A stretch of DNA of 64,000 nucleotides, taken from NCBI RefSeq assembly GCF_011301715.1, contig NZ_CP049870.1:434001-498000 (forward strand). Reading direction: 5' to 3'. The notes under the pieces were generated by a model. It saw only the letters and a list, made by a program, of their open reading frames with translations. It was not told the origin of the DNA and searched no databases. The stretch's first letter is position 1. The number at the start of each line of letters is the position of its first letter. The stretch comes from Sphingomonas sp. HDW15A. Lineage in GTDB: Bacteria > Pseudomonadota > Alphaproteobacteria > Sphingomonadales > Sphingomonadaceae. The position numbers and the translations under genes were made by a program. This document shows, piece after piece, positions 1 to 64,000 of the stretch.

Positions 1-185
1 CGGTAGGCCAGTATTTCGTCGAAAAAATATGCGATGCTGCAAATGATCGCGCCGCTGACGGTGAGCCACAAAGCGTTACGCGTGACGAAAACCGGATCTA
101 TGACGGCCCAGATGCCACCAGACACTAGCTGGAGACCAAGGGCGATAACCGCTCTAGTTGCGGGGCTGCGAGTACGGACTGCCAT
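1..185 (-). CDS. small hydrophobic membrane protein, C-terminus cut by window edge
   Basis: Reading the minus strand from the ATG at 185-183 gives an open frame of about 62 residues that runs off the left edge without a stop. After a short basic start (MAVRTRSP) there are two hydrophobic stretches, roughly residues 12-32 and 41-56, separated by a few polar residues. It therefore looks like an inner-membrane protein with at least two spans. No family is recognised. The flanking DNA is AT-richer than the rest of the window, so it may belong to an accessory segment. The plus-strand frame in the same place (34-234) looks like a shadow. Confidence 0.5.
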   Translation of the reverse strand, partial: MAVRTRSPATRAVIALGLQLVSGGIWAVIDPVFVTRNALWLTVSGAIICSIAYFFDEILAY

Positions 186-438
186 GAGCCCACTTTGGCG
201 CGAAACGCCGCGGCGTTGTAGGTCTCATGGTTAGACAATTTCTATGCGGGTATTCAGGACCGAAGAATGGCCCCATCAATTTTGTTACTTCTACTAGGAA
301 CACACAGCGAACAGAGCGTGTAGAAACCGTAGAAAATTGCCTGTGAGAGGGTGTTCACTTACGGCGGTCGACTATGGCGAGCCTTGGTAAATTTCGGCGT
401 GAAAAAGTGAGAACAATCGCGGAAATCCGCCATTCTGT
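186..438. other. AT-richer intergenic stretch without a convincing gene
   Basis: No open frame here has coding character. By hand count about 241-420 is a little under half G+C, clearly lower than the coding DNA to the right. It sits between the left-edge membrane gene and the broken tRNA-Cys. That position fits the end of an acquired or deleted segment, but no integrase or terminal repeat is visible. Confidence 0.4.
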
Positions 439-480
439 GAGAATTTGCAGTCCTCTGCGTAACCACTCCGCCATCGGGCC
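439..480 (-). pseudogene. tRNA-Cys (GCA) 5' portion only; T arm and 3' acceptor missing
   Basis: Read on the minus strand from 480, the sequence starts with the acceptor strand GGCCCGA, then a D arm (GCGG, AGTGGTTA) and a full anticodon arm with a five-pair stem and loop CTGCAAA (anticodon GCA, Cys). After 439 the sequence diverges: there is no GTTCRA T loop, no strand complementary to GGCCCGA and no CCA. A functional tRNA cannot fold from this. It looks like the residue of a tRNA gene cut by an integration or deletion event, or by an assembly break. The AT-richer DNA begins exactly on the truncated side. Confidence 0.6.
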
Positions 481-660
481 TCGGAGCAAGCGCCAAATGG
501 AAGGCGCTCGGGCTCCTGTCAACCGCGCCGAAAGGCCTGGATTTTCGACGGACGGCAAGCGCAACGCTTGGCGACGAAGAGTACGGGCATTAAGTACGGT
601 CTTGATCCGCCACTGTATTAGTGACATACAACAGTCCGCATTCGAAGGAAGACCCGACCC

Positions 661-1236
661 GTGACGATGGATGATTTCACGGCTGCTCGCCGCGCGATGG
701 TGCTGAACCAGCTGCGTCCGCAGGGCGTGACGAATCTCGGCGTGCTCGCCGCTATGGGAACGGTCGCGCGTGAAGCGTTCGTGCCGCAGGGCCTGCAGGC
801 CGCCGCCTATGGCGACCGCTCGCTGGTTCTGGACGGCGGAGCGCCGATGATGCCGCCGGCAGAACTTGGTATCCTGCTCAACGCGCTTGAACCGATGGCC
901 GGGGAAAAGGCGTTGGTGATCGGCGAAGGGGGCGCTTATTCCGCTGCGGTGCTCGAAGCGCTCGGACTCGATGTCACGCGAACCGATGCCGAGCCGCCGT
1001 TGGGCCGGCACGCGTTCGACGTGATCTTGATCGAGGGATCGGTCGGCGCGCTTCCGGATTGGGTCGTCTCTCAGTTGGCGCCTGGAGGCCGTGTCGGGGC
1101 CGCGATTCTCGACAGGGGCGTTTCCCGTCTGTGCATCGGGCGCGGCGATCGTGGCGCCATCGGTTTCAAGAGCCTTGCGGACTCGCAGGTCCCTCCGTTG
1201 CCGGCCTTTCAGGCCAAGCCGCAATTTACTTTTTGA
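661..1236 (+). CDS. protein-L-isoaspartate O-methyltransferase-like protein (PCMT family)
   Basis: The 191-residue protein resembles the PCMT family, which uses S-adenosylmethionine to methylate isoaspartyl residues in damaged proteins. The N-terminus has the family pattern of RRAMVLNQLRPQGV followed by REAFVP near residue 37. The SAM-binding strand-loop lies near residues 84-96 (ALVIGEGGAYSAA), a degenerate version of the usual V-IGTGSGY. The GTG at 661 is preferred because AGGAAG at 646-651 is well spaced from it; an ATG six bases on is the alternative. Such degenerate PCMT genes commonly sit just before tolC in sphingomonads, as here. Catalytic activity is uncertain because the motif has drifted. 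Confidence 0.8.
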   Translation: MTMDDFTAARRAMVLNQLRPQGVTNLGVLAAMGTVAREAFVPQGLQAAAYGDRSLVLDGGAPMMPPAELGILLNALEPMAGEKALVIGEGGAYSAAVLEALGLDVTRTDAEPPLGRHAFDVILIEGSVGALPDWVVSQLAPGGRVGAAILDRGVSRLCIGRGDRGAIGFKSLADSQVPPLPAFQAKPQFTF

Positions 1237-1240
1237 GGTC

Positions 1241-2686
1241 ATGGGAGTCCTCGTGAACCGTCTTCTAATCACAGGCCTTGCCGCCACGCTTGCAGCGACC
1301 ACGGCTTCCGCCGAAACCCTCCGCGAAGCGCTCAATGCCACCTATCGCAGCAATCCGACGCTGATGGCCCAGCGCGAGGCGCTGAAATCGTCCGATGCGG
1401 CGGTTGCAATCGCCAAGGCCGGCGGCCGTCCGACGGTCTTCGCCAACGTCGGCGTAACCCGCGACCTCACCCGTAGCGGCCGGTTCAACACTGGAGCGGC
1501 AAAGGGGCCCTTTCTGACCGGATCGGTCGGGCTCGATGTGCCGCTTTACCAGGGTGGCACGGTCAAGAATAACGTCTCGGCCGCCGCCACTCGTGTTGCG
1601 GCCGGGCGGGCGACTCTGCGCGCGGTTGAAGGCGATATCTTTGCCGATGCCGTGGCGGCCTACATGGACGTGATTCGTGACCGCGCCATCGTTGAGCTCA
1701 ACCAGAACAACGTCCGCGTGCTGACGACCAACCTGGAAGCGACCTCCGACCGCTTTCAGATCGGCGACCTGACCCGAACCGACGTTGCCCAGTCCGAGGC
1801 GCGGCTTTCGCTGGCCAATTCCGACCTCATCACGGCACGGGCCCGGTTGACCCAGAGCGAGGAAAACTATCGCCGGGTGATCGGCCAGGATCCGGGTCCG
1901 CTGGCTCCGCCGCCGCCGCTCCCGCCGCTGCCGCAGACCGCCGACGCCGCAGTCCAGATTGCCTTGGTCAACAATCCGGACCTGACCGCAATCACCCGTC
2001 AGGCCGAAGCGGCAAATTTTGACGTTCGCTCAGCGCGCGGGACACGGCTTCCCAACTTCTCGGCCAGGTTGGCCGGTGACTACGCCAACACGCTTTCGGG
2101 CGACACGAACGGCTTCGACCGTTCGGGTACCGCCACCAGTGTCGGAATTAATGGCACCATCCCGATCTACCAGGGCGGCCTGCCGTCGGCGCGGGTCCGC
2201 CAGGCTCAGGCGCTGGAAGGCCAGGCGCTCGAGCAGCGCGTCGCCACCGAGCGCGCCGTTGTCGCTAACACGCGCACCGCATTCGCGCTCTATCAATCCG
2301 CGACTGCGGCAATCGTCTCGAACGAGAAGGCGGTCAGCGCCAACGAACTGGCGCTCGAAGGCGCGCGGGCGGAAAACAGCATCGGTACCCGCACGGTGCT
2401 CGATGTGCTCGACGCCGAGCAAGAATTGCTGAACGCCCAGGTCGCGCTCGTGACCGCCAGGCGCATCCAGTACGTCGCCGGCTTCGAGCTTCTGAACGCA
2501 ATGGGTCAGGCAGAAGCCGCCGATCTCGGGCTTGAAGGCGGACCGCTCTACGATCCGCTTGGCAACTATCGGCGCGTCGCCGGCGACTGGAGCGACTGGT
2601 CGGAGAACGTTCAGGTGGCGCCGGTTTCGACGACAACCGTCAAGCCGCAGGAACGCCCGCAGGGCGTGACACCGCCCGCGCAATAA
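1241..2686 (+). CDS. tolC: TolC family outer membrane protein
   Basis: This is an outer-membrane efflux and secretion channel of about 480 residues, the normal length for TolC. A signal peptide (NRLLITGLAATLAATTASA, cut before ETLREAL) is followed by two repeated coiled-coil/beta units. Motifs include PLYQGG in the first half and PIYQGG in the second, and GTRTVLDVLDAEQELLNAQ near the C-terminus. The frame opens further upstream, but codons before the signal peptide overlap the previous gene and are unlikely to be used. The start is ATG 1241 or, with a better spaced GGGAG, GTG 1253. It would pair with inner-membrane pumps or type I secretion systems encoded elsewhere. Confidence 0.93.
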   Translation: MGVLVNRLLITGLAATLAATTASAETLREALNATYRSNPTLMAQREALKSSDAAVAIAKAGGRPTVFANVGVTRDLTRSGRFNTGAAKGPFLTGSVGLDVPLYQGGTVKNNVSAAATRVAAGRATLRAVEGDIFADAVAAYMDVIRDRAIVELNQNNVRVLTTNLEATSDRFQIGDLTRTDVAQSEARLSLANSDLITARARLTQSEENYRRVIGQDPGPLAPPPPLPPLPQTADAAVQIALVNNPDLTAITRQAEAANFDVRSARGTRLPNFSARLAGDYANTLSGDTNGFDRSGTATSVGINGTIPIYQGGLPSARVRQAQALEGQALEQRVATERAVVANTRTAFALYQSATAAIVSNEKAVSANELALEGARAENSIGTRTVLDVLDAEQELLNAQVALVTARRIQYVAGFELLNAMGQAEAADLGLEGGPLYDPLGNYRRVAGDWSDWSENVQVAPVSTTTVKPQERPQGVTPPAQ

Positions 2687-2702
2687 GCAATAGAAGCGGG
2701 CG

Positions 2703-3131
2703 ATGCAGACGCCGCGCGAACCGTCGATGGAAGACATCCTCGCCTCGATCAAACGTGTGATCGCGGAGGAGAAGGAATTGCGTGCCGCGATTCCGCCCTC
2801 GCAGCCCGATTTGAACGAAGTCGACGAGGAAGATGTGCTGGAGCTGGACTCCAGCATGGCCACCTCCGAGCCGCAGCCGGAAGCAGAGCCGCTGGATCTC
2901 GGGCCACCGCTGCTTGACGACGAAGCCGCAAGTGAGACGGCTGCCAGCCTGGCGCAGCTGTCGACGGTCGCCGCCACCGCGCCGCCAGTCGTGGCCGCCA
3001 ATCCGCTCGAGGAAATGCTCAAGGACATGCTTCGCCCAGTGCTCAAGCAGTGGCTTGACGAGCATCTGCCTCGCATTGTCGACGAGCATGTGAAGCGCGA
3101 GATCAGCCGGATTACCGGAAAGCCCCTCTAG
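2703..3131 (+). CDS. PopZ-like polar organizing protein (DUF2497 family)
   Basis: The protein of 142 residues has the PopZ layout. The N-terminal helix contains SMEDILASIKRVIAEE (residues 8-23). An acidic, Pro/Ala-rich low-complexity middle follows, and then a conserved helical C-terminus from about residue 100 (LEEMLKDMLRPVLKQWLDEH, ending in KREISRITG). In Caulobacter, PopZ forms a polar matrix that binds ParB and cell-cycle regulators; the family role here is inferred. The gene starts 17 bases after tolC and lies just before valS, a recurrent alphaproteobacterial order. It is shorter than Caulobacter PopZ because the disordered linker is short. Confidence 0.82.
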   Translation: MQTPREPSMEDILASIKRVIAEEKELRAAIPPSQPDLNEVDEEDVLELDSSMATSEPQPEAEPLDLGPPLLDDEAASETAASLAQLSTVAATAPPVVAANPLEEMLKDMLRPVLKQWLDEHLPRIVDEHVKREISRITGKPL

Positions 3132-3186
3132 TCCGCGGGCCTCCGGGGCTGGCATCGCGGCGCGCCTCCGCTAAAGGGCGCGGGCG

Positions 3187-5811
3187 ATGACTGAATTAGC
3201 AAAGACGTTCGAGCCAGGGCCGATCGAGGCCAAATGGTATGCCCGCTGGGAAGGCGAGGGAGCATTTCGCCCTTCGCGCCCTGACGCCGAGCCATGGACC
3301 ATAGTCATGCCTCCGCCCAACATCACCGGCTCGCTGCACATCGGCCATGCGCTCGACAATACGCTTCAGGACATCCTGACCCGCCGCGCCCGGATGGACG
3401 GCAAGGACGCCTTGTGGGTGGTCGGCACCGATCATGCCGGAATTGCCACGCAGATGGTGGTCGAGCGCAATCTGGAGAGCCAGGGGCTGAAGCGCTCCGA
3501 GCTTGGCCGCGACGGCTTCCTTGACCACGTCTGGGAATGGAAGGCGCAGTCGGGCGGGGCGATCACTCGCCAGCTCCGCCGCCTCGGCGCGTCGTGCGAC
3601 TGGTCGAATGAGCGCTTCACGATGGACGAAGGCTTCAGCCGTGCCGTCCTCAAGGTCTTCGTAGAGCTCTACCGCCGCAATTTGCTGTATCGCGACAAGC
3701 GGCTGGTGAACTGGGACCCCAAGTTCCAGACGGCCATCTCCGACCTCGAAGTGGAAACGAAGGAAGTCGCCGGCAAGTTCTGGACGCTACGCTATCCGTT
3801 TGCCGACGGCTCCGGCGCGATCGAGGTCGCGACGACCCGGCCGGAGACCATGCTGGCCGACATGGCGGTCGCGGTGCATCCGGACGATGCGCGCTACAAT
3901 GACAGGATCGGGCAGATGCTGAGGCAACCGATTACCGGCCGTCTGATCCCGATCGTCGCCGACGAACATGCCGATCCCGAGCTTGGTTCAGGCGCGGTGA
4001 AGATCACGCCGGGACATGACTTCAACGATTTCGAAGTCGGCAAGCGCGCCGGGTTCAAGCCAGCCGACATGCTCAACATGCTCGATGCGCACGGCGCTGT
4101 TTGCCAGACCAGCGACGGGCTCATCCCTTCTGAACTGATTGCCCTAGACCGCTTCGATGCGCGCAAGCGGGTCGTCGAGATGCTCGAAGCGGAAGGCGCG
4201 CTGGTGAAGGTCGAGGACCGCATGATCGCCACGCCCTACGGCGACCGCTCCGGCGTTGCGATCGAGCCGTGGCTAACCGACCAGTGGTATGTCGATGCCG
4301 CGACGCTGGCCAAGCCGGCGATCGAAGCAGTCCGCACCGGCGACATCGCCGTCGTACCCGAGACGTGGAAGAAGACCTGGTTCAACTGGCTGGAAAATAT
4401 CCAGCCCTGGTGCGTCAGCCGCCAGCTGTGGTGGGGCCACCGCATCCCGGCGTGGTACGACGACGCCGGAAATGTCTTCGTCGCCGAGACCGAAGAGGAA
4501 GCACAAGCCGAAGTCGGCGAGAGCGTCGTTCTTCGGCGCGACGAGGACGTCCTCGACACCTGGTTCAGTTCCGCCCTCTGGCCCTTCGCGACGTTGGGCT
4601 GGCCGGACCAGACTGAAGACCTCAAGCGCCATTATCCCAACGACGTCCTCATCTCGGGCTTCGACATCATCTTTTTTTGGGATGCCCGCATGGCGATGCA
4701 GGGCTTCGAGTTCATGGGCGAAAAGCCGTGGAAGACGCTCTATCTCCACGGGTTGGTCCGTGACGCGCATGGCCAGAAGATGTCAAAGTCGAAGGGCAAT
4801 ACGGTCGATCCGCTCGGCCTGATCGACAAGTACGGCGCGGACGCGCTTCGCTTCACACTGGCGGCGATGGAAAGCCAGGGGCGCGACATCAAGCTCGATG
4901 AGAAGCGCGTCGAGGGTTACCGCAATTTCGCCACCAAGCTATGGAACGCCGCGCGCTTCCTTCAGGGCAACGGCGTCGGTGCGTCGCAATCGATCGCGGC
5001 ACCGGAAGCGACACTTCCGGTCAACCGCTGGATCATCGGCGAGGTCGTCGAGACGCTCGGCCGCCTCAACAAGGCGTTCGACGAGCTTCGCTTCGACGGC
5101 ATGGCCGACGCCATATACCATTTCACATGGGGCACCTTCTGCGACTGGTATGTCGAGCTGGTGAAAGGCCAGTTCGACGACGAGACAAAAGGCGTCGCGG
5201 CTTGGGCATTCGACCAGATCCTGGTCATGCTCCACCCGTTCATGCCGTTCGTCACGGAAGAGCTGTGGCACAGCATGGGGACACGCCCCTACGACCTGAT
5301 CGTCGCGAAATGGCCTGCTCCGGAGGCAGCTGTCGATGCTGGTGCAAAGCGCGAGATCGATGGCCTTGTCCAAGTCATCGACTCCGTTCGGGCCATGCGC
5401 GCCGAGCTCAATATTCCGTGGACCGCGAACCTCACCCCGCATGTCATAGGCGGCGATTCCGCGATGTTGGCGCGACTTGGCGACAATCAGGCTACTCTCA
5501 TTCGGATGGCGAAGCTCGACGGCCCGGTGGCTTCCGCTAACGTTCCACCGTCCTCGGCGCAGGTCGTCGTCGGAGGTGTGACTCTGGCCTTTCCGCTCGA
5601 AGGCGCGATCGATCTCGATGCGGAGAAAGCGCGATTGAGGAAGGCGGTCCAAGCGGCGGAGAAGGAGCGCGACAGCCTGGCCGCGCGTCTCGGCAATGCC
5701 AACTTCACCGAGCGTGCCAAGCCAGAAGCCGTGGAAAAGGCACGCGCCGATCATGATGTCCGCGCCGCAGAGGCGGAGCGTCTTTCGGCAGCATTGGCCC
5801 GCCTCGGTTAA
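3187..5811 (+). CDS. valS: valine--tRNA ligase
   Basis: This is cytoplasmic valyl-tRNA synthetase, charging tRNA-Val with valine. At 874 residues it is within the bacterial range. The class I signature HIGH is at residues 51-54 ([12 protein letters not shown]) and KMSKS is near residue 531 ([10 protein letters not shown]). Between them is the editing (CP1) domain, including the [10 protein letters not shown] motif. The C-terminal 65 residues form the usual basic/acidic coiled coil ([20 protein letters not shown]). The stop overlaps the start of the next gene as TAATG, suggesting co-translation. No frameshift is seen. Confidence 0.97.
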
Positions 5812-6173
5812 TGATCATGCAGCTCGATCATTTGGTCATTCTCGTCCGCTCGCTGGAGCGGAGCCTGCCTTGGTACGGGGCGATGCTGGGCGCGATGGGC
5901 TTCGACAAGACGCGCGATCATGTCTGGTGGAACGGTACGGTAGCGATCGACCTCAAGCAGGCGGATCACGGGACGCCCGATTATCAGCGGCGCGCGCCCG
6001 GTCTCAACCATCTCGGCTTCACTGCGCCTGATCGCGCTGCGTTCGACGGCGTCCGTGCGGCGATGTCGGATGCCGGGTTCGACGTGCCCCAGGCTCAGCA
6101 GTTCGGCAAGGAACTCGCGACCTTCTTCAAGGATCCCGAGGGTATGCGCATCGAGGTAACGCTTTACAGTTGA
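5811..6173 (+). CDS. VOC family (glyoxalase/bleomycin-resistance fold) protein
   Basis: This single-domain protein of 120 residues belongs to the vicinal-oxygen-chelate superfamily. The first half begins QLDHLVILVRSLERSLPWY and the second half carries LNHLGFTAPDR and a terminal FKDPEGMRIEV, the usual paired beta-alpha-beta-beta-beta modules. The likely metal ligands are the His in LDHLV, the His in LNHLG and the Glu in RIEV. Substrate cannot be told from the sequence. Its ATG overlaps the valS stop, so it is probably translated with valS. An internal ATG two codons later is an alternative start. Confidence 0.85.
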   Translation: MIMQLDHLVILVRSLERSLPWYGAMLGAMGFDKTRDHVWWNGTVAIDLKQADHGTPDYQRRAPGLNHLGFTAPDRAAFDGVRAAMSDAGFDVPQAQQFGKELATFFKDPEGMRIEVTLYS

Positions 6174-6178
6174 GTGCT

Positions 6179-7066
6179 CTAGCGCGGCGCGGCGATCTCT
6201 ATACACGCGTCGGCGACTTCGACCATCACGGGCGTCTTCGCGGCGATCTCCCCGTCGATCGATATTTTCTGCCTGGGGCGCGCTTCCAGGCCGATGCGCT
6301 GGCCGCGCCATTCAGTCGTGGTCAGCTTGCGTTGGCGGAGCTTGAACAGCGTCGTGAACCAGCTCCATGCGAGGCCCCAAAGGCTCTTACCGGTCACCGC
6401 CTGGATGACGATGTCGCCGCTGTCGAGCGCCTGATCCTCAACCAGTTCGACGCCGCCATGGTGCGTGCCGTTGGCGATGCGCGCCTCGGTCGCCCAGGTC
6501 TTAACCATGGTTCCGTCGTCAAGCGTCAGCCGGAGCTTGAACGGTCGGAACTTGAATGCGACCCGAATCGCCCACAGCAGGTAGCCGACCATTCCGAGGT
6601 ATTTCTTGAGATTGTGCGGAACCGTGTCGGCAATGAGCGGGGATAACCCGAGTGCCGCGGCGTTGACGAAATAGTCGCCGTCGATCTTGCCGAGGTCGAT
6701 CCGCCGCCGCTTCCCTTTGGCGATAACGGCGATCGCGGAATCGAGGTCGGTCTTCATCCCCAGTGTCTTGGCGAAGCTGTTCGCCGTACCAAGCGGCAGG
6801 ATCGCGAAGATCGTGTCCTTGCCGACGAAGTGATCGACGCTTGAACTCAACGATCCGTCGCCGCCACCGATGATCACCATCGGGGCCTTCTCGATTGCGG
6901 CTTTCACCACCTTGTCCATGTGCGCTGGATCGCGGACCGCATGAGCCTCGATCAGGTCAACGCCTGCTGCCTTGAGCTTCGTCTTCGCCGGCTCGAACGC
7001 CTCGTCGCCGCGCCTGCTCATCGCATTGACGACAAGGATCGCCTCTCGGGGAAGTTTGTCGTCCAT
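6179..7066 (-). CDS. diacylglycerol kinase family lipid kinase (YegS/DgkB-like)
   Basis: The protein phosphorylates a lipid diol such as diacylglycerol, judged by the DAGKc catalytic domain. The nucleotide-binding motif GGGDGS is at residues 67-72 and LPLGTANSFA at 90-99, in a protein of 295 residues as started here. A C-terminal beta-sandwich follows, typical of the YegS and DgkB proteins. The start at 7066 (MDDKLPREAILVVNA) is preferred to an ATG ten codons upstream because the conserved first strand begins right after it. It is convergent with the VOC gene (6 bases between stops) and divergent from hemB across about 60 bases. Confidence 0.85.
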   Translation of the reverse strand: MDDKLPREAILVVNAMSRRGDEAFEPAKTKLKAAGVDLIEAHAVRDPAHMDKVVKAAIEKAPMVIIGGGDGSLSSSVDHFVGKDTIFAILPLGTANSFAKTLGMKTDLDSAIAVIAKGKRRRIDLGKIDGDYFVNAAALGLSPLIADTVPHNLKKYLGMVGYLLWAIRVAFKFRPFKLRLTLDDGTMVKTWATEARIANGTHHGGVELVEDQALDSGDIVIQAVTGKSLWGLAWSWFTTLFKLRQRKLTTTEWRGQRIGLEARPRQKISIDGEIAAKTPVMVEVADACIEIAAPR

Positions 7067-7128
7067 GCGCCGCCTATGTGCGGGCCATGCTTTCATTCCG
7101 CAAGGGCAGCGGCTAGTTCGCTGGTCCC

Positions 7129-8124
7129 ATGGTCAAGACCAGCTTCCCCGCCACCCGAATGCGCCGCTGCCGTTCATCGGCATGGATGCGAAACATGGTT
7201 GCCGAGCATCGGCTTCACCCGTCGGATCTCATCTGGCCCCTGTTCATTGCGGAAGGGCAGGGTGAGGAGCAGCCGATCGCGACGCTTCCTGGCGTGTCGC
7301 GGTTCAGCGTCGATCGCCTTGCCGAGCAGGCAAGGCAGGCGCGCGACCTCGGGATTCCGTGTATCGCCCTTTTTCCCAACACGCCGCCTAACCTGCGCAG
7401 CGAGCGCGCCGAAGAGGCGCTGAATCCTGACAACCTCATTTGCCGGGCAATCAAGACGATCAAGGACTCGGTACCGGACGTCGGTGTGCTGACCGACGTC
7501 GCGCTCGACCCCTATACCGCCGACGGACATGACGGGATTACCGACGCGCAAGGCCGGGTGCTGAATGACGAGACCAAGACGATCCTCGTTGAGCAAGCAC
7601 TGGTCCAGGCCGGTGCCGGGGCGGACATCGTGGCGCCCAGCGACATGATGGACGGGCGGGTCGCAGCGATCCGCGATGGCCTTGAGCGGGAAGGTCATTG
7701 CGATGTCGCGATCATGGCCTATGCGGCGAAATATGCCTCCGCCTTCTACGGCCCGTTCCGCGACGCCGTCGGTTCTCGCGGCCTACTTAAGGGCGATAAG
7801 CGCGGATACCAGATGGACCCGGCCAACGGCAGTGAGGCCCTTCGCGAGGTCGCCCTAGACATCGCCGAAGGCGCGGACATGGTGATGGTCAAGCCGGGGC
7901 TACCTTATCTCGACATTGTCGCTCGCGTTGCAGCAGAATATCGCGTGCCGACCTTCGCCTACCAGGTGTCCGGCGAGTATGCGATGATTGAGGCCGCCGC
8001 CGCCGCCGGAGCAGGTGAGCGAGACGCGCTGGTCCTGGAAACATTGCTATCGTTCAAGCGCGCCGGGGCCCGCGGAGTGCTGACCTATCATGCGCCGCTC
8101 GCTGCCCGCCTTATCAATGGCTGA
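7129..8124 (+). CDS. hemB: delta-aminolevulinic acid dehydratase (porphobilinogen synthase)
   Basis: The enzyme condenses two 5-aminolevulinate molecules to porphobilinogen in tetrapyrrole synthesis. Length is 331 residues, as expected. The two active-site lysines are visible as K201 (YAAKYASAFYGPF) and K255 (VMVKPGLPYLD). The metal region at about 123-136 reads TDVALDPYTADGHDG, lacking the three cysteines of zinc-type enzymes, so this is the magnesium-dependent non-cysteine type common in alphaproteobacteria. The coding end overlaps the next gene. Confidence 0.96.
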   Translation: MVKTSFPATRMRRCRSSAWMRNMVAEHRLHPSDLIWPLFIAEGQGEEQPIATLPGVSRFSVDRLAEQARQARDLGIPCIALFPNTPPNLRSERAEEALNPDNLICRAIKTIKDSVPDVGVLTDVALDPYTADGHDGITDAQGRVLNDETKTILVEQALVQAGAGADIVAPSDMMDGRVAAIRDGLEREGHCDVAIMAYAAKYASAFYGPFRDAVGSRGLLKGDKRGYQMDPANGSEALREVALDIAEGADMVMVKPGLPYLDIVARVAAEYRVPTFAYQVSGEYAMIEAAAAAGAGERDALVLETLLSFKRAGARGVLTYHAPLAARLING

Positions 8125-8695
8125 CATCGTCGCTGAAACCGAGCGCCTGCGCCTGCGCGAGTGGGGCGAAGGGGACGCGGACCGCTTCTACGCCATCATG
8201 AATAGGGCGTCCGTGATGCGCTGGCTCGGCGGAGTCCAGACCCCCGAGCAATGGGATGCCGCGCTACAGCGAATTCTAGGCTTCCAACGCGACCATGGCC
8301 ACACCTTCTGGCTCGTGGAACGAAAGAAGGACGGCGAACTGCTTGGCTTTTGTGGACTGAAAAGGGTCAACAGTCCCGGCACCGACCTCACCGGACAGTT
8401 CGAGGTCGGCTGGCGCTTTCGCGAGGAAGCCTGGGGCGAGGGCTATGCGAAAGAGGCGGCGATTCAGGCGTTAGACCTGGCGTTCGGCCGGTTCGAAGCG
8501 CCGCACGTCCTCGCTTTCACAGTCACCGGCAACGAAGGAAGCTGGGGCCTGATGGAACGACTCGGCATGAGACGCCGTCAGGACCTCGATTTTACCGATT
8601 CTCGCTTCGGGCCCGACCTGAACCCGACTATCGTCTATCGGATCGATGCCTCGGAGTGGCCGTGGGCTCGACAACAAGCGCTGCGTCCGCGCTAG
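8117..8695 (+). CDS. GNAT family N-acetyltransferase (RimJ/RimL-like)
   Basis: The 192-residue GNAT protein has a typical ribosomal-protein-acetyltransferase-like opening, TERLRLREWGEGDADRFYAIM. A beta-rich core follows with FEVGWRFREEAWGEGYAKEA, which supplies the acetyl-CoA pyrophosphate loop, and NEGSWGLMERLGM near the C-terminus. The acceptor is not predictable. ATG 8117 is chosen because the domain starts immediately after it; it overlaps the hemB stop by eight bases. A more upstream ATG at 8090 would lie deep inside hemB. Its stop overlaps by a few bases the stop of the convergent lipoprotein gene. Confidence 0.87.
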   Translation: MADIVAETERLRLREWGEGDADRFYAIMNRASVMRWLGGVQTPEQWDAALQRILGFQRDHGHTFWLVERKKDGELLGFCGLKRVNSPGTDLTGQFEVGWRFREEAWGEGYAKEAAIQALDLAFGRFEAPHVLAFTVTGNEGSWGLMERLGMRRRQDLDFTDSRFGPDLNPTIVYRIDASEWPWARQQALRPR

Positions 8696-9198
8696 CCAGC
8701 GATCTGGGCCCGGATGGAATCGAGAGCTTCGGCCTGACGCTCCGACAGACTGCTAAGGTCAGCCGACGCCGCCTCCAGAGCAGCAACGTCGGCGGCCGAT
8801 GCACGATCGCCGCTGCGTGCGCTTTGCGCTCTGAGCGCGTCTAGGTCGCCCAATGCGCGCGTGAAGGGCGCCCGCGTTCTCTCAAGTTCTGCCAACGCGC
8901 TCTGCGCCGCTATCCAGCTCTCGCTCTCAGGCTGGCCAGAAGAGGCGGCTTTTGCCCGGGCGACGGGCTCCGCGGCTGCGAAGGCCGCGGCCGCGTTGCG
9001 CGCTTCGGTCAGCAAGGCTTCCAGTCTCGCCGCCAGGGCAGGATCCAAAGGGCGGGAGTCGACGGCAACATCCACAGGCAGACGCGGGTCGATCGACTCC
9101 GCAGACCGCCGGGCAAGCGAGGGTTCCTTCTGCATCGTACTGGTCTCGCAGGCAGCGAGCGGCAGGATCAGCAGGATGGCAAGTAGCGGACGGATCAT
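8692..9198 (-). CDS. predicted lipoprotein, Ala-rich helical
   Basis: The 168-residue protein starts with a lipoprotein signal peptide: MIRPLLAILLILPLAAC, with lipobox LAAC. The rest is Ala/Glu/Arg-rich and helical, with heptad-like repeats (residues about 50-165) suggestive of a coiled coil such as those of periplasmic cell-envelope factors. No named family is recognised. The start at 9198 is used because it places the lipobox correctly; frames further upstream only add Arg-rich non-signal sequence. It lies opposite the acetyltransferase. Confidence 0.68.
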   Translation of the reverse strand: MIRPLLAILLILPLAACETSTMQKEPSLARRSAESIDPRLPVDVAVDSRPLDPALAARLEALLTEARNAAAAFAAAEPVARAKAASSGQPESESWIAAQSALAELERTRAPFTRALGDLDALRAQSARSGDRASAADVAALEAASADLSSLSERQAEALDSIRAQIAG

Positions 9199-9304
9199 CT
9201 TGCGTTGTCTAGGGGCGCGGGCAGTGCCGCGCAATTGCCTGGAAGGACCGCGCACGAGGGGGTTGCGCGTCTTGGCCGCTGCCCCTATGTCGCCGCCAGC
9301 CTGC

Positions 9305-9381
9305 GCGCCCGTAGCTCAGCTGGATAGAGCATCAGACTACGAATCTGAGGGTCGGACGTTCGAATCGTTCCGGGCGCGCCA
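9305..9381 (+). tRNA. tRNA-Arg (anticodon ACG)
   Basis: All arms fold. Acceptor GCGCCCG (9305-9311) pairs with CGGGCGC (9371-9377). The D arm contains GCTCAGCTGGATAGAGC, the anticodon arm is TCAGA-CTACGAA-TCTGA with anticodon ACG, and the T arm has loop TTCGAAT. Discriminator G and CCA are encoded. Length is 77 nt. ACG would be read after A34-to-inosine editing and decodes CGU/CGC/CGA. A strong terminator follows. Confidence 0.95.
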
Positions 9382-9389
9382 TTCTTTTA

Positions 9390-9417
9390 AACCCGGCCCA
9401 TTGCGGCCGGGTTTTTC
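9390..9417 (+). terminator. Rho-independent terminator after tRNA-Arg
   Basis: ACCCGGCC (9391-9398) pairs with GGCCGGGT (9405-9412) around a six-base loop and is followed by a run of T. It ends the tRNA-Arg(ACG) transcript. Confidence 0.85.
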
Positions 9418-9440
9418 GTTCCAGGCCGCTCGCATTCAAG

Positions 9441-9464
9441 AAAAAGGCGCCTTGCGGCGCCTTT
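9441..9464 (-). terminator. terminator for the minus-strand small gene
   Basis: AAAGGCGCC (9443-9451) and GGCGCCTTT (9456-9464) form a nine-pair hairpin with a TTGC loop. On the minus strand it is followed by a T run (the A run at 9441-9445), so it fits the 3' end of the gene at 9485-9643. It could work in both directions. Confidence 0.7.
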
Positions 9465-9484
9465 GTTCGCTCGACTGGTGGTTC

Positions 9485-9643
9485 TTAGGCAGTCATCGCG
9501 ACGGGCATGCAGGCTTGGGCGCGGCTGGCGAACTCCTGCGCGAGATGGGCATGGCGTTCCCGGGCCTGCGGAGTAACAGATCGGGTCGCGAGGGTACGTT
9601 CCTCAGCGGCACGACGAAGATAATAACGCAGGTCCGATTCCAT
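9485..9643 (-). CDS. small conserved-looking hypothetical protein (52 aa)
   Basis: This is a small Arg/Ala-rich helical protein beginning MESDLRYYLRRAAEERTLATR. It resembles short uncharacterised proteins I associate with sphingomonads, but I cannot name a family. The start at 9643 has GGGAG about six bases upstream; an upstream frame extension adds ten residues without a ribosome site. A minus-strand hairpin terminator lies just downstream (9441-9464), which supports expression as its own unit. Confidence 0.6.
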   Translation of the reverse strand: MESDLRYYLRRAAEERTLATRSVTPQARERHAHLAQEFASRAQACMPVAMTA

Positions 9644-9781
9644 GGGTCGCTCCCCCGATTGCGACTCGAACATGCGACTCTTGCCCTAACAGATGGTTAA
9701 TTTCCACATGCACAATTCAAGTTTGTGAAATCGCGCAACTTCCCTTTCCTAGGGTCCGGAAAATCATTATATTTCCGTTCG

Positions 9782-10120
9782 ATGTCACTCCGTTTGCTCT
9801 TCCTTGCCACGGGAGTGGTTCTGGTCGCCGTACCGGCGCTTGCCGAATCCACCACGATCGCGCTGATCAATGCGGTCGGCGAGGATGCTTCCGCGCTTGA
9901 AGCGCGCAAGACCGGAACGGCGAACTGGTCGGCCCTTCCTTATTCCGCGCGTTCGGGCGCAAGCGGGCCTGTGACGTTCGACACGCAGGATTGCGCGTGG
10001 GACTTCCGCCTGAAACTCGCTTCAGGGGCCGTCGTGAATTACGGCAACGTCAATGTTTGCGAGGTAAAACTCGTGACGCTGCATCGGCGTAACGGAACTG
10101 TCTGGGTCGATTACGACTGA
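9782..10120 (+). CDS. secreted hypothetical protein
   Basis: The 112-residue protein starts with a clear signal peptide (SLRLLFLATGVVLVAVPALA, cleavage before ESTT). The mature part is about 90 residues with two cysteines (DTQDCAWDF and NVCEVKL) that could form a disulfide, and it is predicted beta-rich. The start at 9782 is chosen because the signal peptide begins there. Function is unknown. Its 3' end overlaps the convergent membrane gene by about 70 bases. Confidence 0.65.
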   Translation: MSLRLLFLATGVVLVAVPALAESTTIALINAVGEDASALEARKTGTANWSALPYSARSGASGPVTFDTQDCAWDFRLKLASGAVVNYGNVNVCEVKLVTLHRRNGTVWVDYD

Positions 10121-10394
10121 CGCGCGAGCGCCGGACCCACTCCTTCGAAGCTCGCGAAGCCATGACGGGGCCGGTCGCCGGAGCCGGGTCAGGGCGGACG
10201 GAATCGAGCAGCTTTGCGCCCGCGACGAAAACCACGCCCGTGCACAGGACCGCAAAGACCCAGCCCAAGGTGCCGGGGTAAATCTGCATGTAATGCTGAC
10301 CCCGTTCGACGGCCCCGACGGCGATGGCGTACGTCACGAGATACGCTTCGAAGCGGGTCTTGATGGTGAACAGTCGGGCGAGGCGCTTCAACAT
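10050..10394 (-). CDS. small membrane protein, conserved-looking in sphingomonads
   Basis: The protein of about 114 residues has a basic N-terminus (MLKRLARLFTIKTRFEAYLV), followed by two hydrophobic segments around residues 15-30 and 43-62. The latter includes GWVFAVLCTGVVFVAGAKLLDS. The conserved core seems to end near SVRPDPAP; the last ~40 residues are Arg-rich and overlap the convergent secreted-protein gene. A lost stop, for example through an indel, is possible. Start 10394 is preferred over 10439, which adds residues unlike the core. Function unknown. Confidence 0.62.
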   Translation of the reverse strand: MLKRLARLFTIKTRFEAYLVTYAIAVGAVERGQHYMQIYPGTLGWVFAVLCTGVVFVAGAKLLDSVRPDPAPATGPVMASRASKEWVRRSRVSRNRPRQFRYADAASRVLPRKH

Positions 10395-10470
10395 GACTAT
10401 GGTTAAGCAAACGCCGTGCCATTGGCGGAGTTCCGCCAAAAACCCGTTAACACCCAGCCGCAGTTGTTAA

Positions 10471-11724
10471 CTATTCCGACTCTTCGAGTGTCTCCAGCCC
10501 AAGCTCGGCCAGCAATGTGCGCCGCGCAGCGACGACAGTCTGGACGAAGGCAGGGTCCTGGATCGCGCCTGAATGGGCCTCGCTCGGCCAATGCGCCTCG
10601 ATCACCTTTTCCAGACGATCAAGCTTGGCATCGTCGACCAAAAACCGCGGATCGACCTCGACCGGATCGCACTGCACACGAAGGCGCAGGCAAGCCGGGC
10701 CTCCCCCGTTGGCCATGGATTGGCGGACATCGACATATTCGACCCGGCGGATCGCGCCGTTGGAGGCGAGATGGCGGTCGATCCATGCCTTCACGCTTGG
10801 CGTCTCGGCGCATTCGGTCGGCGCGACGAGGGTGGTCGTTCCATCTTCGAGGATCACCAGCTGCGAATTGAAGAGGTAGGACGTGATCGCGTCACCGAGC
10901 GAGACGTCGGCCGCCGCAACCTCGACAAGCTCGAACCCGTCGATCCGTGCTTCGCACCAATCGAACAATGCCGCCTTGTCCGCGAAGGCCTGCTCGTGCG
11001 CGAAAAGCACGCGCCCGCTGGCAACTGCGACGACATCGTTGTGGAAGGCCCCGGCAGCGATGGCCGAATCGCTCTGCGCCGCAAAATATGTTCGGTCAGG
11101 ATCCAGCCGGTGAAGGCGGGCGACGGCTTTGGATGCTTCGAGATGCTGCCGGGCGGGGAAAGGACCGCCTGAAACGCCGTATACGAAAATCTCGACCCCC
11201 GGCTGGCCATGCGAAGGAGCAAGCCGCATGTGGTTGGCCGCCCCTTCGTCACCGAAGGAGGGCACGGGCGCATGAACCGTGAATGCCGGGGCGGCGAATG
11301 CCAGCCGCAGCTGCGCCAAGGTCGCCCGCCATTCGTGACTGCGATGCGGCATGGTCTGGAGATTGGCGACGGTAAGATGGCAGCGGCCGTCAGAGGTGTC
11401 GGGGGCCGGGCTTACCGTCGCGGCGTTGGCAGCCCACATTGACGATGCGCTCATGGCATTGGCCGCAAGCACCGGCTCGGCATCGTCGAATGTCACGCCG
11501 AGGCTTGCCAGCCATCCGGTGGCGGGTCGCGGCTGCGGAACGAGAATGCCTTGGGCGAGGCCGAGCGCCAGGTTGGCGCGCATTTTCTCAATGCCCTGCA
11601 GAGCCGCTGCACGCGGCCTCGAAACGTGTCCGGCGTGGCGTGAGGAAGCGAGATTGCCAAGGCTCAGTCCGGCATAATTGTGACTCGGGCCGACAATCCC
11701 GTCGAAATTGATTTCGCGGATCAT
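10471..11724 (-). CDS. astB: N-succinylarginine dihydrolase
   Basis: AstB hydrolyses N2-succinylarginine to succinylornithine with release of two ammonia and CO2, the second step of the arginine succinyltransferase pathway. At 417 residues it is slightly short of the E. coli enzyme. The family opening IREINFDGIVGPSHNYAGLS is intact, and so is the C-terminal region around GGGPACLRLRVQ. The start overlaps the stop of astA by four bases, so the two are co-translated. The run ending in LETLEESE has a normal stop. Confidence 0.94.
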   Translation of the reverse strand: MIREINFDGIVGPSHNYAGLSLGNLASSRHAGHVSRPRAAALQGIEKMRANLALGLAQGILVPQPRPATGWLASLGVTFDDAEPVLAANAMSASSMWAANAATVSPAPDTSDGRCHLTVANLQTMPHRSHEWRATLAQLRLAFAAPAFTVHAPVPSFGDEGAANHMRLAPSHGQPGVEIFVYGVSGGPFPARQHLEASKAVARLHRLDPDRTYFAAQSDSAIAAGAFHNDVVAVASGRVLFAHEQAFADKAALFDWCEARIDGFELVEVAAADVSLGDAITSYLFNSQLVILEDGTTTLVAPTECAETPSVKAWIDRHLASNGAIRRVEYVDVRQSMANGGGPACLRLRVQCDPVEVDPRFLVDDAKLDRLEKVIEAHWPSEAHSGAIQDPAFVQTVVAARRTLLAELGLETLEESE

Positions 11725-12734
11725 CGCGGCGCGACCAGCACCCGGTCGCCGGGGCCGATGTCAAGCGCCCGAAGGGCATTGTCGTCGACGAGAAGCTCGC
11801 CGTTGGCAGTCCGTTGCACTTGGCCATAGCAAGCGGCGAAGTGGTGATATGTGCCAGCTGCGATGATCATGGTCTCGCCGCCGCTGGCGCTGCCGCCCAC
11901 GAGTTGCCATTCGGAATCGCGCACCGTGCGGATCTTGTCCGTGCGTGCGGTGACTGTCGGCCCTCCGTCGAAGATGTCGACATAACCGTCCCAGTCGAAA
12001 TTTTCGTGCTCCAGCATCTTCATCGCAGCCCGGCCGGTGGGATGTGGCTGACCAATTACGGACTGAGCGCTTTCCGGAAGCATGGAGACGTAAATCGGCG
12101 ATTTCGGGAACAGGTCGGCGATGAACTGGGTCCCATGGACGGCATTGAACTCGTCGGCTTCCGGAAAGCTCATTCCAAAGAAGCGACCGCCGATCGCGTC
12201 CCAGAAGGGCGAGTTGCCGCCCTGGTCCATCACTCCGCGAAGCTCGGCGAGCACGACATCCCCGAAGCGCGGCCGATGCTGCTTGATGAACAGATAGCGC
12301 GAGCGTGCGAGAAGCATCCCGAGACCGCCTGCCCGTTCATGCGGGTGGAGAAAAAGGCCGCCGACCTCGCTCGACCCCTCAAGGTCGGTCGTGAGGTTGA
12401 GGGTCTGGTTGCGAAAAATCCGACCGAGTTCCTCGCTCTTCTGGGTGAGGGTCGAAATCAGGTAAGAATAAAACGGCCGGTCGGTGCCAACCGCGCCGAA
12501 CACCTGGCAAGTGCCGCGGATCGATTTGCTTTCGATATCCTCGAGCACGAACACGTAAAGGTCGTCGCCCGCAGTCTCGCCTTTCCGGCCGAAGCCGGCT
12601 TCCGACCGCTCCAGTTTCTTTTCCAGCGTGGGCCGGTCCGCGGGAAGGTTGGTGAACCCGCCGCCGGTCAGCTTGCTGAGATCGTAAAGCGCGCGAAGGT
12701 CGTCGGGCCGCGCAGCCCGAATCCGTCGGGTCAT
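11721..12734 (-). CDS. astA: arginine N-succinyltransferase
   Basis: AstA transfers succinyl from succinyl-CoA to arginine and commits it to succinyl-pathway catabolism. The 337-residue protein is full length. It begins with RRIRAARPDDLRALYDLSKLTGGGFTNLP in family style (shown here only in part) and carries GLFLHPHERAGGLGMLLARS, the acyl-CoA-binding GNAT-like segment. It lies between the M20 peptidase gene, with a four-base overlap, and astB, also with a four-base overlap. This is one tight operon. Confidence 0.94.
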   Translation of the reverse strand: MTRRIRAARPDDLRALYDLSKLTGGGFTNLPADRPTLEKKLERSEAGFGRKGETAGDDLYVFVLEDIESKSIRGTCQVFGAVGTDRPFYSYLISTLTQKSEELGRIFRNQTLNLTTDLEGSSEVGGLFLHPHERAGGLGMLLARSRYLFIKQHRPRFGDVVLAELRGVMDQGGNSPFWDAIGGRFFGMSFPEADEFNAVHGTQFIADLFPKSPIYVSMLPESAQSVIGQPHPTGRAAMKMLEHENFDWDGYVDIFDGGPTVTARTDKIRTVRDSEWQLVGGSASGGETMIIAAGTYHHFAACYGQVQRTANGELLVDDNALRALDIGPGDRVLVAPR

Positions 12735-13933
12735 GCGTCCTCCGCCAGCCGAAGGATTGTGAGGGCCGACAAGGCTGCCCGCTCTTTCAATGACTCGACG
12801 ATCAGATATTCCTCCGGAGAATGAATTTTGCCGCCGCGAACGCCCATCGTATCGATGACCGGCACTCCGCAGGCGGCGATGTTGTTCCCGTCACAGACCC
12901 CGCCGGTTGGCTTCCAGTCGATCGACTGGCCGAGGTCGGCGCCGGCCTGACGGACGATACCGAACAGCGTCTCTATTGCCGGGGTCACCGGTTTTGGCGG
13001 ACGAGCGAAATGGCCGTGAACCTGAATCGTGACTTCGTGGTTGGCCGCGACCATCGCCACCGACGAATCGATCAGGGACTGCGCTCTGGCCTGATCATCA
13101 AGCGTAGCGGGCCGGACATTGACTCGGAGCACCGCGAGGTCCGGGACGACATTGTTCGGACTTCCCCCATCTATCCGCGCCGGATTGACGCTTAGCCTCG
13201 GACCCATTCCGTCCTTCAGCCGGATTGCGAGCTCGGCAGCGGCGACCAGCGCGTTCCGGCCGTCTTCGGGATTGCGGCCTGCGTGCGCCGACCGGCCGTG
13301 AATGGTGAAGTCGAAATTACCGCTTCCCGGCCTTGCGCCCGCCAATGTTCCGTCGGGCAAGGCGGCAGGCTCGTAGGTCAGCGCTGCCCGCTTCCCGCGA
13401 GCCGCCCTCGCCAGAAGCGCCGCGGATCCCAGGCTGCCGACTTCCTCGTCGCTGTTGATGACGACCTCATAGCCGATGTGTTGCTCGTCGATGGACTCGA
13501 CCGCCTTCAGTGCTGCGAGCATGACGGCAATCCCGCCCTTCATGTCGGCGACGCCTGGCCCGCCGAGAATGCCATCGTCGAGCCAGCTGAGTTCCTGAAA
13601 CGGATGGTCCGGACCGTAGACCGTGTCCATATGACCCGTGAAGAGAAGCTGCACCGGGGCATTGGGACGCACCGTCAGGTGAAGGTTGCGGCCATGCTCC
13701 AACGGGATCTTGCGGCCCGCGGCATCGACGGACTCCACTGGTGCCGCCGCTTCCAGCACCAGCTCGCAGGGAAGTGCGGAAAAGGCGTCGGCGAGCATTG
13801 CAGCGGTGGTCTCGAGGCCGGCGAGGTTGCGCGACCCGCTGTTGACTGCGGCCCACGCCTCGACCTGTTCGAGCATCGGCTCTGCCGAGGCCCGCTCGAC
13901 CGCTTCTCGTTCCGTGTTGGACAACGCCCCCAT
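12731..13933 (-). CDS. M20 family metallopeptidase (carboxypeptidase G2-like)
   Basis: This is a 400-residue di-zinc hydrolase of the M20 peptidase family. Metal ligands are visible: His/Asp in TGHMDTVYG, Asp in GPGVADMKGG, the catalytic Glu pair in INSDEEVGS, and later TYEPA and GVCDGNN. The dimerisation domain sits in the middle (about residues 205-310). It heads the operon with astA and astB. In the classical pathway, succinylglutamate is cleaved by AstE, an M14 enzyme. An M20 hydrolase in this position may act on a succinylated or N-acyl amino acid, but that is inference from context. Confidence 0.87.
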   Translation of the reverse strand: MGALSNTEREAVERASAEPMLEQVEAWAAVNSGSRNLAGLETTAAMLADAFSALPCELVLEAAAPVESVDAAGRKIPLEHGRNLHLTVRPNAPVQLLFTGHMDTVYGPDHPFQELSWLDDGILGGPGVADMKGGIAVMLAALKAVESIDEQHIGYEVVINSDEEVGSLGSAALLARAARGKRAALTYEPAALPDGTLAGARPGSGNFDFTIHGRSAHAGRNPEDGRNALVAAAELAIRLKDGMGPRLSVNPARIDGGSPNNVVPDLAVLRVNVRPATLDDQARAQSLIDSSVAMVAANHEVTIQVHGHFARPPKPVTPAIETLFGIVRQAGADLGQSIDWKPTGGVCDGNNIAACGVPVIDTMGVRGGKIHSPEEYLIVESLKERAALSALTILRLAEDA

Positions 13934-13993
13934 GGGCGCACTTCCTAGCCGCGCAACGCCCTCAACGCCACACCGTGCGGCGCTGCAATTTGC

Positions 13994-14965
13994 TCAGCGC
14001 GCCACATCGTCCTTTATGACGTCGAGCTTTTGTCCGGGGCTGCCGGCTTTCAGCGATTCGGGAGTGACGATGACCACGCTTCCCGGACGAAGCACGCCGG
14101 CGACCGCGTGGCGGAAGCCGGCCGGCGCTTCGAAGCGCCGTCCCTCCTCGGCCGACACATCCATCCCGGCGCCGTGGCCCGAGAATTGAAGTTTCATCCA
14201 GTGCTGACCAGTGGTGTCCCAGGCGCGCAGGACGTAGGCGAGGCCCCCGCCGAGATCGCCATTCACCCGGACCGGAGCCGATCCGATCTCCACCCCGCCA
14301 CGCATCACGATGGCGCGCCGGTCTGCAGCGCTGACGACAACCGACACCATTCCGCTGGTCGAGCGATCCGGGTGCCAGGAATAAGCCGCTTGCCCCAGTG
14401 GGGCAGCATTTTCCGCCGCGGACGCATTGGACAGCAGCTGCGGCGCCCTGGCCGTCTCCGGAACGCCCGGGATGCTGGTGATGACCACTGTCATGCCGAG
14501 TTTCGTCGCGCCGAAAAGCAACTCAGAAAAACCGTGCGGAAGCCGGATGCAGCCGTGCGATGCAGGATAGCCCGGAAGCTTGCCGGCATGGAGAGCGATG
14601 CCTTTCCAGGTCAGCCGCTGCATATTGGGCATCGGCGCGTTGTCGTAGGTCCGCGAATAATGTTCCTTCGCTTTTTGAAGGATCGTGAATACTCCCGTCG
14701 GGGTCTCATATCCCGGCTTTCCGGTCGAAACGCTCGACGCCGCGATCGGCACCCCATTGCGGAAGAGGACGGCTCGCTGGGTTGCAAGATTGACGATCAG
14801 CAGCGTCGGCCCGGCAGGGCTTCGCTCAGGGGCCCAGACGAACTGACCGTTCTTCAAGGTCGCCGCGGCCTCGATCAGCGACCGGTCGCCGAGCGGGACC
14901 TGTTGAGCGGTGGCGCTCGTGGCAAGGATGAAGGCGGCGGCGAGGGGGAGGATTCGGATAATCAT
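13994..14965 (-). CDS. L,D-transpeptidase family protein (YkuD domain)
   Basis: The exported 323-residue protein has a signal peptide (residues 1-20, ending SATA-QQ). The YkuD catalytic domain spans about 52-166, with the signature HAG (126-128) and SHGCIRLP around the nucleophile Cys139. A C-terminal domain of some 150 residues lacks a recognised fold. L,D-transpeptidases form 3-3 peptidoglycan cross-links or attach proteins to peptidoglycan in the periplasm. It sits between the ast operon and rppH on the same strand with gaps of about 60 bases, so it may be separately expressed. Confidence 0.88.
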   Translation of the reverse strand: MIIRILPLAAAFILATSATAQQVPLGDRSLIEAAATLKNGQFVWAPERSPAGPTLLIVNLATQRAVLFRNGVPIAASSVSTGKPGYETPTGVFTILQKAKEHYSRTYDNAPMPNMQRLTWKGIALHAGKLPGYPASHGCIRLPHGFSELLFGATKLGMTVVITSIPGVPETARAPQLLSNASAAENAAPLGQAAYSWHPDRSTSGMVSVVVSAADRRAIVMRGGVEIGSAPVRVNGDLGGGLAYVLRAWDTTGQHWMKLQFSGHGAGMDVSAEEGRRFEAPAGFRHAVAGVLRPGSVVIVTPESLKAGSPGQKLDVIKDDVAR

Positions 14966-15024
14966 GATAATGATCTTTTGGAATGGCGCGGATCACAGCC
15001 GCTATCGGGAAATCCCCTTAGGGC

Positions 15025-15495
15025 TCACATCAGCGGCGCGAAATCCTCGACCAATCGGCGGTAGAGGTCACGCTTGAACGGCACGATGATGTCGGGAAGG
15101 TGCGTCGCCTCGATCCACTTCCAGTGCGAGAATTCGGGAGTTTTGGTGCCGATGTTGACGTCATCGTCCGTTCCAAGGAAGCGCGCCAGGAACCAGTCCT
15201 GCTCCTGGCCGACCCACTTCTCTTTCCAGATAACGCCGATCAGCTCCTCGGGAAGGCGATAGCGCAACCGCTGCGGATGGCAGCTAAGCTGTTCGATCAG
15301 GTGCGGGCGGATTCCGGTTTCTTCTTCGACCTCGCGAAGCGCGGCAGGCCAAGGCTGCTCACCCTTGTCGATTCCGCCCTGGGGCATTTGCCAGGCCTCG
15401 TCGGTGTTATCGATTCTGCGCCCGACCCACACTTCCTTGCGGTCGTTGATCAGCATCACGCCGACCCCGCGGCGATATTGCTCTTTGTCGCTCAT
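15025..15495 (-). CDS. rppH: RNA pyrophosphohydrolase
   Basis: RppH removes pyrophosphate from mRNA 5' ends and starts 5'-end-dependent decay. The 156-residue protein has the Nudix box starting GGIDKGEQPW and ending REVEEETG, plus the RppH-type opening YRRGVGVMLIN and WQMPQGGI. Start 15495 gives MSDKEQYRRGVG. An upstream ATG two codons earlier is possible. No frameshift. Confidence 0.93.
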   Translation of the reverse strand: MSDKEQYRRGVGVMLINDRKEVWVGRRIDNTDEAWQMPQGGIDKGEQPWPAALREVEEETGIRPHLIEQLSCHPQRLRYRLPEELIGVIWKEKWVGQEQDWFLARFLGTDDDVNIGTKTPEFSHWKWIEATHLPDIIVPFKRDLYRRLVEDFAPLM

Positions 15496-15574
15496 ACGCA
15501 CCGATTAGCGGATGAAGTTGGCACTCACTAGATGATTTACGGACCGATCCCTTGTGTCACGAATGGCCTTAAGA

Positions 15575-16342
15575 TCACGTGTCCGCGCCGATCCTTTCAG
15601 TAACGATCCGGGCCGCCTCCTTGATAATGTTCGCCTGCGTAATCTGATTGGCAACTGCGGCCCGATGCCAATGGAGCTCCCCGGCGAGATCGGTTCGGGC
15701 GCGAAGGCGCGATGCCGTACGCTCCGATTCCTTCGGCTCTAATTTAATATTGCAGGTAGATGGGAGTTCGTAGCCAAACCGCGCATCGCCTATCACGCGG
15801 TCTCCACAGCGCTCGCGGATCTGGGCCTGGATCGACCCCGGGATGATCTTGCGGACTTCCTCGCGATAGCGGCTGGAGACGGAATCGAGGTCGATTATCG
15901 AATAATCGTACGACATGACCACGGCGAGATTCTGGCGAAGCAACGGATCCTTGATGTCCCGCAAATGGTCCGCCCCGAAGATCGTCGCCCAGACGTCCGT
16001 GTTATTGCCAATGCCGTTGATCTGGCTTGCTTGATAGGCGGCAATAATGAACTCGTCGTCGGTGATTGTCGGATCACCATTCCAGGCCGCCGCAGCTCGG
16101 TCACCGTAGGCGCCGGCGGAGCGATAGTAGCGCTCGACTCCGTCGATGTAGCGGACGAAAATCCCTAGTTCGCGATCGAGCTGCTCGAGCAATTCAGCCG
16201 TCTGCCGCCGTTGCAGCCGTTCCTGATTCCAGTTCGCGGCAACGATTCCAAGGAACACGCCCGCGACGATCAGCACGAATTCGATTGCGACGGCGGTCCA
16301 ATTTTGTGTTCGTAGGTGATGGGTGACTCGGCGAAGGATCAT
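15575..16342 (-). CDS. membrane-anchored protein of unknown function, tandem copy B
   Basis: The 255-residue protein has one N-terminal transmembrane helix (about residues 15-33, AIEFVLIVAGVFLGIVAANW) followed by a helical soluble part. It is a paralogue of its upstream neighbour: both start with LR-QNW, have NWNQ-RL-RR after the helix, and share DEF/DEQ-(I/V)(I/V)AAYQASQ, R(E)RCGD and LHWHRAAVA/LRWHRAAVA. The opening resembles a family of uncharacterised proteins labelled DUF6090-like; function unknown. Start 16342 is chosen since upstream in-frame codons lie in the neighbour. The ATG overlaps the neighbour's stop by four bases. Confidence 0.72.
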   Translation of the reverse strand: MILRRVTHHLRTQNWTAVAIEFVLIVAGVFLGIVAANWNQERLQRRQTAELLEQLDRELGIFVRYIDGVERYYRSAGAYGDRAAAAWNGDPTITDDEFIIAAYQASQINGIGNNTDVWATIFGADHLRDIKDPLLRQNLAVVMSYDYSIIDLDSVSSRYREEVRKIIPGSIQAQIRERCGDRVIGDARFGYELPSTCNIKLEPKESERTASRLRARTDLAGELHWHRAAVANQITQANIIKEAARIVTERIGADT

Positions 16343-17127
16343 GACAGGGCAGGCTCCGTCTTGCCGTTTTCGACAATCCGCGCGACTACCTCCCGCGTTT
16401 GCCGTTCGAACAGGTCCATGTTGGACAAGAAGGCTGCGACAGCGGCGCGATGCCAACGCAATTGCCGGGCCAGGTCGGGTTCCGCACGGAGCGCAGAAGC
16501 AGCGCTCGCCCATCGGCTCGACGGAAAATCCAGGTCGCAAGTTGCCGGAAGGTGCTGGGTCAGAGGCTTATCCGGGGTCACCGTATCGCCACAGCGCGCG
16601 CGTATCGCGTCCTGTATGTCCACTGGAATGACCTGGCGGACGTTCTGGCGGTAAGGCGTGTCGACCGCGGGCATGTCGATCATGTCGAAGTTCAGGGTCA
16701 TCAGATTTGCCAGGCCTCGCCGTAATTCCGGATCGCTGATGTTCGCGAGCTGGTCTCCGCCGAAGACGCGCGTCCAGTTCACGGCGTTGACTCCGAAGGT
16801 GTAGACCTGGCTCGCTTGATAAGCCGAGATCACGAACTGCTCGTCGCTGGTCTTGGGGTCGGACTCCCACCCCGCGAACGCCGTGGAGGCATAGTCGCCG
16901 GTGATAGCGTAATAGGTCTTGGCGGTTTCGAAGAAGTCGATGAAGCTGCGCAGGCCCGGCTTCAGTTCCTCGATCATTCGCTCAGTCGCGCGCCTTTCAA
17001 GACGGGCCTGGTTCCAGTTCGAGACCTGCGTTCCGATGAAAACGCCGATAACGACGATCGCCAGTTCGATCCCGATCGCGAACCAGTTTTGGGCACGAAG
17101 ATTCGCTGCGAAGCGCTTGTAGATCAT
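16339..17127 (-). CDS. membrane-anchored protein of unknown function, tandem copy A
   Basis: The 262-residue protein has an N-terminal helix (about residues 15-35, IGIELAIVVIGVFIGTQVS) and a helical domain with FVISAYQASQVY, RARCGD and RWHRAAVAA. It is about as long as copy B and clearly related to it, so the pair arose by tandem duplication. The start at 17127 (MIYKRFAANLRAQNW) has the conserved LRAQNW motif right after it. Upstream lies an inverted repeat at 17163-17181 that could be an operator. Family role unknown; a sensor or envelope complex is possible but not shown. Confidence 0.72.
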   Translation of the reverse strand: MIYKRFAANLRAQNWFAIGIELAIVVIGVFIGTQVSNWNQARLERRATERMIEELKPGLRSFIDFFETAKTYYAITGDYASTAFAGWESDPKTSDEQFVISAYQASQVYTFGVNAVNWTRVFGGDQLANISDPELRRGLANLMTLNFDMIDMPAVDTPYRQNVRQVIPVDIQDAIRARCGDTVTPDKPLTQHLPATCDLDFPSSRWASAASALRAEPDLARQLRWHRAAVAAFLSNMDLFERQTREVVARIVENGKTEPALS

Positions 17128-17162
17128 GCCGGCCCCCTGCCAGGAGCCGGCACAATGCATGT

Positions 17163-17181
17163 CTTTCGAAGTTTTCGAAAG
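17163..17181. promoter_or_regulatory. 8-bp inverted repeat upstream of the tandem genes
   Basis: CTTTCGAA (17163-17170) and TTCGAAAG (17174-17181) are perfect inverted copies around three bases. The repeat lies between the tautomerase stop and the start of tandem copy A. On the minus strand no T run follows, so an operator is a little more likely than a terminator. Confidence 0.35.
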
Positions 17182-17190
17182 TCTTGGGCG

Positions 17191-17418
17191 TCAGGCCGCC
17201 TTCAGCTTGCCGCCCATGTCGTGCACGGCGGCTGCGTTGAGCCGGTTGCCGCCAATCGCCCAGTCGCCCTGTTCGACCTCCATGATCCGGACCCAGGTCA
17301 CCGGGCGCATCTCTTCGCCTTCGACCTCGATCATCGCTTCGGTCACCTTCTCGATCAGCTCGGCCTTCTTCTGCGGGCTGAAAACATTCTTGATTACGTC
17401 GATCGTCACGAGTGGCAT
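17191..17418 (-). CDS. 4-oxalocrotonate tautomerase family protein
   Basis: This 75-residue tautomerase has the catalytic Pro as residue 2 after Met removal ([21 protein letters not shown]), and Arg in [12 protein letters not shown] near residues 40-50. 4-OT enzymes ketonise enol pyruvate derivatives in aromatic degradation, but many small homologues act elsewhere; the substrate cannot be inferred. It is divergent from the HxlR regulator gene, a common arrangement for a regulated enzyme and its regulator. Confidence 0.85.
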
Positions 17419-17589
17419 TGTCTTGCTCCATTCATTGGGCGCCGGCCAATCCGGCGATGACGATCAAATGGCTGAATGGAGGAGCCGCGAACAGTTCACT
17501 GAATGAAGCAACGCACTACAGATTTTGAAGTATCGCGGGTGGTGCAGGCGTCGTATCTTGCCGCTTGTCATCCTTGAAGGGAGAACCCG

Positions 17590-18293
17590 ATGAGATACGG
17601 CCAGTTCTGCCCGGTCGCGAAAGCAACCGAACTGCTCGGCGAACGCTGGACGTTCCTGATCGTTCGCGAGTTACTGATGGGAGGACGTCGCTTCAGCGAG
17701 CTCCAACGGGGTCTTGGCGAGATTTCGCCGGCGCTGCTCACGGCGCGGCTGAAGATGTTCGAGGAGCAGGGACTGGTCGTCCGTCGCCAGATACCAGGCC
17801 AGCGCGGTTTCGAATATTTTCCGACCCAGGCATGCGAAGCATTGCTTCCGGTGATCGTCGCGCTTGGTGAATGGGGGCTTCTATGGGCCCGGCAAACGCT
17901 AAGCGCCGACGACTTCGACCCTGAATTCCTCATGTTCTATCTTGAGCGGAGCGTCGATCCTGCTGCGCTGCCGGGCGGGAAACAGTCATCCAGTTCCGTT
18001 TCCTTGACCTCAAGGACCAATGCAAATGGTGGCTTATCGTCAAGGGCGAAAAGACCCAGCTCTGCCTGGTCGACCCGGGCCGCGACGTCGACGTGTGGAT
18101 CAACACCACAGTTCGAACCATGCATGATGTTTGGATGGGCGATCGCTCATACCGCTCGGCGATCGACAGCGGCGACCTGGTGATGGAAGGCGACCCGACA
18201 CTGACGCGGCGAATGTCGACTTGGATGAGACCCAGCGCCTTTCATGATTCGAAACGCGTCCCTGTTCCCCAGCAGCTTCGAGCGGCAGCCTGA
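17590..18293 (+). pseudogene. HxlR family winged-helix regulator with C-terminal SCP2-like domain, frameshifted
   Basis: The first ~128 codons encode an HxlR winged helix (CPVAKATELLGERWTFLIVREL, EISPALLTARLKMFEEQGLV). Near 17978-17982 the frame changes. The expected continuation, ETVIQFRFLDLKDQCKWW and onward with WINTTVRTMHDVWMGD, is open in the other frame to the stop at 18293. One extra G in the GGG run of GGGCGGGAAA would restore a protein of about 234 residues. The C-terminal half resembles the SCP2 sterol-carrier fold found in some HxlR proteins. Because other genes here show the same kind of shift, a sequencing error is likely; a real pseudogene is possible. Confidence 0.7.
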
Positions 18294-18368
18294 ACCGAGC
18301 ACAAGACAGTGGCATAAGGGCGCTCGCGGTCTTATGAGGCATCGCGTTCTCTAAGTTCAGGAATTTTC

Positions 18369-20249
18369 ATGGCCTCGGCCACTCATATTGTCACCCCAGA
18401 AGACGCCCGCGCCAATCCGCCCCGCGACGCGGTCGTCGTCCGTTTTGCCGGCGACAGCGGAGACGGCATGCAGCTGACCGGCGGCCAGTTCACGCTCTCG
18501 ACTGCGCTTGCCGGCAACGATCTCGCCACCTTCCCCGATTTCCCGGCGGAAATTCGTGCGCCGCAGGGGACGACGTTCGGCGTGTCTGCCTTCCAGATCA
18601 ATTTCGGATCGACGGCGATCGAGACCGCGGGCGATCAGCCGGACGTGCTGGTAGCGATGAACCCGGCAGCACTAAAGGTGAATGTTGGCCAGCTTCGGGA
18701 CGGCGGGCTGATCATCGCCGACGAAGGTGAGTTCACGGCCCGTAATTTGGCCAAGGCCGGTTATGACGCCAATCCGCTTGAAGACGGCAGCCTCGCGCGT
18801 TGGACCCTCGTCAAGTTCAACATCAGCCAACTGACCCTCGACGCGGTGAAGCCATTCGGCCTCGGCAACAAGGAGGCCTTGCGCTGCAAGAACATGTGGA
18901 CGCTGGGCCTCGCGCTGTGGATGTTCGACCGGGACCGAGCGCCGATCTTGGACTGGCTCAAGACCAAGTTCGCCAAGGCGCCGGAGCTTGCCGAGGCTAA
19001 CATCGCCGCGCTCAACGCCGGCCATGCCTATGGCGAGACGGTCGAAATCGGTGGGCAGGTTCACAAGACCCATATTGACGCCGCGCCTTCGGAGCCTGGC
19101 CTCTACCGAACCGTGACAGGCGCCGAAGCGCTTGGCCTGGGACTCGTTGCGGGTGCGCAGCTTGCGGGCCTGAAGATGTTCTTTGGCTCCTATCCCATTA
19201 CGCCCGCCAGCCCGATCCTTCATCATCTCTCGCGTCTCAAGGAATATGGAATCATTACATTCCAGGCGGAGGACGAGATCGCGGCCATTTGCGCCGCGCT
19301 CGGCGCATCTTACGCGGGTCAGCTCGGAGTTACCTCGTCATCGGGGCCCGGCATCGCACTAAAGGGCGAGGCCATGGGCCTGGCGGTTATGACCGAGCTT
19401 CCATTGGTCATCGTCAACTCGCAGCGCGGCGGGCCTTCGACCGGCCTGCCGACCAAAACCGAGCAGTCCGACCTCTACCAGGCCGTCTATGGCCGCAACG
19501 GCGATGCACCCATGCCGGTGATTGCGGCGCGCTCGCCGGCCGACGCCTTTGACTGCGCAATAGAGGCTTGCCGGATCGCGACCCGCTACATGACGCCCGT
19601 AATGCTTCTGACCGACGGCTACATCGCCAATGCGGCTGAGCCGTGGAAGGTGCCGGACATGTCCGGATACGCTCCATTCCCGGTCCATTTCTTCGATCGG
19701 GAGCCCGCAGAAGGCGATGACGTCATGCCCTATGCCCGCAATGCCGATCTCGCTCGCCCGTGGATCAAGCCGGGCACGCCGGGCCTCGAACATCGCATCG
19801 GTGGAATTGAAAAGGCGCCGGGCAGCGGAAACATCGACTATTCGCCGGCCGCACACGCGGAAATGACCCAAACTCGGGCGCAAAAGATCGCAAATGTCGC
19901 TGACTCCATTGCCGATCAGGACATTTGCCTCGGCCGCGAGGGCGCGGCCCTTTGCGTCGTTGGCTGGGGCTCGACTTTCGGCCCGATTCACCAGGCGGTG
20001 CGGCGAGCACTGGCCCGCGGGTTGGATGTTGCGCACGTCCATATCCGCCACATCGCGCCGATGCCGCACAACATGGCTGGCCTGTTGAAGGGCTTCGGCC
20101 GTATCGTTGTTCCGGAAATGAATACCGGCCAACTCAAGACCCTGCTTCGCGACCAGTTCCTTGTCGATGCGAAGCCGATCAACAAGGTTTCCGGCCAGCC
20201 GTTCACGATTGCCGAGATCGAGGCGGCGATTGAGCAGGCGCTGAAATGA
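18369..20249 (+). CDS. korA: 2-oxoacid:acceptor oxidoreductase subunit alpha
   Basis: This is the alpha subunit of a CoA-dependent 2-oxoacid:ferredoxin-type oxidoreductase (2-oxoglutarate in many alphaproteobacteria). The 626-residue protein has the gamma-like domain first (VRFAGDSGDGMQLTGG, residues 24-39) and the pyrimidine-binding and domain II regions after. GSYPITPASPILHHLS lies near residue 275. Such fused alpha/gamma subunits pair with a short beta subunit that binds TPP. The start codon follows an HxlR gene in the same direction. Its stop overlaps the ATG of the microprotein. Confidence 0.9.
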   Translation: MASATHIVTPEDARANPPRDAVVVRFAGDSGDGMQLTGGQFTLSTALAGNDLATFPDFPAEIRAPQGTTFGVSAFQINFGSTAIETAGDQPDVLVAMNPAALKVNVGQLRDGGLIIADEGEFTARNLAKAGYDANPLEDGSLARWTLVKFNISQLTLDAVKPFGLGNKEALRCKNMWTLGLALWMFDRDRAPILDWLKTKFAKAPELAEANIAALNAGHAYGETVEIGGQVHKTHIDAAPSEPGLYRTVTGAEALGLGLVAGAQLAGLKMFFGSYPITPASPILHHLSRLKEYGIITFQAEDEIAAICAALGASYAGQLGVTSSSGPGIALKGEAMGLAVMTELPLVIVNSQRGGPSTGLPTKTEQSDLYQAVYGRNGDAPMPVIAARSPADAFDCAIEACRIATRYMTPVMLLTDGYIANAAEPWKVPDMSGYAPFPVHFFDREPAEGDDVMPYARNADLARPWIKPGTPGLEHRIGGIEKAPGSGNIDYSPAAHAEMTQTRAQKIANVADSIADQDICLGREGAALCVVGWGSTFGPIHQAVRRALARGLDVAHVHIRHIAPMPHNMAGLLKGFGRIVVPEMNTGQLKTLLRDQFLVDAKPINKVSGQPFTIAEIEAAIEQALK

Positions 20250-20332
20250 AACCCATCAATGCCTGGCCGATGATCGCCCTGCTGATCATCGTCGTTTTCA
20301 TGATCCTCTGGTTTGGCGGATATTTGCGATGA
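20246..20332 (+). CDS. 28-residue single-span membrane microprotein between korA and korB
   Basis: ATG at 20246 overlaps the korA stop (ATGA) and its own stop (20330-20332) overlaps the korB ATG (ATGA), so three genes are coupled without a gap. The 28 residues begin MKPINAWPMIALLIIVV and end WFGGYLR. A hydrophobic helix covers about residues 9-22. Such a short gene is usually skipped by annotation pipelines. The double four-base overlap and the membrane-protein character make translation likely; a role in anchoring the otherwise soluble Kor enzyme to the membrane is a hypothesis. Confidence 0.65.
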   Translation: MKPINAWPMIALLIIVVFMILWFGGYLR

Positions 20333-21342
20333 ACGACATGACCACCGTCACCACCGCCAAGGACTGGGCGTCCGACCAGGAAGTGCGCTGGTGCCCCGGC
20401 TGCGGCGATTATGCCGTCCTGAAGGCGGTCCAGCGTACGATGCCCGATCTTGGCACGGCCCGTGAGAAGACCGTCTTCATATCGGGAATCGGCTGCTCCA
20501 GCCGCTTTCCTTATTACATGGCGAGCTACGGCTTCCACACCATCCACGGCCGCGCCTGCGCGGTGGCGACCGGCGTCAAGCTCGCCAATCCCGAGCTTGA
20601 TGTGTGGATTATCACCGGCGACGGCGATGCGCTGAGCATCGGCGGCAATCACACGATGCACCTGCTTCGCCGCAACCTCGATTGCCAGCTGCTGCTGTTC
20701 AACAACGAGATCTACGGTCTGACCAAAGGGCAATATTCGCCCACCAGCCGGATCGGCACACGCAGCCCTTCCACGCCGTTTGGCTCGGTCGACCGGCCGG
20801 CGCGCCCCTGCGCCTTCGCGCTGGGAAGTGGCGCGCGCTTCGTCGCCCGTGGCATCGACGTCCACAAAAACCTCGTTGACGTGATGAAGGCGGCCCATGC
20901 TCACAAGGGTGCGGCGTTCGTCGAAATTTTCCAGAATTGCATTGTCTACAACGACGACGTCTTCGCGCCCTTCACCGACAAGTCCGTCGCGTCCGAAAAG
21001 CAGCTTTGGCTTCAGGCGGGCGAGAAGATGCTGTTCGCCGGCGGCACCAAGGGGATCGCGCTCGACCGCCAGGCGCTCGCGCTGAAAGTGGTCGATGGCG
21101 ACAGCGACGAGGTCCTCGTTCACGATCCGCGCAATCGCAGCGTCGCGCACATGCTCGTGGAAATGCCCGGCGAGGGCTTCCCGGTCGCCCTCGGCGTCCT
21201 TTACGACGACCCCGCGCCGACGTTCGAAGCAGCAGTCCTGGAACAAAATGCCGCTGCGAGCGAGGGCAAGTCACCCGATATTCAGAAGCTGGTGAGCAAG
21301 GGTCAGACCTGGCAAGTCGAAAAGGAGCCGAGAGCCGAATGA
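20329..21342 (+). CDS. korB: 2-oxoacid:ferredoxin oxidoreductase subunit beta
   Basis: The TPP-binding beta subunit, 337 residues. The CPGCGDYA motif at about residues 22-29 supplies iron-sulfur cysteine ligands of the family. ITGDGDALSIGGNHTMH is the GDG...N TPP-binding motif, and GLTKGQYSPTS matches the family. It works with KorA. The start is the ATG overlapping the microprotein stop. The stop overlaps the next gene by four bases. Confidence 0.92.
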   Translation: MNDMTTVTTAKDWASDQEVRWCPGCGDYAVLKAVQRTMPDLGTAREKTVFISGIGCSSRFPYYMASYGFHTIHGRACAVATGVKLANPELDVWIITGDGDALSIGGNHTMHLLRRNLDCQLLLFNNEIYGLTKGQYSPTSRIGTRSPSTPFGSVDRPARPCAFALGSGARFVARGIDVHKNLVDVMKAAHAHKGAAFVEIFQNCIVYNDDVFAPFTDKSVASEKQLWLQAGEKMLFAGGTKGIALDRQALALKVVDGDSDEVLVHDPRNRSVAHMLVEMPGEGFPVALGVLYDDPAPTFEAAVLEQNAAASEGKSPDIQKLVSKGQTWQVEKEPRAE

Positions 21343-21917
21343 GCCTGTTTTTGCTTTTGCTTGCCCTGCAAGGCGCCGAGCCCGTTTCCGATCCGCCACC
21401 GCTTAAGGTGAAGCCGTCGCCGCAAAGACCGGCCCAGCCTGCAGTCGTAAAGGCGCCTGGCGGCGCGAATCCCACGATCACTTACGTTCCGGCCAAGCCG
21501 AAACCTGACGACGCCCCGACCAGGGCGGTCGTCATTCAGACACCTACCCCAGCCAGCGATGATTCTCCATTGGCTTCCGTCAGCGAAGCCGCGCGAGCCC
21601 GGCTTGCACAGGAAAGGCAGGCGGACGCCGCGCGCCGCAGCGAACTTCGACGGGAGATGATCGCCGCACAGGACGCGATAGCCAAGGTTCTTGCCGCCGA
21701 GCCGCTCGATCTCGGTGCGCTCAAGGCCGCGCTCGAACGCCGTGATCAAGTCATGGCCCAGTCCCGTTCCAAGGTCACACTGGCGGTCATGGACCTGCTT
21801 GGCGACATTCCGGCGGACGAGCGCCTGACCGTCGCCAAGGCGCTCATCGAGAGCGAGGGGGCTTCCTCGCGCCCCGCGCCGGAACCGAAGCCGAAGCCAG
21901 CGCCCGTCGGCCGCTAA
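21339..21917 (+). CDS. periplasmic protein, Spy/CpxP-like helical (heavy-metal sensor type)
   Basis: The 192-residue protein begins MSLFLLLLALQGAEPV, a short signal-like segment, followed by a Pro/Ala-rich linker. A helical domain with RRSELRREMIAAQDAIAKV, ALKAALERRDQVMAQSR and DIPADERLTVAKAL follows. That pattern resembles periplasmic heavy-metal sensor/Spy-type helical proteins. The start overlaps the korB stop, so it is translated with korB. A Lys/Pro tail ends it. Assignment to the family is tentative. Confidence 0.6.
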   Translation: MSLFLLLLALQGAEPVSDPPPLKVKPSPQRPAQPAVVKAPGGANPTITYVPAKPKPDDAPTRAVVIQTPTPASDDSPLASVSEAARARLAQERQADAARRSELRREMIAAQDAIAKVLAAEPLDLGALKAALERRDQVMAQSRSKVTLAVMDLLGDIPADERLTVAKALIESEGASSRPAPEPKPKPAPVGR

Positions 21918-21935
21918 GCGCCGCGAACCGGGGCA

Positions 21936-22895
21936 ATGGACAATTTGACGCATAGCCTTGCAGGCTGGGCGCTCGGCCAGGCAGGCCTGAAATCGACGAC
22001 ACGCAAGGGTCTCGCGGCACTTATCCTCGGCGCGAACATGCCCGACATCGACGTATTCTTCGGCGGTTTTGCTTGGGAACCGCTCGAAACGCACCGCGGC
22101 TTCACGCACAGCATCTTCGGCGTTGCCGTTCTTCCGCCGGTCCTTTTTGGCCTGCTTCTTCTTCTCGACAGATGGCAGGTTTCTCGCGGGGCAGTTTTCC
22201 AGAGTGGCCTGGAATTGCACAAGGGCTGGCTCTTCGCCCTTTCTTATCTCGGCGCGCTCACTCACCCCTTGCTCGACCTGCAGACAACCTACGCAGTGCA
22301 GCTCTTCTCGCCTTTATCCGGCCTTTGGTATCACGCCGACAGTCTTTTCATCATCGATGTGTGGGTCTGGAGCGCGCTATCGCTGGCCATCGCCTGGTCT
22401 CGGAAAGCGCAAGCCAAGGGTCGCGAGTGGCGCACATTGCCGCAATACGCCCTTGGCGCGGTGCTGGTTTATGTCGCCTTCAATTTCGGCCTCAGCGACA
22501 CGGCAAAATCACGTGTGATGGCGCGGTCCGCAAACGCGGACGCCGTGTTCGCGTCGCCTGAGCCGGTCCTCTCCTGGCACCGGCAGCTCGCGTGGCGGGA
22601 GGACGGCAAATATTATTTTGCATTCTTTTCCCCCCTTGGCGGCCTTGGCCCAACCCATGGTCCAATCTTTCCGAACATGGATCATCCGCTCGTCGAGGAA
22701 GCGCGGCAACGCGACCCCGAAATGCGCCGTTTCCTGCGCTGGTCCGTGATTCCATTTGCCTGGGCGAGCCGGGAGCGTTGCGCGGTCCGCCTGTCAATCG
22801 GCGACGCCCGCTATCTCGATCCGGAAAACGGTTCGCGATTGAAGCGGGACACGCTGCTTCCCCGCCCTTGCCAACCTGCTCCGCCGGCTCGATAG
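21936..22895 (+). CDS. YdjM-like metal-dependent membrane hydrolase
   Basis: The multi-span membrane protein of 319 residues carries the YdjM/DUF457 signature: MDNLTHSLAGWALG at the start, then the acidic NMPDIDVFFGG and HRGFTHSIFGV. These histidines and aspartates could bind a metal. Several TM helices follow (about residues 60-75, 85-100, 130-145, 165-185), and a C-terminal soluble part follows from about 190. The name comes from E. coli YdjM, an SOS-regulated inner-membrane protein. Substrate unknown. Confidence 0.8.
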   Translation: MDNLTHSLAGWALGQAGLKSTTRKGLAALILGANMPDIDVFFGGFAWEPLETHRGFTHSIFGVAVLPPVLFGLLLLLDRWQVSRGAVFQSGLELHKGWLFALSYLGALTHPLLDLQTTYAVQLFSPLSGLWYHADSLFIIDVWVWSALSLAIAWSRKAQAKGREWRTLPQYALGAVLVYVAFNFGLSDTAKSRVMARSANADAVFASPEPVLSWHRQLAWREDGKYYFAFFSPLGGLGPTHGPIFPNMDHPLVEEARQRDPEMRRFLRWSVIPFAWASRERCAVRLSIGDARYLDPENGSRLKRDTLLPRPCQPAPPAR

Positions 22896-22903
22896 GCGGC
22901 GCG

Positions 22904-24148
22904 ATGGCCAGCCGGGGCGAACATTTGCTGCGCACGGGCCTGCTGTTCGGGAACGGCAGCGGCATCCTCGGCCGTTTGTTCGCGCGCGGCTTCGCGCGGG
23001 TGCTCGACCATCTCGACGAACGCATTGCGCAGGGCGGGATCGAGGCCACCTTGCCCGACGGCAGCCGCCGAAGGATCGGCTTTCATTCGCCCGGCCCCGT
23101 GGCGGTCGTCCGGCTCAACAGCTGGTACGCGCTGGTGCGGCTGGCAACTTCGGGATCGATCGGCTGGTACCGGGCATGGGCGAAAGGGGAGTGGACTTCG
23201 CCCGATCCCGTCCCGCTGTTCGCCTTGTTCATGGCCAATGCGGCGTCGCTCGGCGACGCTGCCAGAGCCAAGGGGACCGTCCGGCTGTTCAACGCTCTCA
23301 AACACCGTCTTAAGGACAATGCCCCCAGGCAGGCTCGCGACAATATCGCCGCCCACTACGATCTCGGCAATGATTTCTATCGCGAGTGGCTCGACCCGAC
23401 GATGACCTATTCCTCGGCGTTGTTCGGTGGGAACCGCGACCTCGAAGCCGGCCAGCGCCGCAAGGTCGAAACGCTCCTCGACCGGCTGGACATCAAGCCC
23501 GGCGATCGTTTGCTGGAGATTGGATGTGGCTGGGGATCGCTGGCAATCGCGGCCGCACAGCGCGGCGCCAGGGTCACAGGCCTGACATTATCCACCGAGC
23601 AAAAAGATTGGGGGGATGCAAAGGTTCGCGAATGCAATTTGCAGGACCTGATCGAGATCCGGCTCCAGGATTACCGCGATATCGACGAACGGTTTGATGC
23701 CATTGCTTCGGTCGAGATGGTCGAGGCCGTCGGCGAGCGCTGGTGGCCGGCTTACCTTGATTGCATCGCGCGCAACCTCAAGCCGGGCAGCAAGGCGGCA
23801 CTGCAGATGATCAGCATCCGGCATGAGCTGTTCGCGGCTTATTCGACCAGCGCGGACTTCATCCAAGCCTATATCTTCCCTGGCGGCTGTTTGATCGATG
23901 AGCAGCGCTTCGAAGTACTCGCTGCCGACCGCGGCTTGAATTGGCAGGACCGCCATGGCTTCGGCCTCGATTACGCGGAGACGCTGAAGATCTGGCGGTC
24001 GCGCTATGACGAGGCGGTGAGGGGCGGGCGGCTCAACGAGTTCGCGCCCGCCTTCCATGACCTCTGGCGCTACTACCTTATGTATTGCGAGGGTGGATTC
24101 CGGGGGCGCGGAATTGACGTCGCACAGGTCACGCTGGTGAAATCTTGA
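22904..24148 (+). CDS. cyclopropane-fatty-acyl-phospholipid synthase family protein
   Basis: The SAM-dependent enzyme of 414 residues methylenates unsaturated acyl chains of phospholipids. Evidence includes the motif DNIAAHYDLGNDFYREWLD (about residues 144-162), SAM motif EIGCGWGSLA near residues 206-215, and FIQAYIFPGGCLI in the C-terminal part. The start at 22904 lies 8 bases after the YdjM-like gene and has a GGCG/GAGG-poor upstream; longer frames run through the preceding gene. The stop overlaps the next ATG (TGAAG context, four bases). Confidence 0.9.
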   Translation: MASRGEHLLRTGLLFGNGSGILGRLFARGFARVLDHLDERIAQGGIEATLPDGSRRRIGFHSPGPVAVVRLNSWYALVRLATSGSIGWYRAWAKGEWTSPDPVPLFALFMANAASLGDAARAKGTVRLFNALKHRLKDNAPRQARDNIAAHYDLGNDFYREWLDPTMTYSSALFGGNRDLEAGQRRKVETLLDRLDIKPGDRLLEIGCGWGSLAIAAAQRGARVTGLTLSTEQKDWGDAKVRECNLQDLIEIRLQDYRDIDERFDAIASVEMVEAVGERWWPAYLDCIARNLKPGSKAALQMISIRHELFAAYSTSADFIQAYIFPGGCLIDEQRFEVLAADRGLNWQDRHGFGLDYAETLKIWRSRYDEAVRGGRLNEFAPAFHDLWRYYLMYCEGGFRGRGIDVAQVTLVKS

Positions 24149-25522
24149 AGACGGTAAAGGATTGGACGGGGGCACTCGCGTCCGGGCTCGATGCGATCCG
24201 GCTGCAATACCAGCTTCCTTCGGCGTTCCCGGCGGAGGTCGAGGATGCGGCCAGGGCGGCTGCTCGCCGTCCGCTCACCGGCTTCGCGGATCGCACCGCA
24301 ACGCCGTTCGTGACTCTCGACCCGAAAAGCTCGGTCGATCTCGACCAGGCATTCGCGATCGAGCAGTCGGGAAGCGACATCGTCCTCCACTATGCAATCG
24401 CCGATGTCGGATGGTTCGTCTCGCCGGCCGATCAACTGGACCGCGAGGCATGGGCGCGCGGCGAGACCATTTACCTGCCGGACGGCAAGGTCCGTCTATA
24501 CCCGGCAACGCTGAGCGAAGCCGCTGCGAGCCTGCTGCCCGATGCGGACAAACCCGCGATCATTTTCACTGTGCGCGTTGCGCCGGATGGCGAGGTCGCA
24601 CTCGAGTCCGTCGAACGGGCGAAGATCCGCAGCCGGGCCAAGCTTGCCTATGCGGATGTGCGGCCGTCGGACCTGCCTGCCGGGTTCCCAGAACTGGCGG
24701 AGCGGATCGCCGCGGCGGAGCTTCGCCGGGGCGCGGCGCGGATCGACCCGCCGCAACAGGAACTGATCAAGGTCGACGGCGGCTTCGAACTAGGCTTCCG
24801 CCCAATGTCGCCCATTGAGCAAAGCAACGCGGCCATGTCGCTGGCGGCAAACCTGGCCATCGCCAGGATGCTCCATGACAACAGGACCGGCCTGTTCCGG
24901 ACGATGGCCGAGCCGGGAAAACGAGCCATCAAGCGGCTTCGCCATTCCGCGACGGCATTCGGGGTCGACTGGCCCCGACGATGAGCCTCGAGGAACGCGA
25001 GCGAACGCTCGATCCTTGCGACAGAAAACATGCCGCTTTCATGCTCGCAATCCGGCGCGCGGGTCGCGAGGCCGGCTATACCCCTATCGCGAGGGCGAAA
25101 CTGCCTGGCATTCCGCGGTAGCGGCGACGTACGTGCACGCCACCGCTCCGCTCCGCCGCCTTGCCGATCGCTACGTTGTCGAAGCCGCGCTCAGCGTGGC
25201 GAACGGAAAGCCCGTTCAACCGGAAATTGCGGCAGCATTCGAGCCACTGGCAGAGGTAATGAAAAAGGCCGACGCAAAAGCCGCGCAGGTGGACTCATCC
25301 GTCATCGAACTGGCCGAGTCCGTGGTTCTCAGTGACGACGTCGGCAGTTCGTTCGAGGGGCGCGTTACCGATCTCGATCAGCGCGGTGCGAGAATCCAGC
25401 TTTGCGACCTTCCGGTCATCACACGGGTGGCGGAAGACAGTCTTGCGCTCGGGGACAGGGTTTTCGTTCGGCTCACCGAAGTCGATCCCGTCCGGCGCTT
25501 GGCTCGATTCGCAATCGCCTAG
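24145..25522 (+). CDS. RNB domain ribonuclease (RNase II/R-like), two frameshifts
   Basis: The N-terminal half (24145 to about 24970) encodes the RNB catalytic domain: DLDQAFAIEQ, HYAIADVGWFVSPAD and GETIYLPDGKVRLYP are family signatures. The frame then breaks twice: in the CCCC run around 24974-24977 and in the CCCC run in TATACCCCTATC around 25079-25082. One added C at each gives a continuous protein of about 459 residues, including HATAPLRRLADRYV and a terminal S1-like region. It is probably an exoribonuclease of about normal length, though many homologues are slightly longer. The start overlaps the previous stop. Confidence 0.8.
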
Positions 25523-26235
25523 GACCCGACGCGAACCCGTTCGCCGGTCACCGCATTGCTCGTCAGCCTTTCGACGATTGCCTTGGCGACGGTTTCGGGC
25601 GGCTTTAGAGTCGAAGGTTCCTCGCCCGGAAACGCCAGCTGCCGCATTCGGGTCCGTGTCGATCCTGGGTCGACAATGTGGACCCTGATCTTGCCGGAAT
25701 GCTCGGTTTCTTCGGCGTAGCTCAGAAGCAGGTTCTCCAGCGCGGCCTTCGATGCCCCGTAACCGCCCCAGAAAGCGCGCGGCTCCGAACCCACCGACGA
25801 AGTGATCCCGACAATGTCTGCTTTCTGCGATCGACGAAGCATCGGGTCAAAGGCTTGGATCAGGGCCTGGTTCGCGAAGACGTTGAGCTTGAAAACGCGC
25901 TCAAGCTCCTTGGCGTCCAGGTGCTCGACCGGTGAAAGACTGCCGAGCAGGGCCGCGTTGAGCACGAGGATGTCGAGGTTCCCCCATCGTCCGCCGATCG
26001 CTTGTGCCAGCTTGGCGACATTCTCCCGGTCTGCGAGATCCATCGGCGCGATCGTCGCGGTTCCGCCAGCCTGGTGGATCTTCTCCTCGACCTGTTCGAG
26101 CGCCTGCGCGGTGCGGGCGACCAGGATGACATGCGCGCCGGCCGCAGCGAGCGCCTCGGCCGTTGCCGCGCCAATCCCGCGGCTGGCGCCGGTGACAAGC
26201 GCGAGTTTGCCGGAAAACGGCTGATTGTCCGTCAT
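25519..26235 (-). CDS. SDR family NAD(P)-dependent oxidoreductase
   Basis: This is a classical short-chain dehydrogenase/reductase of 238 residues. TGASRGIG (residues 16-23) is the cofactor-binding motif, NAALLGS follows, and the catalytic YxxxK is GYGASKAALE. Ser in ITSSVGS completes the triad. The substrate is unknown. The stop overlaps the stop of the convergent RNB gene. On its start side it is followed by purF on the same strand (11 bases), which may be chance. Confidence 0.85.
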   Translation of the reverse strand: MTDNQPFSGKLALVTGASRGIGAATAEALAAAGAHVILVARTAQALEQVEEKIHQAGGTATIAPMDLADRENVAKLAQAIGGRWGNLDILVLNAALLGSLSPVEHLDAKELERVFKLNVFANQALIQAFDPMLRRSQKADIVGITSSVGSEPRAFWGGYGASKAALENLLLSYAEETEHSGKIRVHIVDPGSTRTRMRQLAFPGEEPSTLKPPETVAKAIVERLTSNAVTGERVRVGS

Positions 26236-26245
26236 CGATACTTTC

Positions 26246-27729
26246 CTAGTTTGCGTCGGCGCTGGCAGCGAACCGGGCTCGCATCGCCTCTTCCTGGCTG
26301 ATGTCGCTGGCCCCGGCCGGATGGTCGGTTAGCGTGGTGGGATAGGCGCCGGTGAAGCAGGCATCGCAACGCTGCGGCGCATCCGGGTCGCGCTCGTCGC
26401 CCAGCGCGCGATAGAGGCCATCGATACTGATGAAAGCCAGGCTGTCGGCCTGGATGAACTCTCGCATCGCCGCGATGTCCATTCGGGCCGCTAGCAGCTT
26501 CGACCGCTCCGGCGTGTCCACGCCGTAAAAACAGGAGAAGGCTGTTGGCGGCGACGCGATCCGCATGTGCACTTCGGTCGCGCCGGCATCGCGCATCATC
26601 TGAACAATCTTCATGCTGGTCGTTCCGCGAACGATCGAATCGTCGATGAGAACGATTCGCTTGCCCTGATCAGCGCCTGATTGGCGTTGTGCTTCAGCTT
26701 CACGCCGAGCCGACGGATTTCCTGGCTAGGCTGGATGAAAGTGCGCCCGACATAGTGAGAGCGGATGATCCCGAGCTCGAACGGGATTCCGCTTTCCTGG
26801 CTGAAGCCGAGCGCCGCGGGCACTCCCGAATCCGGCACCGGGACGACATAGTCCGCATCGACGGGGGCTTCGCGCGACAGTACCGCCCCGATCTGCTTGC
26901 GAACTTCGTATACGGACTTGCCCTCCGCAATGCTGTCGGGGCGGGCGAAATAAACATGCTCGAAGATGCACGGGCGCGCGCGAACCGGGGCGAAAGGCCG
27001 GATCGACTTGATTCCGCTTTCGCTAACCAGAACCATTTCTCCCGGCTCGACTTCGCGAACGAAGCTTGCGCCAATGACGTCGAGCGCCACCGTCTCGCTG
27101 GCAAAAATCGTCGCGCCGTTCAGCTCACCCATCACAAGGGGCCGAATGCCCAGCGGATCGCGGCAGGCGATCAGCCCGTCGAATGTGAGGCAAAGTAGCG
27201 AATAGGCGCCTTCGACCTGTTTCAGCGCATCCACCAGGCGATCGACTGGCGCCTCATATTGGGAGGTCGCGGCAAGGTGGATGATGACTTCCGTGTCGCT
27301 CGTCGACTGGAAGATGGAGCCGCGCTTCACCAGCCGGTCACGAAGGGCCATCGCATTCGAAAGATTGCCGTTGTGCGCGACCGCGAATCCGCCGGCGGCC
27401 AGCTCCGCGAATAAGGGCTGCACGTTGCGAAGCGCCGTCTCGCCGGTAGTCGAATAACGGTTGTGGCCGATGGCGACGCTGCCGGCCAGGCGCTGGATAA
27501 CGTCTTGCCGGTCGAAATTGCCCGCGACGTGGCCCATCGCCCGATGCGCATGGAAGTGCGTGCCGTCGAAGCTGACGATCCCGGCCGCTTCCTGGCCGCG
27601 GTGCTGGAGCGCATGGAGACCGAGCGCGACAAAGCCGGACGCGTTTTCCGCGCCCCAGATGCCAAACACGCCGCACTCTTCGTGCAGCGTGTCGCCGTCG
27701 GCTTCGGCAAAGGGCAAAGTGGTGAACAT
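26246..27729 (-). CDS. purF: amidophosphoribosyltransferase, frameshift in a G run
   Basis: PurF converts PRPP and glutamine to phosphoribosylamine, the first committed purine step. The N-terminal glutaminase begins with a short propeptide and the catalytic Cys (HEECGVFGIWG). The PRTase part contains DADYVVPVPDSGVPAALGFS and RTFIQPSQEIRRLGVKLKHNANQ. Just after NQALI the frame shifts. The conserved GKRIVLIDDSIVRGTTS is encoded one base off and is followed by the intact C-terminal part (MKIVQMMRDAGATEVHMRIAS, DALGDERD). A single base added at the CCC run near 26664-26666 (plus strand) restores about 494 residues. The gene is normally essential for purine prototrophy, so an indel error is likely. 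Confidence 0.9.
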
Positions 27730-27797
27730 GACCTCGGCGATTCGTCGTCGATGGCGCGCCTATAGCTGCGCTTGTGCGGGTTGTCGCCTGCCATCCG

Positions 27798-27832
27798 TTG
27801 ACCTTTACGGAAACGTAAAGTATTTGACCGCT
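27798..27832 (+). promoter_or_regulatory. sigma70-like promoter with MerR-type operator in the spacer; possibly leaderless
   Basis: TTGACC (27798-27803) and TATTTG (27821-27826) match -35 and -10 elements with a 17-bp spacer. The spacer contains the inverted repeat CTTTACG-GAAA-CGTAAAG (27803-27820). A MerR regulator normally binds exactly such a dyad between -35 and -10. The ATG at 27833 follows the -10 by six bases, so the transcript would start at or next to the start codon. Autoregulation is inferred. Confidence 0.6.
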
Positions 27833-28210
27833 ATGCTCTCAGCCAGACGCTATTCTATCGGCGAGATGTGCGAAGCCTTTGCGGTGACCGCCCGTGCACT
27901 TCGATTCTATGAAGACGAGCAGCTGATTGCTCCCGAGCGCCGCGGAACCACGCGACTCTACACGGACCGCGACCGGGCAAGGCTGGCGTGGATCCTGCGC
28001 GGCAAGCGGGTCGGTCTAAGCCTCGCCGACATTAAGGAGTTGCTTGACCTTTACGACGTTGGCGACGGCCGCGAGACACAGCGCGTGAAGACCATCGAAC
28101 GTTGCCAGGAGCAGGTCGACCGGCTCGAAAGGCAGCGGGTCGACATCGATGCGACTCTTGCAGAGCTCAACGAATTCATCAGCCTTTTGAAGGGCCAGGA
28201 GAGGAACTGA
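27833..28210 (+). CDS. MerR family transcriptional regulator (LiuR/short-chain acyl type)
   Basis: The 125-residue regulator has an N-terminal winged helix typical of MerR: RRYSIGEMCEAFAVTARALRFYEDEQLI, then PERRGTTRLYTDRDRARLAWI. A helical dimerisation coil follows (about residues 75-120). No effector-binding cysteines are seen. It sits one base before an acyl-CoA dehydrogenase gene, and its operator-like repeat resembles the TTTACG-type sites of LiuR-like regulators of branched-chain or fatty acid catabolism. A longer frame exists upstream, but it reads through the promoter. Confidence 0.82.
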   Translation: MLSARRYSIGEMCEAFAVTARALRFYEDEQLIAPERRGTTRLYTDRDRARLAWILRGKRVGLSLADIKELLDLYDVGDGRETQRVKTIERCQEQVDRLERQRVDIDATLAELNEFISLLKGQERN

Positions 28211-28211
28211 G

Positions 28212-30008
28212 ATGCCGGTCTATTCCGCCCCAGTGCGCGATACGAAATACGTCCTCGATCACATCGTCGAGCTTGGCAAGTATGACAATCTTCCGGCCTT
28301 CGCCAATGCTTCGCCTGACATCGTCGAGGCCATCCTGACTGAGGGTGGGCGATTCTGCGACGAGGTGCTGGCACCGCTGAACCGCGTCGGCGACCAGCAG
28401 GGTTGCAAGCGCAACGACGATGGTTCGGTGACAACCCCTCCTGGCTTCAAGCAGGCGTGGGATCAATTCGTCGCCGGCGGATGGACAACGCTTCATGCGC
28501 CCGAGGAATACGGCGGGCAGGGCCTGCCTTCAGTTATTTCGACCGCCATCGCCGAATATATGTGCAGTTCGAACCACAGCTTCGAGATGTACAACGGCCT
28601 GACTCAGGGCGCGATCGCTGCGCTTTTGGTCAAGGGGTCCGATGAGCAAAAGGCAAAGTATCTGCCGAACATGGTGAGCGGTCGGTGGACCGGTACCATG
28701 AACCTCACCGAGCCACATTGCGGCACGGATCTCGGGCTGCTCAAGACCAAGGCCGTCTCCAATGGCGATGGAAGCTATGCCATTACCGGCACCAAGATTT
28801 TCATATCATCGGGCGAACACGATCTCAGTGACAACATCATTCATATGGTGCTCGCGAAAATCGAAGGCGCGCCAGACAATGTGAAAGGGATCTCGCTGTT
28901 CCTTGTGCCGAAATTCCTCGTCCACGACGACGGGTCGCTCGGCGAACGCAATACGCTTCAGTGCGGTTCGATCGAGCACAAGATGGGGATCCACGGCAAT
29001 TCGACCTGCGTCATGAATTATGACGGAGCGAAAGGCTGGCTGGTCGGTGAGGCGGAAAAGGGCCTCGCTGCAATGTTCATCATGATGAACGCAGCGCGCC
29101 TTGGCGTCGGCCTTCAGGGATTGGCCCAGGGCGAGGTCGCTTACCAGAATGCCGTGGCCTACGCGAAGGATCGCCGCCAGGGCAGGGCACTCAAGCCCGA
29201 GGACCGCGACGATAGCGCCAAGGCCGATACATTGTTCGTCCATCCCGACGTTCGTCGCATGCTGATGAGGGCAAAGGCCTTCAACGAAGCCGCGCGGGCG
29301 CTGATCTTGTGGGGCGCGCTTCAGGTCGATCTCGTCCGCAAGGCCCAGACCGATGAAGAGCGGCAAATGGCCGACGACCTGGTCTCCCTCCTGACACCGG
29401 TGATCAAGGGCTACCTCACGGATCGCGGCTTTGAGACCACGGTCGACATGCAGCAGGTGTTCGGCGGCCATGGCTATATCGCCGAATGGGGCATGGAACA
29501 GTTTGTCCGGGACGCTCGCATCGCCCAGATCTACGAGGGTACAAACGGTATCCAGGCGATGGATCTCGTTGGCCGCAAGCTTGCCAAGGATGGCGGCCGC
29601 GGGGTGCGTGCGTTCTTCGAAACGGTCGCTCGAGACATCGCAGAATCACGGGCCGCCGGGGACCCGGCCGGCCTTGCCGGACCGCTCGAGAAGTCGCTGG
29701 AGCACCTTCAGGCGGCGACGATGTGGATGGCTCAAAACGGAATGGCTGACCCCAACAACGCGGGTGCTGGCGCTTACGCCTATATGGAACTCATGGGTTT
29801 GGTCAGCCTCGGCTGGATGTGGCTTCGCATGGCGGCTATTTCGGAGCGGCTTCGTAAGCAGCCCGACGAAGACAGCGCATTCCACGATGCGAAGATTGCC
29901 ACGGCACGATTCTACGGCGCTTACGAATTGGTCGAGACAGGCGCGCTGCTGCGCAGAATTGAAGCGGGAGCGGAGACGGTAATGGCCTTGCCGGTGGCCG
30001 CTTTCTAG
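28212..30008 (+). CDS. acyl-CoA dehydrogenase
   Basis: The 598-residue flavoprotein catalyses alpha-beta dehydrogenation of an acyl-CoA. Core motifs are NLTEPHCGTDLGLLKTKA (FAD/substrate region), FGGHGYIAEWGMEQFVRDARI and the catalytic Glu in QIYEGTNGIQAMDL near residue 440. The long form, with an extra N-terminal and C-terminal region, resembles DmdC/FadE-like enzymes rather than the 380-residue type. It starts one base after the MerR stop, so the pair is an operon. Substrate (branched-chain or fatty acyl) is inferred from the regulator type. Confidence 0.9.
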   Translation: MPVYSAPVRDTKYVLDHIVELGKYDNLPAFANASPDIVEAILTEGGRFCDEVLAPLNRVGDQQGCKRNDDGSVTTPPGFKQAWDQFVAGGWTTLHAPEEYGGQGLPSVISTAIAEYMCSSNHSFEMYNGLTQGAIAALLVKGSDEQKAKYLPNMVSGRWTGTMNLTEPHCGTDLGLLKTKAVSNGDGSYAITGTKIFISSGEHDLSDNIIHMVLAKIEGAPDNVKGISLFLVPKFLVHDDGSLGERNTLQCGSIEHKMGIHGNSTCVMNYDGAKGWLVGEAEKGLAAMFIMMNAARLGVGLQGLAQGEVAYQNAVAYAKDRRQGRALKPEDRDDSAKADTLFVHPDVRRMLMRAKAFNEAARALILWGALQVDLVRKAQTDEERQMADDLVSLLTPVIKGYLTDRGFETTVDMQQVFGGHGYIAEWGMEQFVRDARIAQIYEGTNGIQAMDLVGRKLAKDGGRGVRAFFETVARDIAESRAAGDPAGLAGPLEKSLEHLQAATMWMAQNGMADPNNAGAGAYAYMELMGLVSLGWMWLRMAAISERLRKQPDEDSAFHDAKIATARFYGAYELVETGALLRRIEAGAETVMALPVAAF

Positions 30009-30011
30009 GGA

Positions 30012-32699
30012 TCAGACGGCGGCCCTTTCCTGCCCGACGTACCAGGGCTGGAGCATCGTAACGTCGTTCCGCTTTTCGCGCCGGGGAGTCAGGCGCTTGA
30101 GGTCGAAGTCCTCGTCGAACTTGATTCCGAACCGGTTGGACTGGGCCCAACGAACAGCTCCGATTACCGGCCCCACGCCGACGATGTCGAGCGTCAGCCG
30201 GGTGCCGGGAGCGACCGGCTGCATGCACTCCACCAGCGCTCCGTTTGCCGAGATGTTGCGGAGGCGCACCTCGATCCGACTGCCGTCTATCGCCGTGATC
30301 GCCCGGCGCATCAGGCTCTGGCGCGGCTCACGGACGCAGGAGAAGCCTTCCGCCTCGACGCTGGATTGACGGGTCAGTTCGCGCGCCTTGTGGGGGCTGC
30401 CGGGTTTGCCGAAAATATATCCCTGGATCTGGCTGACCCCGAGTTCGCGGATCAGCTGAAGGTCGTCGTGGGTCTCGACGCCTTCCGCGGTCGTGTCCAT
30501 GCCAAGGCTCTCGGCGAGGCTGACGATGGCACGAATGATCGCGGCATTGCGGTTGCTGGTCGACGCCGCGCCGCGAACGAAGCTCTGGTCGATTTTGATC
30601 TTGTCGAACGGCGCTTTCTTCAAATAGCCGAGCGACGAGTAGCCAGTGCCAAAATCGTCGAGGGCAAGCCGCACGCCAAGAGCCTTGAGATTGGCGAACG
30701 TCTCTTCGGTCGCGTCGCTGTCCGCCAGGAACACGCCTTCCGTGATCTCGAGCTCGAGCCGCTCGGCGCGCAACCGGTGCATTTCGAGTGCGGCCGACAC
30801 TGTCGCGACGATAGATGGATTGTTGAACTGGATTGGCGAGAGATTGACGGCGACGCGCACCGTGTCGGGCCAGTGAGTGGCTTCCTCGACAGCGGTGTCG
30901 AGAACGAAATTCCCGATCTTCTCGATCATCCCGCATTCTTCGGCGAGCGGGATGAACTTCGCGGGCGAAATCGAACCGCGAACCGGGTGTTCCCACCGGA
31001 CCAGCGCCTCGAATCCGCAAACGTCTTCTCCCGCGGTGCGAACGATCGGCTGGTAGACCACCGACATTTCACCTCGGTCGATGGCCTGCCTGAGGTCATT
31101 CTCGAGCGCCTGCCGGTCCGTTGCTTCGGAATGCATCGACTGTTCGTAGAAGCAGTGCTTGCCCCGGCCTGCGGCCTTTGCTGCGTAAAGCGCGAGGTCT
31201 GCGTTACGAATGAGGGCATCGGCGCAGCCGCGACCCGGGTCGCCGATGCATATCCCAACCGAAGCACCGATTGAAACCTTGTGACCTTCGATCATGTACG
31301 GGCGCGACACCTGCTCGATCAGAGTCTTCGCTAGAGCTTCGAGAAGACCGGTCTCGACCGTTCCGGGAAGCACGGCCTTGAACTCGTCGCCGCCAAGGCG
31401 TCCGACCTGGCCGTGATTGCCCATGACGGATTTCAGCCGCTCGGCGACCTGTCGCAAAAGCGCATCGCCGATCGGGTGGCCGAGCGTGTCGTTGACGTTC
31501 TTGAAGCGGTCGAGATCAATTAGGAACAGGGCGCAACCCTTCTGCCTGCGGGCGGCGTTGCGAAGTGCCTCTTCAAGGGTCTGGCGCATCATGGCCCGGT
31601 TGGGCAGCCCGGTCAGCGAGTCAAATCGCGCAAGACGGGAAATTTCCTGTTCGGACCGGCGCTGTTCCGTGAGGTCGGTTCCGATGCCGCGAAATCCCAT
31701 AAACCGGCCGTTGGCGTCGAAGATCGGGTTGCCGGATAGCGACCAGTGAATGTCCTCGTTGGTGGCAGCACGAACGACCACGTCGCTGAACGGGAACCGC
31801 GCGGACAGGTGAAAGCCCAAGGTCCGGTCTTCACGAAGTCCGTTATCGGCGCCGCTGTCGACGGATAGAAGGTCCGTGAACTGGCGACCGAGCAGCGCTT
31901 CCGGCTGGCATTCAAAATCGTCGGCGAGCTGCTGCGAAACGTAGGACAGGGTTCCCTGGCTGTTGGTCTCCCAGAACCAGCCGCGGCCGCTCGTCTCGAA
32001 CTCGTTGACGAACTGCAGGGCCTTGTGGGCTTCTTGGTCGAGGGAAAGCCGTTCCCTTGCCACCTTGATCGTCGTCCGAGCGCTGAGCACACTGTAAACC
32101 ACGAAGACCAGTGACAGCATGGCGCTGCCGATGGTCATCATCGCTGAATCCTGGAAATAGGCCGCGCAAATCGTTCCGGTCAGGGCGCATGTCACGGCGA
32201 GCGGCGGAGAGGCGATGACGGCGACGACGCAGGCCACGATCCCACCACCGACAAGCACGGCCAAACCGACATCCTGCATCGTCGCGCCTTGCGCGGCGAC
32301 ATAGCCGAACAGGCACCAGGCCGAAGTGCTGACAGCTGCCATTGCGCACATCCACCATGTCACCGTTCGCGCGCTGACGTGCATCCGGTCGAGCCTGCGG
32401 TTGCAGAATGCCCAGCAGCAGTCGAGTGCGAGGACTGCTCCGGCAAGGAATGCCATGGAGGCGATGTCGCTGGTCGCACCAGTCAAGGAGCAGTGAAGCA
32501 GGATGAGCACTGCCGAAACGGCATGAGCGAGAGCAAGTAGGATTGGGATGTGGCCAAGATGGGCAAGGCGCTGGGCAGCGATGGAATGATCGCTTCCGCT
32601 TGGCGTCCGAACATCGAAAGATAGCGCCTCGAGCCAGCGGGCCTGGGCGCTCAATTCCTGTTCTGCACTGGTCGCGAATCGACTCCGACGCATGTTCAC
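30012..32699 (-). CDS. membrane-bound PAS-GGDEF-EAL-PilZ cyclic-di-GMP protein
   Basis: The 895-residue protein has about six TM helices (roughly residues 55-215), a PAS domain (about 240-350), GGDEF with an intact RLGGDEF near residue 433, and EAL with FEALVRWEHP near residue 563 and DDFGTGYSSLGYLKK later. A C-terminal PilZ-type domain (about 800-880: RQSLMRRAIT, DGSRIEVRLRNIS, RFGIKFDEDFD) ends it. The GGDEF and EAL signatures are both intact, so it could make and break c-di-GMP, and PilZ could sense it. All three in one chain with an N-terminal membrane sensor is uncommon. It is convergent with the acyl-CoA dehydrogenase gene, stops four bases apart. Confidence 0.88.
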   Translation of the reverse strand: MNMRRSRFATSAEQELSAQARWLEALSFDVRTPSGSDHSIAAQRLAHLGHIPILLALAHAVSAVLILLHCSLTGATSDIASMAFLAGAVLALDCCWAFCNRRLDRMHVSARTVTWWMCAMAAVSTSAWCLFGYVAAQGATMQDVGLAVLVGGGIVACVVAVIASPPLAVTCALTGTICAAYFQDSAMMTIGSAMLSLVFVVYSVLSARTTIKVARERLSLDQEAHKALQFVNEFETSGRGWFWETNSQGTLSYVSQQLADDFECQPEALLGRQFTDLLSVDSGADNGLREDRTLGFHLSARFPFSDVVVRAATNEDIHWSLSGNPIFDANGRFMGFRGIGTDLTEQRRSEQEISRLARFDSLTGLPNRAMMRQTLEEALRNAARRQKGCALFLIDLDRFKNVNDTLGHPIGDALLRQVAERLKSVMGNHGQVGRLGGDEFKAVLPGTVETGLLEALAKTLIEQVSRPYMIEGHKVSIGASVGICIGDPGRGCADALIRNADLALYAAKAAGRGKHCFYEQSMHSEATDRQALENDLRQAIDRGEMSVVYQPIVRTAGEDVCGFEALVRWEHPVRGSISPAKFIPLAEECGMIEKIGNFVLDTAVEEATHWPDTVRVAVNLSPIQFNNPSIVATVSAALEMHRLRAERLELEITEGVFLADSDATEETFANLKALGVRLALDDFGTGYSSLGYLKKAPFDKIKIDQSFVRGAASTSNRNAAIIRAIVSLAESLGMDTTAEGVETHDDLQLIRELGVSQIQGYIFGKPGSPHKARELTRQSSVEAEGFSCVREPRQSLMRRAITAIDGSRIEVRLRNISANGALVECMQPVAPGTRLTLDIVGVGPVIGAVRWAQSNRFGIKFDEDFDLKRLTPRREKRNDVTMLQPWYVGQERAAV

Positions 32700-32802
32700 C
32701 TCAGTCCACGCGCCGATTATTCGTTCATCCGGGTTAACGGCTCGGCGAACGAAAAAGGTTGTCGATAATTTAGGGATGTTTTTTTGGGCGCTCGGGCGGA
32801 CC

Positions 32803-34116
32803 TTACGCCATTTCCTTCGCTACCTCGTCGGGCGGAAGGAAAGGGGGCGGATCGAACGTCTTGGCTCGCCTCAACTCGGGGAAGATGACGCTCCAGAGCC
32901 CGGCAACTCCGATCGCCGCAGCTCCGCCGAAGACAACAGCCCCGACCGGGCCCAGAAGCGCCGCCACTAGGCCGGACTGAAGCTCACCGAGTTCGTTGGA
33001 GGCCGAGATCGCCAGCCCCGATACTGCCGATACCCGTCCGCGCATCGAATCGGGCGTGTGCAATTGGACCAGGCTCGAACGGACGTAGACCGATAACATG
33101 TCCAGCATGCCAAGCAGGGCGAGGGCGACGAGGCTCAACGTCATGGATTTGGAGATGCCGAACAATATAGTCATGGCGCCGAAGCCCGCGACCGCCAGAA
33201 GCATCTTGATGCCGACATTCGAGCGCAGCGGATACCAAGCATAGTAAAGGGCCAATAAAGCGGCGCCGGCCGCTGGTGCGCCTCGAAGCAGGCCGAGGCC
33301 CTCCGTGCCGACTTTAAGGATGTCACGGGCGAACACCGGAAGCATGGCCGTGGCGCCGCCAAGCAGGACGGCGAAAAGATCGAGCGTGATAGCGCCGAGC
33401 AGGAATCGGTGGCCGCGCACATAGCTGAGACCGTCGATCATCTGCCGGAAGGGATGGGCGTGACCCGTGATCGCCGGCGGCCGTACCTTGCGCACCGGCG
33501 TCAGAAGCAGGATCGCAAGGGCCATCAAGCATGCGGAGGCCCAATAGGGCATGGCCGGATCTGCCGCGTACAGGAAGCCTCCGAGGGCCGGTCCGCATAC
33601 CGAGCCGACTTGCCATGCGATCGAGCCCATGGCGATGGCCTCGGGCAGGATCTTGGCGGGCACGATATTTGGCGCGATCGCCGCCATCGCCGGCCCCACG
33701 AACACCCGGGCGACGCCATGAAGGGCGGCGAAAGCGAACAGGATAGGAAGGGTCAGTGCGTCGTTCGCGGTCAGCCAGCCTAGGGTCAGTGCGACGCATA
33801 GGTCGATTCCATTAGCGATCCGCGCCACAGTCCTGCGCTCGAACCGGTCCGCGACCCAACCCGCCACTGGCGTAAGGATGGCAAGCGGGAGGAACTGCGC
33901 CAGGCCCAGCAGTCCGAGCTGCAATGACGCCTCGCGGATCGACATGCCATATTCGCTGCGCGCGACATCGTAGACCTGGTAGCCAATGATGACGACCATC
34001 CCCATCGTCGCGAGGACCGCGGAAAAGCGTGCCAACCAGTAAAGCCGGAAATCACGGATTCGGATGGGTGCGGGGAGGGCAGGCATTGCCTCGGCGCCTA
34101 GCGGCTCGACAAGCAT
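32803..34116 (-). CDS. MFS transporter (EntS-like)
   Basis: This is a 12-helix major facilitator, about 437 residues from ATG 34116 (a frame to 34155 exists but would overlap radA). The opening IRIRDFRLYWLARFSAVLA, GYQVYDVARSEYGMS and GWVADRFERRTVARIANG (loop 2-3 motif A) fit the EntS/MFS_3 group of exporters. The substrate is unknown. It is divergent from radA with only 26 bases between starts, leaving little room for two promoters. The C-terminus is soluble and Pro-rich. Confidence 0.82.
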   Translation of the reverse strand: MLVEPLGAEAMPALPAPIRIRDFRLYWLARFSAVLATMGMVVIIGYQVYDVARSEYGMSIREASLQLGLLGLAQFLPLAILTPVAGWVADRFERRTVARIANGIDLCVALTLGWLTANDALTLPILFAFAALHGVARVFVGPAMAAIAPNIVPAKILPEAIAMGSIAWQVGSVCGPALGGFLYAADPAMPYWASACLMALAILLLTPVRKVRPPAITGHAHPFRQMIDGLSYVRGHRFLLGAITLDLFAVLLGGATAMLPVFARDILKVGTEGLGLLRGAPAAGAALLALYYAWYPLRSNVGIKMLLAVAGFGAMTILFGISKSMTLSLVALALLGMLDMLSVYVRSSLVQLHTPDSMRGRVSAVSGLAISASNELGELQSGLVAALLGPVGAVVFGGAAAIGVAGLWSVIFPELRRAKTFDPPPFLPPDEVAKEMA

Positions 34117-34142
34117 GGCGCCAGTGCTAGACGAGGGCGACA

Positions 34143-35507
34143 ATGGCCAAATCAAAGTCCCGTTTTGTTTGCCAGTCCTGTGGCTCGATCACCTCGCGCT
34201 GGCAAGGCCAGTGCGGGGACTGCGGCGATTGGAATAGCCTTGTCCAGGAAGTCGCGGCCGCATCGACGGTATTCGCCGCGAAGCATGATCTGTCGGCGGG
34301 CGGCCGAGTCATCGCGCTCAGCGCGCTGGATCGTGACGTCGACCTCCCTGAGCGCTTGCAAACCGGCATCGCCGAGTTCGACCGGGCGGTCGGGGGTGGT
34401 CTCGTTGCCGGCTCGGCTGTCTTGATCGGAGGCGATCCCGGGATCGGCAAATCCACGCTGTTGCTCCAGGCGGCCGCGCGGATGGCGAAGAATGGTCGCC
34501 GGATCGTCTACATCTCCGGAGAGGAAGCCGCCAACCAGGTTCGCCTGCGAGCACGCCGGTTGGGGCTTGGCGATGCGCCGGTCGAAATCGCCTCCGCTAC
34601 GAACGTGCGTGATATCCTGACCACGCTTGGCGACGGCGATGCGCCGGCACTGCTAGTCATCGATTCCATCCAGACCATGCATAGCGACCTGATCGAGGGC
34701 GCGCCGGGGACGGTCAGCCAGGTTCGTTCCTCGGCGCAAGAGCTAATACGTTTCGCCAAGGAGCGGGAGAGCGTTCTTGTCCTTGTCGGCCACGTCACCA
34801 AAGACGGGAGCATCGCCGGGCCACGCGTGCTCGAGCATATGGTCGACACCGTGCTTAGCTTCGAAGGCGAGCGCAGCCATCAGTACCGGATTCTTCGTGC
34901 GATCAAGAACCGCTTCGGCGGGACCGACGAGATCGGCGTCTTCGCGATGGAGGGCGCCGGCCTGACCGAAGTCGCCAATCCGTCCTCGCTGTTCCTGACG
35001 CATCGCGACGAAGCGGTCAGCGGAACGGCGATCTTCCCGACCCTCGAAGGGACGCGACCATTGCTGGTCGAGATTCAGGCGCTGACTGTTCGCTTGGCAA
35101 GCGGCGCGACGCCCCGTCGTTCGGCCGTAGGTTGGGACAGCGGCCGTCTGGCGATGATCCTTGCCGTACTTGAGGCGCGCTGCGGCCTCTCGTTCGCGGC
35201 AGTCGAGGTATATCTCAATGTCGCGGGCGGCTATCGGCTTAGCGACCCGGCCGCCGACCTTGCGGTCGCTGCGGCGCTGGTCTCGGCTCTGTCAGAAAGG
35301 CCGATACCGACAGATGCCGTCATAATGGGGGAAATCGCCCTGTCCGGCGAGGTCCGGCCGGTCGCCCATTCGAACCTTAGGCTCAAGGAAGCGGCCAAGC
35401 TCGGTTTCGGCCGTGCCTGGGTTCCAGTCGGTTTCAAGGCCGAATCGATCGCTGCGGCGAGCTTCGCCAATCTTCGCGCTTTGGTCGACCATATCCTGGG
35501 CCGCTAG
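34143..35507 (+). CDS. radA: DNA repair protein RadA (Sms)
   Basis: RadA processes recombination intermediates and branch migration. The 454-residue protein is complete: a four-cysteine zinc finger (CQSCGSITSR...CGDC, residues 9-27), Walker A GGDPGIGKST, the RadA-specific KNRFG motif (KNRFGGTDEIGVF) and a Lon-protease-like C-terminal domain (GDVRP-like GEIALSGEVRPV). It lies beside cvpA, as in many bacteria. No frameshift. Confidence 0.96.
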   Translation: MAKSKSRFVCQSCGSITSRWQGQCGDCGDWNSLVQEVAAASTVFAAKHDLSAGGRVIALSALDRDVDLPERLQTGIAEFDRAVGGGLVAGSAVLIGGDPGIGKSTLLLQAAARMAKNGRRIVYISGEEAANQVRLRARRLGLGDAPVEIASATNVRDILTTLGDGDAPALLVIDSIQTMHSDLIEGAPGTVSQVRSSAQELIRFAKERESVLVLVGHVTKDGSIAGPRVLEHMVDTVLSFEGERSHQYRILRAIKNRFGGTDEIGVFAMEGAGLTEVANPSSLFLTHRDEAVSGTAIFPTLEGTRPLLVEIQALTVRLASGATPRRSAVGWDSGRLAMILAVLEARCGLSFAAVEVYLNVAGGYRLSDPAADLAVAAALVSALSERPIPTDAVIMGEIALSGEVRPVAHSNLRLKEAAKLGFGRAWVPVGFKAESIAAASFANLRALVDHILGR

Positions 35508-35550
35508 GGACTGGCGCGGGGATTGATCGCGCGCTAGCGCTCCAGTCGGT

Positions 35551-36069
35551 ATGACCGGCCTCGACATCTTCGTTATCCTGTTGCTTGGCGGCGGCGCTCT
35601 GGTGGGTTTCGTCCGGGGCTTCGCGCAGGAGGTGTTGTCCCTCCTGGCCTGGGTGGTGGGGATCGTCGCCCTCAAGATGTTTCATGCACCGGTTGCGGAA
35701 AGCCTGCTAGGACCGGTCGGAAGCGAAGCCGGTGCTGCCGCCGTCGCTTTCGGTCTCGTTTTTCTTCCGACCTACCTGGCCTTCAAGATTTTCGCGCGCG
35801 CGGTTGGCGGGAAGGCCCGGCGCTCGATGCTTGGGCCAGTCGATCGTATCCTCGGCGGCGGGTTCGGGATGCTCAAGGGCCTCATCGGCGCGACGCTGTT
35901 CTTCCTTCTCGCCCACTTCGCGATCGATATCGTTCATGGGCCGGATTCGAAGCGGCCGGAATGGATGGTCAGTTCTCGCACCTATCCGCTGCTTAATGCC
36001 AGCAGCGAAGCCATCGTCGGCTGGGTCGAAGAGCGCCGGCGTCCAAGGATCGAGGCCCAGGGCGAATGA
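35551..36069 (+). CDS. CvpA family membrane protein
   Basis: This 172-residue integral membrane protein begins [24 protein letters not shown] and has four hydrophobic segments, with [22 protein letters not shown] in the last third. The CvpA family is tied to colicin V production and to envelope stress; biochemical function is unknown. The stop overlaps the cysS start by four bases. Confidence 0.9.
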
Positions 36070-37374
36070 TCCGCCTTCACGACACGCTCGGGCGGGAGAA
36101 GCGCGATTTTGTTCCCGCCGACCCGAACCGCATTACGATGTATGTGTGCGGGCCGACGGTTTATGGCCGCGCGCATATCGGCAATGCGCGCCCCGCCGTG
36201 GTGTTCGACCTGCTCCGCCGAGTATTCGAACACGCCTATCCCGATGCCGAAGTCGTCTACGCCCGCAACGTCACTGACGTTGATGACAAGATCATCGCTG
36301 CGGCGGAAGCGGAAGGCGTCGATCCCTCGGTGATCACTGAGCGCTTCGAGCGTCACTATCTTGAGGACATGGGCGCGCTCGGCGTGAATCGGCCGACCGT
36401 TGCGCCACACGCGACCCGCGAGATCGGTCCAATGATCGCCATGATCGAGATCCTGATCGCAAAGGGCCATGCATATGAAGCGGAGGGCCACGTGCTGTTC
36501 TCCGTCCCGAGCGACCCCGATTATGGCGCCTTGTCACGGCGCGATCGCGAACAGATGATCGCAGGGGCCCGGGTCGAGGTCGCACCTTACAAGCGCGACC
36601 CAGCCGACTTCGTGCTGTGGAAGCCCTCGCCAGAAAATGTCGTTGGCTGGGGCAGCCCATGGGGTCGCGGGCGGCCGGGCTGGCACATCGAATGCTCGGC
36701 AATGATCCGCGCGCATCTCGGCGAGACAATCGACATTCATGGCGGCGGACTCGACCTCATCTTCCCGCATCACGAGAATGAAATCGCGCAGAGCCGCTGC
36801 GCGCATGGCGGCGCGCCCCTCGCCCGCTATTGGGTTCACAATGGCTTCGTCGACATGGGCGCGGAGAAGATGTCCAAGTCCTTGGGCAACATTGTCACGC
36901 CGGGGGAGCTTCTTGCTGCGGGCCACAAGGGGAGGTTCTTCGGCTTGCCCTGTTGTCGGCGCACTACCGCCAACCGCTGCCATGGACAGAAACACTGCTC
37001 GGTCAAAGCAAGGCCATCCTCGACGGACTCTACCGGAAGGCCAGCGATGCCGAGGCGGGCGAAATCGACAAAACCGTCCTCGATGCGCTCTATGACGATC
37101 TCAATACGCCTTTGGCCGTTTCGCGCCTCGGCCAGATTGCTGATGCCTCCACGCTGGTGGCGACGGCCAACTTTCTTGGGCTATTGCATGATAGCGAAGA
37201 GGCTTGGTTCCGTGGGGCGGTGACGGGTCGAAGGTCGATGCTCGCATCGAAGAGCGCAACGCGGCGAAGAAAGCGCGCGATTTCGCCACCGCCGACCGCA
37301 TCCGCGACGAATTGAAGGCCGAGGGCATTTTGCTTGAGGACGGGCCGGGAGGAACGACATGGCGGCGGGCCTGA
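36066..37374 (+). CDS. cysS: cysteine--tRNA ligase, two frameshifts
   Basis: CysRS charges tRNA-Cys. Motifs are intact at the N-terminus and in the middle: zinc-binding [14 protein letters not shown]-type [16 protein letters not shown] and HHENEIAQS, and KMSKS ([11 protein letters not shown]). After LLAAGHKG the frame breaks at the GGGG run 36929-36932, and again at the GGGG run 37214-37217. One extra G at each yields the normal C-terminus to 37374 with [40 protein letters not shown] and [10 protein letters not shown], total about 436 residues. As cysS is essential, the shifts are probably sequence errors. A cysS gene next to a broken tRNA-Cys elsewhere in the window is a coincidence I cannot interpret. 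Confidence 0.88.
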
Positions 37375-37799
37375 GCTTGCGCGAGCCGCCATACACCCGC
37401 GACATCCTGCGTCTCGCGGCGGCCATCCCATACCAGCAGGATTTTGCGTCCATGGAGGACGGCGTTGAACGCCGCTCGCGGACGTGCGGAAGCCGAGTCC
37501 GGGTTGCCATCAGGCTCGATGACCAGGGCCGGGTCGTCAACCTCGTCCAAGCGGTCGAAGCTTGCGCTTACGGCCAAGCTGCGGCGGCGCTCATGGGCGC
37601 CCGCGCCATTGGCCGCGACCTGGCGGAAGCCGAGTCCGACCGCGACTCGCTTAAACGCTGGCTCAAGGACGGAGCGGTTCCGGAAGGCTGGCCCGAGCTT
37701 GCTGCGCTCGAACCGGCGCTCCAGCGCACCAGCCGCCACGGCGCGATCCTGCTGCCGTTCGAGGCACTCGCCGCCGCAATCGCCGAGGCTGCCGCATGA
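37359..37799 (+). CDS. iron-sulfur cluster assembly scaffold protein (IscU/NifU-like)
   Basis: This 146-residue scaffold-like protein has two conserved cysteines ([10 protein letters not shown] and [11 protein letters not shown]). The third cysteine of IscU is replaced by sequence around [12 protein letters not shown], as in a sphingomonad subgroup. It overlaps the end of cysS (starting 37359, while cysS runs to 37374). It may assemble Fe-S clusters, but with only two cysteines a classical scaffold role is uncertain. Confidence 0.72.
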
Positions 37800-39720
37800 G
37801 CTTCGTGGCACTGCTTCCCGCTGCCGCGGCGACGGTCGCTGCCGAGGAAGCGGCGCGGACCACCGCCACCATGCTTGAATATGGCGCGATCATGCTCGGC
37901 ACGGCGCTGCTGTTCGTGACCGTGTTTCGAAAGCTCGGCCTCGGTGCGACTCTTGGCTACATCGTCGGGGGAATCGTCATCGGCCCGCAGGTGCTCGCGC
38001 TTGTGACCGAGCCCGAGCGGCTGTCGGCCATCTCCGAAATCGGCATCGCGCTGCTTCTTTTCATCGTCGGACTCGAACTCAACCCGAGCCGGCTGTGGCG
38101 GCTCAGGAACGACATTTTCGGACTCGGCCTTGCCCAGGTGGTGATCTGCGGCCTGGCGATCAGCCTTTTCGTTTTCTGGGCGCTCGGCGTATCGCCGGCG
38201 GCGGCGCTAGCCATCGGCTTGCCGCTAGCCCTCTCCTCGACCGCGCAGGTTCTGCCGATGCTCCGGGCGGAGGGCCTACTCAATACACCCCGGGGCGAAC
38301 GTGCCTTCTCGATCCTGCTTTTTCAGGACCTTTCGATCGTACCCTTGATCACGATCGTGGCCGCCATGTCGCGCGCGCCGCCCGATCCGAGCGATCCCAG
38401 CGGCTGGACGCTGGCCCTTTACACGGTAGCGGCGATCGTCGGTTTGGTGCTCGCCGGACGTTACCTGATAAGCCCTATGTTCCGCCTCATCGGCCGTATC
38501 GGGGAGCAGGAATTCTTCATCGTTGCCGGCCTGTTCACGGTATTTGCCGCGGCTGCCCTTATGCACATGCTCGGCCTGTCGGTGGCGCTGGGCGCGTTCA
38601 TCGCCGGCGTGATGCTGGCCGAATCGCCGTACCGGCACGAGATCGAGAGCGATGTCGAGCCCTTCCGCTCGATCCTCCTCGGCCTCTTCTTCCTGTCCGT
38701 TGGCATGCTCCTCGATATCCGGACGATTTTTTCCCAGCCGGTGTTCGTGATTTCGATCGCGCTCGCTGTGATCGTCATCAAGGGGGTAATCATCGCAGCT
38801 TTGGCGCGCGTTTTCGGCAATGACTGGCGGCGCTCCGTTCGGCTTGGCCTGCTGCTCAGCCAGGCGGGCGAATTCGGCTTCGTCCTCTTCGCACAAGCGA
38901 CGGCGGCGCAGCTGATCCTTCCCGAGGCAGCCTCGCTACTTGGCGCTGTCATCACGCTGTCGATGGTCACCACGCCACTGCTGATGCGCCTGACCGACTG
39001 GCTCGACCGGCGCGAGGAGTTTCGCGACGATCTGGAAGGCCCGGAAAGTTCGCCCGACACGCCGGCGATCGTCGTCGGCTACGGCCGCTTCGGACAGACG
39101 GTTGCACAAATGATGATGGCCAAGCGCATTCCAGTGACCTTGATCGACAAAGAAGCGAAGATGATCGAACGGGCCGGAGAGTTCGGCACCAAGGTCTATT
39201 ATGGTGATGGTACCCGGGTGGACCTGCTGAAGACCGCCGGGGCGGATAACGCCCGGCTGATTGCATTCTGCAACGATAACAAGGACGGGGGCTCAACCGC
39301 GCATCCCTGTCCGCAGTTCTAGAGGCCTTCCCGCAGGCGTCAGTCATGGTTCGCGCTTACGACCGCGTGCATCTGATGGAGCTGGACCGGCTAGACCTCG
39401 CCTATGCCGGCCGGGAAATGTTCGAGAGTGCGATCGGCATGGGTCGCGCTGCGCTGAGGTTGATCGGCCTGAAGGGCGAGGAGATCGAGCGAGTCGATCA
39501 GGAATATCGCAGCCGGGACTGCGAGCGATTGGAGCGGCAGAGCGCGACCGGCGACCTTCACGCCGGTCAGGACCGAAGTTTCGCGCCCGACCGGCCGCTG
39601 CTCGATGAGGAACCCCGGTACGGACCACTAGAGAACGGAGAGGAAGTGTCGAAGAGCGGAACTATCGAGCGCGCGGCTGACGAAGGCCCGGCCGATCCCG
39701 TGCACAAGAACGAGGACTAG
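37796..39720 (+). CDS. CPA2 family monovalent cation:proton antiporter with TrkA-N domain (KefC-like), frameshifted
   Basis: About 12 membrane helices (residues ~30-400) are followed by a Rossmann TrkA-N/RCK domain beginning AIVVGYGRFGQTVAQMMM. At GGGGG around 39286-39290 the frame shifts; adding one G joins DGGLNRASLSAVLEAFPQ and VMVRAYDRVHLMELDRL. The repaired protein is about 641 residues, a normal KefB/C size, ending near EVSKSGTIERAADE. Its last ~93 bases overlap the convergent aroB, an unusual overlap. Function: K+/H+ exchange linked to glutathione or redox state by family. The start overlaps the previous stop. Confidence 0.85.
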
Positions 39721-40682
39721 TTCGTCTCCGACGTTCTTCTTGTCGTGAATCATCCAGTCGAAAAGTGCAGGTCCCCGAACGCCCGCATGGTCAAGGCGGG
39801 TCGGCAGCCCAACCGACGATAGATGCGCGGCCACCCGGTCGACGTCCGTCTCAGGGCACAGACCGGTGAAGGCCGAGAAACGGAAGGCGAGGACGAGGCC
39901 GATCGCAACGGCTTCTCCATGGAGCAACCCGCCGAGCCCGACGGCGGCCTCTATCGCGTGCGCGAAGCTGTGACCTAGGTTAAGAAGCGTCCGGGTGCCG
40001 CCGCGATCGAGATAATCGCCCCGGACCATCCGGGCCTTGGAAGCGAGGCAATGGCGGACAGCGTGCATGCGTGCTTCGCGATCGCCGGCGATCAGCGCTT
40101 TTCCGTGGCGCTCGCACCAGGCGAAAAAAGCGGGGTCGCCGATCAGGCCGTATTTGACCACCTCAGCATAGCCAGCACTCATCTGGCGCTGGTCTAGCGT
40201 GTCGAGCAATGACGGGTCGGCGACGATCAATACCGGGCTGTGGAACGTTCCCGCGATATTCTTGATTCCCCCGGAATCGATGGCTGTCTTGCCTCCGAGC
40301 CCGCTGTCGACTTGCGCGAGAAGCGTGGTGGGGATCTGGATCACCGGCGTGCCGCGCTTGAAGAGAGAGGCGGCGAGGCCGGTGACGTCCCCAACCGAAC
40401 CCCCCCCAACGCAACAATAGGCGTACCGCGCGCAATCCCTCTCATGGCCAACTCGTCGATAATCCGGGCCAGTACCGGCCAGGTCTTCGCCTCCTCGCCG
40501 CGCGGGACGAGGATCGGCGGGCGATCGGCAATTTCGGCGAGGCTCTGACCGTGCAGGCCGTGTACGTAGGGATCGCTGACTACGGGGACCGGGGCTCCGT
40601 TCGCGATTTCGGCAATCGCGTCGAGCGCGGAGCGGATATCGCCGACGATCAGCCTTTCCTTTTTGCCGGCTTCGCGATTCAT
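39628..40682 (-). CDS. aroB: 3-dehydroquinate synthase, frameshift in a G8 run
   Basis: AroB cyclises DAHP to 3-dehydroquinate in the shikimate pathway. The first part (MNREAGKKERLIVGDIRSAL to ...TPIVALGG) breaks at the run of eight C on the plus strand (40400-40407). One extra base restores the NAD-binding GGGSVGD motif and continuation into PVIQIPTTLLAQVDSGLGGKTAID, VVKYGLIGD and NLGHSFAHAIE. The repaired length is about 351 residues. aroB is normally needed for aromatic amino acids, so an indel error is likely. The stop lies inside the kefC-like 3' end. Confidence 0.88.
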
Positions 40683-40685
40683 GGT

Positions 40686-41225
40686 TCAGCTGTCGAGGTG
40701 CTGTTCGACCGCGGCGATGATCCGCTCGACCACGTCGTTATGCCCACCGCGGCTGCTTTTGACGCGAATATGGGCTTCCGCATAGGAATCCCGCCGCTCT
40801 TGGGCGAGCCGCTCGAGCGTCGCCTTGGGGTCCGCCGTTCGGAGAAGCGGCCGCGTATCCCGGCGAGCGGTGCGTTCGCTAAGTACGTCTACGGGCGCGT
40901 CCAGCCAAACTGTGATTGCCCGAGAATTCAGCAACTCCCGGGTACGGGGATCGATGAACGCACCGCCGCCAGTGGCGATCACGCCGACCGTTCCGTCGAT
41001 CAGCCGCGCGACAAGACGGCGTTCGCCGTCGCGAAAGTCACGTTCCCCATAGCGCTCGAACACTTCGGCAGCGGAAAAACCGGACGCATCCTCGATAGCC
41101 GAATCGCTGTCGACGAAGGGCAGTCCCAAACGTCTGGCCAGACGCCGCCCGACCGTCGACTTGCCGGCACCCATGAGGCCAACAAGGACGATCGGTCGAT
41201 CGAGACGCTCGGACAGCTTTTCCAC
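40686..41225 (-). CDS. aroK: shikimate kinase
   Basis: AroK phosphorylates shikimate at the 3-hydroxyl. The 179-residue protein has P-loop GLMGAGKSTVGR (residues 16-27), the shikimate-binding DSDSAIE and ATGGGAFID, and the RTARRDTRPLL lid. It sits three bases upstream of aroB, on the same strand, in the usual aroK-aroB order. The two would be translated as one unit. Confidence 0.94.
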   Translation of the reverse strand: MEKLSERLDRPIVLVGLMGAGKSTVGRRLARRLGLPFVDSDSAIEDASGFSAAEVFERYGERDFRDGERRLVARLIDGTVGVIATGGGAFIDPRTRELLNSRAITVWLDAPVDVLSERTARRDTRPLLRTADPKATLERLAQERRDSYAEAHIRVKSSRGGHNDVVERIIAAVEQHLDS

Positions 41226-41298
41226 GAAGCGGGGCTATACATTGGGTTCAATGGTCGGGCAAAAGGCAGTGGACCGTTGAATCGAACTCGGGAATTCC

Positions 41299-41433
41299 AT
41301 GCCAAGAGCTATCGTCGTATTGTTCGTCCTTCTGCTTCTGCTCGTCGGGCTGCTCTATCTCCTGTCGTCGAGCGTCGACGAGGTGCCGCAGACCGTTATC
41401 GAAGAGAATGTCATCGCCAATGCGGGCAATTAA
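41299..41433 (+). CDS. 44-residue single-span membrane protein
   Basis: ATG 41299 opens 44 codons: a basic MPRA start, a hydrophobic helix over about residues 5-22 (IVVLFVLLLLVGLLYLL), then an acidic tail (SSSVDEVPQTVIEE to NAGN). The stop is at 41431-41433, inside the next gene, which overlaps it in another frame. Small proteins of this kind occur before the next gene in sphingomonads in my recollection. Too short for automated detection. Function unknown. Confidence 0.6.
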   Translation: MPRAIVVLFVLLLLLVGLLYLLSSSVDEVPQTVIEENVIANAGN

Positions 41434-43213
41434 GCGGCTTTCAGTGGCTGGAGTGATTGCTGCGGTGGGTATTTCCGCTGCGGTCCTCGCTCAGGACAAC
41501 CCGCAATCGATCCTTCCGCCCGGCTTCAATGAGCAAGTTCCAGCCGCAGCCACGAATACGACGATTGCCGGCCCCACAACCTCTCAACCTTCCCAGTCGA
41601 CCCGATCCGAATCCGGCTCGGTTGTCGTTTCCTCGCTGTCCGAGCTGACAGCTGAAGAGCAAGAGCTGGCCCTGCTGGAGCCAGTCCCGCAGATCGAATT
41701 GCCGGCCGGTTCGGAACGTGACCCCAGGCTGGCTGGGCCGATCCCGGCCGGCGAAGCTGGTTTCGGTGAGACGATGTGGGGCGGATCCAGCGGCAAGTTC
41801 CTATCGCGTTTGATGCGTTCGAACGAGACACCGCTGGCTTCCCGCTGGGGCCACATCCTTCTTCGCAATGCCTTGTTGACGGCCGCACCGGCGCCATCGG
41901 ACGTGCATCCGGCGGATTGGGCCGCCGAACGGGCGTGGCTGCTCCTGCGAATGGGCGAGGCGGATGGCGCAAGGCTACTGGTGTCCGGCGTCGACGTCGC
42001 GGATTTCTCGCCGAAAATGTTCCAGGTCGCGGCGCAAAGCGCTCTCGCCAACGGCGATCCCTCGGCGTTATGTCCTCTTCAGGACGGACTTGAAAAGGTC
42101 GAGCGCAAGATCCTCCCGCTGGTTCGGGCCATGTGCGCCTCACTCTCCGGTAGTAACGAGGTCGCCGCATCCGACATCGATAGCGCGAGGCGCCGGGGAT
42201 CATTCCAGCCAATCGACCTCGCTCTCGCCGACAAGGTTGTCGGCGCCGGCGCTGACACATCACGTTCATCGACGGTCGAGTGGGAGCCGGTTGATCAGCT
42301 CAATATCTGGCGGTTCGGGCTGGCTACGGCAACGGGCGCAGTCCCGCCGGAACGCCTCATGGGCCGGGCCCCGCCGCGGATGCTGGCATGGCAGGCGCGG
42401 TCGCCGATCATCTCGCCGGAGGCGAAGCTGGCCGCGGCGCGTGTCGCGACCGGCCTTGGCGTCTTCTCCTCGCAGGCGCTCATCGATCTCTATTCCCTGA
42501 TTTACGACACGACCGACGCCAGCGATCTGGGGGAGACGGACGCTTGGCAATACCGCTTGGCAATGGTCGGCCGGGATCAGGAGGAGAGAGTCGGCGCCAT
42601 TCGCAAGCTGCTCCAATCGGCGAAAACCCCGCTCGAGAAGGAAGCGACCCGCGCCGCCCTCGCTAGGGCCGCGAGCCGCATCGTTCCGAATTCGGATCTC
42701 CAGGATATCGCGCCTGACCTCATCGCTGCGATGCTCGCTGGCGGGTATGACCGCGAGGCGCAAAAATGGGCCTCGGTCATTGACGACATGGATGACGAAC
42801 AGGGCGACCGCTGCTGGGCAATGCTAGCTCTCGGGGCGCCGGACTTCCGCGTAGGCGGCGGCGACCTGGCCGGTTTCATCGGCAATGACGAGAGCCCGGG
42901 ACGGCAGCGCAGCGCATTACTCGTCGCCGGCCTTGCTGGCATTGGACGGATCAGCGCTGCGGAAGCCGGACGGCTCAACAAGCGCTACGGATTCGGCCTG
43001 GGCCGCTCCAACGAGTGGACCCGGATGATCGACGGAGCTTCCAGCCGCGGACAGTCGGGAACGGTCGCGATCCTCGCCGGCACCGGACTACAGGCCGACG
43101 ACTTCAATTCAGTGCCGGCACTGCATGTCTACCATTTGGTCACCGCACTAAATCGTAACGGTCAGCAGTTTGCGGCCCGGATGATCGCCGCCGAGGCGCT
43201 GGCGAGAACGTGA
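41420..43213 (+). CDS. exported helical-repeat protein of unknown function
   Basis: The protein has about 597 residues from ATG 41420 (alternative ATG 41408). An N-terminal signal peptide (MRAIKRLSVAG...ISAAVLAQ) is followed by a long Ser/Thr/Gln-rich linker and a helical domain of about 500 residues. That domain has repeating Leu/Ala-rich helices reminiscent of a TPR-like solenoid (AERAWLLLRMGEADGARLL, AAARVATGLG). No catalytic motif is recognised. It overlaps the 44-residue gene upstream and xerD downstream (four bases), so it is in an operon with xerD. A periplasmic scaffold role is plausible but unproven. Confidence 0.68.
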   Translation: MRAIKRLSVAGVIAAVGISAAVLAQDNPQSILPPGFNEQVPAAATNTTIAGPTTSQPSQSTRSESGSVVVSSLSELTAEEQELALLEPVPQIELPAGSERDPRLAGPIPAGEAGFGETMWGGSSGKFLSRLMRSNETPLASRWGHILLRNALLTAAPAPSDVHPADWAAERAWLLLRMGEADGARLLVSGVDVADFSPKMFQVAAQSALANGDPSALCPLQDGLEKVERKILPLVRAMCASLSGSNEVAASDIDSARRRGSFQPIDLALADKVVGAGADTSRSSTVEWEPVDQLNIWRFGLATATGAVPPERLMGRAPPRMLAWQARSPIISPEAKLAAARVATGLGVFSSQALIDLYSLIYDTTDASDLGETDAWQYRLAMVGRDQEERVGAIRKLLQSAKTPLEKEATRAALARAASRIVPNSDLQDIAPDLIAAMLAGGYDREAQKWASVIDDMDDEQGDRCWAMLALGAPDFRVGGGDLAGFIGNDESPGRQRSALLVAGLAGIGRISAAEAGRLNKRYGFGLGRSNEWTRMIDGASSRGQSGTVAILAGTGLQADDFNSVPALHVYHLVTALNRNGQQFAARMIAAEALART

Positions 43214-44094
43214 CCGGTGAAGACGGGGCGCTGGTCGACCGCTTCCTCGACATGCTCGCGTCCGAAGCCGGAGCGTCGCAAAATACGCTGTACGCTTATC
43301 GCAACGATCTCGCTGCGGCAGCCTCCGGCCTTTCGCGCGGCCTCGCTAATGCCTCCGCGGAGGATTTAGCGACCCTCGCTCCGGAATGGCGTAACCTCGC
43401 CAATTCGACAGTTGCACGCCGTTTGGCAGCGCTGAGGCGATTCTTCGACTTCCTCCAGGACGACGGAATTCGCACCGACAACCCGGCAGCGTCGCTTGCC
43501 CGCCCGCGGATCGAGCGCCCGCTTCCCCGGATTCTCGACAGCGACGAAGTGTTGGCTTTATTCAGAGTGGCCGAGGACAAAGCCGCAAGTGGAGAGCCAA
43601 TGGCGCTTCGCAACCTGACTCTGCTCGAGTTGCTTTACGGGTCGGGGCTTCGCGCGACGGAACTCGTTTCCCTGCCGCGTTTGGCCGTGCGGCCTGGGCA
43701 GCCGTTCCTGATCATTCGCGGCAAGGGATCGAAAGAACGGTTCGTCCCTGTCTCCACCCGCGCTGCCGCGGCTGTCGCGCGCTGGAGCGAAGTGCTCGGC
43801 GGCGATTCGAAGTGGCTTTTTCCAAGCCGGACCAAGCATCTCAGCCGGGTCAGGCTGTTCCAGATCCTACGCTCGCTCGCTGCCGAAGCCGGTCTGGCCC
43901 CCGAGCGCGTCAGCCCGCACGTGCTTCGCCACGCGTTCGCGACGCACCTCCTCGCGGGCGGTGCCGACCTCAGGGCCCTCCAGACGCTGCTTGGCCATGC
44001 CGACATCGGCACCACGCAGATCTATACCCATGTAGACAGCGACCGGCTGGTTAGGCTGGTTAACGAACGCCACCCCCTCGCGCGCCTGCGTTGA
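43210..44094 (+). CDS. xerD: tyrosine recombinase (XerD type)
   Basis: XerD resolves chromosome dimers at dif with XerC and FtsK. The 294-residue protein starts at GTG 43210, in four-base overlap with the previous stop. The catalytic residues are visible: Arg in GSGLRATELVSL, Lys in GKGSKERFVP, HxxR in HVLRHAFATH, His in LGHADIGTTQIYTH and Tyr in that same segment. The N-terminal SAM-like domain reads SQNTLYAYRNDL. Assignment to XerD over XerC rests on overall pattern and neighbourhood. Confidence 0.85.
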   Translation: MTGEDGALVDRFLDMLASEAGASQNTLYAYRNDLAAAASGLSRGLANASAEDLATLAPEWRNLANSTVARRLAALRRFFDFLQDDGIRTDNPAASLARPRIERPLPRILDSDEVLALFRVAEDKAASGEPMALRNLTLLELLYGSGLRATELVSLPRLAVRPGQPFLIIRGKGSKERFVPVSTRAAAAVARWSEVLGGDSKWLFPSRTKHLSRVRLFQILRSLAAEAGLAPERVSPHVLRHAFATHLLAGGADLRALQTLLGHADIGTTQIYTHVDSDRLVRLVNERHPLARLR

Positions 44095-44130
44095 CGAGCA
44101 AGGCGGGTGCCCTTAGGCGGCGAGCCTGTC

Positions 44131-45075
44131 ATGAAGACCTACTTGGAATTCGAAAAGCCGATTGCGGACCTGGAAACCCGGGTGGCGGAACTGCGCAAGA
44201 CGGCGAGTAGTGGCTCGCTCGACATCGACCCGGAAATCGCGAGGCTCGAATCCAAGGCAAGCAAGCTCCTCAAGGACACATATTCTCGGCTTACGCCGTG
44301 GCAGAAGGCGCAAGTCGCTCGTCACCCGGACCGGCCTCATTTCAAGGATTTCTCAGCCAGCCTCGCGGATGATTTCATGCCGCTCGCGGGCGACCGCGCC
44401 TTCGGCGACGACCAGGCCATCATCGGCGGGCTTGCACGGATCGGCGGTCGCAAGGTGATGCTGATCGGGCATGAGAAGGGGGACGACACGGCATCCCGGC
44501 TCAAGCATAATTTCGGCATGGCCAAGCCGGAGGGGTATCGCAAGGCTATCCGCCTGATGCAGCTCGCCGACCGCTTCGGCCTACCGGTCGTGACCCTGGT
44601 TGACACGTCCGGCGCTTTTCCGGGCGTTCAGGCGGAGGAGCGCGGTCAGGCCGAGGCAATTGCCAGATCCACCGAGCAGTGTTTGGCGCTAAACGTTCCG
44701 CTGATCGCCGTGATCACCGGTGAGGGCGGTTCCGGCGGAGCGATCGCGCTTGCTGCGGCGAATCGCGTGCTGATGCTTGAGCATTCCGTCTATTCTGTGA
44801 TCTCGCCGGAAGGTTGTGCATCGATCCTGTGGCGGACCGCGGACAAGGCGGCAGATGCCGCCGAGGCGATGCGGATCGCCGCCAGCGACCTGAAGAGCCT
44901 CGGGGTCATCGACCGGATTGTCGAGGAGCCGCTCGGTGGCGCTCATCGCGATCGCGAAGCCGCGATCGAATCGCTTCGCAACGCCATCAGCGAAGAGCTG
45001 GCGCGCTACGAGGGCATGACTGCTCCCGAAATCATTGCCGAACGCCGCGCCAAGTTCCTCGCAATCGGCGACTGA
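44131..45075 (+). CDS. accA: acetyl-CoA carboxylase carboxyltransferase subunit alpha
   Basis: AccA is the alpha half of the carboxyltransferase that makes malonyl-CoA. The 314-residue protein is typical: [66 protein letters not shown] and [12 protein letters not shown]. The start at 44131 is chosen because the family begins with MxxYLxFE; the frame upstream has no family residues. Confidence 0.95.
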
Positions 45076-45145
45076 CAAACCGGAACCAGGGCAAGGCCAA
45101 ACCCGTTCAGCGGAGCGAAAAACAGCACCGCGTACGGAAGGTACT

Positions 45146-46615
45146 ATGCGCCGCCATCTCATCACGCTCGCAGCGAGCGCCTCCATCCTCGTTCCTGCCG
45201 CCGCACTGGCGCAGTCGCGCTATCTCAATCAAAGGGACGTTGCTGAAGCGCAGCGCCAGCATGCTGAGCTCATCGAGGAGTTCGGCGGTACGGAAACCGG
45301 GCCGAGAGCCAATTATGTGGCCAGTGTGGGGAGACGCATCGCGGACCGCTCCGGGATCGCCAATGGCGGCAATGCCTTTCGCTACACTGCACTCAACAGC
45401 GCGGTCGAGAACGCCTTCGCTGTCCCGGGTGGTTACATCTACATCACGCGCCAGTTGATGACCCTTCTCGATGACGAAGCGGAACTGGCTTTCGTCCTCG
45501 GACATGAAACCGGTCACGTCGCAGCCAACCATGCGCAGGCGCGGCAATCCGCGGCACGGCGCAACTCCGTTCTCGGTATACTCGGGGCAATCCTTGGAAG
45601 CGTCGTGGGCGGCGATGCCTTTGGCGGACTGATCAGCCAGAGCGCGATGCGTTACGCGCAGCTTTCCACTCTGAGCTTCTCGCGAGAACAGGAATATCAG
45701 GCCGACACCTTGGGGACGCGCTACATCACTGCCGCCGGATACGATCCATTGGCGGGCACGCGCGTGCTTGCGGCCCTGACACGCTCCAGCGCCCTGGAAA
45801 CGCGTCTCCAGGGACGTGAGAACCGCTCGTTGCCGGAGTGGGCGAGTACCCATCCGCTCAGCGAGAACCGACTGCAGCGCGCGCTCGCCGAAGCCCGCCG
45901 AGGGACCGTGGCCGGGCAGGGCTTGCGCAACCGCGACCAGTATCTGAGCGTCCTTGAGGGCGTTTACGTCGACGACGACCCCGCGCAGGGCATTATCGAC
46001 GGGCAGACGTTCACTCACCCCGATTTGCGTCTGCAGTTTGCGGTTCCGACGGGTTACCTGATGCAGAACGGCACGAGCGCGGTCACGATTTCAGGCTCTT
46101 CAGGCCAAGCGCAATTCAGCGGCGGACGATATTCTGGTTCGCTGGAACAGTATATTTCGCAGGTCGTCGCCGCTTTGACCGGCGGGCAACGGCAGGTACC
46201 GATGGCGCCTCCACGCCAGACGATGATCAACGGCATCCCCGCGATGTACAGCGTGGGCCGGGCGAACACGTCTTCTGGTGCTCTTGATGTCAGCGTGATG
46301 GCCTATCGCTGGAATCCGGACACCGTTTACCACTTCGTCATGCTGACCAGTGCGGGCCAGGGGATTGGGCAGTTCACGCCAATGGTGAACTCGCTCCGCC
46401 GGATCAGTCAGCAGGAAAGCGCCTCCATCCGGCCGCGGATCCTTGACGTAGTGACGGTGCAGCGCGGCGACACGGTCCAGTCGCTCAGCCGGCAGATGGC
46501 CTATCGCAATTTCCAGGTCGAGCGTTTCCTGGCGCTGAATGGACTGCAGCCGAATGCAGCACTCGTGCCGGGCAGCAAGGTCAAGCTGGTCGTTTACGGA
46601 ACGCGGCGCGCCTGA
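45146..46615 (+). CDS. M48 family zinc metalloprotease with C-terminal LysM-like domain
   Basis: The 489-residue protein has a signal peptide (MRRHLITLAASASILVPAAALA). The metalloprotease domain has HETGHVAANHAQ (HEXXH, near residue 120) and a downstream Glu in SREQEYQADTLGTRY. The C-terminal part ends in a LysM-like motif, RGDTVQSLSRQMAY...RFLALNGLQPNAALVPGSKVKL. It resembles BepA/LoiP-type periplasmic proteases that survey outer-membrane proteins, with peptidoglycan binding by LysM. The start at 45146 (GTACT upstream of ATG) is used because the signal peptide begins there. Confidence 0.87.
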   Translation: MRRHLITLAASASILVPAAALAQSRYLNQRDVAEAQRQHAELIEEFGGTETGPRANYVASVGRRIADRSGIANGGNAFRYTALNSAVENAFAVPGGYIYITRQLMTLLDDEAELAFVLGHETGHVAANHAQARQSAARRNSVLGILGAILGSVVGGDAFGGLISQSAMRYAQLSTLSFSREQEYQADTLGTRYITAAGYDPLAGTRVLAALTRSSALETRLQGRENRSLPEWASTHPLSENRLQRALAEARRGTVAGQGLRNRDQYLSVLEGVYVDDDPAQGIIDGQTFTHPDLRLQFAVPTGYLMQNGTSAVTISGSSGQAQFSGGRYSGSLEQYISQVVAALTGGQRQVPMAPPRQTMINGIPAMYSVGRANTSSGALDVSVMAYRWNPDTVYHFVMLTSAGQGIGQFTPMVNSLRRISQQESASIRPRILDVVTVQRGDTVQSLSRQMAYRNFQVERFLALNGLQPNAALVPGSKVKLVVYGTRRA

Positions 46616-46667
46616 CCCGAGGGTCCTTAGTTTCGAGCGGGTCCGTCTATCCAGGCCGGACCAGTCA

Positions 46668-46850
46668 CTACATGTTGTTCGAAACCTCGTTGCCGAGCTT
46701 GCCCCACATGCCATTAGCGCCGCCGCCAAGCGTCCGCAGGCCGCCCATCATGGCAATCACGATCAGCGCCGCAATGAGCCCATATTCGATGGCTGTTGCT
46801 CCGCGACGGTCACGCCCGAGCATGCGCAATGTCTTCCGGATAGCGTGCAC
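46668..46850 (-). CDS. Flp family type IVb pilin
   Basis: This 60-residue pilin precursor has the Flp signature: leader, cleavage at RRG before ATAIEYGLIAALIVIAMM, the hydrophobic assembly helix, and a short tail. It is the structural subunit of tight-adherence (Tad) pili, which need prepilin peptidase and the Tad machinery, neither seen here. It is transcribed toward the M48 gene and has an AT-containing upstream region (46851-46930) that may carry its promoter. Confidence 0.9.
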   Translation of the reverse strand: MHAIRKTLRMLGRDRRGATAIEYGLIAALIVIAMMGGLRTLGGGANGMWGKLGNEVSNNM

Positions 46851-46934
46851 GCCACCCTCCTCTGGTCTTGGTCCACGGAGACGAAATTAAATGCCGGTGG
46901 TTAAGAAACCTTGCGCGGAGCAGGTTAACGCACA

Positions 46935-47654
46935 CTAGACCGTCATTTTCGCGATCCCGGAAAAATGAAGGATTTCGAACCTTTCCTCGACCCTCTCCCC
47001 GCTGGAAAAGAGATTGCGCGCATCCCGGTAAACGCCCCGATCGAGCGCGGGGATGGCACCTGCGAGGCTGTTCGTGCAGCCCATGGAGCGTAGGTCGCGG
47101 ACGATGCTGTCCAATCCGCTGTAGCGGACGTCGAAGCTATCGACGTCGACCACCACGTCGGTGAAGCCCGCGCCGCTGAGCATCTCGCTCAAAGTCGCCG
47201 CATCGAGCATGGCATGGAAACGTTGCGCTGCCCGACCGCTGGCGCGCTCCGCATCGAGGAAAGCACGCCTCATCCTCGGCAGGCTGCCGCTGCCGATCGA
47301 AGCCCCTATAAGCCTTCCGCCCGGACGCAGCGCATGTCGCGTGATGAATGCCGCAATCGCAGGATCGTCGGCGTAATCGAGGACCCCGACTGCCAGGACG
47401 AGGTCGGCGCATCCCGGCTCAAGTGAGGATAGTGCAAGACTTACAACGGACGCCGCACCAGGAACAACCGGCCCGTCCTCTTGCTTGCCGGGACCTTCGA
47501 GAATCACGAGGTCGCCAACTGGGCCGGGCAGGAATTGCAGTCGGTCAAGGCAATCTTCAATCGCGCGCCGGTAGAGAAAATCATCACTGCCCAATCGCTT
47601 GGCTCGGGACTGCTTGGCGCAAAGGCGACGTGGATCGAGTTTGACGCGAGTCAT
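46935..47654 (-). CDS. SAM-dependent methyltransferase domain protein (BioC/NDUFAF5-like)
   Basis: The 239-residue protein has a degenerate class I methyltransferase core: EPGCADLVLAVGVLDYADDP and RPGGRLIGASIGSGSLPRMR, followed by helical C-terminal segments (RAAQRFHAMLDAATLSEML). The N-terminus RRLCAKQSRAKR fits this group. It is like the sphingomonad protein next to comF/grxC. Substrate unknown. Start 47654 matches MTRVKLDPRR; an extended frame begins at 47690. Confidence 0.75.
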   Translation of the reverse strand: MTRVKLDPRRLCAKQSRAKRLGSDDFLYRRAIEDCLDRLQFLPGPVGDLVILEGPGKQEDGPVVPGAASVVSLALSSLEPGCADLVLAVGVLDYADDPAIAAFITRHALRPGGRLIGASIGSGSLPRMRRAFLDAERASGRAAQRFHAMLDAATLSEMLSGAGFTDVVVDVDSFDVRYSGLDSIVRDLRSMGCTNSLAGAIPALDRGVYRDARNLFSSGERVEERFEILHFSGIAKMTV

Positions 47655-47808
47655 GGCCGCGCTTGTGCGCAACCGAATGACGGGCAACAAGAGGTGATGA
47701 ACGTCCTTGAGCGCGATATTCCACGATGCTGCCTTTTTGGCGATCGACTTCGCTCACCCGCCACGCTGCGGCGGCCGCGGAATCTCCTGCGGTTTTGAGC
47801 AAGCCGGA

Positions 47809-47919
47809 GGTATGCGCCAAAGCATTGTAGGGTCGGGCGCAAGGCAGGCGGATCTATTATGTTCCGCGCGTGTGGTGTGGTCATCACTGCTCGTGCGTTG
47901 GTGGGCCAGGCTGTATTAA
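47809..47919 (+). pseudogene. possible 3' remnant of a comF-like phosphoribosyltransferase gene
   Basis: Between the methyltransferase and grxC, the usual place of comF in sphingomonads, plus-strand frames contain short ComF-like pieces: VCAKAL (47814-47828 region) and GARQADLLCSARVV (around 47835-47876), in different frames. There is no upstream PRTase motif (DDVxTTG), so this would be only a damaged tail. The matches are weak, and the segment could be chance. A frame-corrected search would settle it. Confidence 0.25.
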
Positions 47920-47929
47920 TGGAGCTGTG

Positions 47930-48187
47930 ATGGCGGACGTGGAAATCTATACCCGGGCAACCTGCGGCTATTGCATGCGGGCCAAGCGACTGCTTGCGAT
48001 GCGCAATGTCGACTATCGGGAAATTCCGATCGATAGCGATCCGCAGGCCCGGATGGCGATGATCGCGCGCGCCAACGGCCGCTCGACCGTTCCGCAGATT
48101 TTCATCAATGGCCAACATGTCGGGGGTTGCGACGATCTTTTCGAACTCGAGCAGGACGGCAAGCTCGCGGGAATGCTGGACGCCTGA
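47930..48187 (+). CDS. grxC: glutaredoxin 3
   Basis: The 85-residue thiol-disulfide oxidoreductase has the active site CGYC (MADVEIYTRATCGYCMRAK) and the GSH-binding TVPQIFINGQHVGGCDD segment. Start ATG 47930 has GGAG at 47921-47924. It overlaps the nitrilase gene by one base (TGATG). Confidence 0.95.
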   Translation: MADVEIYTRATCGYCMRAKRLLAMRNVDYREIPIDSDPQARMAMIARANGRSTVPQIFINGQHVGGCDDLFELEQDGKLAGMLDA

Positions 48188-49014
48188 TGGTTCGGATTGC
48201 GCTTTACCAGTCGCGAACTGGCATCGATCCGGAGGCGAGTGCCGGTGCGTTGGCTTCCGCGGTTGAGGAAGCCGCGAGCGGTGGTGCGGCCATGCTCTTC
48301 ACGCCGGAAATGTCGGGTGTGCTTGATGGCAATCGCGATCGCGTGGCTCGAAATGTCCGGGCGGAAGCGGACGACCGGGTTCTCGCGACCGTCGGCGAGG
48401 CCGCGCTGAGGCATGGTATCTGGGTTCACCTCGGCTCCCTCGCGCTCCGCGACGAAGGTGGCGAGAAACTCGTCAATCGCGGTTTCGTCATTGACGACCG
48501 TGGCGAGATACGGGGCCGCTACGACAAGATCCACTTGTTCGACGTCGATTTGCCGACAGGCGAAAGCTGGCGAGAATCGGCCAGCTATCGCGGCGGCAAA
48601 TCATCGGTTGTCGTCCGAGGGACTCCGGTGGGCGATCTTGGCCTCGCCATCTGTTACGACCTGCGCTTCCCCGCCCTATTCGAACGACTGTCGGAAGCTG
48701 GCGCGCAAGTGATTTCCGTACCCGCCGCTTTCACGGTTCCAACGGGTATGGCTCATTGGCACACATTACTGAGGGCGCGGGCGATCGAGGCGGGGCTGTT
48801 CGTCATCGCCGCAGCGCAATGCGGAGAGCATGCAGATGGCCGCCGGACGTTCGGGCACAGCCTGGTCGTCGACCCTTGGGGTGAGGTGCTCGCCGATGGT
48901 GGCGAGAGGAACGGACTGATCTTTGCCGAGCTCGATCTCGCGCGCATCGAGGAAGTGCGTTCGCGGATCCCGGTGTTGTCCCACCGCCGCGCGATTGGTC
49001 CGGTTGTGAATTGA
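48187..49014 (+). CDS. carbon-nitrogen hydrolase family protein (nitrilase superfamily, Nit1-like)
   Basis: This 275-residue amidase has the triad of the superfamily: Glu in LFTPEMSG, Lys in RYDKIHLFDVDLP and Cys in GLAICYDLRFPALF. In alphaproteobacteria the gene beside grxC is often a Nit1-like deaminated-glutathione amidase; that substrate is inferred from context. The ATG overlaps the grxC stop. Confidence 0.87.
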   Translation: MVRIALYQSRTGIDPEASAGALASAVEEAASGGAAMLFTPEMSGVLDGNRDRVARNVRAEADDRVLATVGEAALRHGIWVHLGSLALRDEGGEKLVNRGFVIDDRGEIRGRYDKIHLFDVDLPTGESWRESASYRGGKSSVVVRGTPVGDLGLAICYDLRFPALFERLSEAGAQVISVPAAFTVPTGMAHWHTLLRARAIEAGLFVIAAAQCGEHADGRRTFGHSLVVDPWGEVLADGGERNGLIFAELDLARIEEVRSRIPVLSHRRAIGPVVN

Positions 49015-49050
49015 TTTGGGCAGGGGCGGCCTCTATCTCACCGCCGCAAC

Positions 49051-49127
49051 GGCTCCGTAGCTCAGCAGGATAGAGCAATGGTTTCCTAAACCAGAGGTCG
49101 CAGGTTCGAATCCTGCCGGGGCCACCA
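49051..49127 (+). tRNA. tRNA-Arg (anticodon CCT)
   Basis: Acceptor GGCTCCG (49051-49057) pairs with CGGGGCC (49117-49123), allowing one G-U. The anticodon arm is ATGGT-TTCCTAA-ACCAG; its outer pair is mismatched, loop TTCCTAA, anticodon CCT for AGG. T loop TTCGAAT. Discriminator A and CCA encoded, 77 nt. Confidence 0.93.
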
Positions 49128-49136
49128 GGAAGGCGC

Positions 49137-49757
49137 ATGAAAACAATGACTTGCAGCCCGGACGATGGAGATCTTGTAAGCCCGCAGCCGGATATCGCGG
49201 TTCCCGAAGAGGTGGCCGACGCGGTTCGCACGTTGATCCGCTGGGCGGGTGACGATCCGGAACGCGAAGGCCTACTTGATACGCCGAAGCGGGTAGCAAA
49301 GGCATGGCGGGAATATGCCAGCGGCTATCGTGAGGACCCCTGTGTCCACCTGTCGCGGACCTTCGAGGAAGTGGGCGGGTACGACGAGATCGTCCTGCTG
49401 AAGGACATCCCATTCCAGAGTCATTGCGAGCATCATTTAGCGCCGATCATCGGCAAGGCGGCGATCGCTTATCTGCCAAGCAACAAAGTGGTCGGCATCA
49501 GCAAATTGGCTCGGGTGCTGCACGGCTTTGCGAGGCGTCTCCAGGTCCAGGAGCGGCTGACCGCCGAGGTCGCGGACTGCATATGGAAGCATCTGGAACC
49601 CAAGGGCGTGGCAGTTGTGATCGAGGCGAGCCATGCCTGCATGACCGCGCGTGGAGTGAAAACTCCAGGTGTGATGATGACGACGAGCCGGATGATGGGG
49701 ACGTTCCGCAAGGACGAACGAAGCCGCCGCGAAGTGCTCGCGCTGATGGGCTACTAA
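49137..49757 (+). CDS. folE: GTP cyclohydrolase I
   Basis: FolE makes dihydroneopterin triphosphate from GTP for folate. The 206-residue protein has the zinc site HCEHHLAPI and [11 protein letters not shown], and the typical [13 protein letters not shown]. It starts ten bases after the tRNA. Its stop is followed almost at once by an FAD-protein frame. Confidence 0.95.
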
Positions 49758-49761
49758 GATC

Positions 49762-51042
49762 ATTTCAAGTCCCGTTGCGATAATCGGCGCCGGCTTTTCC
49801 GGGACGCTGCTGGCGCTTCAGCTCGCGAGGCGCGGTGTGAAGCCGCTGCTGATCGACCGCGCCGAAGCGTGGGGCCGGGGAATTGCCTATTCGACGGGCG
49901 ACCCCGCGCACTTGCTGAACGTTCCGGCAATGAAGATGAGCGCCTGGCCGGACGCTCCGAAGGATTTTGCCGAAACCGCGAACCTGCCCGAAGGCGCTTT
50001 CGCGGAGCGCCGCGCCTATGGCGATTATTTGCGCGTGCAGTTGGAGCAGGCAGTCGCGGACGGAACAGTAGCAGTCGCCGACGCGTATGCGGTTTCAGCG
50101 GCTCGAAGCGATAACGGCTGGCGGATCGCGCTCAACGACGGCCGCGGGATGCAGGCAGAGCAAATAGTGCTTGCGACGGGCAACGGCAGTCCGCACGCCG
50201 TCGAAATCCCCGGCTGGCCGGAAGATGACATGGTCCAGGATCCATGGAGCGCCGAGACCCAGGCGCGCCTGGCCTGCGCGGCGAAGGAGAATTGGCCGAT
50301 CCTGCTGATCGGCGCAGGGCTGACAATGGTCGACCTGGTGCTGACGCTCGACCGGATGGGACATGGTGGGCCTGTCACCGCGGTTTCGCGCCGGGGACTC
50401 GTCCCGTGCGCTCATCAAACGCCTTCGATCCCATTGCCGGCACCAGAGCTGGAGGAAATTCCCGAGCGCTTGTCTCATATTGTGCGATGGCTGAGGGCGC
50501 GGGGAGCACATGGCAATTGGCGGGCGGCAATCGACAGCCTTCGTCCCGCGACTCAGGCGCTTTGGGCGAGCTGGCCGACGGAGCGCAAGGCCCGCTTCCT
50601 TCGTCACGCCCGGCCATGGTGGGACGTCCATCGCCATCGGATCGCACCGCAAGCGGCGGCGATCATCGATCGCTGGAGCAGCGAGGGCCGGCTGAAAGTG
50701 ATCGCTGGGCGAATCCGCGAAGGTGCAAGCGGCAAGGTGACAATCGGTCTCAGAAATGGCGGACTGGCGACGATCGCGACGATGCTGGCGATCAACTGCA
50801 CCGGTCCCAATGAGCGGATCACCGAGTCCGGGAACAGGCTGCTGCGGCAAATGCTGGACGACGGGCTGATAGCGCCGGGCCCGCTGGATCTCGGCGTTCG
50901 AGCCGACGACGACTCCAGGGCCGGCGAGAACCTGTGGGCGCTGGGGCCGATGACCAAGGGCGAATGGTGGGAAATCACGGCAGTCCCAGACATCCGGGTG
51001 CAGGTCGAAAAGGTGGCGGCTGCCATCGCCGCCTGCATCTAG
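49762..51042 (+). CDS. FAD/NAD(P)-binding protein with non-canonical start
   Basis: The FAD-binding motif VAIIGAGFSGTLLAL is encoded upstream of the first ATG/GTG/TTG in the frame (GTG 49837). An in-frame stop is at 49744-49746, so translation would have to begin at ATC 49759 or ATT 49762. Either it uses a rare start codon, or a base error hides the start. From 49762 the protein has about 426 residues and ends QVEKVAAAIAACI. Other motifs: GRGIAYSTGDPAHLLNVPAMKMS, LLIGAGLTMVDLVLTL (second nucleotide site) and INCTGPNERI. It belongs to the NAD_binding_9-like group of flavoproteins; reaction unknown. It follows folE by four bases. Confidence 0.75.
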   Translation: MSSPVAIIGAGFSGTLLALQLARRGVKPLLIDRAEAWGRGIAYSTGDPAHLLNVPAMKMSAWPDAPKDFAETANLPEGAFAERRAYGDYLRVQLEQAVADGTVAVADAYAVSAARSDNGWRIALNDGRGMQAEQIVLATGNGSPHAVEIPGWPEDDMVQDPWSAETQARLACAAKENWPILLIGAGLTMVDLVLTLDRMGHGGPVTAVSRRGLVPCAHQTPSIPLPAPELEEIPERLSHIVRWLRARGAHGNWRAAIDSLRPATQALWASWPTERKARFLRHARPWWDVHRHRIAPQAAAIIDRWSSEGRLKVIAGRIREGASGKVTIGLRNGGLATIATMLAINCTGPNERITESGNRLLRQMLDDGLIAPGPLDLGVRADDDSRAGENLWALGPMTKGEWWEITAVPDIRVQVEKVAAAIAACI

Positions 51043-51049
51043 GGAAGCG

Positions 51050-51208
51050 CTAGGCCGCGGAAACTTCCGAATCGTCGAAGCCGGTCATCCGCCTCTCGAT
51101 TTCCTGAATCACTTCGTCGGTGGCTTGCTTGATGACGATTTCCCCGGACTCAATGGCGTCGAGAATTTCACGGAGCCTGTCGTGTTCGTCGGCGGGTGTT
51201 CGAGTCAT
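51050..51208 (-). CDS. small acidic helical protein (52 aa)
   Basis: This minus-strand frame is read from ATG 51208 to the stop at 51050-51052. It encodes MTRTPADEHDRLREILDAIE, then SGEIVIKQATDEVIQEIERR and a short acidic tail. It is predicted to be mostly helix. It is convergent with the FAD gene, eight bases between stops. Unknown family; antitoxin-like character is possible but weak. Confidence 0.5.
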   Translation of the reverse strand: MTRTPADEHDRLREILDAIESGEIVIKQATDEVIQEIERRMTGFDDSEVSAA

Positions 51209-51499
51209 AAATGCTCTCACGCAAGATCAAGCGGGAGCATGACTAAATTACTCTCAGTCGCCGGCGTGCTCAGAAGGAAAGTCCGACGATGGGAGCATCG
51301 TATACGAATGCACAGCGAAAAGATACGCTTCCGGCACGATCAGGCGATTAGAGGAACGCGGGGTCGAACGGGTTGGATTGGAGCGTGGGGACGGGTGCGC
51401 GCCGAGATGCGACGACCGAGTGAGCTTGCCGGGCTCCGCGCGCAAAAGTGCCTCCGATAATGCGCGTGGGGTCCGCGGCTTCATTGCGCTTTCTTGAAT
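51209..51499. other. intergenic, no gene supported
   Basis: Frames on both strands here are short and Arg-rich in a way expected of high-GC shadows. The octamer GGGAGCAT occurs twice within about 60 bases (near 51233 and 51291). Nothing more can be supported. Confidence 0.3.
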
Positions 51500-51685
51500 T
51501 CACGGGGTGTCCACTTCGGGTGGAACACATTTCGCGTCGTCGCTCTTCGCCTGTGCCGCGTCGATAGCAGCAAGCAGGTCTTCGAAGCCGGAGGAGTTTT
51601 CCACCGGCCACAAACGCGTAAAGGCATCGCCCAATCGGGATAGGTCGTCGTCCGTGAGCAAGCCGATCGCAACAATGCGATCCAT
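51500..51685 (-). CDS. small hypothetical protein (61 aa)
   Basis: Starting at ATG 51685, the frame gives MDRIVAIGLLTDDDLSRLGD, then AFTRLWPVENSSGFEDLLAAID and a short tail. The pattern is like short conserved proteins of sphingomonads, in my recollection, with LLTxxDLxxLG and WPV near the start. No biochemical role is known to me. Confidence 0.55.
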   Translation of the reverse strand: MDRIVAIGLLTDDDLSRLGDAFTRLWPVENSSGFEDLLAAIDAAQAKSDDAKCVPPEVDTP

Positions 51686-52416
51686 GGCCAAATCGTTTCC
51701 CCTAGCTCCGGTTAAACGAACGGGCGCGCGGCAAGTGCCGGTGTCGGCCTAAGAATGTCCGGGAAAAGCATGTCTGGAACGCCTTCATGGCCCGGTCGTT
51801 TTGATCTTTGGGTGCGACTTCCTCCGCCGCGTAGAATGGCAGCATCCCGGTAAGTCGGGCCTCTTTCTTCGCGTTCTAGCCCCCTGTACGCCCGGGAAGA
51901 GGCCCGACCCGCCATTCGTCTTCATATTCCATTCCACTAATCGAAGGTCGTTGACGGCCGGCGTCGCGACCCAGCGACAATCGACTCCGCCGGGCAGCGT
52001 TTGCCCGATGTCCCGAAAACCTCGGAAACGATGAGTCGATTGCGCCTGGCATTCATTGCCAAAAGCAGGCCCATCGAAGACGCTGTGACTGGCCCCCGCG
52101 TTTCGCAAGGTTGGGACGAAGGCCGGCCAACTTCACCTGTTCCAATCCGCGTGCTGGCGAAGCATCTAGAAAGCCTTGGTCGAATGGAAAGATGCACGTT
52201 GGAGCAGAACGTCTGGCCGCCGCGCAGCAAGCCTCGCGAGAAGGGTCGCACGAGAGAGCGGTAAGACCCTAGGCCGGACCGATTGCGCTGAGGGGGTGAC
52301 TCAGCGGCTTGGGACTGTGGCGGCCCGCGAGCGGATGGCGGTACAGGGTAATTGCCGATGGCAACGCGCCGCTGACCCCCGTTACGGAAGTCGGAGACTT
52401 CGGGTGGAGGGCGACG
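51686..52416. other. gene-poor stretch with a long inverted repeat
   Basis: About 730 bases without a convincing gene. GTCGGGCCTCTT (51854-51865) is matched inversely by AAGAGGCCCGAC (51897-51908), a 12-bp stem with a loop of about 31 bases. This may be a structured RNA or an element end. Opposing open frames across 51785-52264 share this stretch and none has a start with a good ribosome site. The rest may be decayed coding DNA. Confidence 0.4.
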
Positions 52417-52737
52417 ATGACGGCCGGATTTGTTAAAGCGATCCCATTATTTGCGATGCTGGCAGCATGCGAGACGACGCCGCCATCCGCCGCACCCACC
52501 AGGGTGCAGACCCTCCACCTCATTTGTGCCAAGACGATCGCTCTTGACATCAACTTCGACAGCGAGACGGCCGTTGTAAAAAGCGGTTCAGGGCAGCTAG
52601 TAATGCTTAAGCGCGATCATTCCTCGGCGGCCCCACGCTTCGCCGGCTCGGGCTATGCCCTGATGCTCCAAGACGGCATTTATATTCTCACCGCTCCGGA
52701 CGGTGCGGCCCGGGACTGCGAACCTCTGGGCGAGTAA
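52417..52737 (+). CDS. predicted lipoprotein, MliC-like C-type lysozyme inhibitor domain
   Basis: The 106-residue lipoprotein starts MTAGFVKAIPLFAMLAAC (lipobox LAAC). The mature part is beta-rich, with LHLICAKTIALDINFDSETA and SGYALMLQDGIYILTAPDG-like strands, resembling the MliC/PliC fold that inhibits lysozyme. GGAGGG at about 52406-52411 is a good ribosome site for ATG 52417. Upstream in-frame sequence is not used. Assignment is by pattern only. Confidence 0.55.
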   Translation: MTAGFVKAIPLFAMLAACETTPPSAAPTRVQTLHLICAKTIALDINFDSETAVVKSGSGQLVMLKRDHSSAAPRFAGSGYALMLQDGIYILTAPDGAARDCEPLGE

Positions 52738-52839
52738 TGGACGGGTCGTCCGCTGTCGGCTTACAATGTGATCAAGTCCAAAGGCGCGAGCTTTGGGTGG
52801 TGGCTGACATTGGCAATTGGTTCGTATAGCGGAAGCGAA

Positions 52840-52916
52840 CCGCTCCTAGCTCAACCGGATAGAGCGTCGGGCTTCGAACCCGAAGGTTGGGGGTTCGAAT
52901 CCCTCGGAGCGGGCCA
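52840..52916 (+). tRNA. tRNA-Arg (anticodon TCG)
   Basis: CCGCTCC (52840-52846) pairs with GGAGCGG (52906-52912). Anticodon arm TCGGG-CTTCGAA-CCCGA gives TCG, decoding CGA/CGG. T arm GGGGG-TTCGAAT-CCCTC. Discriminator G, CCA encoded, 77 nt. Confidence 0.94.
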
Positions 52917-52930
52917 GAAATCGTCCAAGA

Positions 52931-53467
52931 TTATTGGCGTGGGATAGAGAGGCGCGGGTAATCCTTGCTGCTTTTCCAGCTGGAAAACCGCTGGTGCGCC
53001 GGAATATCGTTGCCCCCCTGCGGTAGAGCTTCCATGCGTTCGGCCAGCCACTGTAGCCATTCGAAGAGCATCGGCCATCCGCCTTGCCTTTCTTCTTCGA
53101 TATAGCGGCGAAACTTTCTCCAGCAGAGCAATGTCGGGCCGCGATAGAATTCGGCGTACATCTCGATAGGAACGTGACCGCGAGCGACGATCGGGCCGAG
53201 ACTTTCGAACAAGGCAAGGGTTGCGAGGGTTCCCCTGAACTTCTCGCCAAGGCGCTGGCGCAACTCCGCGCCTGTCAAATTCTCCGGCAGGCCGTGGATG
53301 AGCAGCATGGTCTCGGCGCTGTCGGGAGTCTGAAGAGGAGCGAGCAGTTGCAAACCAGCCTGCACTTCACGCTGATGGCTGAGCTGCCGGAGCTGGGCGA
53401 GGCCGAAAGCCACGCCAATCACCACCGCCAGGGTCTGGATCAGCTGGAGTGCCAACTCAAAAGTCAT
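52931..53467 (-). CDS. membrane-anchored hypothetical protein (DUF4760-like)
   Basis: The 178-residue protein begins MTFELALQLIQTLAVVIGVAFGLAQL, one TM helix, then RQLSHQREVQAGLQLLAPLQTPDSA and a helical cytoplasmic domain. The layout fits DUF4760-like proteins, in which a TM helix is followed by a QREVQA-like coil. Function unknown. Its 3' end approaches the tRNA. A start at residue 1 of the longer frame (53485) is less likely. Confidence 0.65.
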   Translation of the reverse strand: MTFELALQLIQTLAVVIGVAFGLAQLRQLSHQREVQAGLQLLAPLQTPDSAETMLLIHGLPENLTGAELRQRLGEKFRGTLATLALFESLGPIVARGHVPIEMYAEFYRGPTLLCWRKFRRYIEEERQGGWPMLFEWLQWLAERMEALPQGGNDIPAHQRFSSWKSSKDYPRLSIPRQ

Positions 53468-53637
53468 GCCGCTCTCCCCAGCCACCTGCTTAGCGGGGCT
53501 GCGGCCGTCCGCAATGGCCCTGGGGACGTGGCGGCCAAATCGAGGCGAGCAATTCTGCTGCCCAACATCAGGGCTTGTACGTATAGTGGCATGCTACAGG
53601 ATGGATCATCATCGCCACAGTTGTGAGGGAGAAGGCC

Positions 53638-54189
53638 ATGCGCGCATTTCCCCTGGTTGCCGCGTTAATGCTGACGGCTTGTCAGTCGGTCGGCGTCCAG
53701 ACGGATTTCGACCCGTCCGTCAATTTCGCGTCCTACCGGACCTATCAATGGCTGCCGAGCGAAGCGCCGCGGGGCATGAACCCGCTGATGTTCCGGCGGA
53801 TCCAGGATTCCATTGACCGCTCGCTCGCCGCGCGTGGCTATACGCAGGCGCCCAACGGCGACTTCGCGATCACCTTCACGGTCGACGAGCGCGACCGCCT
53901 TCATGCCGACGACTGGGGTTATGGCTGGGGCGGCTGGGGCTGGGGGGGCTGGAGCGGATGGGGAGGCTATGGCTGGGGAGGCTGGGGCTGGGGGCATCCC
54001 GCGCTCGACGTCTACACGACCGTCCAGCGGAGCATCGTCATCGACATCTACGACGGAAAGACTCGCCAGCCGGCATGGCACGGCGTGGTCAAGCGCGAAA
54101 GCTATTCCGAGCGGCTTAATTACGGGCGGCTCGACCAGGCTGTGGATACGGTCCTGTCGAAATTCCCGCCCGTCGCCGAGGGTCGCTGA
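53638..54189 (+). CDS. DUF4136 family lipoprotein with Gly/Trp-rich insert
   Basis: The 183-residue lipoprotein has a signal MRAFPLVAALMLTAC (lipobox LTAC). The DUF4136 pattern follows: VQTDFDPSVNFASYRTYQW, then the usual RRIQDSIDRSLAARGYTQ and beta strands. A Gly/Trp-rich segment of short WGGW/WGWG units lies around residues 97-120, longer than usual for this family. The C-terminus reads DIYDGKTRQPAWHGVVKR and FPP. GGGAGAAGGCC precedes ATG 53638. Role unknown. Confidence 0.78.
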   Translation: MRAFPLVAALMLTACQSVGVQTDFDPSVNFASYRTYQWLPSEAPRGMNPLMFRRIQDSIDRSLAARGYTQAPNGDFAITFTVDERDRLHADDWGYGWGGWGWGGWSGWGGYGWGGWGWGHPALDVYTTVQRSIVIDIYDGKTRQPAWHGVVKRESYSERLNYGRLDQAVDTVLSKFPPVAEGR

Positions 54190-54433
54190 GCCGAGATTCG
54201 CGACTGCGGAAATGACTGGATAGAATTGAGGCGCCTGTGTCTTGCGCGCACGCACGAAATAAGTGCCGATATGCAAGATGCCGGCCGTTGAAATTCGGAG
54301 CATCATGCCCATATCGCTAGGGCTACCAGTCGAAATCGACGGTTTTGGGCGCTAAGCCGCACCTTCCTCCATCTTTTACGTCTCCTAGCGGCTACGCGCT
54401 GCTCTTGGCGCGTGCCAACAAAGGAAACTCACC

Positions 54434-54640
54434 ATGAAATATTTTGGAACCGTCAAGTCATTCGATCCCGAAACGGGCCACGGTGAGATCAAGCAGGAAG
54501 CGGGCGGCGACATGTTGCGCTTCGACCGGAGCGCCTTCTCGTGGGCCAAGGACATCGTCCCGACAGTCGGCCAGCGCCTGTCGTATGACAAGGGCACAAG
54601 CAATCAGCAGCCAGCAGCGCTGAATCTCCAGACGATCTGA
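54434..54640 (+). CDS. cold-shock-like (CSD) protein
   Basis: The 68-residue protein MKYFGTVKSFDPETGHGEIK has the cold-shock fold: GxVKxFxxxxGxGxI, then AGGDMLRFDRSAFSWAKDI and GQRLSYDKG. The usual RNA-binding FGFI is replaced by HGEIKQE, so it is a divergent member. GGAAACTCACC precedes the ATG. It is flanked by a small hydrophobic gene. Confidence 0.8.
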   Translation: MKYFGTVKSFDPETGHGEIKQEAGGDMLRFDRSAFSWAKDIVPTVGQRLSYDKGTSNQQPAALNLQTI

Positions 54641-54705
54641 TCAGGGGAGAGCGGGGGCGTTCGCGTCTCCGCTCAGCATCCCGAAAGTAGCGGGGGGATA
54701 TCGCA

Positions 54706-54795
54706 ATGATCGAAACCAGCTGGCTGATGAAGTTCCTGCCGCTGTTTCTGACAGCGGTCACGGTTGGAGCGGCGCTGGCGATCGCATTAACCTGA
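54706..54795 (+). CDS. 29-residue membrane peptide
   Basis: ATG 54706 opens MIETSWLMKFLPLFLTAVTV and ends AIALT. The hydrophobic core covers residues 9-27. GGGGGG lies ten bases upstream. It follows the cold-shock gene at 65 bases. Its short length makes this tentative. Confidence 0.4.
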   Translation: MIETSWLMKFLPLFLTAVTVGAALAIALT

Positions 54796-54850
54796 CCAAA
54801 CAGGATCCACCTAGCTCAACGGCGCGTCGGGGTCATTCGCCCTGTCGGCG

Positions 54851-54868
54851 TGACATGTCATTTTACAG
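54851..54868. promoter_or_regulatory. palindrome and repeat upstream of hisN
   Basis: TGACATGTCA (54851-54860) is a perfect ten-base palindrome, and TTTTACAG (54861-54868) immediately follows. The latter resembles the TGTTACAG direct repeats before the yerC-his operon. A shared regulator is a hypothesis. Confidence 0.3.
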
Positions 54869-54898
54869 ACGTGCCCTGCTGCGCTTTAACGCGGCGCC

Positions 54899-55666
54899 AT
54901 GACGGATCACGCCGAACTCACGAATATATTTGCCGACTTGTCGAGGCTAGCCCGCCAGAGCGTTCAGGCGGTCAGTGCAAGAGTGACCTTCGAGGACAAA
55001 GGGGCGGGTTCGTTCGACCCGGTCACCGCGCTGGACCGCGACATCGAGAAGCTGATGCGCGACTACCTGCTCGCGAAACATCCCGACCATGGCGTGTGGG
55101 GCGAAGAGTTTGGCTGGTCGAACGAAGGATCACCAATCCACTGGAGCATCGACCCGATCGATGGAACGCGCGCGTTTATCTGCGGCCTGCCGAGCTGGTG
55201 CGTGCTGGTCGGCTATTTGCGCGAGGGACGGCATCAGGCGGGGATGATCGACTGCCCCTCCCTCGGCGAGTTGCTGGTCGCGGTCGGCGGAACGACGCTT
55301 CGCAACGGTGAGCCTGTCGTGGCTAGCAATTGCATGTCGCTCGCGACAGCCCGGCTGGCGACGACTGATCCCTGCCTCTTCGACAAAGACGAGGCGGCGT
55401 CGTTCTCCGCCGTGCGCCAGCGGACTTTGGTCACGCGCTATGGCCTGGACGCGCTCGCCTACGCGCGGGTTGCGACCGGCGATCTCGACCTCGTCATCGA
55501 AAACAAGCTGCAGCGGCACGACCTCGACGCGCTCGTCCCGGTCGTCCGCGGCGCCGGCGGTCATGTCGGTGACTGGAGTGGGGGCGAGGACTGGGACGTG
55601 GGGCGGATTGTCGCAGCCGCCAGCCGAGCCCTTTACGACGAGGCGGTAGCCGTCCTCTCGCGGTGA
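54899..55666 (+). CDS. hisN: histidinol-phosphatase (inositol monophosphatase fold)
   Basis: HisN dephosphorylates histidinol phosphate to histidinol. The 255-residue protein has the IMPase metal sites: GVWGEEFGW and SIDPIDGTRAFICGLP, followed by a late RHDLDALVPVVRGAGG motif. Its location converging on the his operon supports the HolPase role rather than inositol phosphate hydrolysis. It overlaps the 3' end of hisIE by 34 bases. Confidence 0.85.
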   Translation: MTDHAELTNIFADLSRLARQSVQAVSARVTFEDKGAGSFDPVTALDRDIEKLMRDYLLAKHPDHGVWGEEFGWSNEGSPIHWSIDPIDGTRAFICGLPSWCVLVGYLREGRHQAGMIDCPSLGELLVAVGGTTLRNGEPVVASNCMSLATARLATTDPCLFDKDEAASFSAVRQRTLVTRYGLDALAYARVATGDLDLVIENKLQRHDLDALVPVVRGAGGHVGDWSGGEDWDVGRIVAAASRALYDEAVAVLSR

Positions 55667-56250
55667 CGGCGCTCGAGTTCCTCGCTCACCTCGCGCCAGT
55701 CGATCCCGCGTTCCGAGAGGAGAAGCGTCAGGTGGAATGCGAGATCGGCCGCTTCGCTGACAAGCTCGTCGCGGTCCCCGCTCACTGCTGCAAGGGCGAC
55801 CTCGACACCTTCCTCGCCGACCTTCTGCGCGATTCGACTCCGCCCTTCGGCTGCCAGACGCGAGGTATAGCTTTCGCTTGAGCCTGCGGCGGCGCGCGCC
55901 CGCACCACCCGTTCGAGCCCGCCGGGGAAGAAGGGCGGAGAGGAGCCGAAGCAACTGGGCGCGCCGGTGTGGCAGGTCGGTCCCTCGGGATCGGCGCGGA
56001 TTAGCAGGGCATCATTATCGCAGTCGGCGGCGACGGAGCGCAGGCGCAGGCGGTTGCCGCTGGTCTCGCCCTTCACCCATAGACGGCTCTTCGAGCGGCT
56101 AAGGAAGGTGACGAAGCCCGCTTCGATGGTCGCCTTCAGTGCGGCGCGATCCATATAGCCGAGCATTCGCACCATGCCTTCCGCATCCTGGACGATAGCC
56201 GGAAGCAGGCCATCGCTCTTGCTCCAGTCGAGGCTGTCGAGATCGATCAC
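55633..56250 (-). CDS. hisIE: bifunctional phosphoribosyl-AMP cyclohydrolase / phosphoribosyl-ATP diphosphatase
   Basis: HisI domain first (residues ~1-105: [36 protein letters not shown] with metal cysteines), then the HisE domain (~110-205: [29 protein letters not shown]). The two act on steps 2 and 3. Fused HisIE is common. The start overlaps the hisF stop by four bases. Confidence 0.94.
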
Positions 56251-57014
56251 CGGCGCACCTCCAGTCCTTCCATTTCAAGGGCCGTCTTGAGAGCAGGAAT
56301 GGCGATCCGGCCATCGTGGAAGACGGATGCGGCGAGCGCACCGCTGGCGCCGGCGCGGAACGCATCGACGAAGTGCTCGGGCTTTCCGGCGCCGCCGGAG
56401 ATGACAATTGGCACGTCGACCGCGGCCGCCAGCGCCCGAAGCTGGTCGAGGTCGTAACCCTCGCGCACCCCGTCGCGGTCCATGCAGTTAAGCACTATTT
56501 CTCCTGCGCCCAGCGCGACTGCCTCTCTGGCCCAGTCGAGCGTTTCGCGGCCGCTGTCGCGTGTCGCCTCCGGCCGGCCAGTGAATTGCTTGACGCGAAG
56601 GCGGCCGTCCGTGCCGCGAAAGCTGTCGATACCCAGAACCACACATTGGCGGCCGAATGCGCCGGCGAGTTCGGCGATGAGCCTCGGACGACGCAGGGCA
56701 GGAGAGTTGATGCTGACCTTGTCGGCGCCGGCACCAAGCACTTCGCGGGCATCGTCGACGCTGGAGATTCCGCCTGCAACGCTGAAGGGAATGTCGAGAA
56801 CCGTGGCGATCCGCCCGACCCAACGCACGTCGAGTCGGCGGCCGTCGGCGCTCGCAGTGATGTCGTAAAACACCAATTCATCGGCGCCGGAATCGCGGTA
56901 GCGAGCGGCAAACTCGACCACGTCGCCGACATCGCGGTGGTCGCGAAAGCGGACTCCCTTCACGACCCGGCCGTCGGCAACATCGAGGCAGGGGATGATC
57001 CTAACAGTCGGCAT
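56247..57014 (-). CDS. hisF: imidazole glycerol phosphate synthase cyclase subunit
   Basis: HisF with HisH makes IGP and AICAR. The 255-residue (beta/alpha)8 barrel has the catalytic Asp in [15 protein letters not shown] (D11 type) and the second in [10 protein letters not shown] (D130 type), plus GGISSVDDA and [10 protein letters not shown] phosphate loops. It overlaps hisA by 14 bases. Confidence 0.95.
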
Positions 57015-57728
57015 GGATCACGCCTTCTGCCACGGTAAAGCGACCTTCCCAGATGGCCTTGCCGACGATTGCGCGGGCAGCGCCGCAAGCGCGCAGAGCG
57101 TCAAGATCGGCAAGACCGGCGACTCCGCCCGAAGCCTGCAGTTCGATCGCGGGATATCGCGAGGCTATGACCTGCATCAGCGCGAGGTTCGGGCCGGTCA
57201 TCATTCCGTCGCGGGCAATGTCGGTGACGAGCAGGTGGCGGACCGCCGGGAAGCGGGCGAGGACGGAATCGAGCGTCTTGCCACTGTCAGTGGCCCAGCC
57301 GTGCGCCGCGACGCGCGGCGTTCCGTCGTCGAGCCGGACATCGAGCGCCAGCACCAGCCGGTCGGCGCCGAAGCGGTCGAGGAGCGCATCGAAGGTGTCG
57401 GGATCGTCGAGCGCGAGGCTGCCGAGAACGACCCGGGCGACTCCGGAATCGAGCATCAGCGCGACCTGGGCCGCATTGCGGAACCCCCAGCGACTTGGAC
57501 GGCCAGTGGAGCGCTTGCAGCGAGCGTTCGGAACAGGTCGTGCTGGCGTGGCTCTCGGGCCCGGGCGCCGTCAAGATCGACCACATGCGCCTCGCTTGCG
57601 CCGCCTTCCGCGAAACGGATGAGCGCGGCCATGGGATCGGAGTCGTAAGTCGTCGCGCGGGCGAAATCGCCCTGCGCGAGGCGCACGCAGCGGCCGCCGG
57701 CGAGATCGATTGCGGGGAGGAGAATCAT
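57001..57728 (-). CDS. hisA: ProFAR isomerase, frameshift in a G run
   Basis: HisA isomerises ProFAR. The N-terminal part ([20 protein letters not shown], catalytic Asp near 8) is in one frame. The frame breaks at the CCCCC run 57484-57488, where one more base joins [20 protein letters not shown]. The rest ([36 protein letters not shown]) is intact. Repaired length is about 242 residues. It overlaps hisF by 14 bases and the end of hisH by four. Confidence 0.9.
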
Positions 57729-58315
57729 GCCGCGAGGAACGCCTTGAGGAAGTTCGCACCCGCTTGCGACGAACGTTCGGGGTGGAATTGTGCGCCCCAG
57801 CGCGAACCGTCGCGAAGTGCGGCCGGAAAGCTGCGCTGCCCATGGCGCGCGCGCGCGGCGGTTGCCGGACCGTCGGCACAAACGAAGCCGTGCGCGAAAT
57901 AGAGCTGGTCGCCGTTGGCAAGGCCGAGACCGGGCGCGACATCGCGCAGCGCGCACCAACCCATGTTGGGAACGGGCACACCGGGCGCGGAGGCGAGCGC
58001 GGAGACCGTGCCGGGCAGAAGGCCGAGAAGCGCAGTGCCGCCATCTTCCTCGCTGCGCTCGAAGAGCAATTGCATGCCGAGGCAGATGCCGAGCGTCGGC
58101 CTCGTCCGCTCGGCAACGACCCAGTCGAGGCCGGTCTCGCGAAGGCGGGACATGGCGCTTGCGGCCGCACCCACTCCGGGCAGGACGAGGCGATCGGCCT
58201 CCTCCGCCTCGCGCGTAGAATGGGTCAGCACGGGAGTGGCACCGAGCCGCTCGAACGCGCGTGCGACAGAGCGCGTGTTGCCGTAGCCGAGGTCGAGGAT
58301 GGCGAGGGCGGTCAC
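57725..58315 (-). CDS. hisH: imidazole glycerol phosphate synthase glutaminase subunit
   Basis: HisH supplies ammonia from glutamine to HisF. The 196-residue protein has the triad motifs LGICLGMQLLFE (nucleophile Cys) and the terminal QFHPERSSQAG with His and Glu. The opening LAILDLGYGNTRSVARAFE is conserved. It overlaps hisCB by four bases and hisA by four. Confidence 0.95.
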   Translation of the reverse strand: MTALAILDLGYGNTRSVARAFERLGATPVLTHSTREAEEADRLVLPGVGAAASAMSRLRETGLDWVVAERTRPTLGICLGMQLLFERSEEDGGTALLGLLPGTVSALASAPGVPVPNMGWCALRDVAPGLGLANGDQLYFAHGFVCADGPATAARARHGQRSFPAALRDGSRWGAQFHPERSSQAGANFLKAFLAA

Positions 58316-59934
58316 AGCACGCCCTTGGTCGAGGGCAGGCCGTTGCCGGCGGCGGCGACGGCCTGGCGGAGCGCGCGGCCGAAGGCCTTGAATGCGGCCT
58401 CGACCTTGTGATGATCGTTGTCGCCGGCAACGCGGACGTGAATCGCCGCGCCCATGGAATCCGCTAGGCTGCGGAAAACGTGTGGCACCATCTGCGTGGG
58501 AAGATCGCCGACGCGCTCGGACAGGAACGCGCCCTCGAAGCGCGCGAACGGGCGGCCGGAAAGATCAATCAGCACCTGGCCTTCGGCCTCGTCCATCGGC
58601 AATGCGAACCCAAAGCGGCCGATGCCGCGCTTATCGCCGAGCGCCTGGCGGATGCCGGTGCCGAGCGCGATTGCGACATCCTCGACGCTGTGGTGGGCAT
58701 CGACATGCGTGTCGCCCTCGCACTGCAGGTTGAGCGCGAAGCCGCCGTGCGCGGCGACCTGGTCGATCATGTGATCGTAGAAGGCGATTCCGGTGGAGAT
58801 CGTGCGCGGCCCGTCTCGGTCGAGGTCGAGGCTGAGGGCGAGGCGAGTTTCGCGCGTGTCGCGGACCAGGTCGGAGCGGCGTGCGGGCGCCGCATCGGCG
58901 ACTCCGAAGACGGCGAGTAGCGCGGCATTCTCCCGTGCCGTTCCGACAGTGACCCGGACTCCGCCTGGCGCGGCATTGGGGCGAAAGCGCACCCGCACTC
59001 CGGCGGCCGCAAGCCGGCGGGCGAGGGCGGCGGGATCTTCGACTTGGAGGAACAGGAAATTGCCCCCAGCGCGGACGGTTGCGATTTCGCAAACATCGTC
59101 CAGAACTCCGGCGAGCCGTTGCCGCTCTGACAGGATTTCGCCGATCCGCTGCTTGTGGATCGGCATTCGCTCCGGTCCGAGCGCCGCAAGCGCGGCTGCG
59201 ATGCTTGGCGCGGGCAGCGGATAGGGTGGCGACACGCGCGAGAGTAGACCGATAAGCTCCGGCGAACCGATAGCGCAGCCGATGCGCGCTCCGGCGATGC
59301 CAAAAGCCTTGGAAAGGGTGCGCAGGATAACGAGATTGCCGCCGGCCTCGCAGGCAAGGCCTTGGCCGTCTTCGAACTCCATATAGGCTTCGTCTGCGAC
59401 GACGATCGTGTCGGGAAGCTCGCGCGCAATGCGGCGGACGTCGTCAGCATCGACGCAGGTTCCGGTCGGGTTGTTGGGGGTGCAAAGAAACACGAGCTTG
59501 GGCTTCGCCGGGGTCATCTGTGCAAGGACGGCTTCGGCGTCGAAGCGGAAGTCTTCGCCCAACCGGGCGCTGACCACGCCTGCCCCCTGAACGCGGGCGA
59601 ACTGGGCGTAGGCCGAGAAGGTCGGCTCAACTATCCCTATCGAATCCTCGCCGGCTTCGCAGAAGGTGCGAATCAACAGGTCGATCGCATCGTCGCTGCC
59701 GCGCGTGACCCACAGGCGGTCGGGAGCGACACCGTACAGGTCGCTCATTCGGTTGCGAAGCGCGGCGGGCTGCGGTTCCGGATAACGGTTGATCTCCGGC
59801 TGCCCGTCGACCAACGCGGCATAGGGGCTTTCGTTAGCGTCGAGCCGGATCGTCCCCGCAAGCGGTGCGCCGGCGATGTCGACAGGTGGCAAGTCGCGGA
59901 CCGCGGCCCGGGCGAGGCGGAGTGCGATGCTCAC
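58312..59934 (-). CDS. HisC-HisB fusion: histidinol-phosphate aminotransferase plus imidazoleglycerol-phosphate dehydratase
   Basis: The 540-residue protein carries two full enzymes. Residues 1 to about 345 are a PLP aminotransferase of the HisC type: RLDANESPY, PNNPTGT, ADEAYMEFE and the PLP-lysine in TLSKAFGIAG (K209). A short linker around 345-355 follows. The HisB domain then runs to the end: HDMI-type STGIAFYDHMIDQ, DAHHSVEDV (412-420), FEGAFLSERVG, and the second metal motif GDNDHHKVEAAFKA (504-517). Neither domain seems truncated. It overlaps hisD and hisH by four bases each. Separate genes are usual; a fusion of this order is not one I can name from memory as standard. Confidence 0.9.
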   Translation of the reverse strand: MSIALRLARAAVRDLPPVDIAGAPLAGTIRLDANESPYAALVDGQPEINRYPEPQPAALRNRMSDLYGVAPDRLWVTRGSDDAIDLLIRTFCEAGEDSIGIVEPTFSAYAQFARVQGAGVVSARLGEDFRFDAEAVLAQMTPAKPKLVFLCTPNNPTGTCVDADDVRRIARELPDTIVVADEAYMEFEDGQGLACEAGGNLVILRTLSKAFGIAGARIGCAIGSPELIGLLSRVSPPYPLPAPSIAAALAALGPERMPIHKQRIGEILSERQRLAGVLDDVCEIATVRAGGNFLFLQVEDPAALARRLAAAGVRVRFRPNAAPGGVRVTVGTARENAALLAVFGVADAAPARRSDLVRDTRETRLALSLDLDRDGPRTISTGIAFYDHMIDQVAAHGGFALNLQCEGDTHVDAHHSVEDVAIALGTGIRQALGDKRGIGRFGFALPMDEAEGQVLIDLSGRPFARFEGAFLSERVGDLPTQMVPHVFRSLADSMGAAIHVRVAGDNDHHKVEAAFKAFGRALRQAVAAAGNGLPSTKGVL

Positions 59935-61195
59935 GCCGTCGCCCTCGCTTCGGCGGCGCGAGCGTGCGCCTCGAGGCCCTCGAGTCTTGCGAGTGCTGCG
60001 GCCGGGCCAGCTAGCTCGGCGGCAGTGCGCTGCGTGATGCGCTGGACGGTCATTGCCTTCATGAACGTCATGGTCGCCACTCCGCCGGTGAAGCGGGCGG
60101 CGCCGTCGGTCGGCAAGACGTGGCTCGACCCGGCGAGATAATCACCGAAGCTCTCGGCGGCGCAGCGGCCAACGAACACAGCGCCGGCATTGCGTACGTC
60201 GCCCACCCGTGCCGCCGCTTCCTCACAGGCGAGCGAAAGATGTTCAGGGGCATAAGAATTGGCGATGGCAATCGCCTCGTCGAGGTCGCCGCAGCGGATC
60301 GCCCGCATGGGCGCGAAGTCGCCATTGAGCGCTTGCGCTTGCTTCTCGACCGCGCCCGCGACCGCCTCGATCAGTGCGGGGTCGGGAGTCACCAGTATCA
60401 CCTGCGCCTCGCGATCGTGCTCGGCCTGGCTAAGCAAGTCGGACGCGATAGTCGCTGCATCGCCGGCCGCACCCGAAACGATCAACAACTCGCTCGGGCC
60501 GGCCGGAAGGTCGATACCCGGGCCGCCGCTGTCGGAAGCGACCATCGCCTTGGCTGCCGAGACCCAGGCATTGCCCGGTCCGCAAATCCGGTTGACCGCA
60601 GGGATTTCGCCTGCGCCAAATGCCATCGCGGCGATCGCCTGAGCTCCGCCAAGCGACCAGATGGAGTCGATCCCGCAAATGTCGGCGACAAGGGCGATGG
60701 CCGGATCGAGCCCACCGTCCGGGCGCGGCGGGGTCGTGACCACCAGCTTTTCGACCCCGGCGACCCGTGCCGGTATTGCCAGCATCATCAGCGTCGAGAA
60801 CAACGGCGCCCGCCCGCCCGGGACATAGAGCCCGGCGCGGTCGAGCGGCCGCCAGACTTTCGACACGCTCAATCCCGGAGTGGTAAGCACTTCCACCGCA
60901 TCGGGCCGTGTGCGGCGATGGAACGTTTCAATGTGCCTTGCTGCGAGCCGCATCGCGTCCTGTGCCTCGGACGGCAAAATGGTGCGTGCCTGCGAAGCGA
61001 ACGGGGCGACGTCGAGCATGACCGGCGGCGCTCCGTCGATCTCGGTGGCAATGCGGACCAGGGCATCCCAGCCGCCATCGCGAACGTCGTCGAGCGTTCG
61101 TCGGACGCCGGCGAGGATGGCCGCGTCGGCGCGCCCCCCGGCCTGGCAAGCGCGGCCTTGCGGATCGCCATGTCGCTCCAGTCGAACCGGATCAC
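59931..61195 (-). CDS. hisD: histidinol dehydrogenase, frameshift in a G run
   Basis: HisD oxidises histidinol to histidine in two NAD steps. The first residues (GTG 61195: MIRFDWSDMAIRKAALARPGG) overlap the hisG stop by four bases (GTGA). The frame breaks at the CCCCCC run 61134-61139; adding one base gives GGRADAAILAGVRRTLDDV and joins MLDVAPFASQARTI and the rest. Conserved pieces follow: YVPGGRAPLFSTLMM, GAGEIPAVNRICGPGN, GPSELLIV, SQAEHD and the zinc site GCAAE...SHVLPT. The repaired length is about 421 residues. Confidence 0.9.
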
Positions 61196-62085
61196 AGCAT
61201 CATCTTTTCGATTGGCATGACGAGGATCGCCGATGCGCCGGCGCCTTTGAGGCGCTCGAGAGTCTCCCAGAACACGGATTCCTGGCACACGGCCTGGACC
61301 GCGACATGGCCCGGCCGACCGACCAGGGGCACGACGGTCGGCGCCTCGGCCCCGGGAAGGATTGCGCTGATGGCGCCCAATGCATCTTCCGGCGCATTGA
61401 GGACGATATATTTGCTTTCCTGAGTGGCGATGACGCCGTCGATACGCTGCATGAGGGCGTCGGCCTTTTCGAGATGCGCGGCGTCGAGTGGCTTCAGCGA
61501 GCGTACCAGGACGGCCTCGCTCTCGAACACGTCGGCGACTGCAGCCAGGCCGTTGGCATCCAAAGTCGCGCCTGTGGACACGAGGTCGCAGATGAAGCGC
61601 GCGATGCCGAGGCGAGGCGCAAGCTCGACGGCGCCGCGCATGGTGACGATTTCGGCGCGGATGCCGTTGGATTCGAGGAAGCGGCGCAGGAGATTGGGAT
61701 AGCTGGTGGCGATTCGCTGACCCTCCAGCATCTTGAGCTGGAAGAAGGTCAGGACGTCGGGCGCCGCGATCTTGAGGCTGCAACGGCCGAAGCCGAGGCG
61801 GGCCACTTCCTTGATGCGCCGCTCCGGCTGGCCGAGCGCATATTCCTCAAGCACGTTCTGGCCAACAATCCCGAGCTCGCAAACGCCGTCGGCGACGAAC
61901 GTCGGGATGTCGTCGTCGCGGACCAGCATGAGGTCGAGCGGGAAATTGTCGGCGCGGGCCGAGAGGGACGACTTGCCGCCGCGCGACAGGCGAATGCCCG
62001 CGCCGCGTAGCAGCGCGAGCGAATCTTCGCTCAATCGCCCGGACTTCTGGATCGCGAGGTGGAGGCGATTGCGGTCGGGGCTCAT
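61192..62085 (-). CDS. hisG: ATP phosphoribosyltransferase, long form
   Basis: HisG condenses ATP with PRPP, the committed step. At 297 residues it is the long form with a C-terminal ACT-like domain, which gives histidine feedback and acts without HisZ. Motifs: LHLAIQKSGRLSEDSLAL, GVCELGIVGQNVLEE and LDANGLAAVADVFESEAVLV. It overlaps yerC and hisD by four bases each. Confidence 0.94.
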   Translation of the reverse strand: MSPDRNRLHLAIQKSGRLSEDSLALLRGAGIRLSRGGKSSLSARADNFPLDLMLVRDDDIPTFVADGVCELGIVGQNVLEEYALGQPERRIKEVARLGFGRCSLKIAAPDVLTFFQLKMLEGQRIATSYPNLLRRFLESNGIRAEIVTMRGAVELAPRLGIARFICDLVSTGATLDANGLAAVADVFESEAVLVRSLKPLDAAHLEKADALMQRIDGVIATQESKYIVLNAPEDALGAISAILPGAEAPTVVPLVGRPGHVAVQAVCQESVFWETLERLKGAGASAILVMPIEKMML

Positions 62086-62384
62086 GCTGCGCCCCGAAGC
62101 CGGTCGAGGACGCGGCGGTAACCGCCATTGACTTCCTGCTTGAGGAAGCGGGCGACGCGAACCACCGTTGTCGTGCTGACCCCGGTCGCGTCGTGAATCT
62201 CGCGATAGGTCATCGCCCCCTGATCGAGCAGTCGAGCGACATACCAGCGCTCAGCCAATGCGTGGATCTCGGCAGGCGTGCAGAGGTCGGCAAGGAAGGC
62301 GCGGGCTTCCTCGGCGGTGTCGATCGCGGCGATCGCGACCGCAAGATCGTCGGCGAGGGCCGTGCGTGCATCGCTGAGCGACAA
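62082..62384 (-). CDS. yerC: YerC/YecD family TrpR-related regulator
   Basis: The 100-residue protein is TrpR-like: FLADLCTPAEIHALAERWYVARLL then the helix-turn-helix SYREIHDATGVSTTTVVRVARFL and NGGYRRVLDRL. TTG 62384 has GGGAG six bases upstream and is preferred over TTG 62390. YerC family genes head his operons in several bacteria; direct repeats lie just upstream. It may repress in response to histidine or another ligand, but that is inference. Confidence 0.85.
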   Translation of the reverse strand: MSLSDARTALADDLAVAIAAIDTAEEARAFLADLCTPAEIHALAERWYVARLLDQGAMTYREIHDATGVSTTTVVRVARFLKQEVNGGYRRVLDRLRGAA

Positions 62385-62400
62385 TTTCAACTCCCGATCT

Positions 62401-62421
62401 TGTTACAGCGTAGTGTTACAG
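62401..62421 (-). promoter_or_regulatory. direct TGTTACAG repeats upstream of the his operon
   Basis: TGTTACAG occurs at 62401-62408 and 62414-62421, a 13-base period. They lie 17-37 bases upstream of the yerC start. Repeated half-sites of this kind can be an operator; autoregulation by YerC is a hypothesis. Confidence 0.45.
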
Positions 62422-62724
62422 TGAAACGGGCAGTTAGAGACGATCGGCCGGTGATTCAACCCCCGCTCGAAATTTCGCGGGCCCAGGCGAAGGTGCATTG
62501 CCGGCGTGATGCGCCACTCACATTTGTGAGATTATTTTTCGGATTAGGACTCGGGACTAGTGCTGGAGAACAAGAGCTTTCGCTTCTTGAAATGCGCCGA
62601 GCGGGCGCATCGGAGGCAATGCCGGACGTGCATCGCATTCTTGCCAACATATGGGGACGTTGCCAGAAAGTACCGGCCAAAGCTGACGGTCGCCTGGCCG
62701 GCCGGTCGTCGACTATACTGCCCT
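62422..62724. other. intergenic between his operon and small genes, with an inverted repeat
   Basis: No gene is supported; a 60-codon plus-strand frame (62560-62742) is without clear coding character. CTCACA-TT-TGTGAG (62517-62530) is a perfect inverted repeat followed by ATTATTTTT. It may be an operator or a weak terminator. Confidence 0.35.
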
Positions 62725-62922
62725 TTAGCGGGGCCGATGTGACAGGGTCTTCAAACGCCGTTGGCCACGCGCCTTTACCGCGCCTTCAAGCAGATTGTCG
62801 GCGGTTTGCTCGGCGGCTTCGGGAGTCACGCGGACATCGACAGCGTCAGGTCCCTCGAGGAAGACTTCCCCGTCCTCGGCCGTGACGTGGGTCGCCTCGT
62901 CGTATAGTTTGTCGCGCGTCAT
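62725..62922 (-). CDS. small hypothetical protein (65 aa)
   Basis: Reading from ATG 62922 gives MTRDKLYDEATHVTAEDGEV, then FLEGPDAVDVRVTPEAAEQTA and DNLLEGAVKARGQRRLKT. The protein is acidic in the middle and basic at the end. It looks like small stress-associated proteins I have seen in sphingomonads, though unnamed. The frame extends upstream but the extra part is composition-biased. Confidence 0.55.
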   Translation of the reverse strand: MTRDKLYDEATHVTAEDGEVFLEGPDAVDVRVTPEAAEQTADNLLEGAVKARGQRRLKTLSHRPR

Positions 62923-63034
62923 AAGCTCAAAGCGAAGCAGACGAAGGAAAGGTTCCGCGCAATCGCCGGGCTGAACGCCAGGGAGCGGTCTTGCGTCAGT
63001 GCAACGAGTTGGCCGCGTGGTCGTTTTCGACCTC

Positions 63035-63283
63035 ATGAGCAACCACGAATCCGAAAATGAGAGCAAACTTCCCGAAACTCCGGGGAGTTTGCCGCAAGAG
63101 CCCGTCGAGGCGCGGCCGAACGTCGGCCAGGTCAGTCCCGACAATTATCCCGAACCCGCGAACGCCGTCGATGTCGCTGGCTCTGGACGTGGGGAAGGAC
63201 CGGGCGAGTCCAGTCAGAATTATGCTCCGGGCGGGACGTCAGTGGGCGCCGCAAAGACGGACGAAGTGGCTTCTGAGGATTGA
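63035..63283 (+). CDS. hydrophilic disordered protein
   Basis: ATG 63035 gives 82 residues starting MSNHESENESKLPETPGSLP and ending AAKTDEVASED. It is rich in Glu, Pro, Gly and Ser with no hydrophobic core, a stress-protein-like composition. A start 12 codons earlier is possible. Function unknown. Confidence 0.5.
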   Translation: MSNHESENESKLPETPGSLPQEPVEARPNVGQVSPDNYPEPANAVDVAGSGRGEGPGESSQNYAPGGTSVGAAKTDEVASED

Positions 63284-63328
63284 ACCTGGCTTCCGGACCA
63301 TCGGCTTACATTTGTTAGCGACTCCCGC

Positions 63329-63357
63329 GGGAACCCGCCAAAGGTTCCCGGCTTTTC
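63329..63357 (+). terminator. hairpin with T tract after the hydrophilic gene
   Basis: GGGAACC (63329-63335) pairs with GGTTCCC (63343-63349) around a seven-base loop, followed by GGCTTTTC. It may terminate the upstream gene or attenuate the next. Confidence 0.55.
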
Positions 63358-63378
63358 TTCGGAAAAGGAGAAATAATC

Positions 63379-63546
63379 ATGCCCCGCGAACTCATCGATA
63401 CCGGCACCGACAAGCGCTACGTGCGCCGCGACAAAGAAGGCCTCTTCAAGGAAAGCGATGACGTTGGCCGCAGCCTGGCTCAGGACCAGAAGCGCGATGC
63501 CAAGACGACGTCGAAAAAGGGCGATGGCGACAAGGGCGACCGCTGA
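63379..63546 (+). CDS. small basic/charged protein (55 aa)
   Basis: ATG 63379 is preceded by a strong AAAGGAG ribosome site. The protein MPRELIDTGTDKRYVRRDKE continues GLFKESDDVGRSLAQDQKRD and ends TTSKKGDGDKGDR. Highly charged, with similarity in style to a conserved sphingomonad/rhizobial microprotein. Function unknown. The next gene starts inside its stop (TGATG). Confidence 0.6.
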   Translation: MPRELIDTGTDKRYVRRDKEGLFKESDDVGRSLAQDQKRDAKTTSKKGDGDKGDR

Positions 63547-63716
63547 TGATCCCATGGTCTCGACCCCACCGGCATCGCAATCCCTGGATGGAAGAAGAAG
63601 TGGAATACCTTTGCGCTGCGTTGCGTCCCGAAACTCCTATCTCTGAAATTGCGCGTCAGCTCGGGCGCACCTGCGAGGCCGTCTCCAGCATGGCGCGCAA
63701 CGTGACCGATAATTGA
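63546..63716 (+). CDS. SANT/Myb-like helix-turn-helix small protein
   Basis: ATG 63546 overlaps the previous stop (TGATG), so the two are coupled. The 56 residues read MIPWSRPHRHRNPWMEEEVE, YLCAALRPETPISEIARQLG and RTCEAVSSMARNVTDN. WMEEEVEYLCAALRP and EIARQLGRTCEAV form a Myb/SANT-like three-helix DNA-binding fold. It may bind DNA as a small accessory factor. Confidence 0.55.
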   Translation: MIPWSRPHRHRNPWMEEEVEYLCAALRPETPISEIARQLGRTCEAVSSMARNVTDN

Positions 63717-63755
63717 ATCAAGCCGGCGTCGGGTCGTCCGGAGAAGGAGGAGACG

Positions 63756-64000
63756 ATGGTCTTCAAGAAATACGCCTATGCGTGGCTCACGGTCGCTTTC
63801 TTTGCTGTCTCCCTTTTCCTGCACTGGTATTTCGGGTGGCGAAGCTACGTTGACGAAGCGATCGCGCACGGCCAGGCGCCGCAGCAGGCGGAATATCTCA
63901 ATGAGATGATGCGGGACACGTTCGAGAACTGGCAGTCGGAGTTCCTCCAGCTCCTGTGGCAAGTGGTTGGCCTAGCCTATTTTCTTTACGTCGGGTCGCC
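63756..64000 (+). CDS. DUF6766 family membrane protein, C-terminus cut by window edge
   Basis: ATG 63756 follows a strong GGAGAAGGAGGAG site. The partial 81-residue frame starts MVFKKYAYAWLTVAFFAVSL, with a first TM helix, and continues HWYFGWRSYVDEAIAHGQAP; ENWQSEFLQLLWQVVGLAYF is the next helix. It fits DUF6766 proteins, where the NWQSEFLQL motif is conserved. Function unknown. Confidence 0.75.
   Translation, partial: MVFKKYAYAWLTVAFFAVSLFLHWYFGWRSYVDEAIAHGQAPQQAEYLNEMMRDTFENWQSEFLQLLWQVVGLAYFLYVGS

Follow-up and report, generated by a model that had tools for sequence, protein, structure and literature searches.

Histidine biosynthesis is a textbook case of gene fusion shaping pathways. 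In step 6, HisB converts imidazoleglycerol phosphate (IGP) to imidazole-acetol phosphate, which is consumed by HisC, a dimer, in step 7. One of the closest systems described is HisNB, known as HisB in E. coli, in which a HAD histidinol-phosphatase is joined to the N-terminus of IGP dehydratase (IGPD). Other fusions of histidine-pathway enzymes are HisIE, HIS4 (hisIE-hisD) and HIS7/hisHF. In the available part of PMC10978614, IGPD is a 24-mer with octahedral symmetry and an outward-facing N-terminal sheet. Among the fused his genes listed in the accessible portions of PMC1963479, PMC10138114 and PMC9413887, hisC does not appear; the last of these gives hisF-I-E, hisZ-G and hisJ-B. No description of a HisC-HisB fusion was found in the open-licence literature on histidine biosynthesis. 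We report such a fusion from a sphingomonad, and consider it very probable that it is a genuine bifunctional histidine enzyme, derived most likely from a gamma-type operon after loss of the HAD domain.

The window, a stretch of 64,000 nucleotides from the genome of Sphingomonas sp. HDW15A (a single contig of 2.34 Mb), carries the hisCB gene at 58312..59934 on the minus strand, where all features below also lie unless stated otherwise. The frame has a GTG start at 59934, a stop at 58312-58314 and no internal stops, and encodes 540 aa. Its ends overlap the hisD stop upstream and the hisH start downstream by 4 bases each. The HisC (histidinol-phosphate aminotransferase) half lies at 58906..59934 (residues 1-343); it passes the TIGR01141 cut-off narrowly (residues 25-343, 278.4 bits versus 276.55), and the PDB HisC chain 7szp_A aligns to residues 6-339. 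A linker, GVADAAPA (58882..58905, residues 344-351), contains no start codon and leads into the HisB (IGPD) half at 58315..58881 (residues 352-540). This half matches the full length of PF00475 (residues 381-522, profile positions 1-144 of 144, 194.1 bits, above cut-off) and passes NF002111 (residues 351-540, 238.6 bits, cut-off 231). Solved HisC and IGPD chains in the PDB each align separately to their own half of the protein. The HisNB model NF003937 scored 276.5 against a cut-off of 443, with a match confined to residues 351-540, and a HAD phosphatase domain is absent before the IGPD domain. A first-pass annotation of the window had described one uninterrupted 540-residue frame holding a complete HisC and then a complete HisB, situated in the his operon. 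Frame reading, the TIGR01141, PF00475 and NF002111 matches and the neighboring his genes all bear this out, and they add the strand, which that annotation did not give.

Both halves have the residues expected of working enzymes. Lys209 (codon 59308..59310), which from HisC family knowledge we take to be the PLP Schiff-base lysine expected in RTLSKAFGIAGAR, is K in 120 of 121 sphingomonad-type proteins, with a gap in the remaining one. Neither Lys209 nor Asn155, Asp181, Tyr184, Arg217 and Arg327, presumably the other active-site residues of the HisC half, vary across 41 aligned rows of fusions. The same alignment shows His388, His414, His415, Glu418, His508, His509 and Glu512 of the HisB half to be present and invariant, and the HHSVED, DNDHHKVE and DHM positions, whose His and Glu residues we assume to bind metal, are conserved in 121/121 sphingomonad-type proteins. 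The fused HisC is the sole HisC above the family cut-off in the window's genome, as it is within G000, G103, G190 and G114. Among 15 sphingomonad pairs, most of them with dS near or above 1, dN/dS was 0.14-0.36 for the HisC half and 0.08-0.30 for the HisB half. Judged from the sequence, the 540-residue protein would have both activities in vivo.

The operon runs in the order HisR/YerC-type regulator, hisG, hisD, hisCB, hisH, hisA, hisF and hisIE. Its first gene (62082..62390) encodes a YerC/HisR-type regulator of the TrpR family (TIGR02531, 65.8 bits, cut-off 42.2). This regulator occupies the same spot in nine of nine loci (L004-L012) and in Xanthomonas (L046), and gave no match in L013, L014 and L018; a scan of the window for the published proteobacterial HisR motif, tolerating up to 2 mismatches, gave 0 matches. 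The hisG gene (61192..62085) is of the long form with a C-terminal domain (PF01634, PF08029). From the first ATG of its frame, hisD spans 59931..61019 (PF00815); homology reaches upstream to ~61106, and the genome search returned a stop-free TIGR00069 match at 1-393. Downstream of the fusion are hisH (57725..58315, TIGR01855 above cut-off), the C-terminal part of hisA (57001..57456, TIGR00007 from position 91, with the N-terminal part upstream in another frame), hisF (56247..57014, TIGR00735 above cut-off) and the hisI-hisE fusion hisIE (55633..56250, NF002747 above cut-off). A phosphatase gene of the inositol-monophosphatase type, resembling hisN, lies on the plus strand at 54899..55666, convergent with the operon. 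The hisA gene extends across two frames (57001-57730) and hisD changes frame near its start (61000-61200), which may be single-base errors of the assembly or real lesions; the first-pass annotation, which suspected frameshifts elsewhere, was fair in this respect.

These frame changes in hisA and hisD mean that indels may occur in this region, and in principle an assembly or base-calling error, either an indel or a stop codon gone missing, could have merged adjacent genes. The first-pass annotation held such an artefact to be less likely at the linker, which it placed at about residues 345-355 and described as free of long homopolymers, than at the other frameshifts. The genus agrees: among 71 genomes surveyed, 47 have the full-length fusion without stops, one has it broken and 23 lack HisB. 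The case that the first-pass annotation named as refuting, genomes of this lineage in which a stop at the linker splits off hisB with a start of its own, was looked for, and a separate HisB turned up in 0 of the 71. For 30 of the 47 fused genes, direct frame reading confirmed a single frame with both domains. The broken case (G201, 86% complete) has the fusion in pieces, with the break inside HisC and the junction within one piece, and one other genome (G242) has an extra, interrupted second copy. Database relatives point the same way. For residues 320-540, the alignments of the best 120 of 7718 lie at 72-91%, and 114 of these 120 are 539-547 aa in length; for one of the six shorter ones (P0041), the precomputed Pfam list shows the IGPD domain alone. 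The isolates Sphingomonas edaphi and S. rhizophila, the latter with a complete chromosome, have the same architecture. With 47/71 uninterrupted genus genomes, isolates and more than 100 database proteins in agreement, we count the artefact as refuted and its probability as practically nil.

HisD matches were found in 48 of the 71 genomes, and the 23 without HisB (G112, G120 and G154 among them) are the same ones that lack HisD. Of 14 control genomes the HisD search matched 13, Bacillus subtilis not being one of them, which shows that it can overlook a gene. Completeness is 90% or more in 16 of the 23, and from their sequences the histidine pathway itself seems to be missing in 23/71 genomes, an apparent loss of histidine synthesis. 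Wherever HisD occurs, the fusion is kept throughout the genus.

A single frame may still give two proteins, through internal initiation or cleavage of the linker, in which case there would be no working fusion enzyme. The variable linker sequences, placed between complete domains, would suit this reading, as would in-frame ATG, GTG or TTG codons near the linker in 23 of the 30 genes scanned (of the 47 fused genus genes), though their position is not conserved. Against it, a start-like codon with a Shine-Dalgarno-like motif upstream was seen in 0 of the 30, the window gene has no start-like codon in the stretch examined, and linker length is steady at 8-11 residues in eight sphingomonad rows. 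We therefore rejected an internal start at the linker and regard two separate products as very improbable. More broadly, the linker measures 7-18 residues in 30 of 33 fusion rows and is longer in L014, L165 and P0256.

Outside the genus the fusion is sparsely distributed. At E 1e-70 it was found in 16 of 397 genomes of the family (one at a contig edge), representing 5/96 genera, and it was present in 15 of 196 genomes of the order sample. Class and phylum samples comprised 398 and 385 genomes at E 1e-60 and 1e-55, thresholds at which more distant fusions are missed. Other Alphaproteobacteria with fusions of both domains are G612, G878, G974, G1049, G1120, G971, G1053, G966 and G894. Among the best 80 of 317 relatives in named species genomes, there were 11 single-frame fusions, 3 pairs of separate adjoining genes and 66 other loci, mostly gammaproteobacterial by their titles, with HisB in a different frame from HisC or HisC out of reach; the HAD domain itself was checked in two of them, L018 and L046. 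Loci L015-L017 of Firmicutes and L149, which at first seemed fused, are separate adjacent genes.

Fusions also occur in Bacteroidota. Among 120 Ekhidna-type proteins listed, all 95 of more than 480 aa have the HisC lysine, and G253 gave the only match spanning both domains among the matches listed for 148 genomes of its order at E 1e-50. The available text of PMC8305728 assigns HAD-HisB to all its Bacteroidetes and mentions a short unexplained N-terminal stretch in the HisB of Balneolota. A fusion with a linker of ~50 residues in a Balneolaceae MAG (L014) may relate to that stretch. Another fusion with a ~50-residue linker, L165 from genome G624 of the class and phylum samples, is of unrelated origin, with its HisB half outside the HAD-HisB group.

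Phylogenetic trees of the two halves were used to place the fusion. In the HisB tree (76 rows), 27 HAD-HisB and 36 HisC-HisB rows form a group of 63 (99/93) with standalone HisB outside, so the contrast with E. coli HisB, which the first-pass annotation had correctly noted to be fused to a HAD domain instead, extends further: the HisB half groups with the HAD-HisB type. Alphaproteobacterial fusions form one clade of 27 rows (96/80) inside this group, and Bacteroidota fusions are scattered among Bacteroidota HAD-HisB. The fusion label requires at least 7 changes on this tree, 5 of them forced by well-supported branches. A single clade of all fusions (35 rows, excluding L165 and L209) was rejected (p 6e-7), as was a single clade of all 27 HAD-HisB rows (p 3.8e-5); one clade of gammaproteobacterial HAD-HisB was not rejected (p 0.52). 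The HisC tree agrees in outline, with the alphaproteobacterial fusions falling within the gamma-type HisC group. Its clade tests, from which L165 was left out and L144, L145, L146, P0256, L017 and L241 were dropped, also rejected one clade of all fusions. A single origin of HisC-HisB is thus rejected in both trees; on this sequence evidence, the fusion is of more than one origin. One clade of alphaproteobacterial fusions was likewise rejected in the HisC tree (p 0.013): three HisC genes that stand separate (L211-L213) branch among the fusion rows, and this placement may reflect a fission, a transfer or two fusion events.

The alphaproteobacterial fusion appears to come from a gammaproteobacterial hisC-hisNB operon, which its two halves and its gene order match apart from the HAD domain. 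In Xanthomonas (L046) the genes follow the same order, with a HAD domain separating HisC from HisB, and two other Sphingomonadaceae loci (L099, L101) have the order hisB-H-A-F. Most likely an operon of the gamma type, hisR-G-D-C-[N-B]-H-A-F-[IE], reached alphaproteobacteria by horizontal transfer, and the HAD phosphatase domain (N) between HisC and HisB was then lost, probably by deletion, leaving HisC joined to the N-terminus of HisB. Of 16 unfused hisC-hisNB pairs examined, 7 (L267, L269, L271, L273, L275, L276 and L277) have both genes in one phase, separated by just one stop codon and so one readthrough from a triple fusion; few steps therefore separate the unfused and fused states. A HisC-HAD-HisB triple fusion itself was sought in 18 fetched stretches, 16 of them with all three domains in reach, and was found in one frame in 0 of the 16.

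Alternatively, hisC may have fused to a standalone hisB that never had a HAD domain, with gammaproteobacteria and Bacteroidota each adding HAD to HisB on their own. Sphingomonads yielded no HAD-N relic, and gammaproteobacterial HAD-HisB can form one clade, as this reading would have it. On the other hand, homologous HAD domains would have had to insert at one and the same position at least twice, and the Bacteroidota genome G253, which combines a HisC-HisB fusion with an isolated HAD domain of the HAD-HisB type, makes a swap look possible. We consider an origin that bypassed HAD unlikely. Because a single gammaproteobacterial HAD-HisB clade is not rejected, the preference for HAD loss in alphaproteobacteria over a later gain in gammaproteobacteria depends on the Bacteroidota HAD-HisB rows and on the rooting.

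In G253 the lone HAD HisB-N gene (L262, G253:C1:491600-493600) lies at 0.49 Mb and the fusion at 2.78 Mb of the same contig. Since this domain shares 44-55% identity with the N-terminal domains from eight HAD-HisB proteins, the old HAD-HisB fusion of this lineage was probably split and HisB gained a new partner; three alphaproteobacterial HAD hits reached 24-34% by the same comparison. Among 16 genomes searched with TIGR01261, G253 passed the cut-off, eight gave weak matches (56-79 bits) and seven, the window's genome included, gave none (G000, G103, G190, G114, G016, G612 and G878).

With no HAD domain before HisB, step 8 would fall to another phosphatase, for which the HisN-like gene beside the operon end is the probable candidate. 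HisN has been reported from Sphingomonadales in the available part of PMC5516325. The candidate in the window scored 215.8 bits with TIGR02067, its best family match though below the cut-off of 275.15. All 16 genomes have a HisN-type match (best scores of 212-293 bits in 15 alphaproteobacteria). The cut-off is exceeded in 5/16, and since the same loose threshold also gives matches in 14 of 14 control genomes, these matches lend weak support to HisN as the step-8 enzyme. The gene is convergent at the operon end in seven of eight sphingomonad loci; the eighth locus ends before that position.

A different fate of the HisC half is seen in 120 proteins (P0242-P0361) assigned to a Brevundimonas type from their source names and from P0256, which is named Brevundimonas and is 97% identical to L144 over HisB columns. 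They are 467-481 aa long in 113 cases and shorter in 7. In the alignment, the PLP lysine is lost in 120/120 (Leu in 114, Met in 5, Arg in 1), as is the active-site tyrosine, and at the catalytic asparagine position 119 of the proteins show a gap and one has Ala. The IGPD residues checked are retained in 113-120 of the 120. A separate HisC above cut-off with an intact TFSK motif is present in all five Brevundimonas-type genomes. In ten pairs among L144-L148, dN/dS was 0.14-0.47 for the dead HisC half and 0.08-0.16 for the HisB half, and was higher for the former in 10/10. Selection on the dead half thus appears relaxed, yet with dN/dS well under 1 it still looks constrained. Alternatively, this appearance may come from high dS in some pairs, or from a mere need not to misfold. 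The protein L209 (G852) retains only ~210 residues ahead of its HisB, and no HisC match could be detected in them. It was rejected as a HisC-HisB fusion, with no HisC match at E 1e-8 in the N-terminal part, and was kept in the HisB tree. Read by eye, the stretch may be a further decayed HisC remnant.

The geometry of IGPD suggests a physical picture of the fusion. Because the N-terminal sheet faces outward, a domain attached to the IGPD N-terminus should sit outside the shell, as the HAD domain of HisNB must. Given an IGPD 24-mer and a dimeric HisC, the expected particle is an IGPD shell with 24 HisC domains outside, which could pair into twelve dimers, the number of two-fold axes. The HisB half would dehydrate IGP, and the HisC half of the same chain would transaminate the product to histidinol phosphate; any channelling between them is, like the particle itself, a prediction. 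The fusion may instead be neutral, maintained solely because it equalizes expression, with catalysis no better for it. The Brevundimonas-type proteins lost the HisC catalytic residues yet kept the attachment, and in three alphaproteobacteria related HisC genes stand apart from HisB, as neutrality would allow; it accords less well with the recurrent origin of a fusion joining neighboring steps and with its persistence in every part of the genus that has HisD. Neutrality is a serious contender, though we lean somewhat against it. We are evenly divided on a broader proposal: that the HisB N-terminus acts as a swappable docking point for histidine enzymes, at which HAD gave way to HisC several times, and that the Brevundimonas-type HisC (more decayed in G852) is a dead pseudo-enzyme that the IGPD particle retains for a role other than catalysis, for instance in assembly, stability or regulation.

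Replacement of a non-consecutive fusion (steps 6 and 8) by a consecutive one (steps 6 and 7) makes the choice between channelling, dosage and assembly testable. A comparison set is at hand in the live fusion of the window's lineage, the dead attached HisC of the Brevundimonas type, the decayed remnant in G852 and the separate Bacteroidota fusions. For annotation, source names of relatives indicate that both domains are already recognised automatically. Some of these names say histidinol-phosphatase although no phosphatase domain is listed, and Brevundimonas entries named HisB hide the pseudo-HisC.

Among the closest known systems, HisNB shares a homologous IGPD half, an N-terminal partner from the same pathway and the same slot in a compact operon. 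It differs in that its partner is the HAD phosphatase of step 8, a domain absent here, whereas the partner in the window is HisC, the enzyme of the next step. The standalone HisB of other Sphingomonadaceae should catalyze the same reaction and is also followed by hisH, hisA and hisF (L099, L101), but it is unfused and is 38-50% identical to the query in the rows listed, compared with 48-61% (best segment) for gamma-type L018-L083. HisIE, which is present in the window's own operon, HIS4 and HIS7/hisHF are also fusions of histidine-pathway enzymes, but they join other enzymes. The Brevundimonas-type HisB belongs to the same alphaproteobacterial fusion clade of the HisB tree and has an intact HisB half; its HisC half, unlike that of the window's protein, is shortened and has lost the active-site lysine, asparagine and tyrosine, with a separate HisC encoded in 5/5 genomes.
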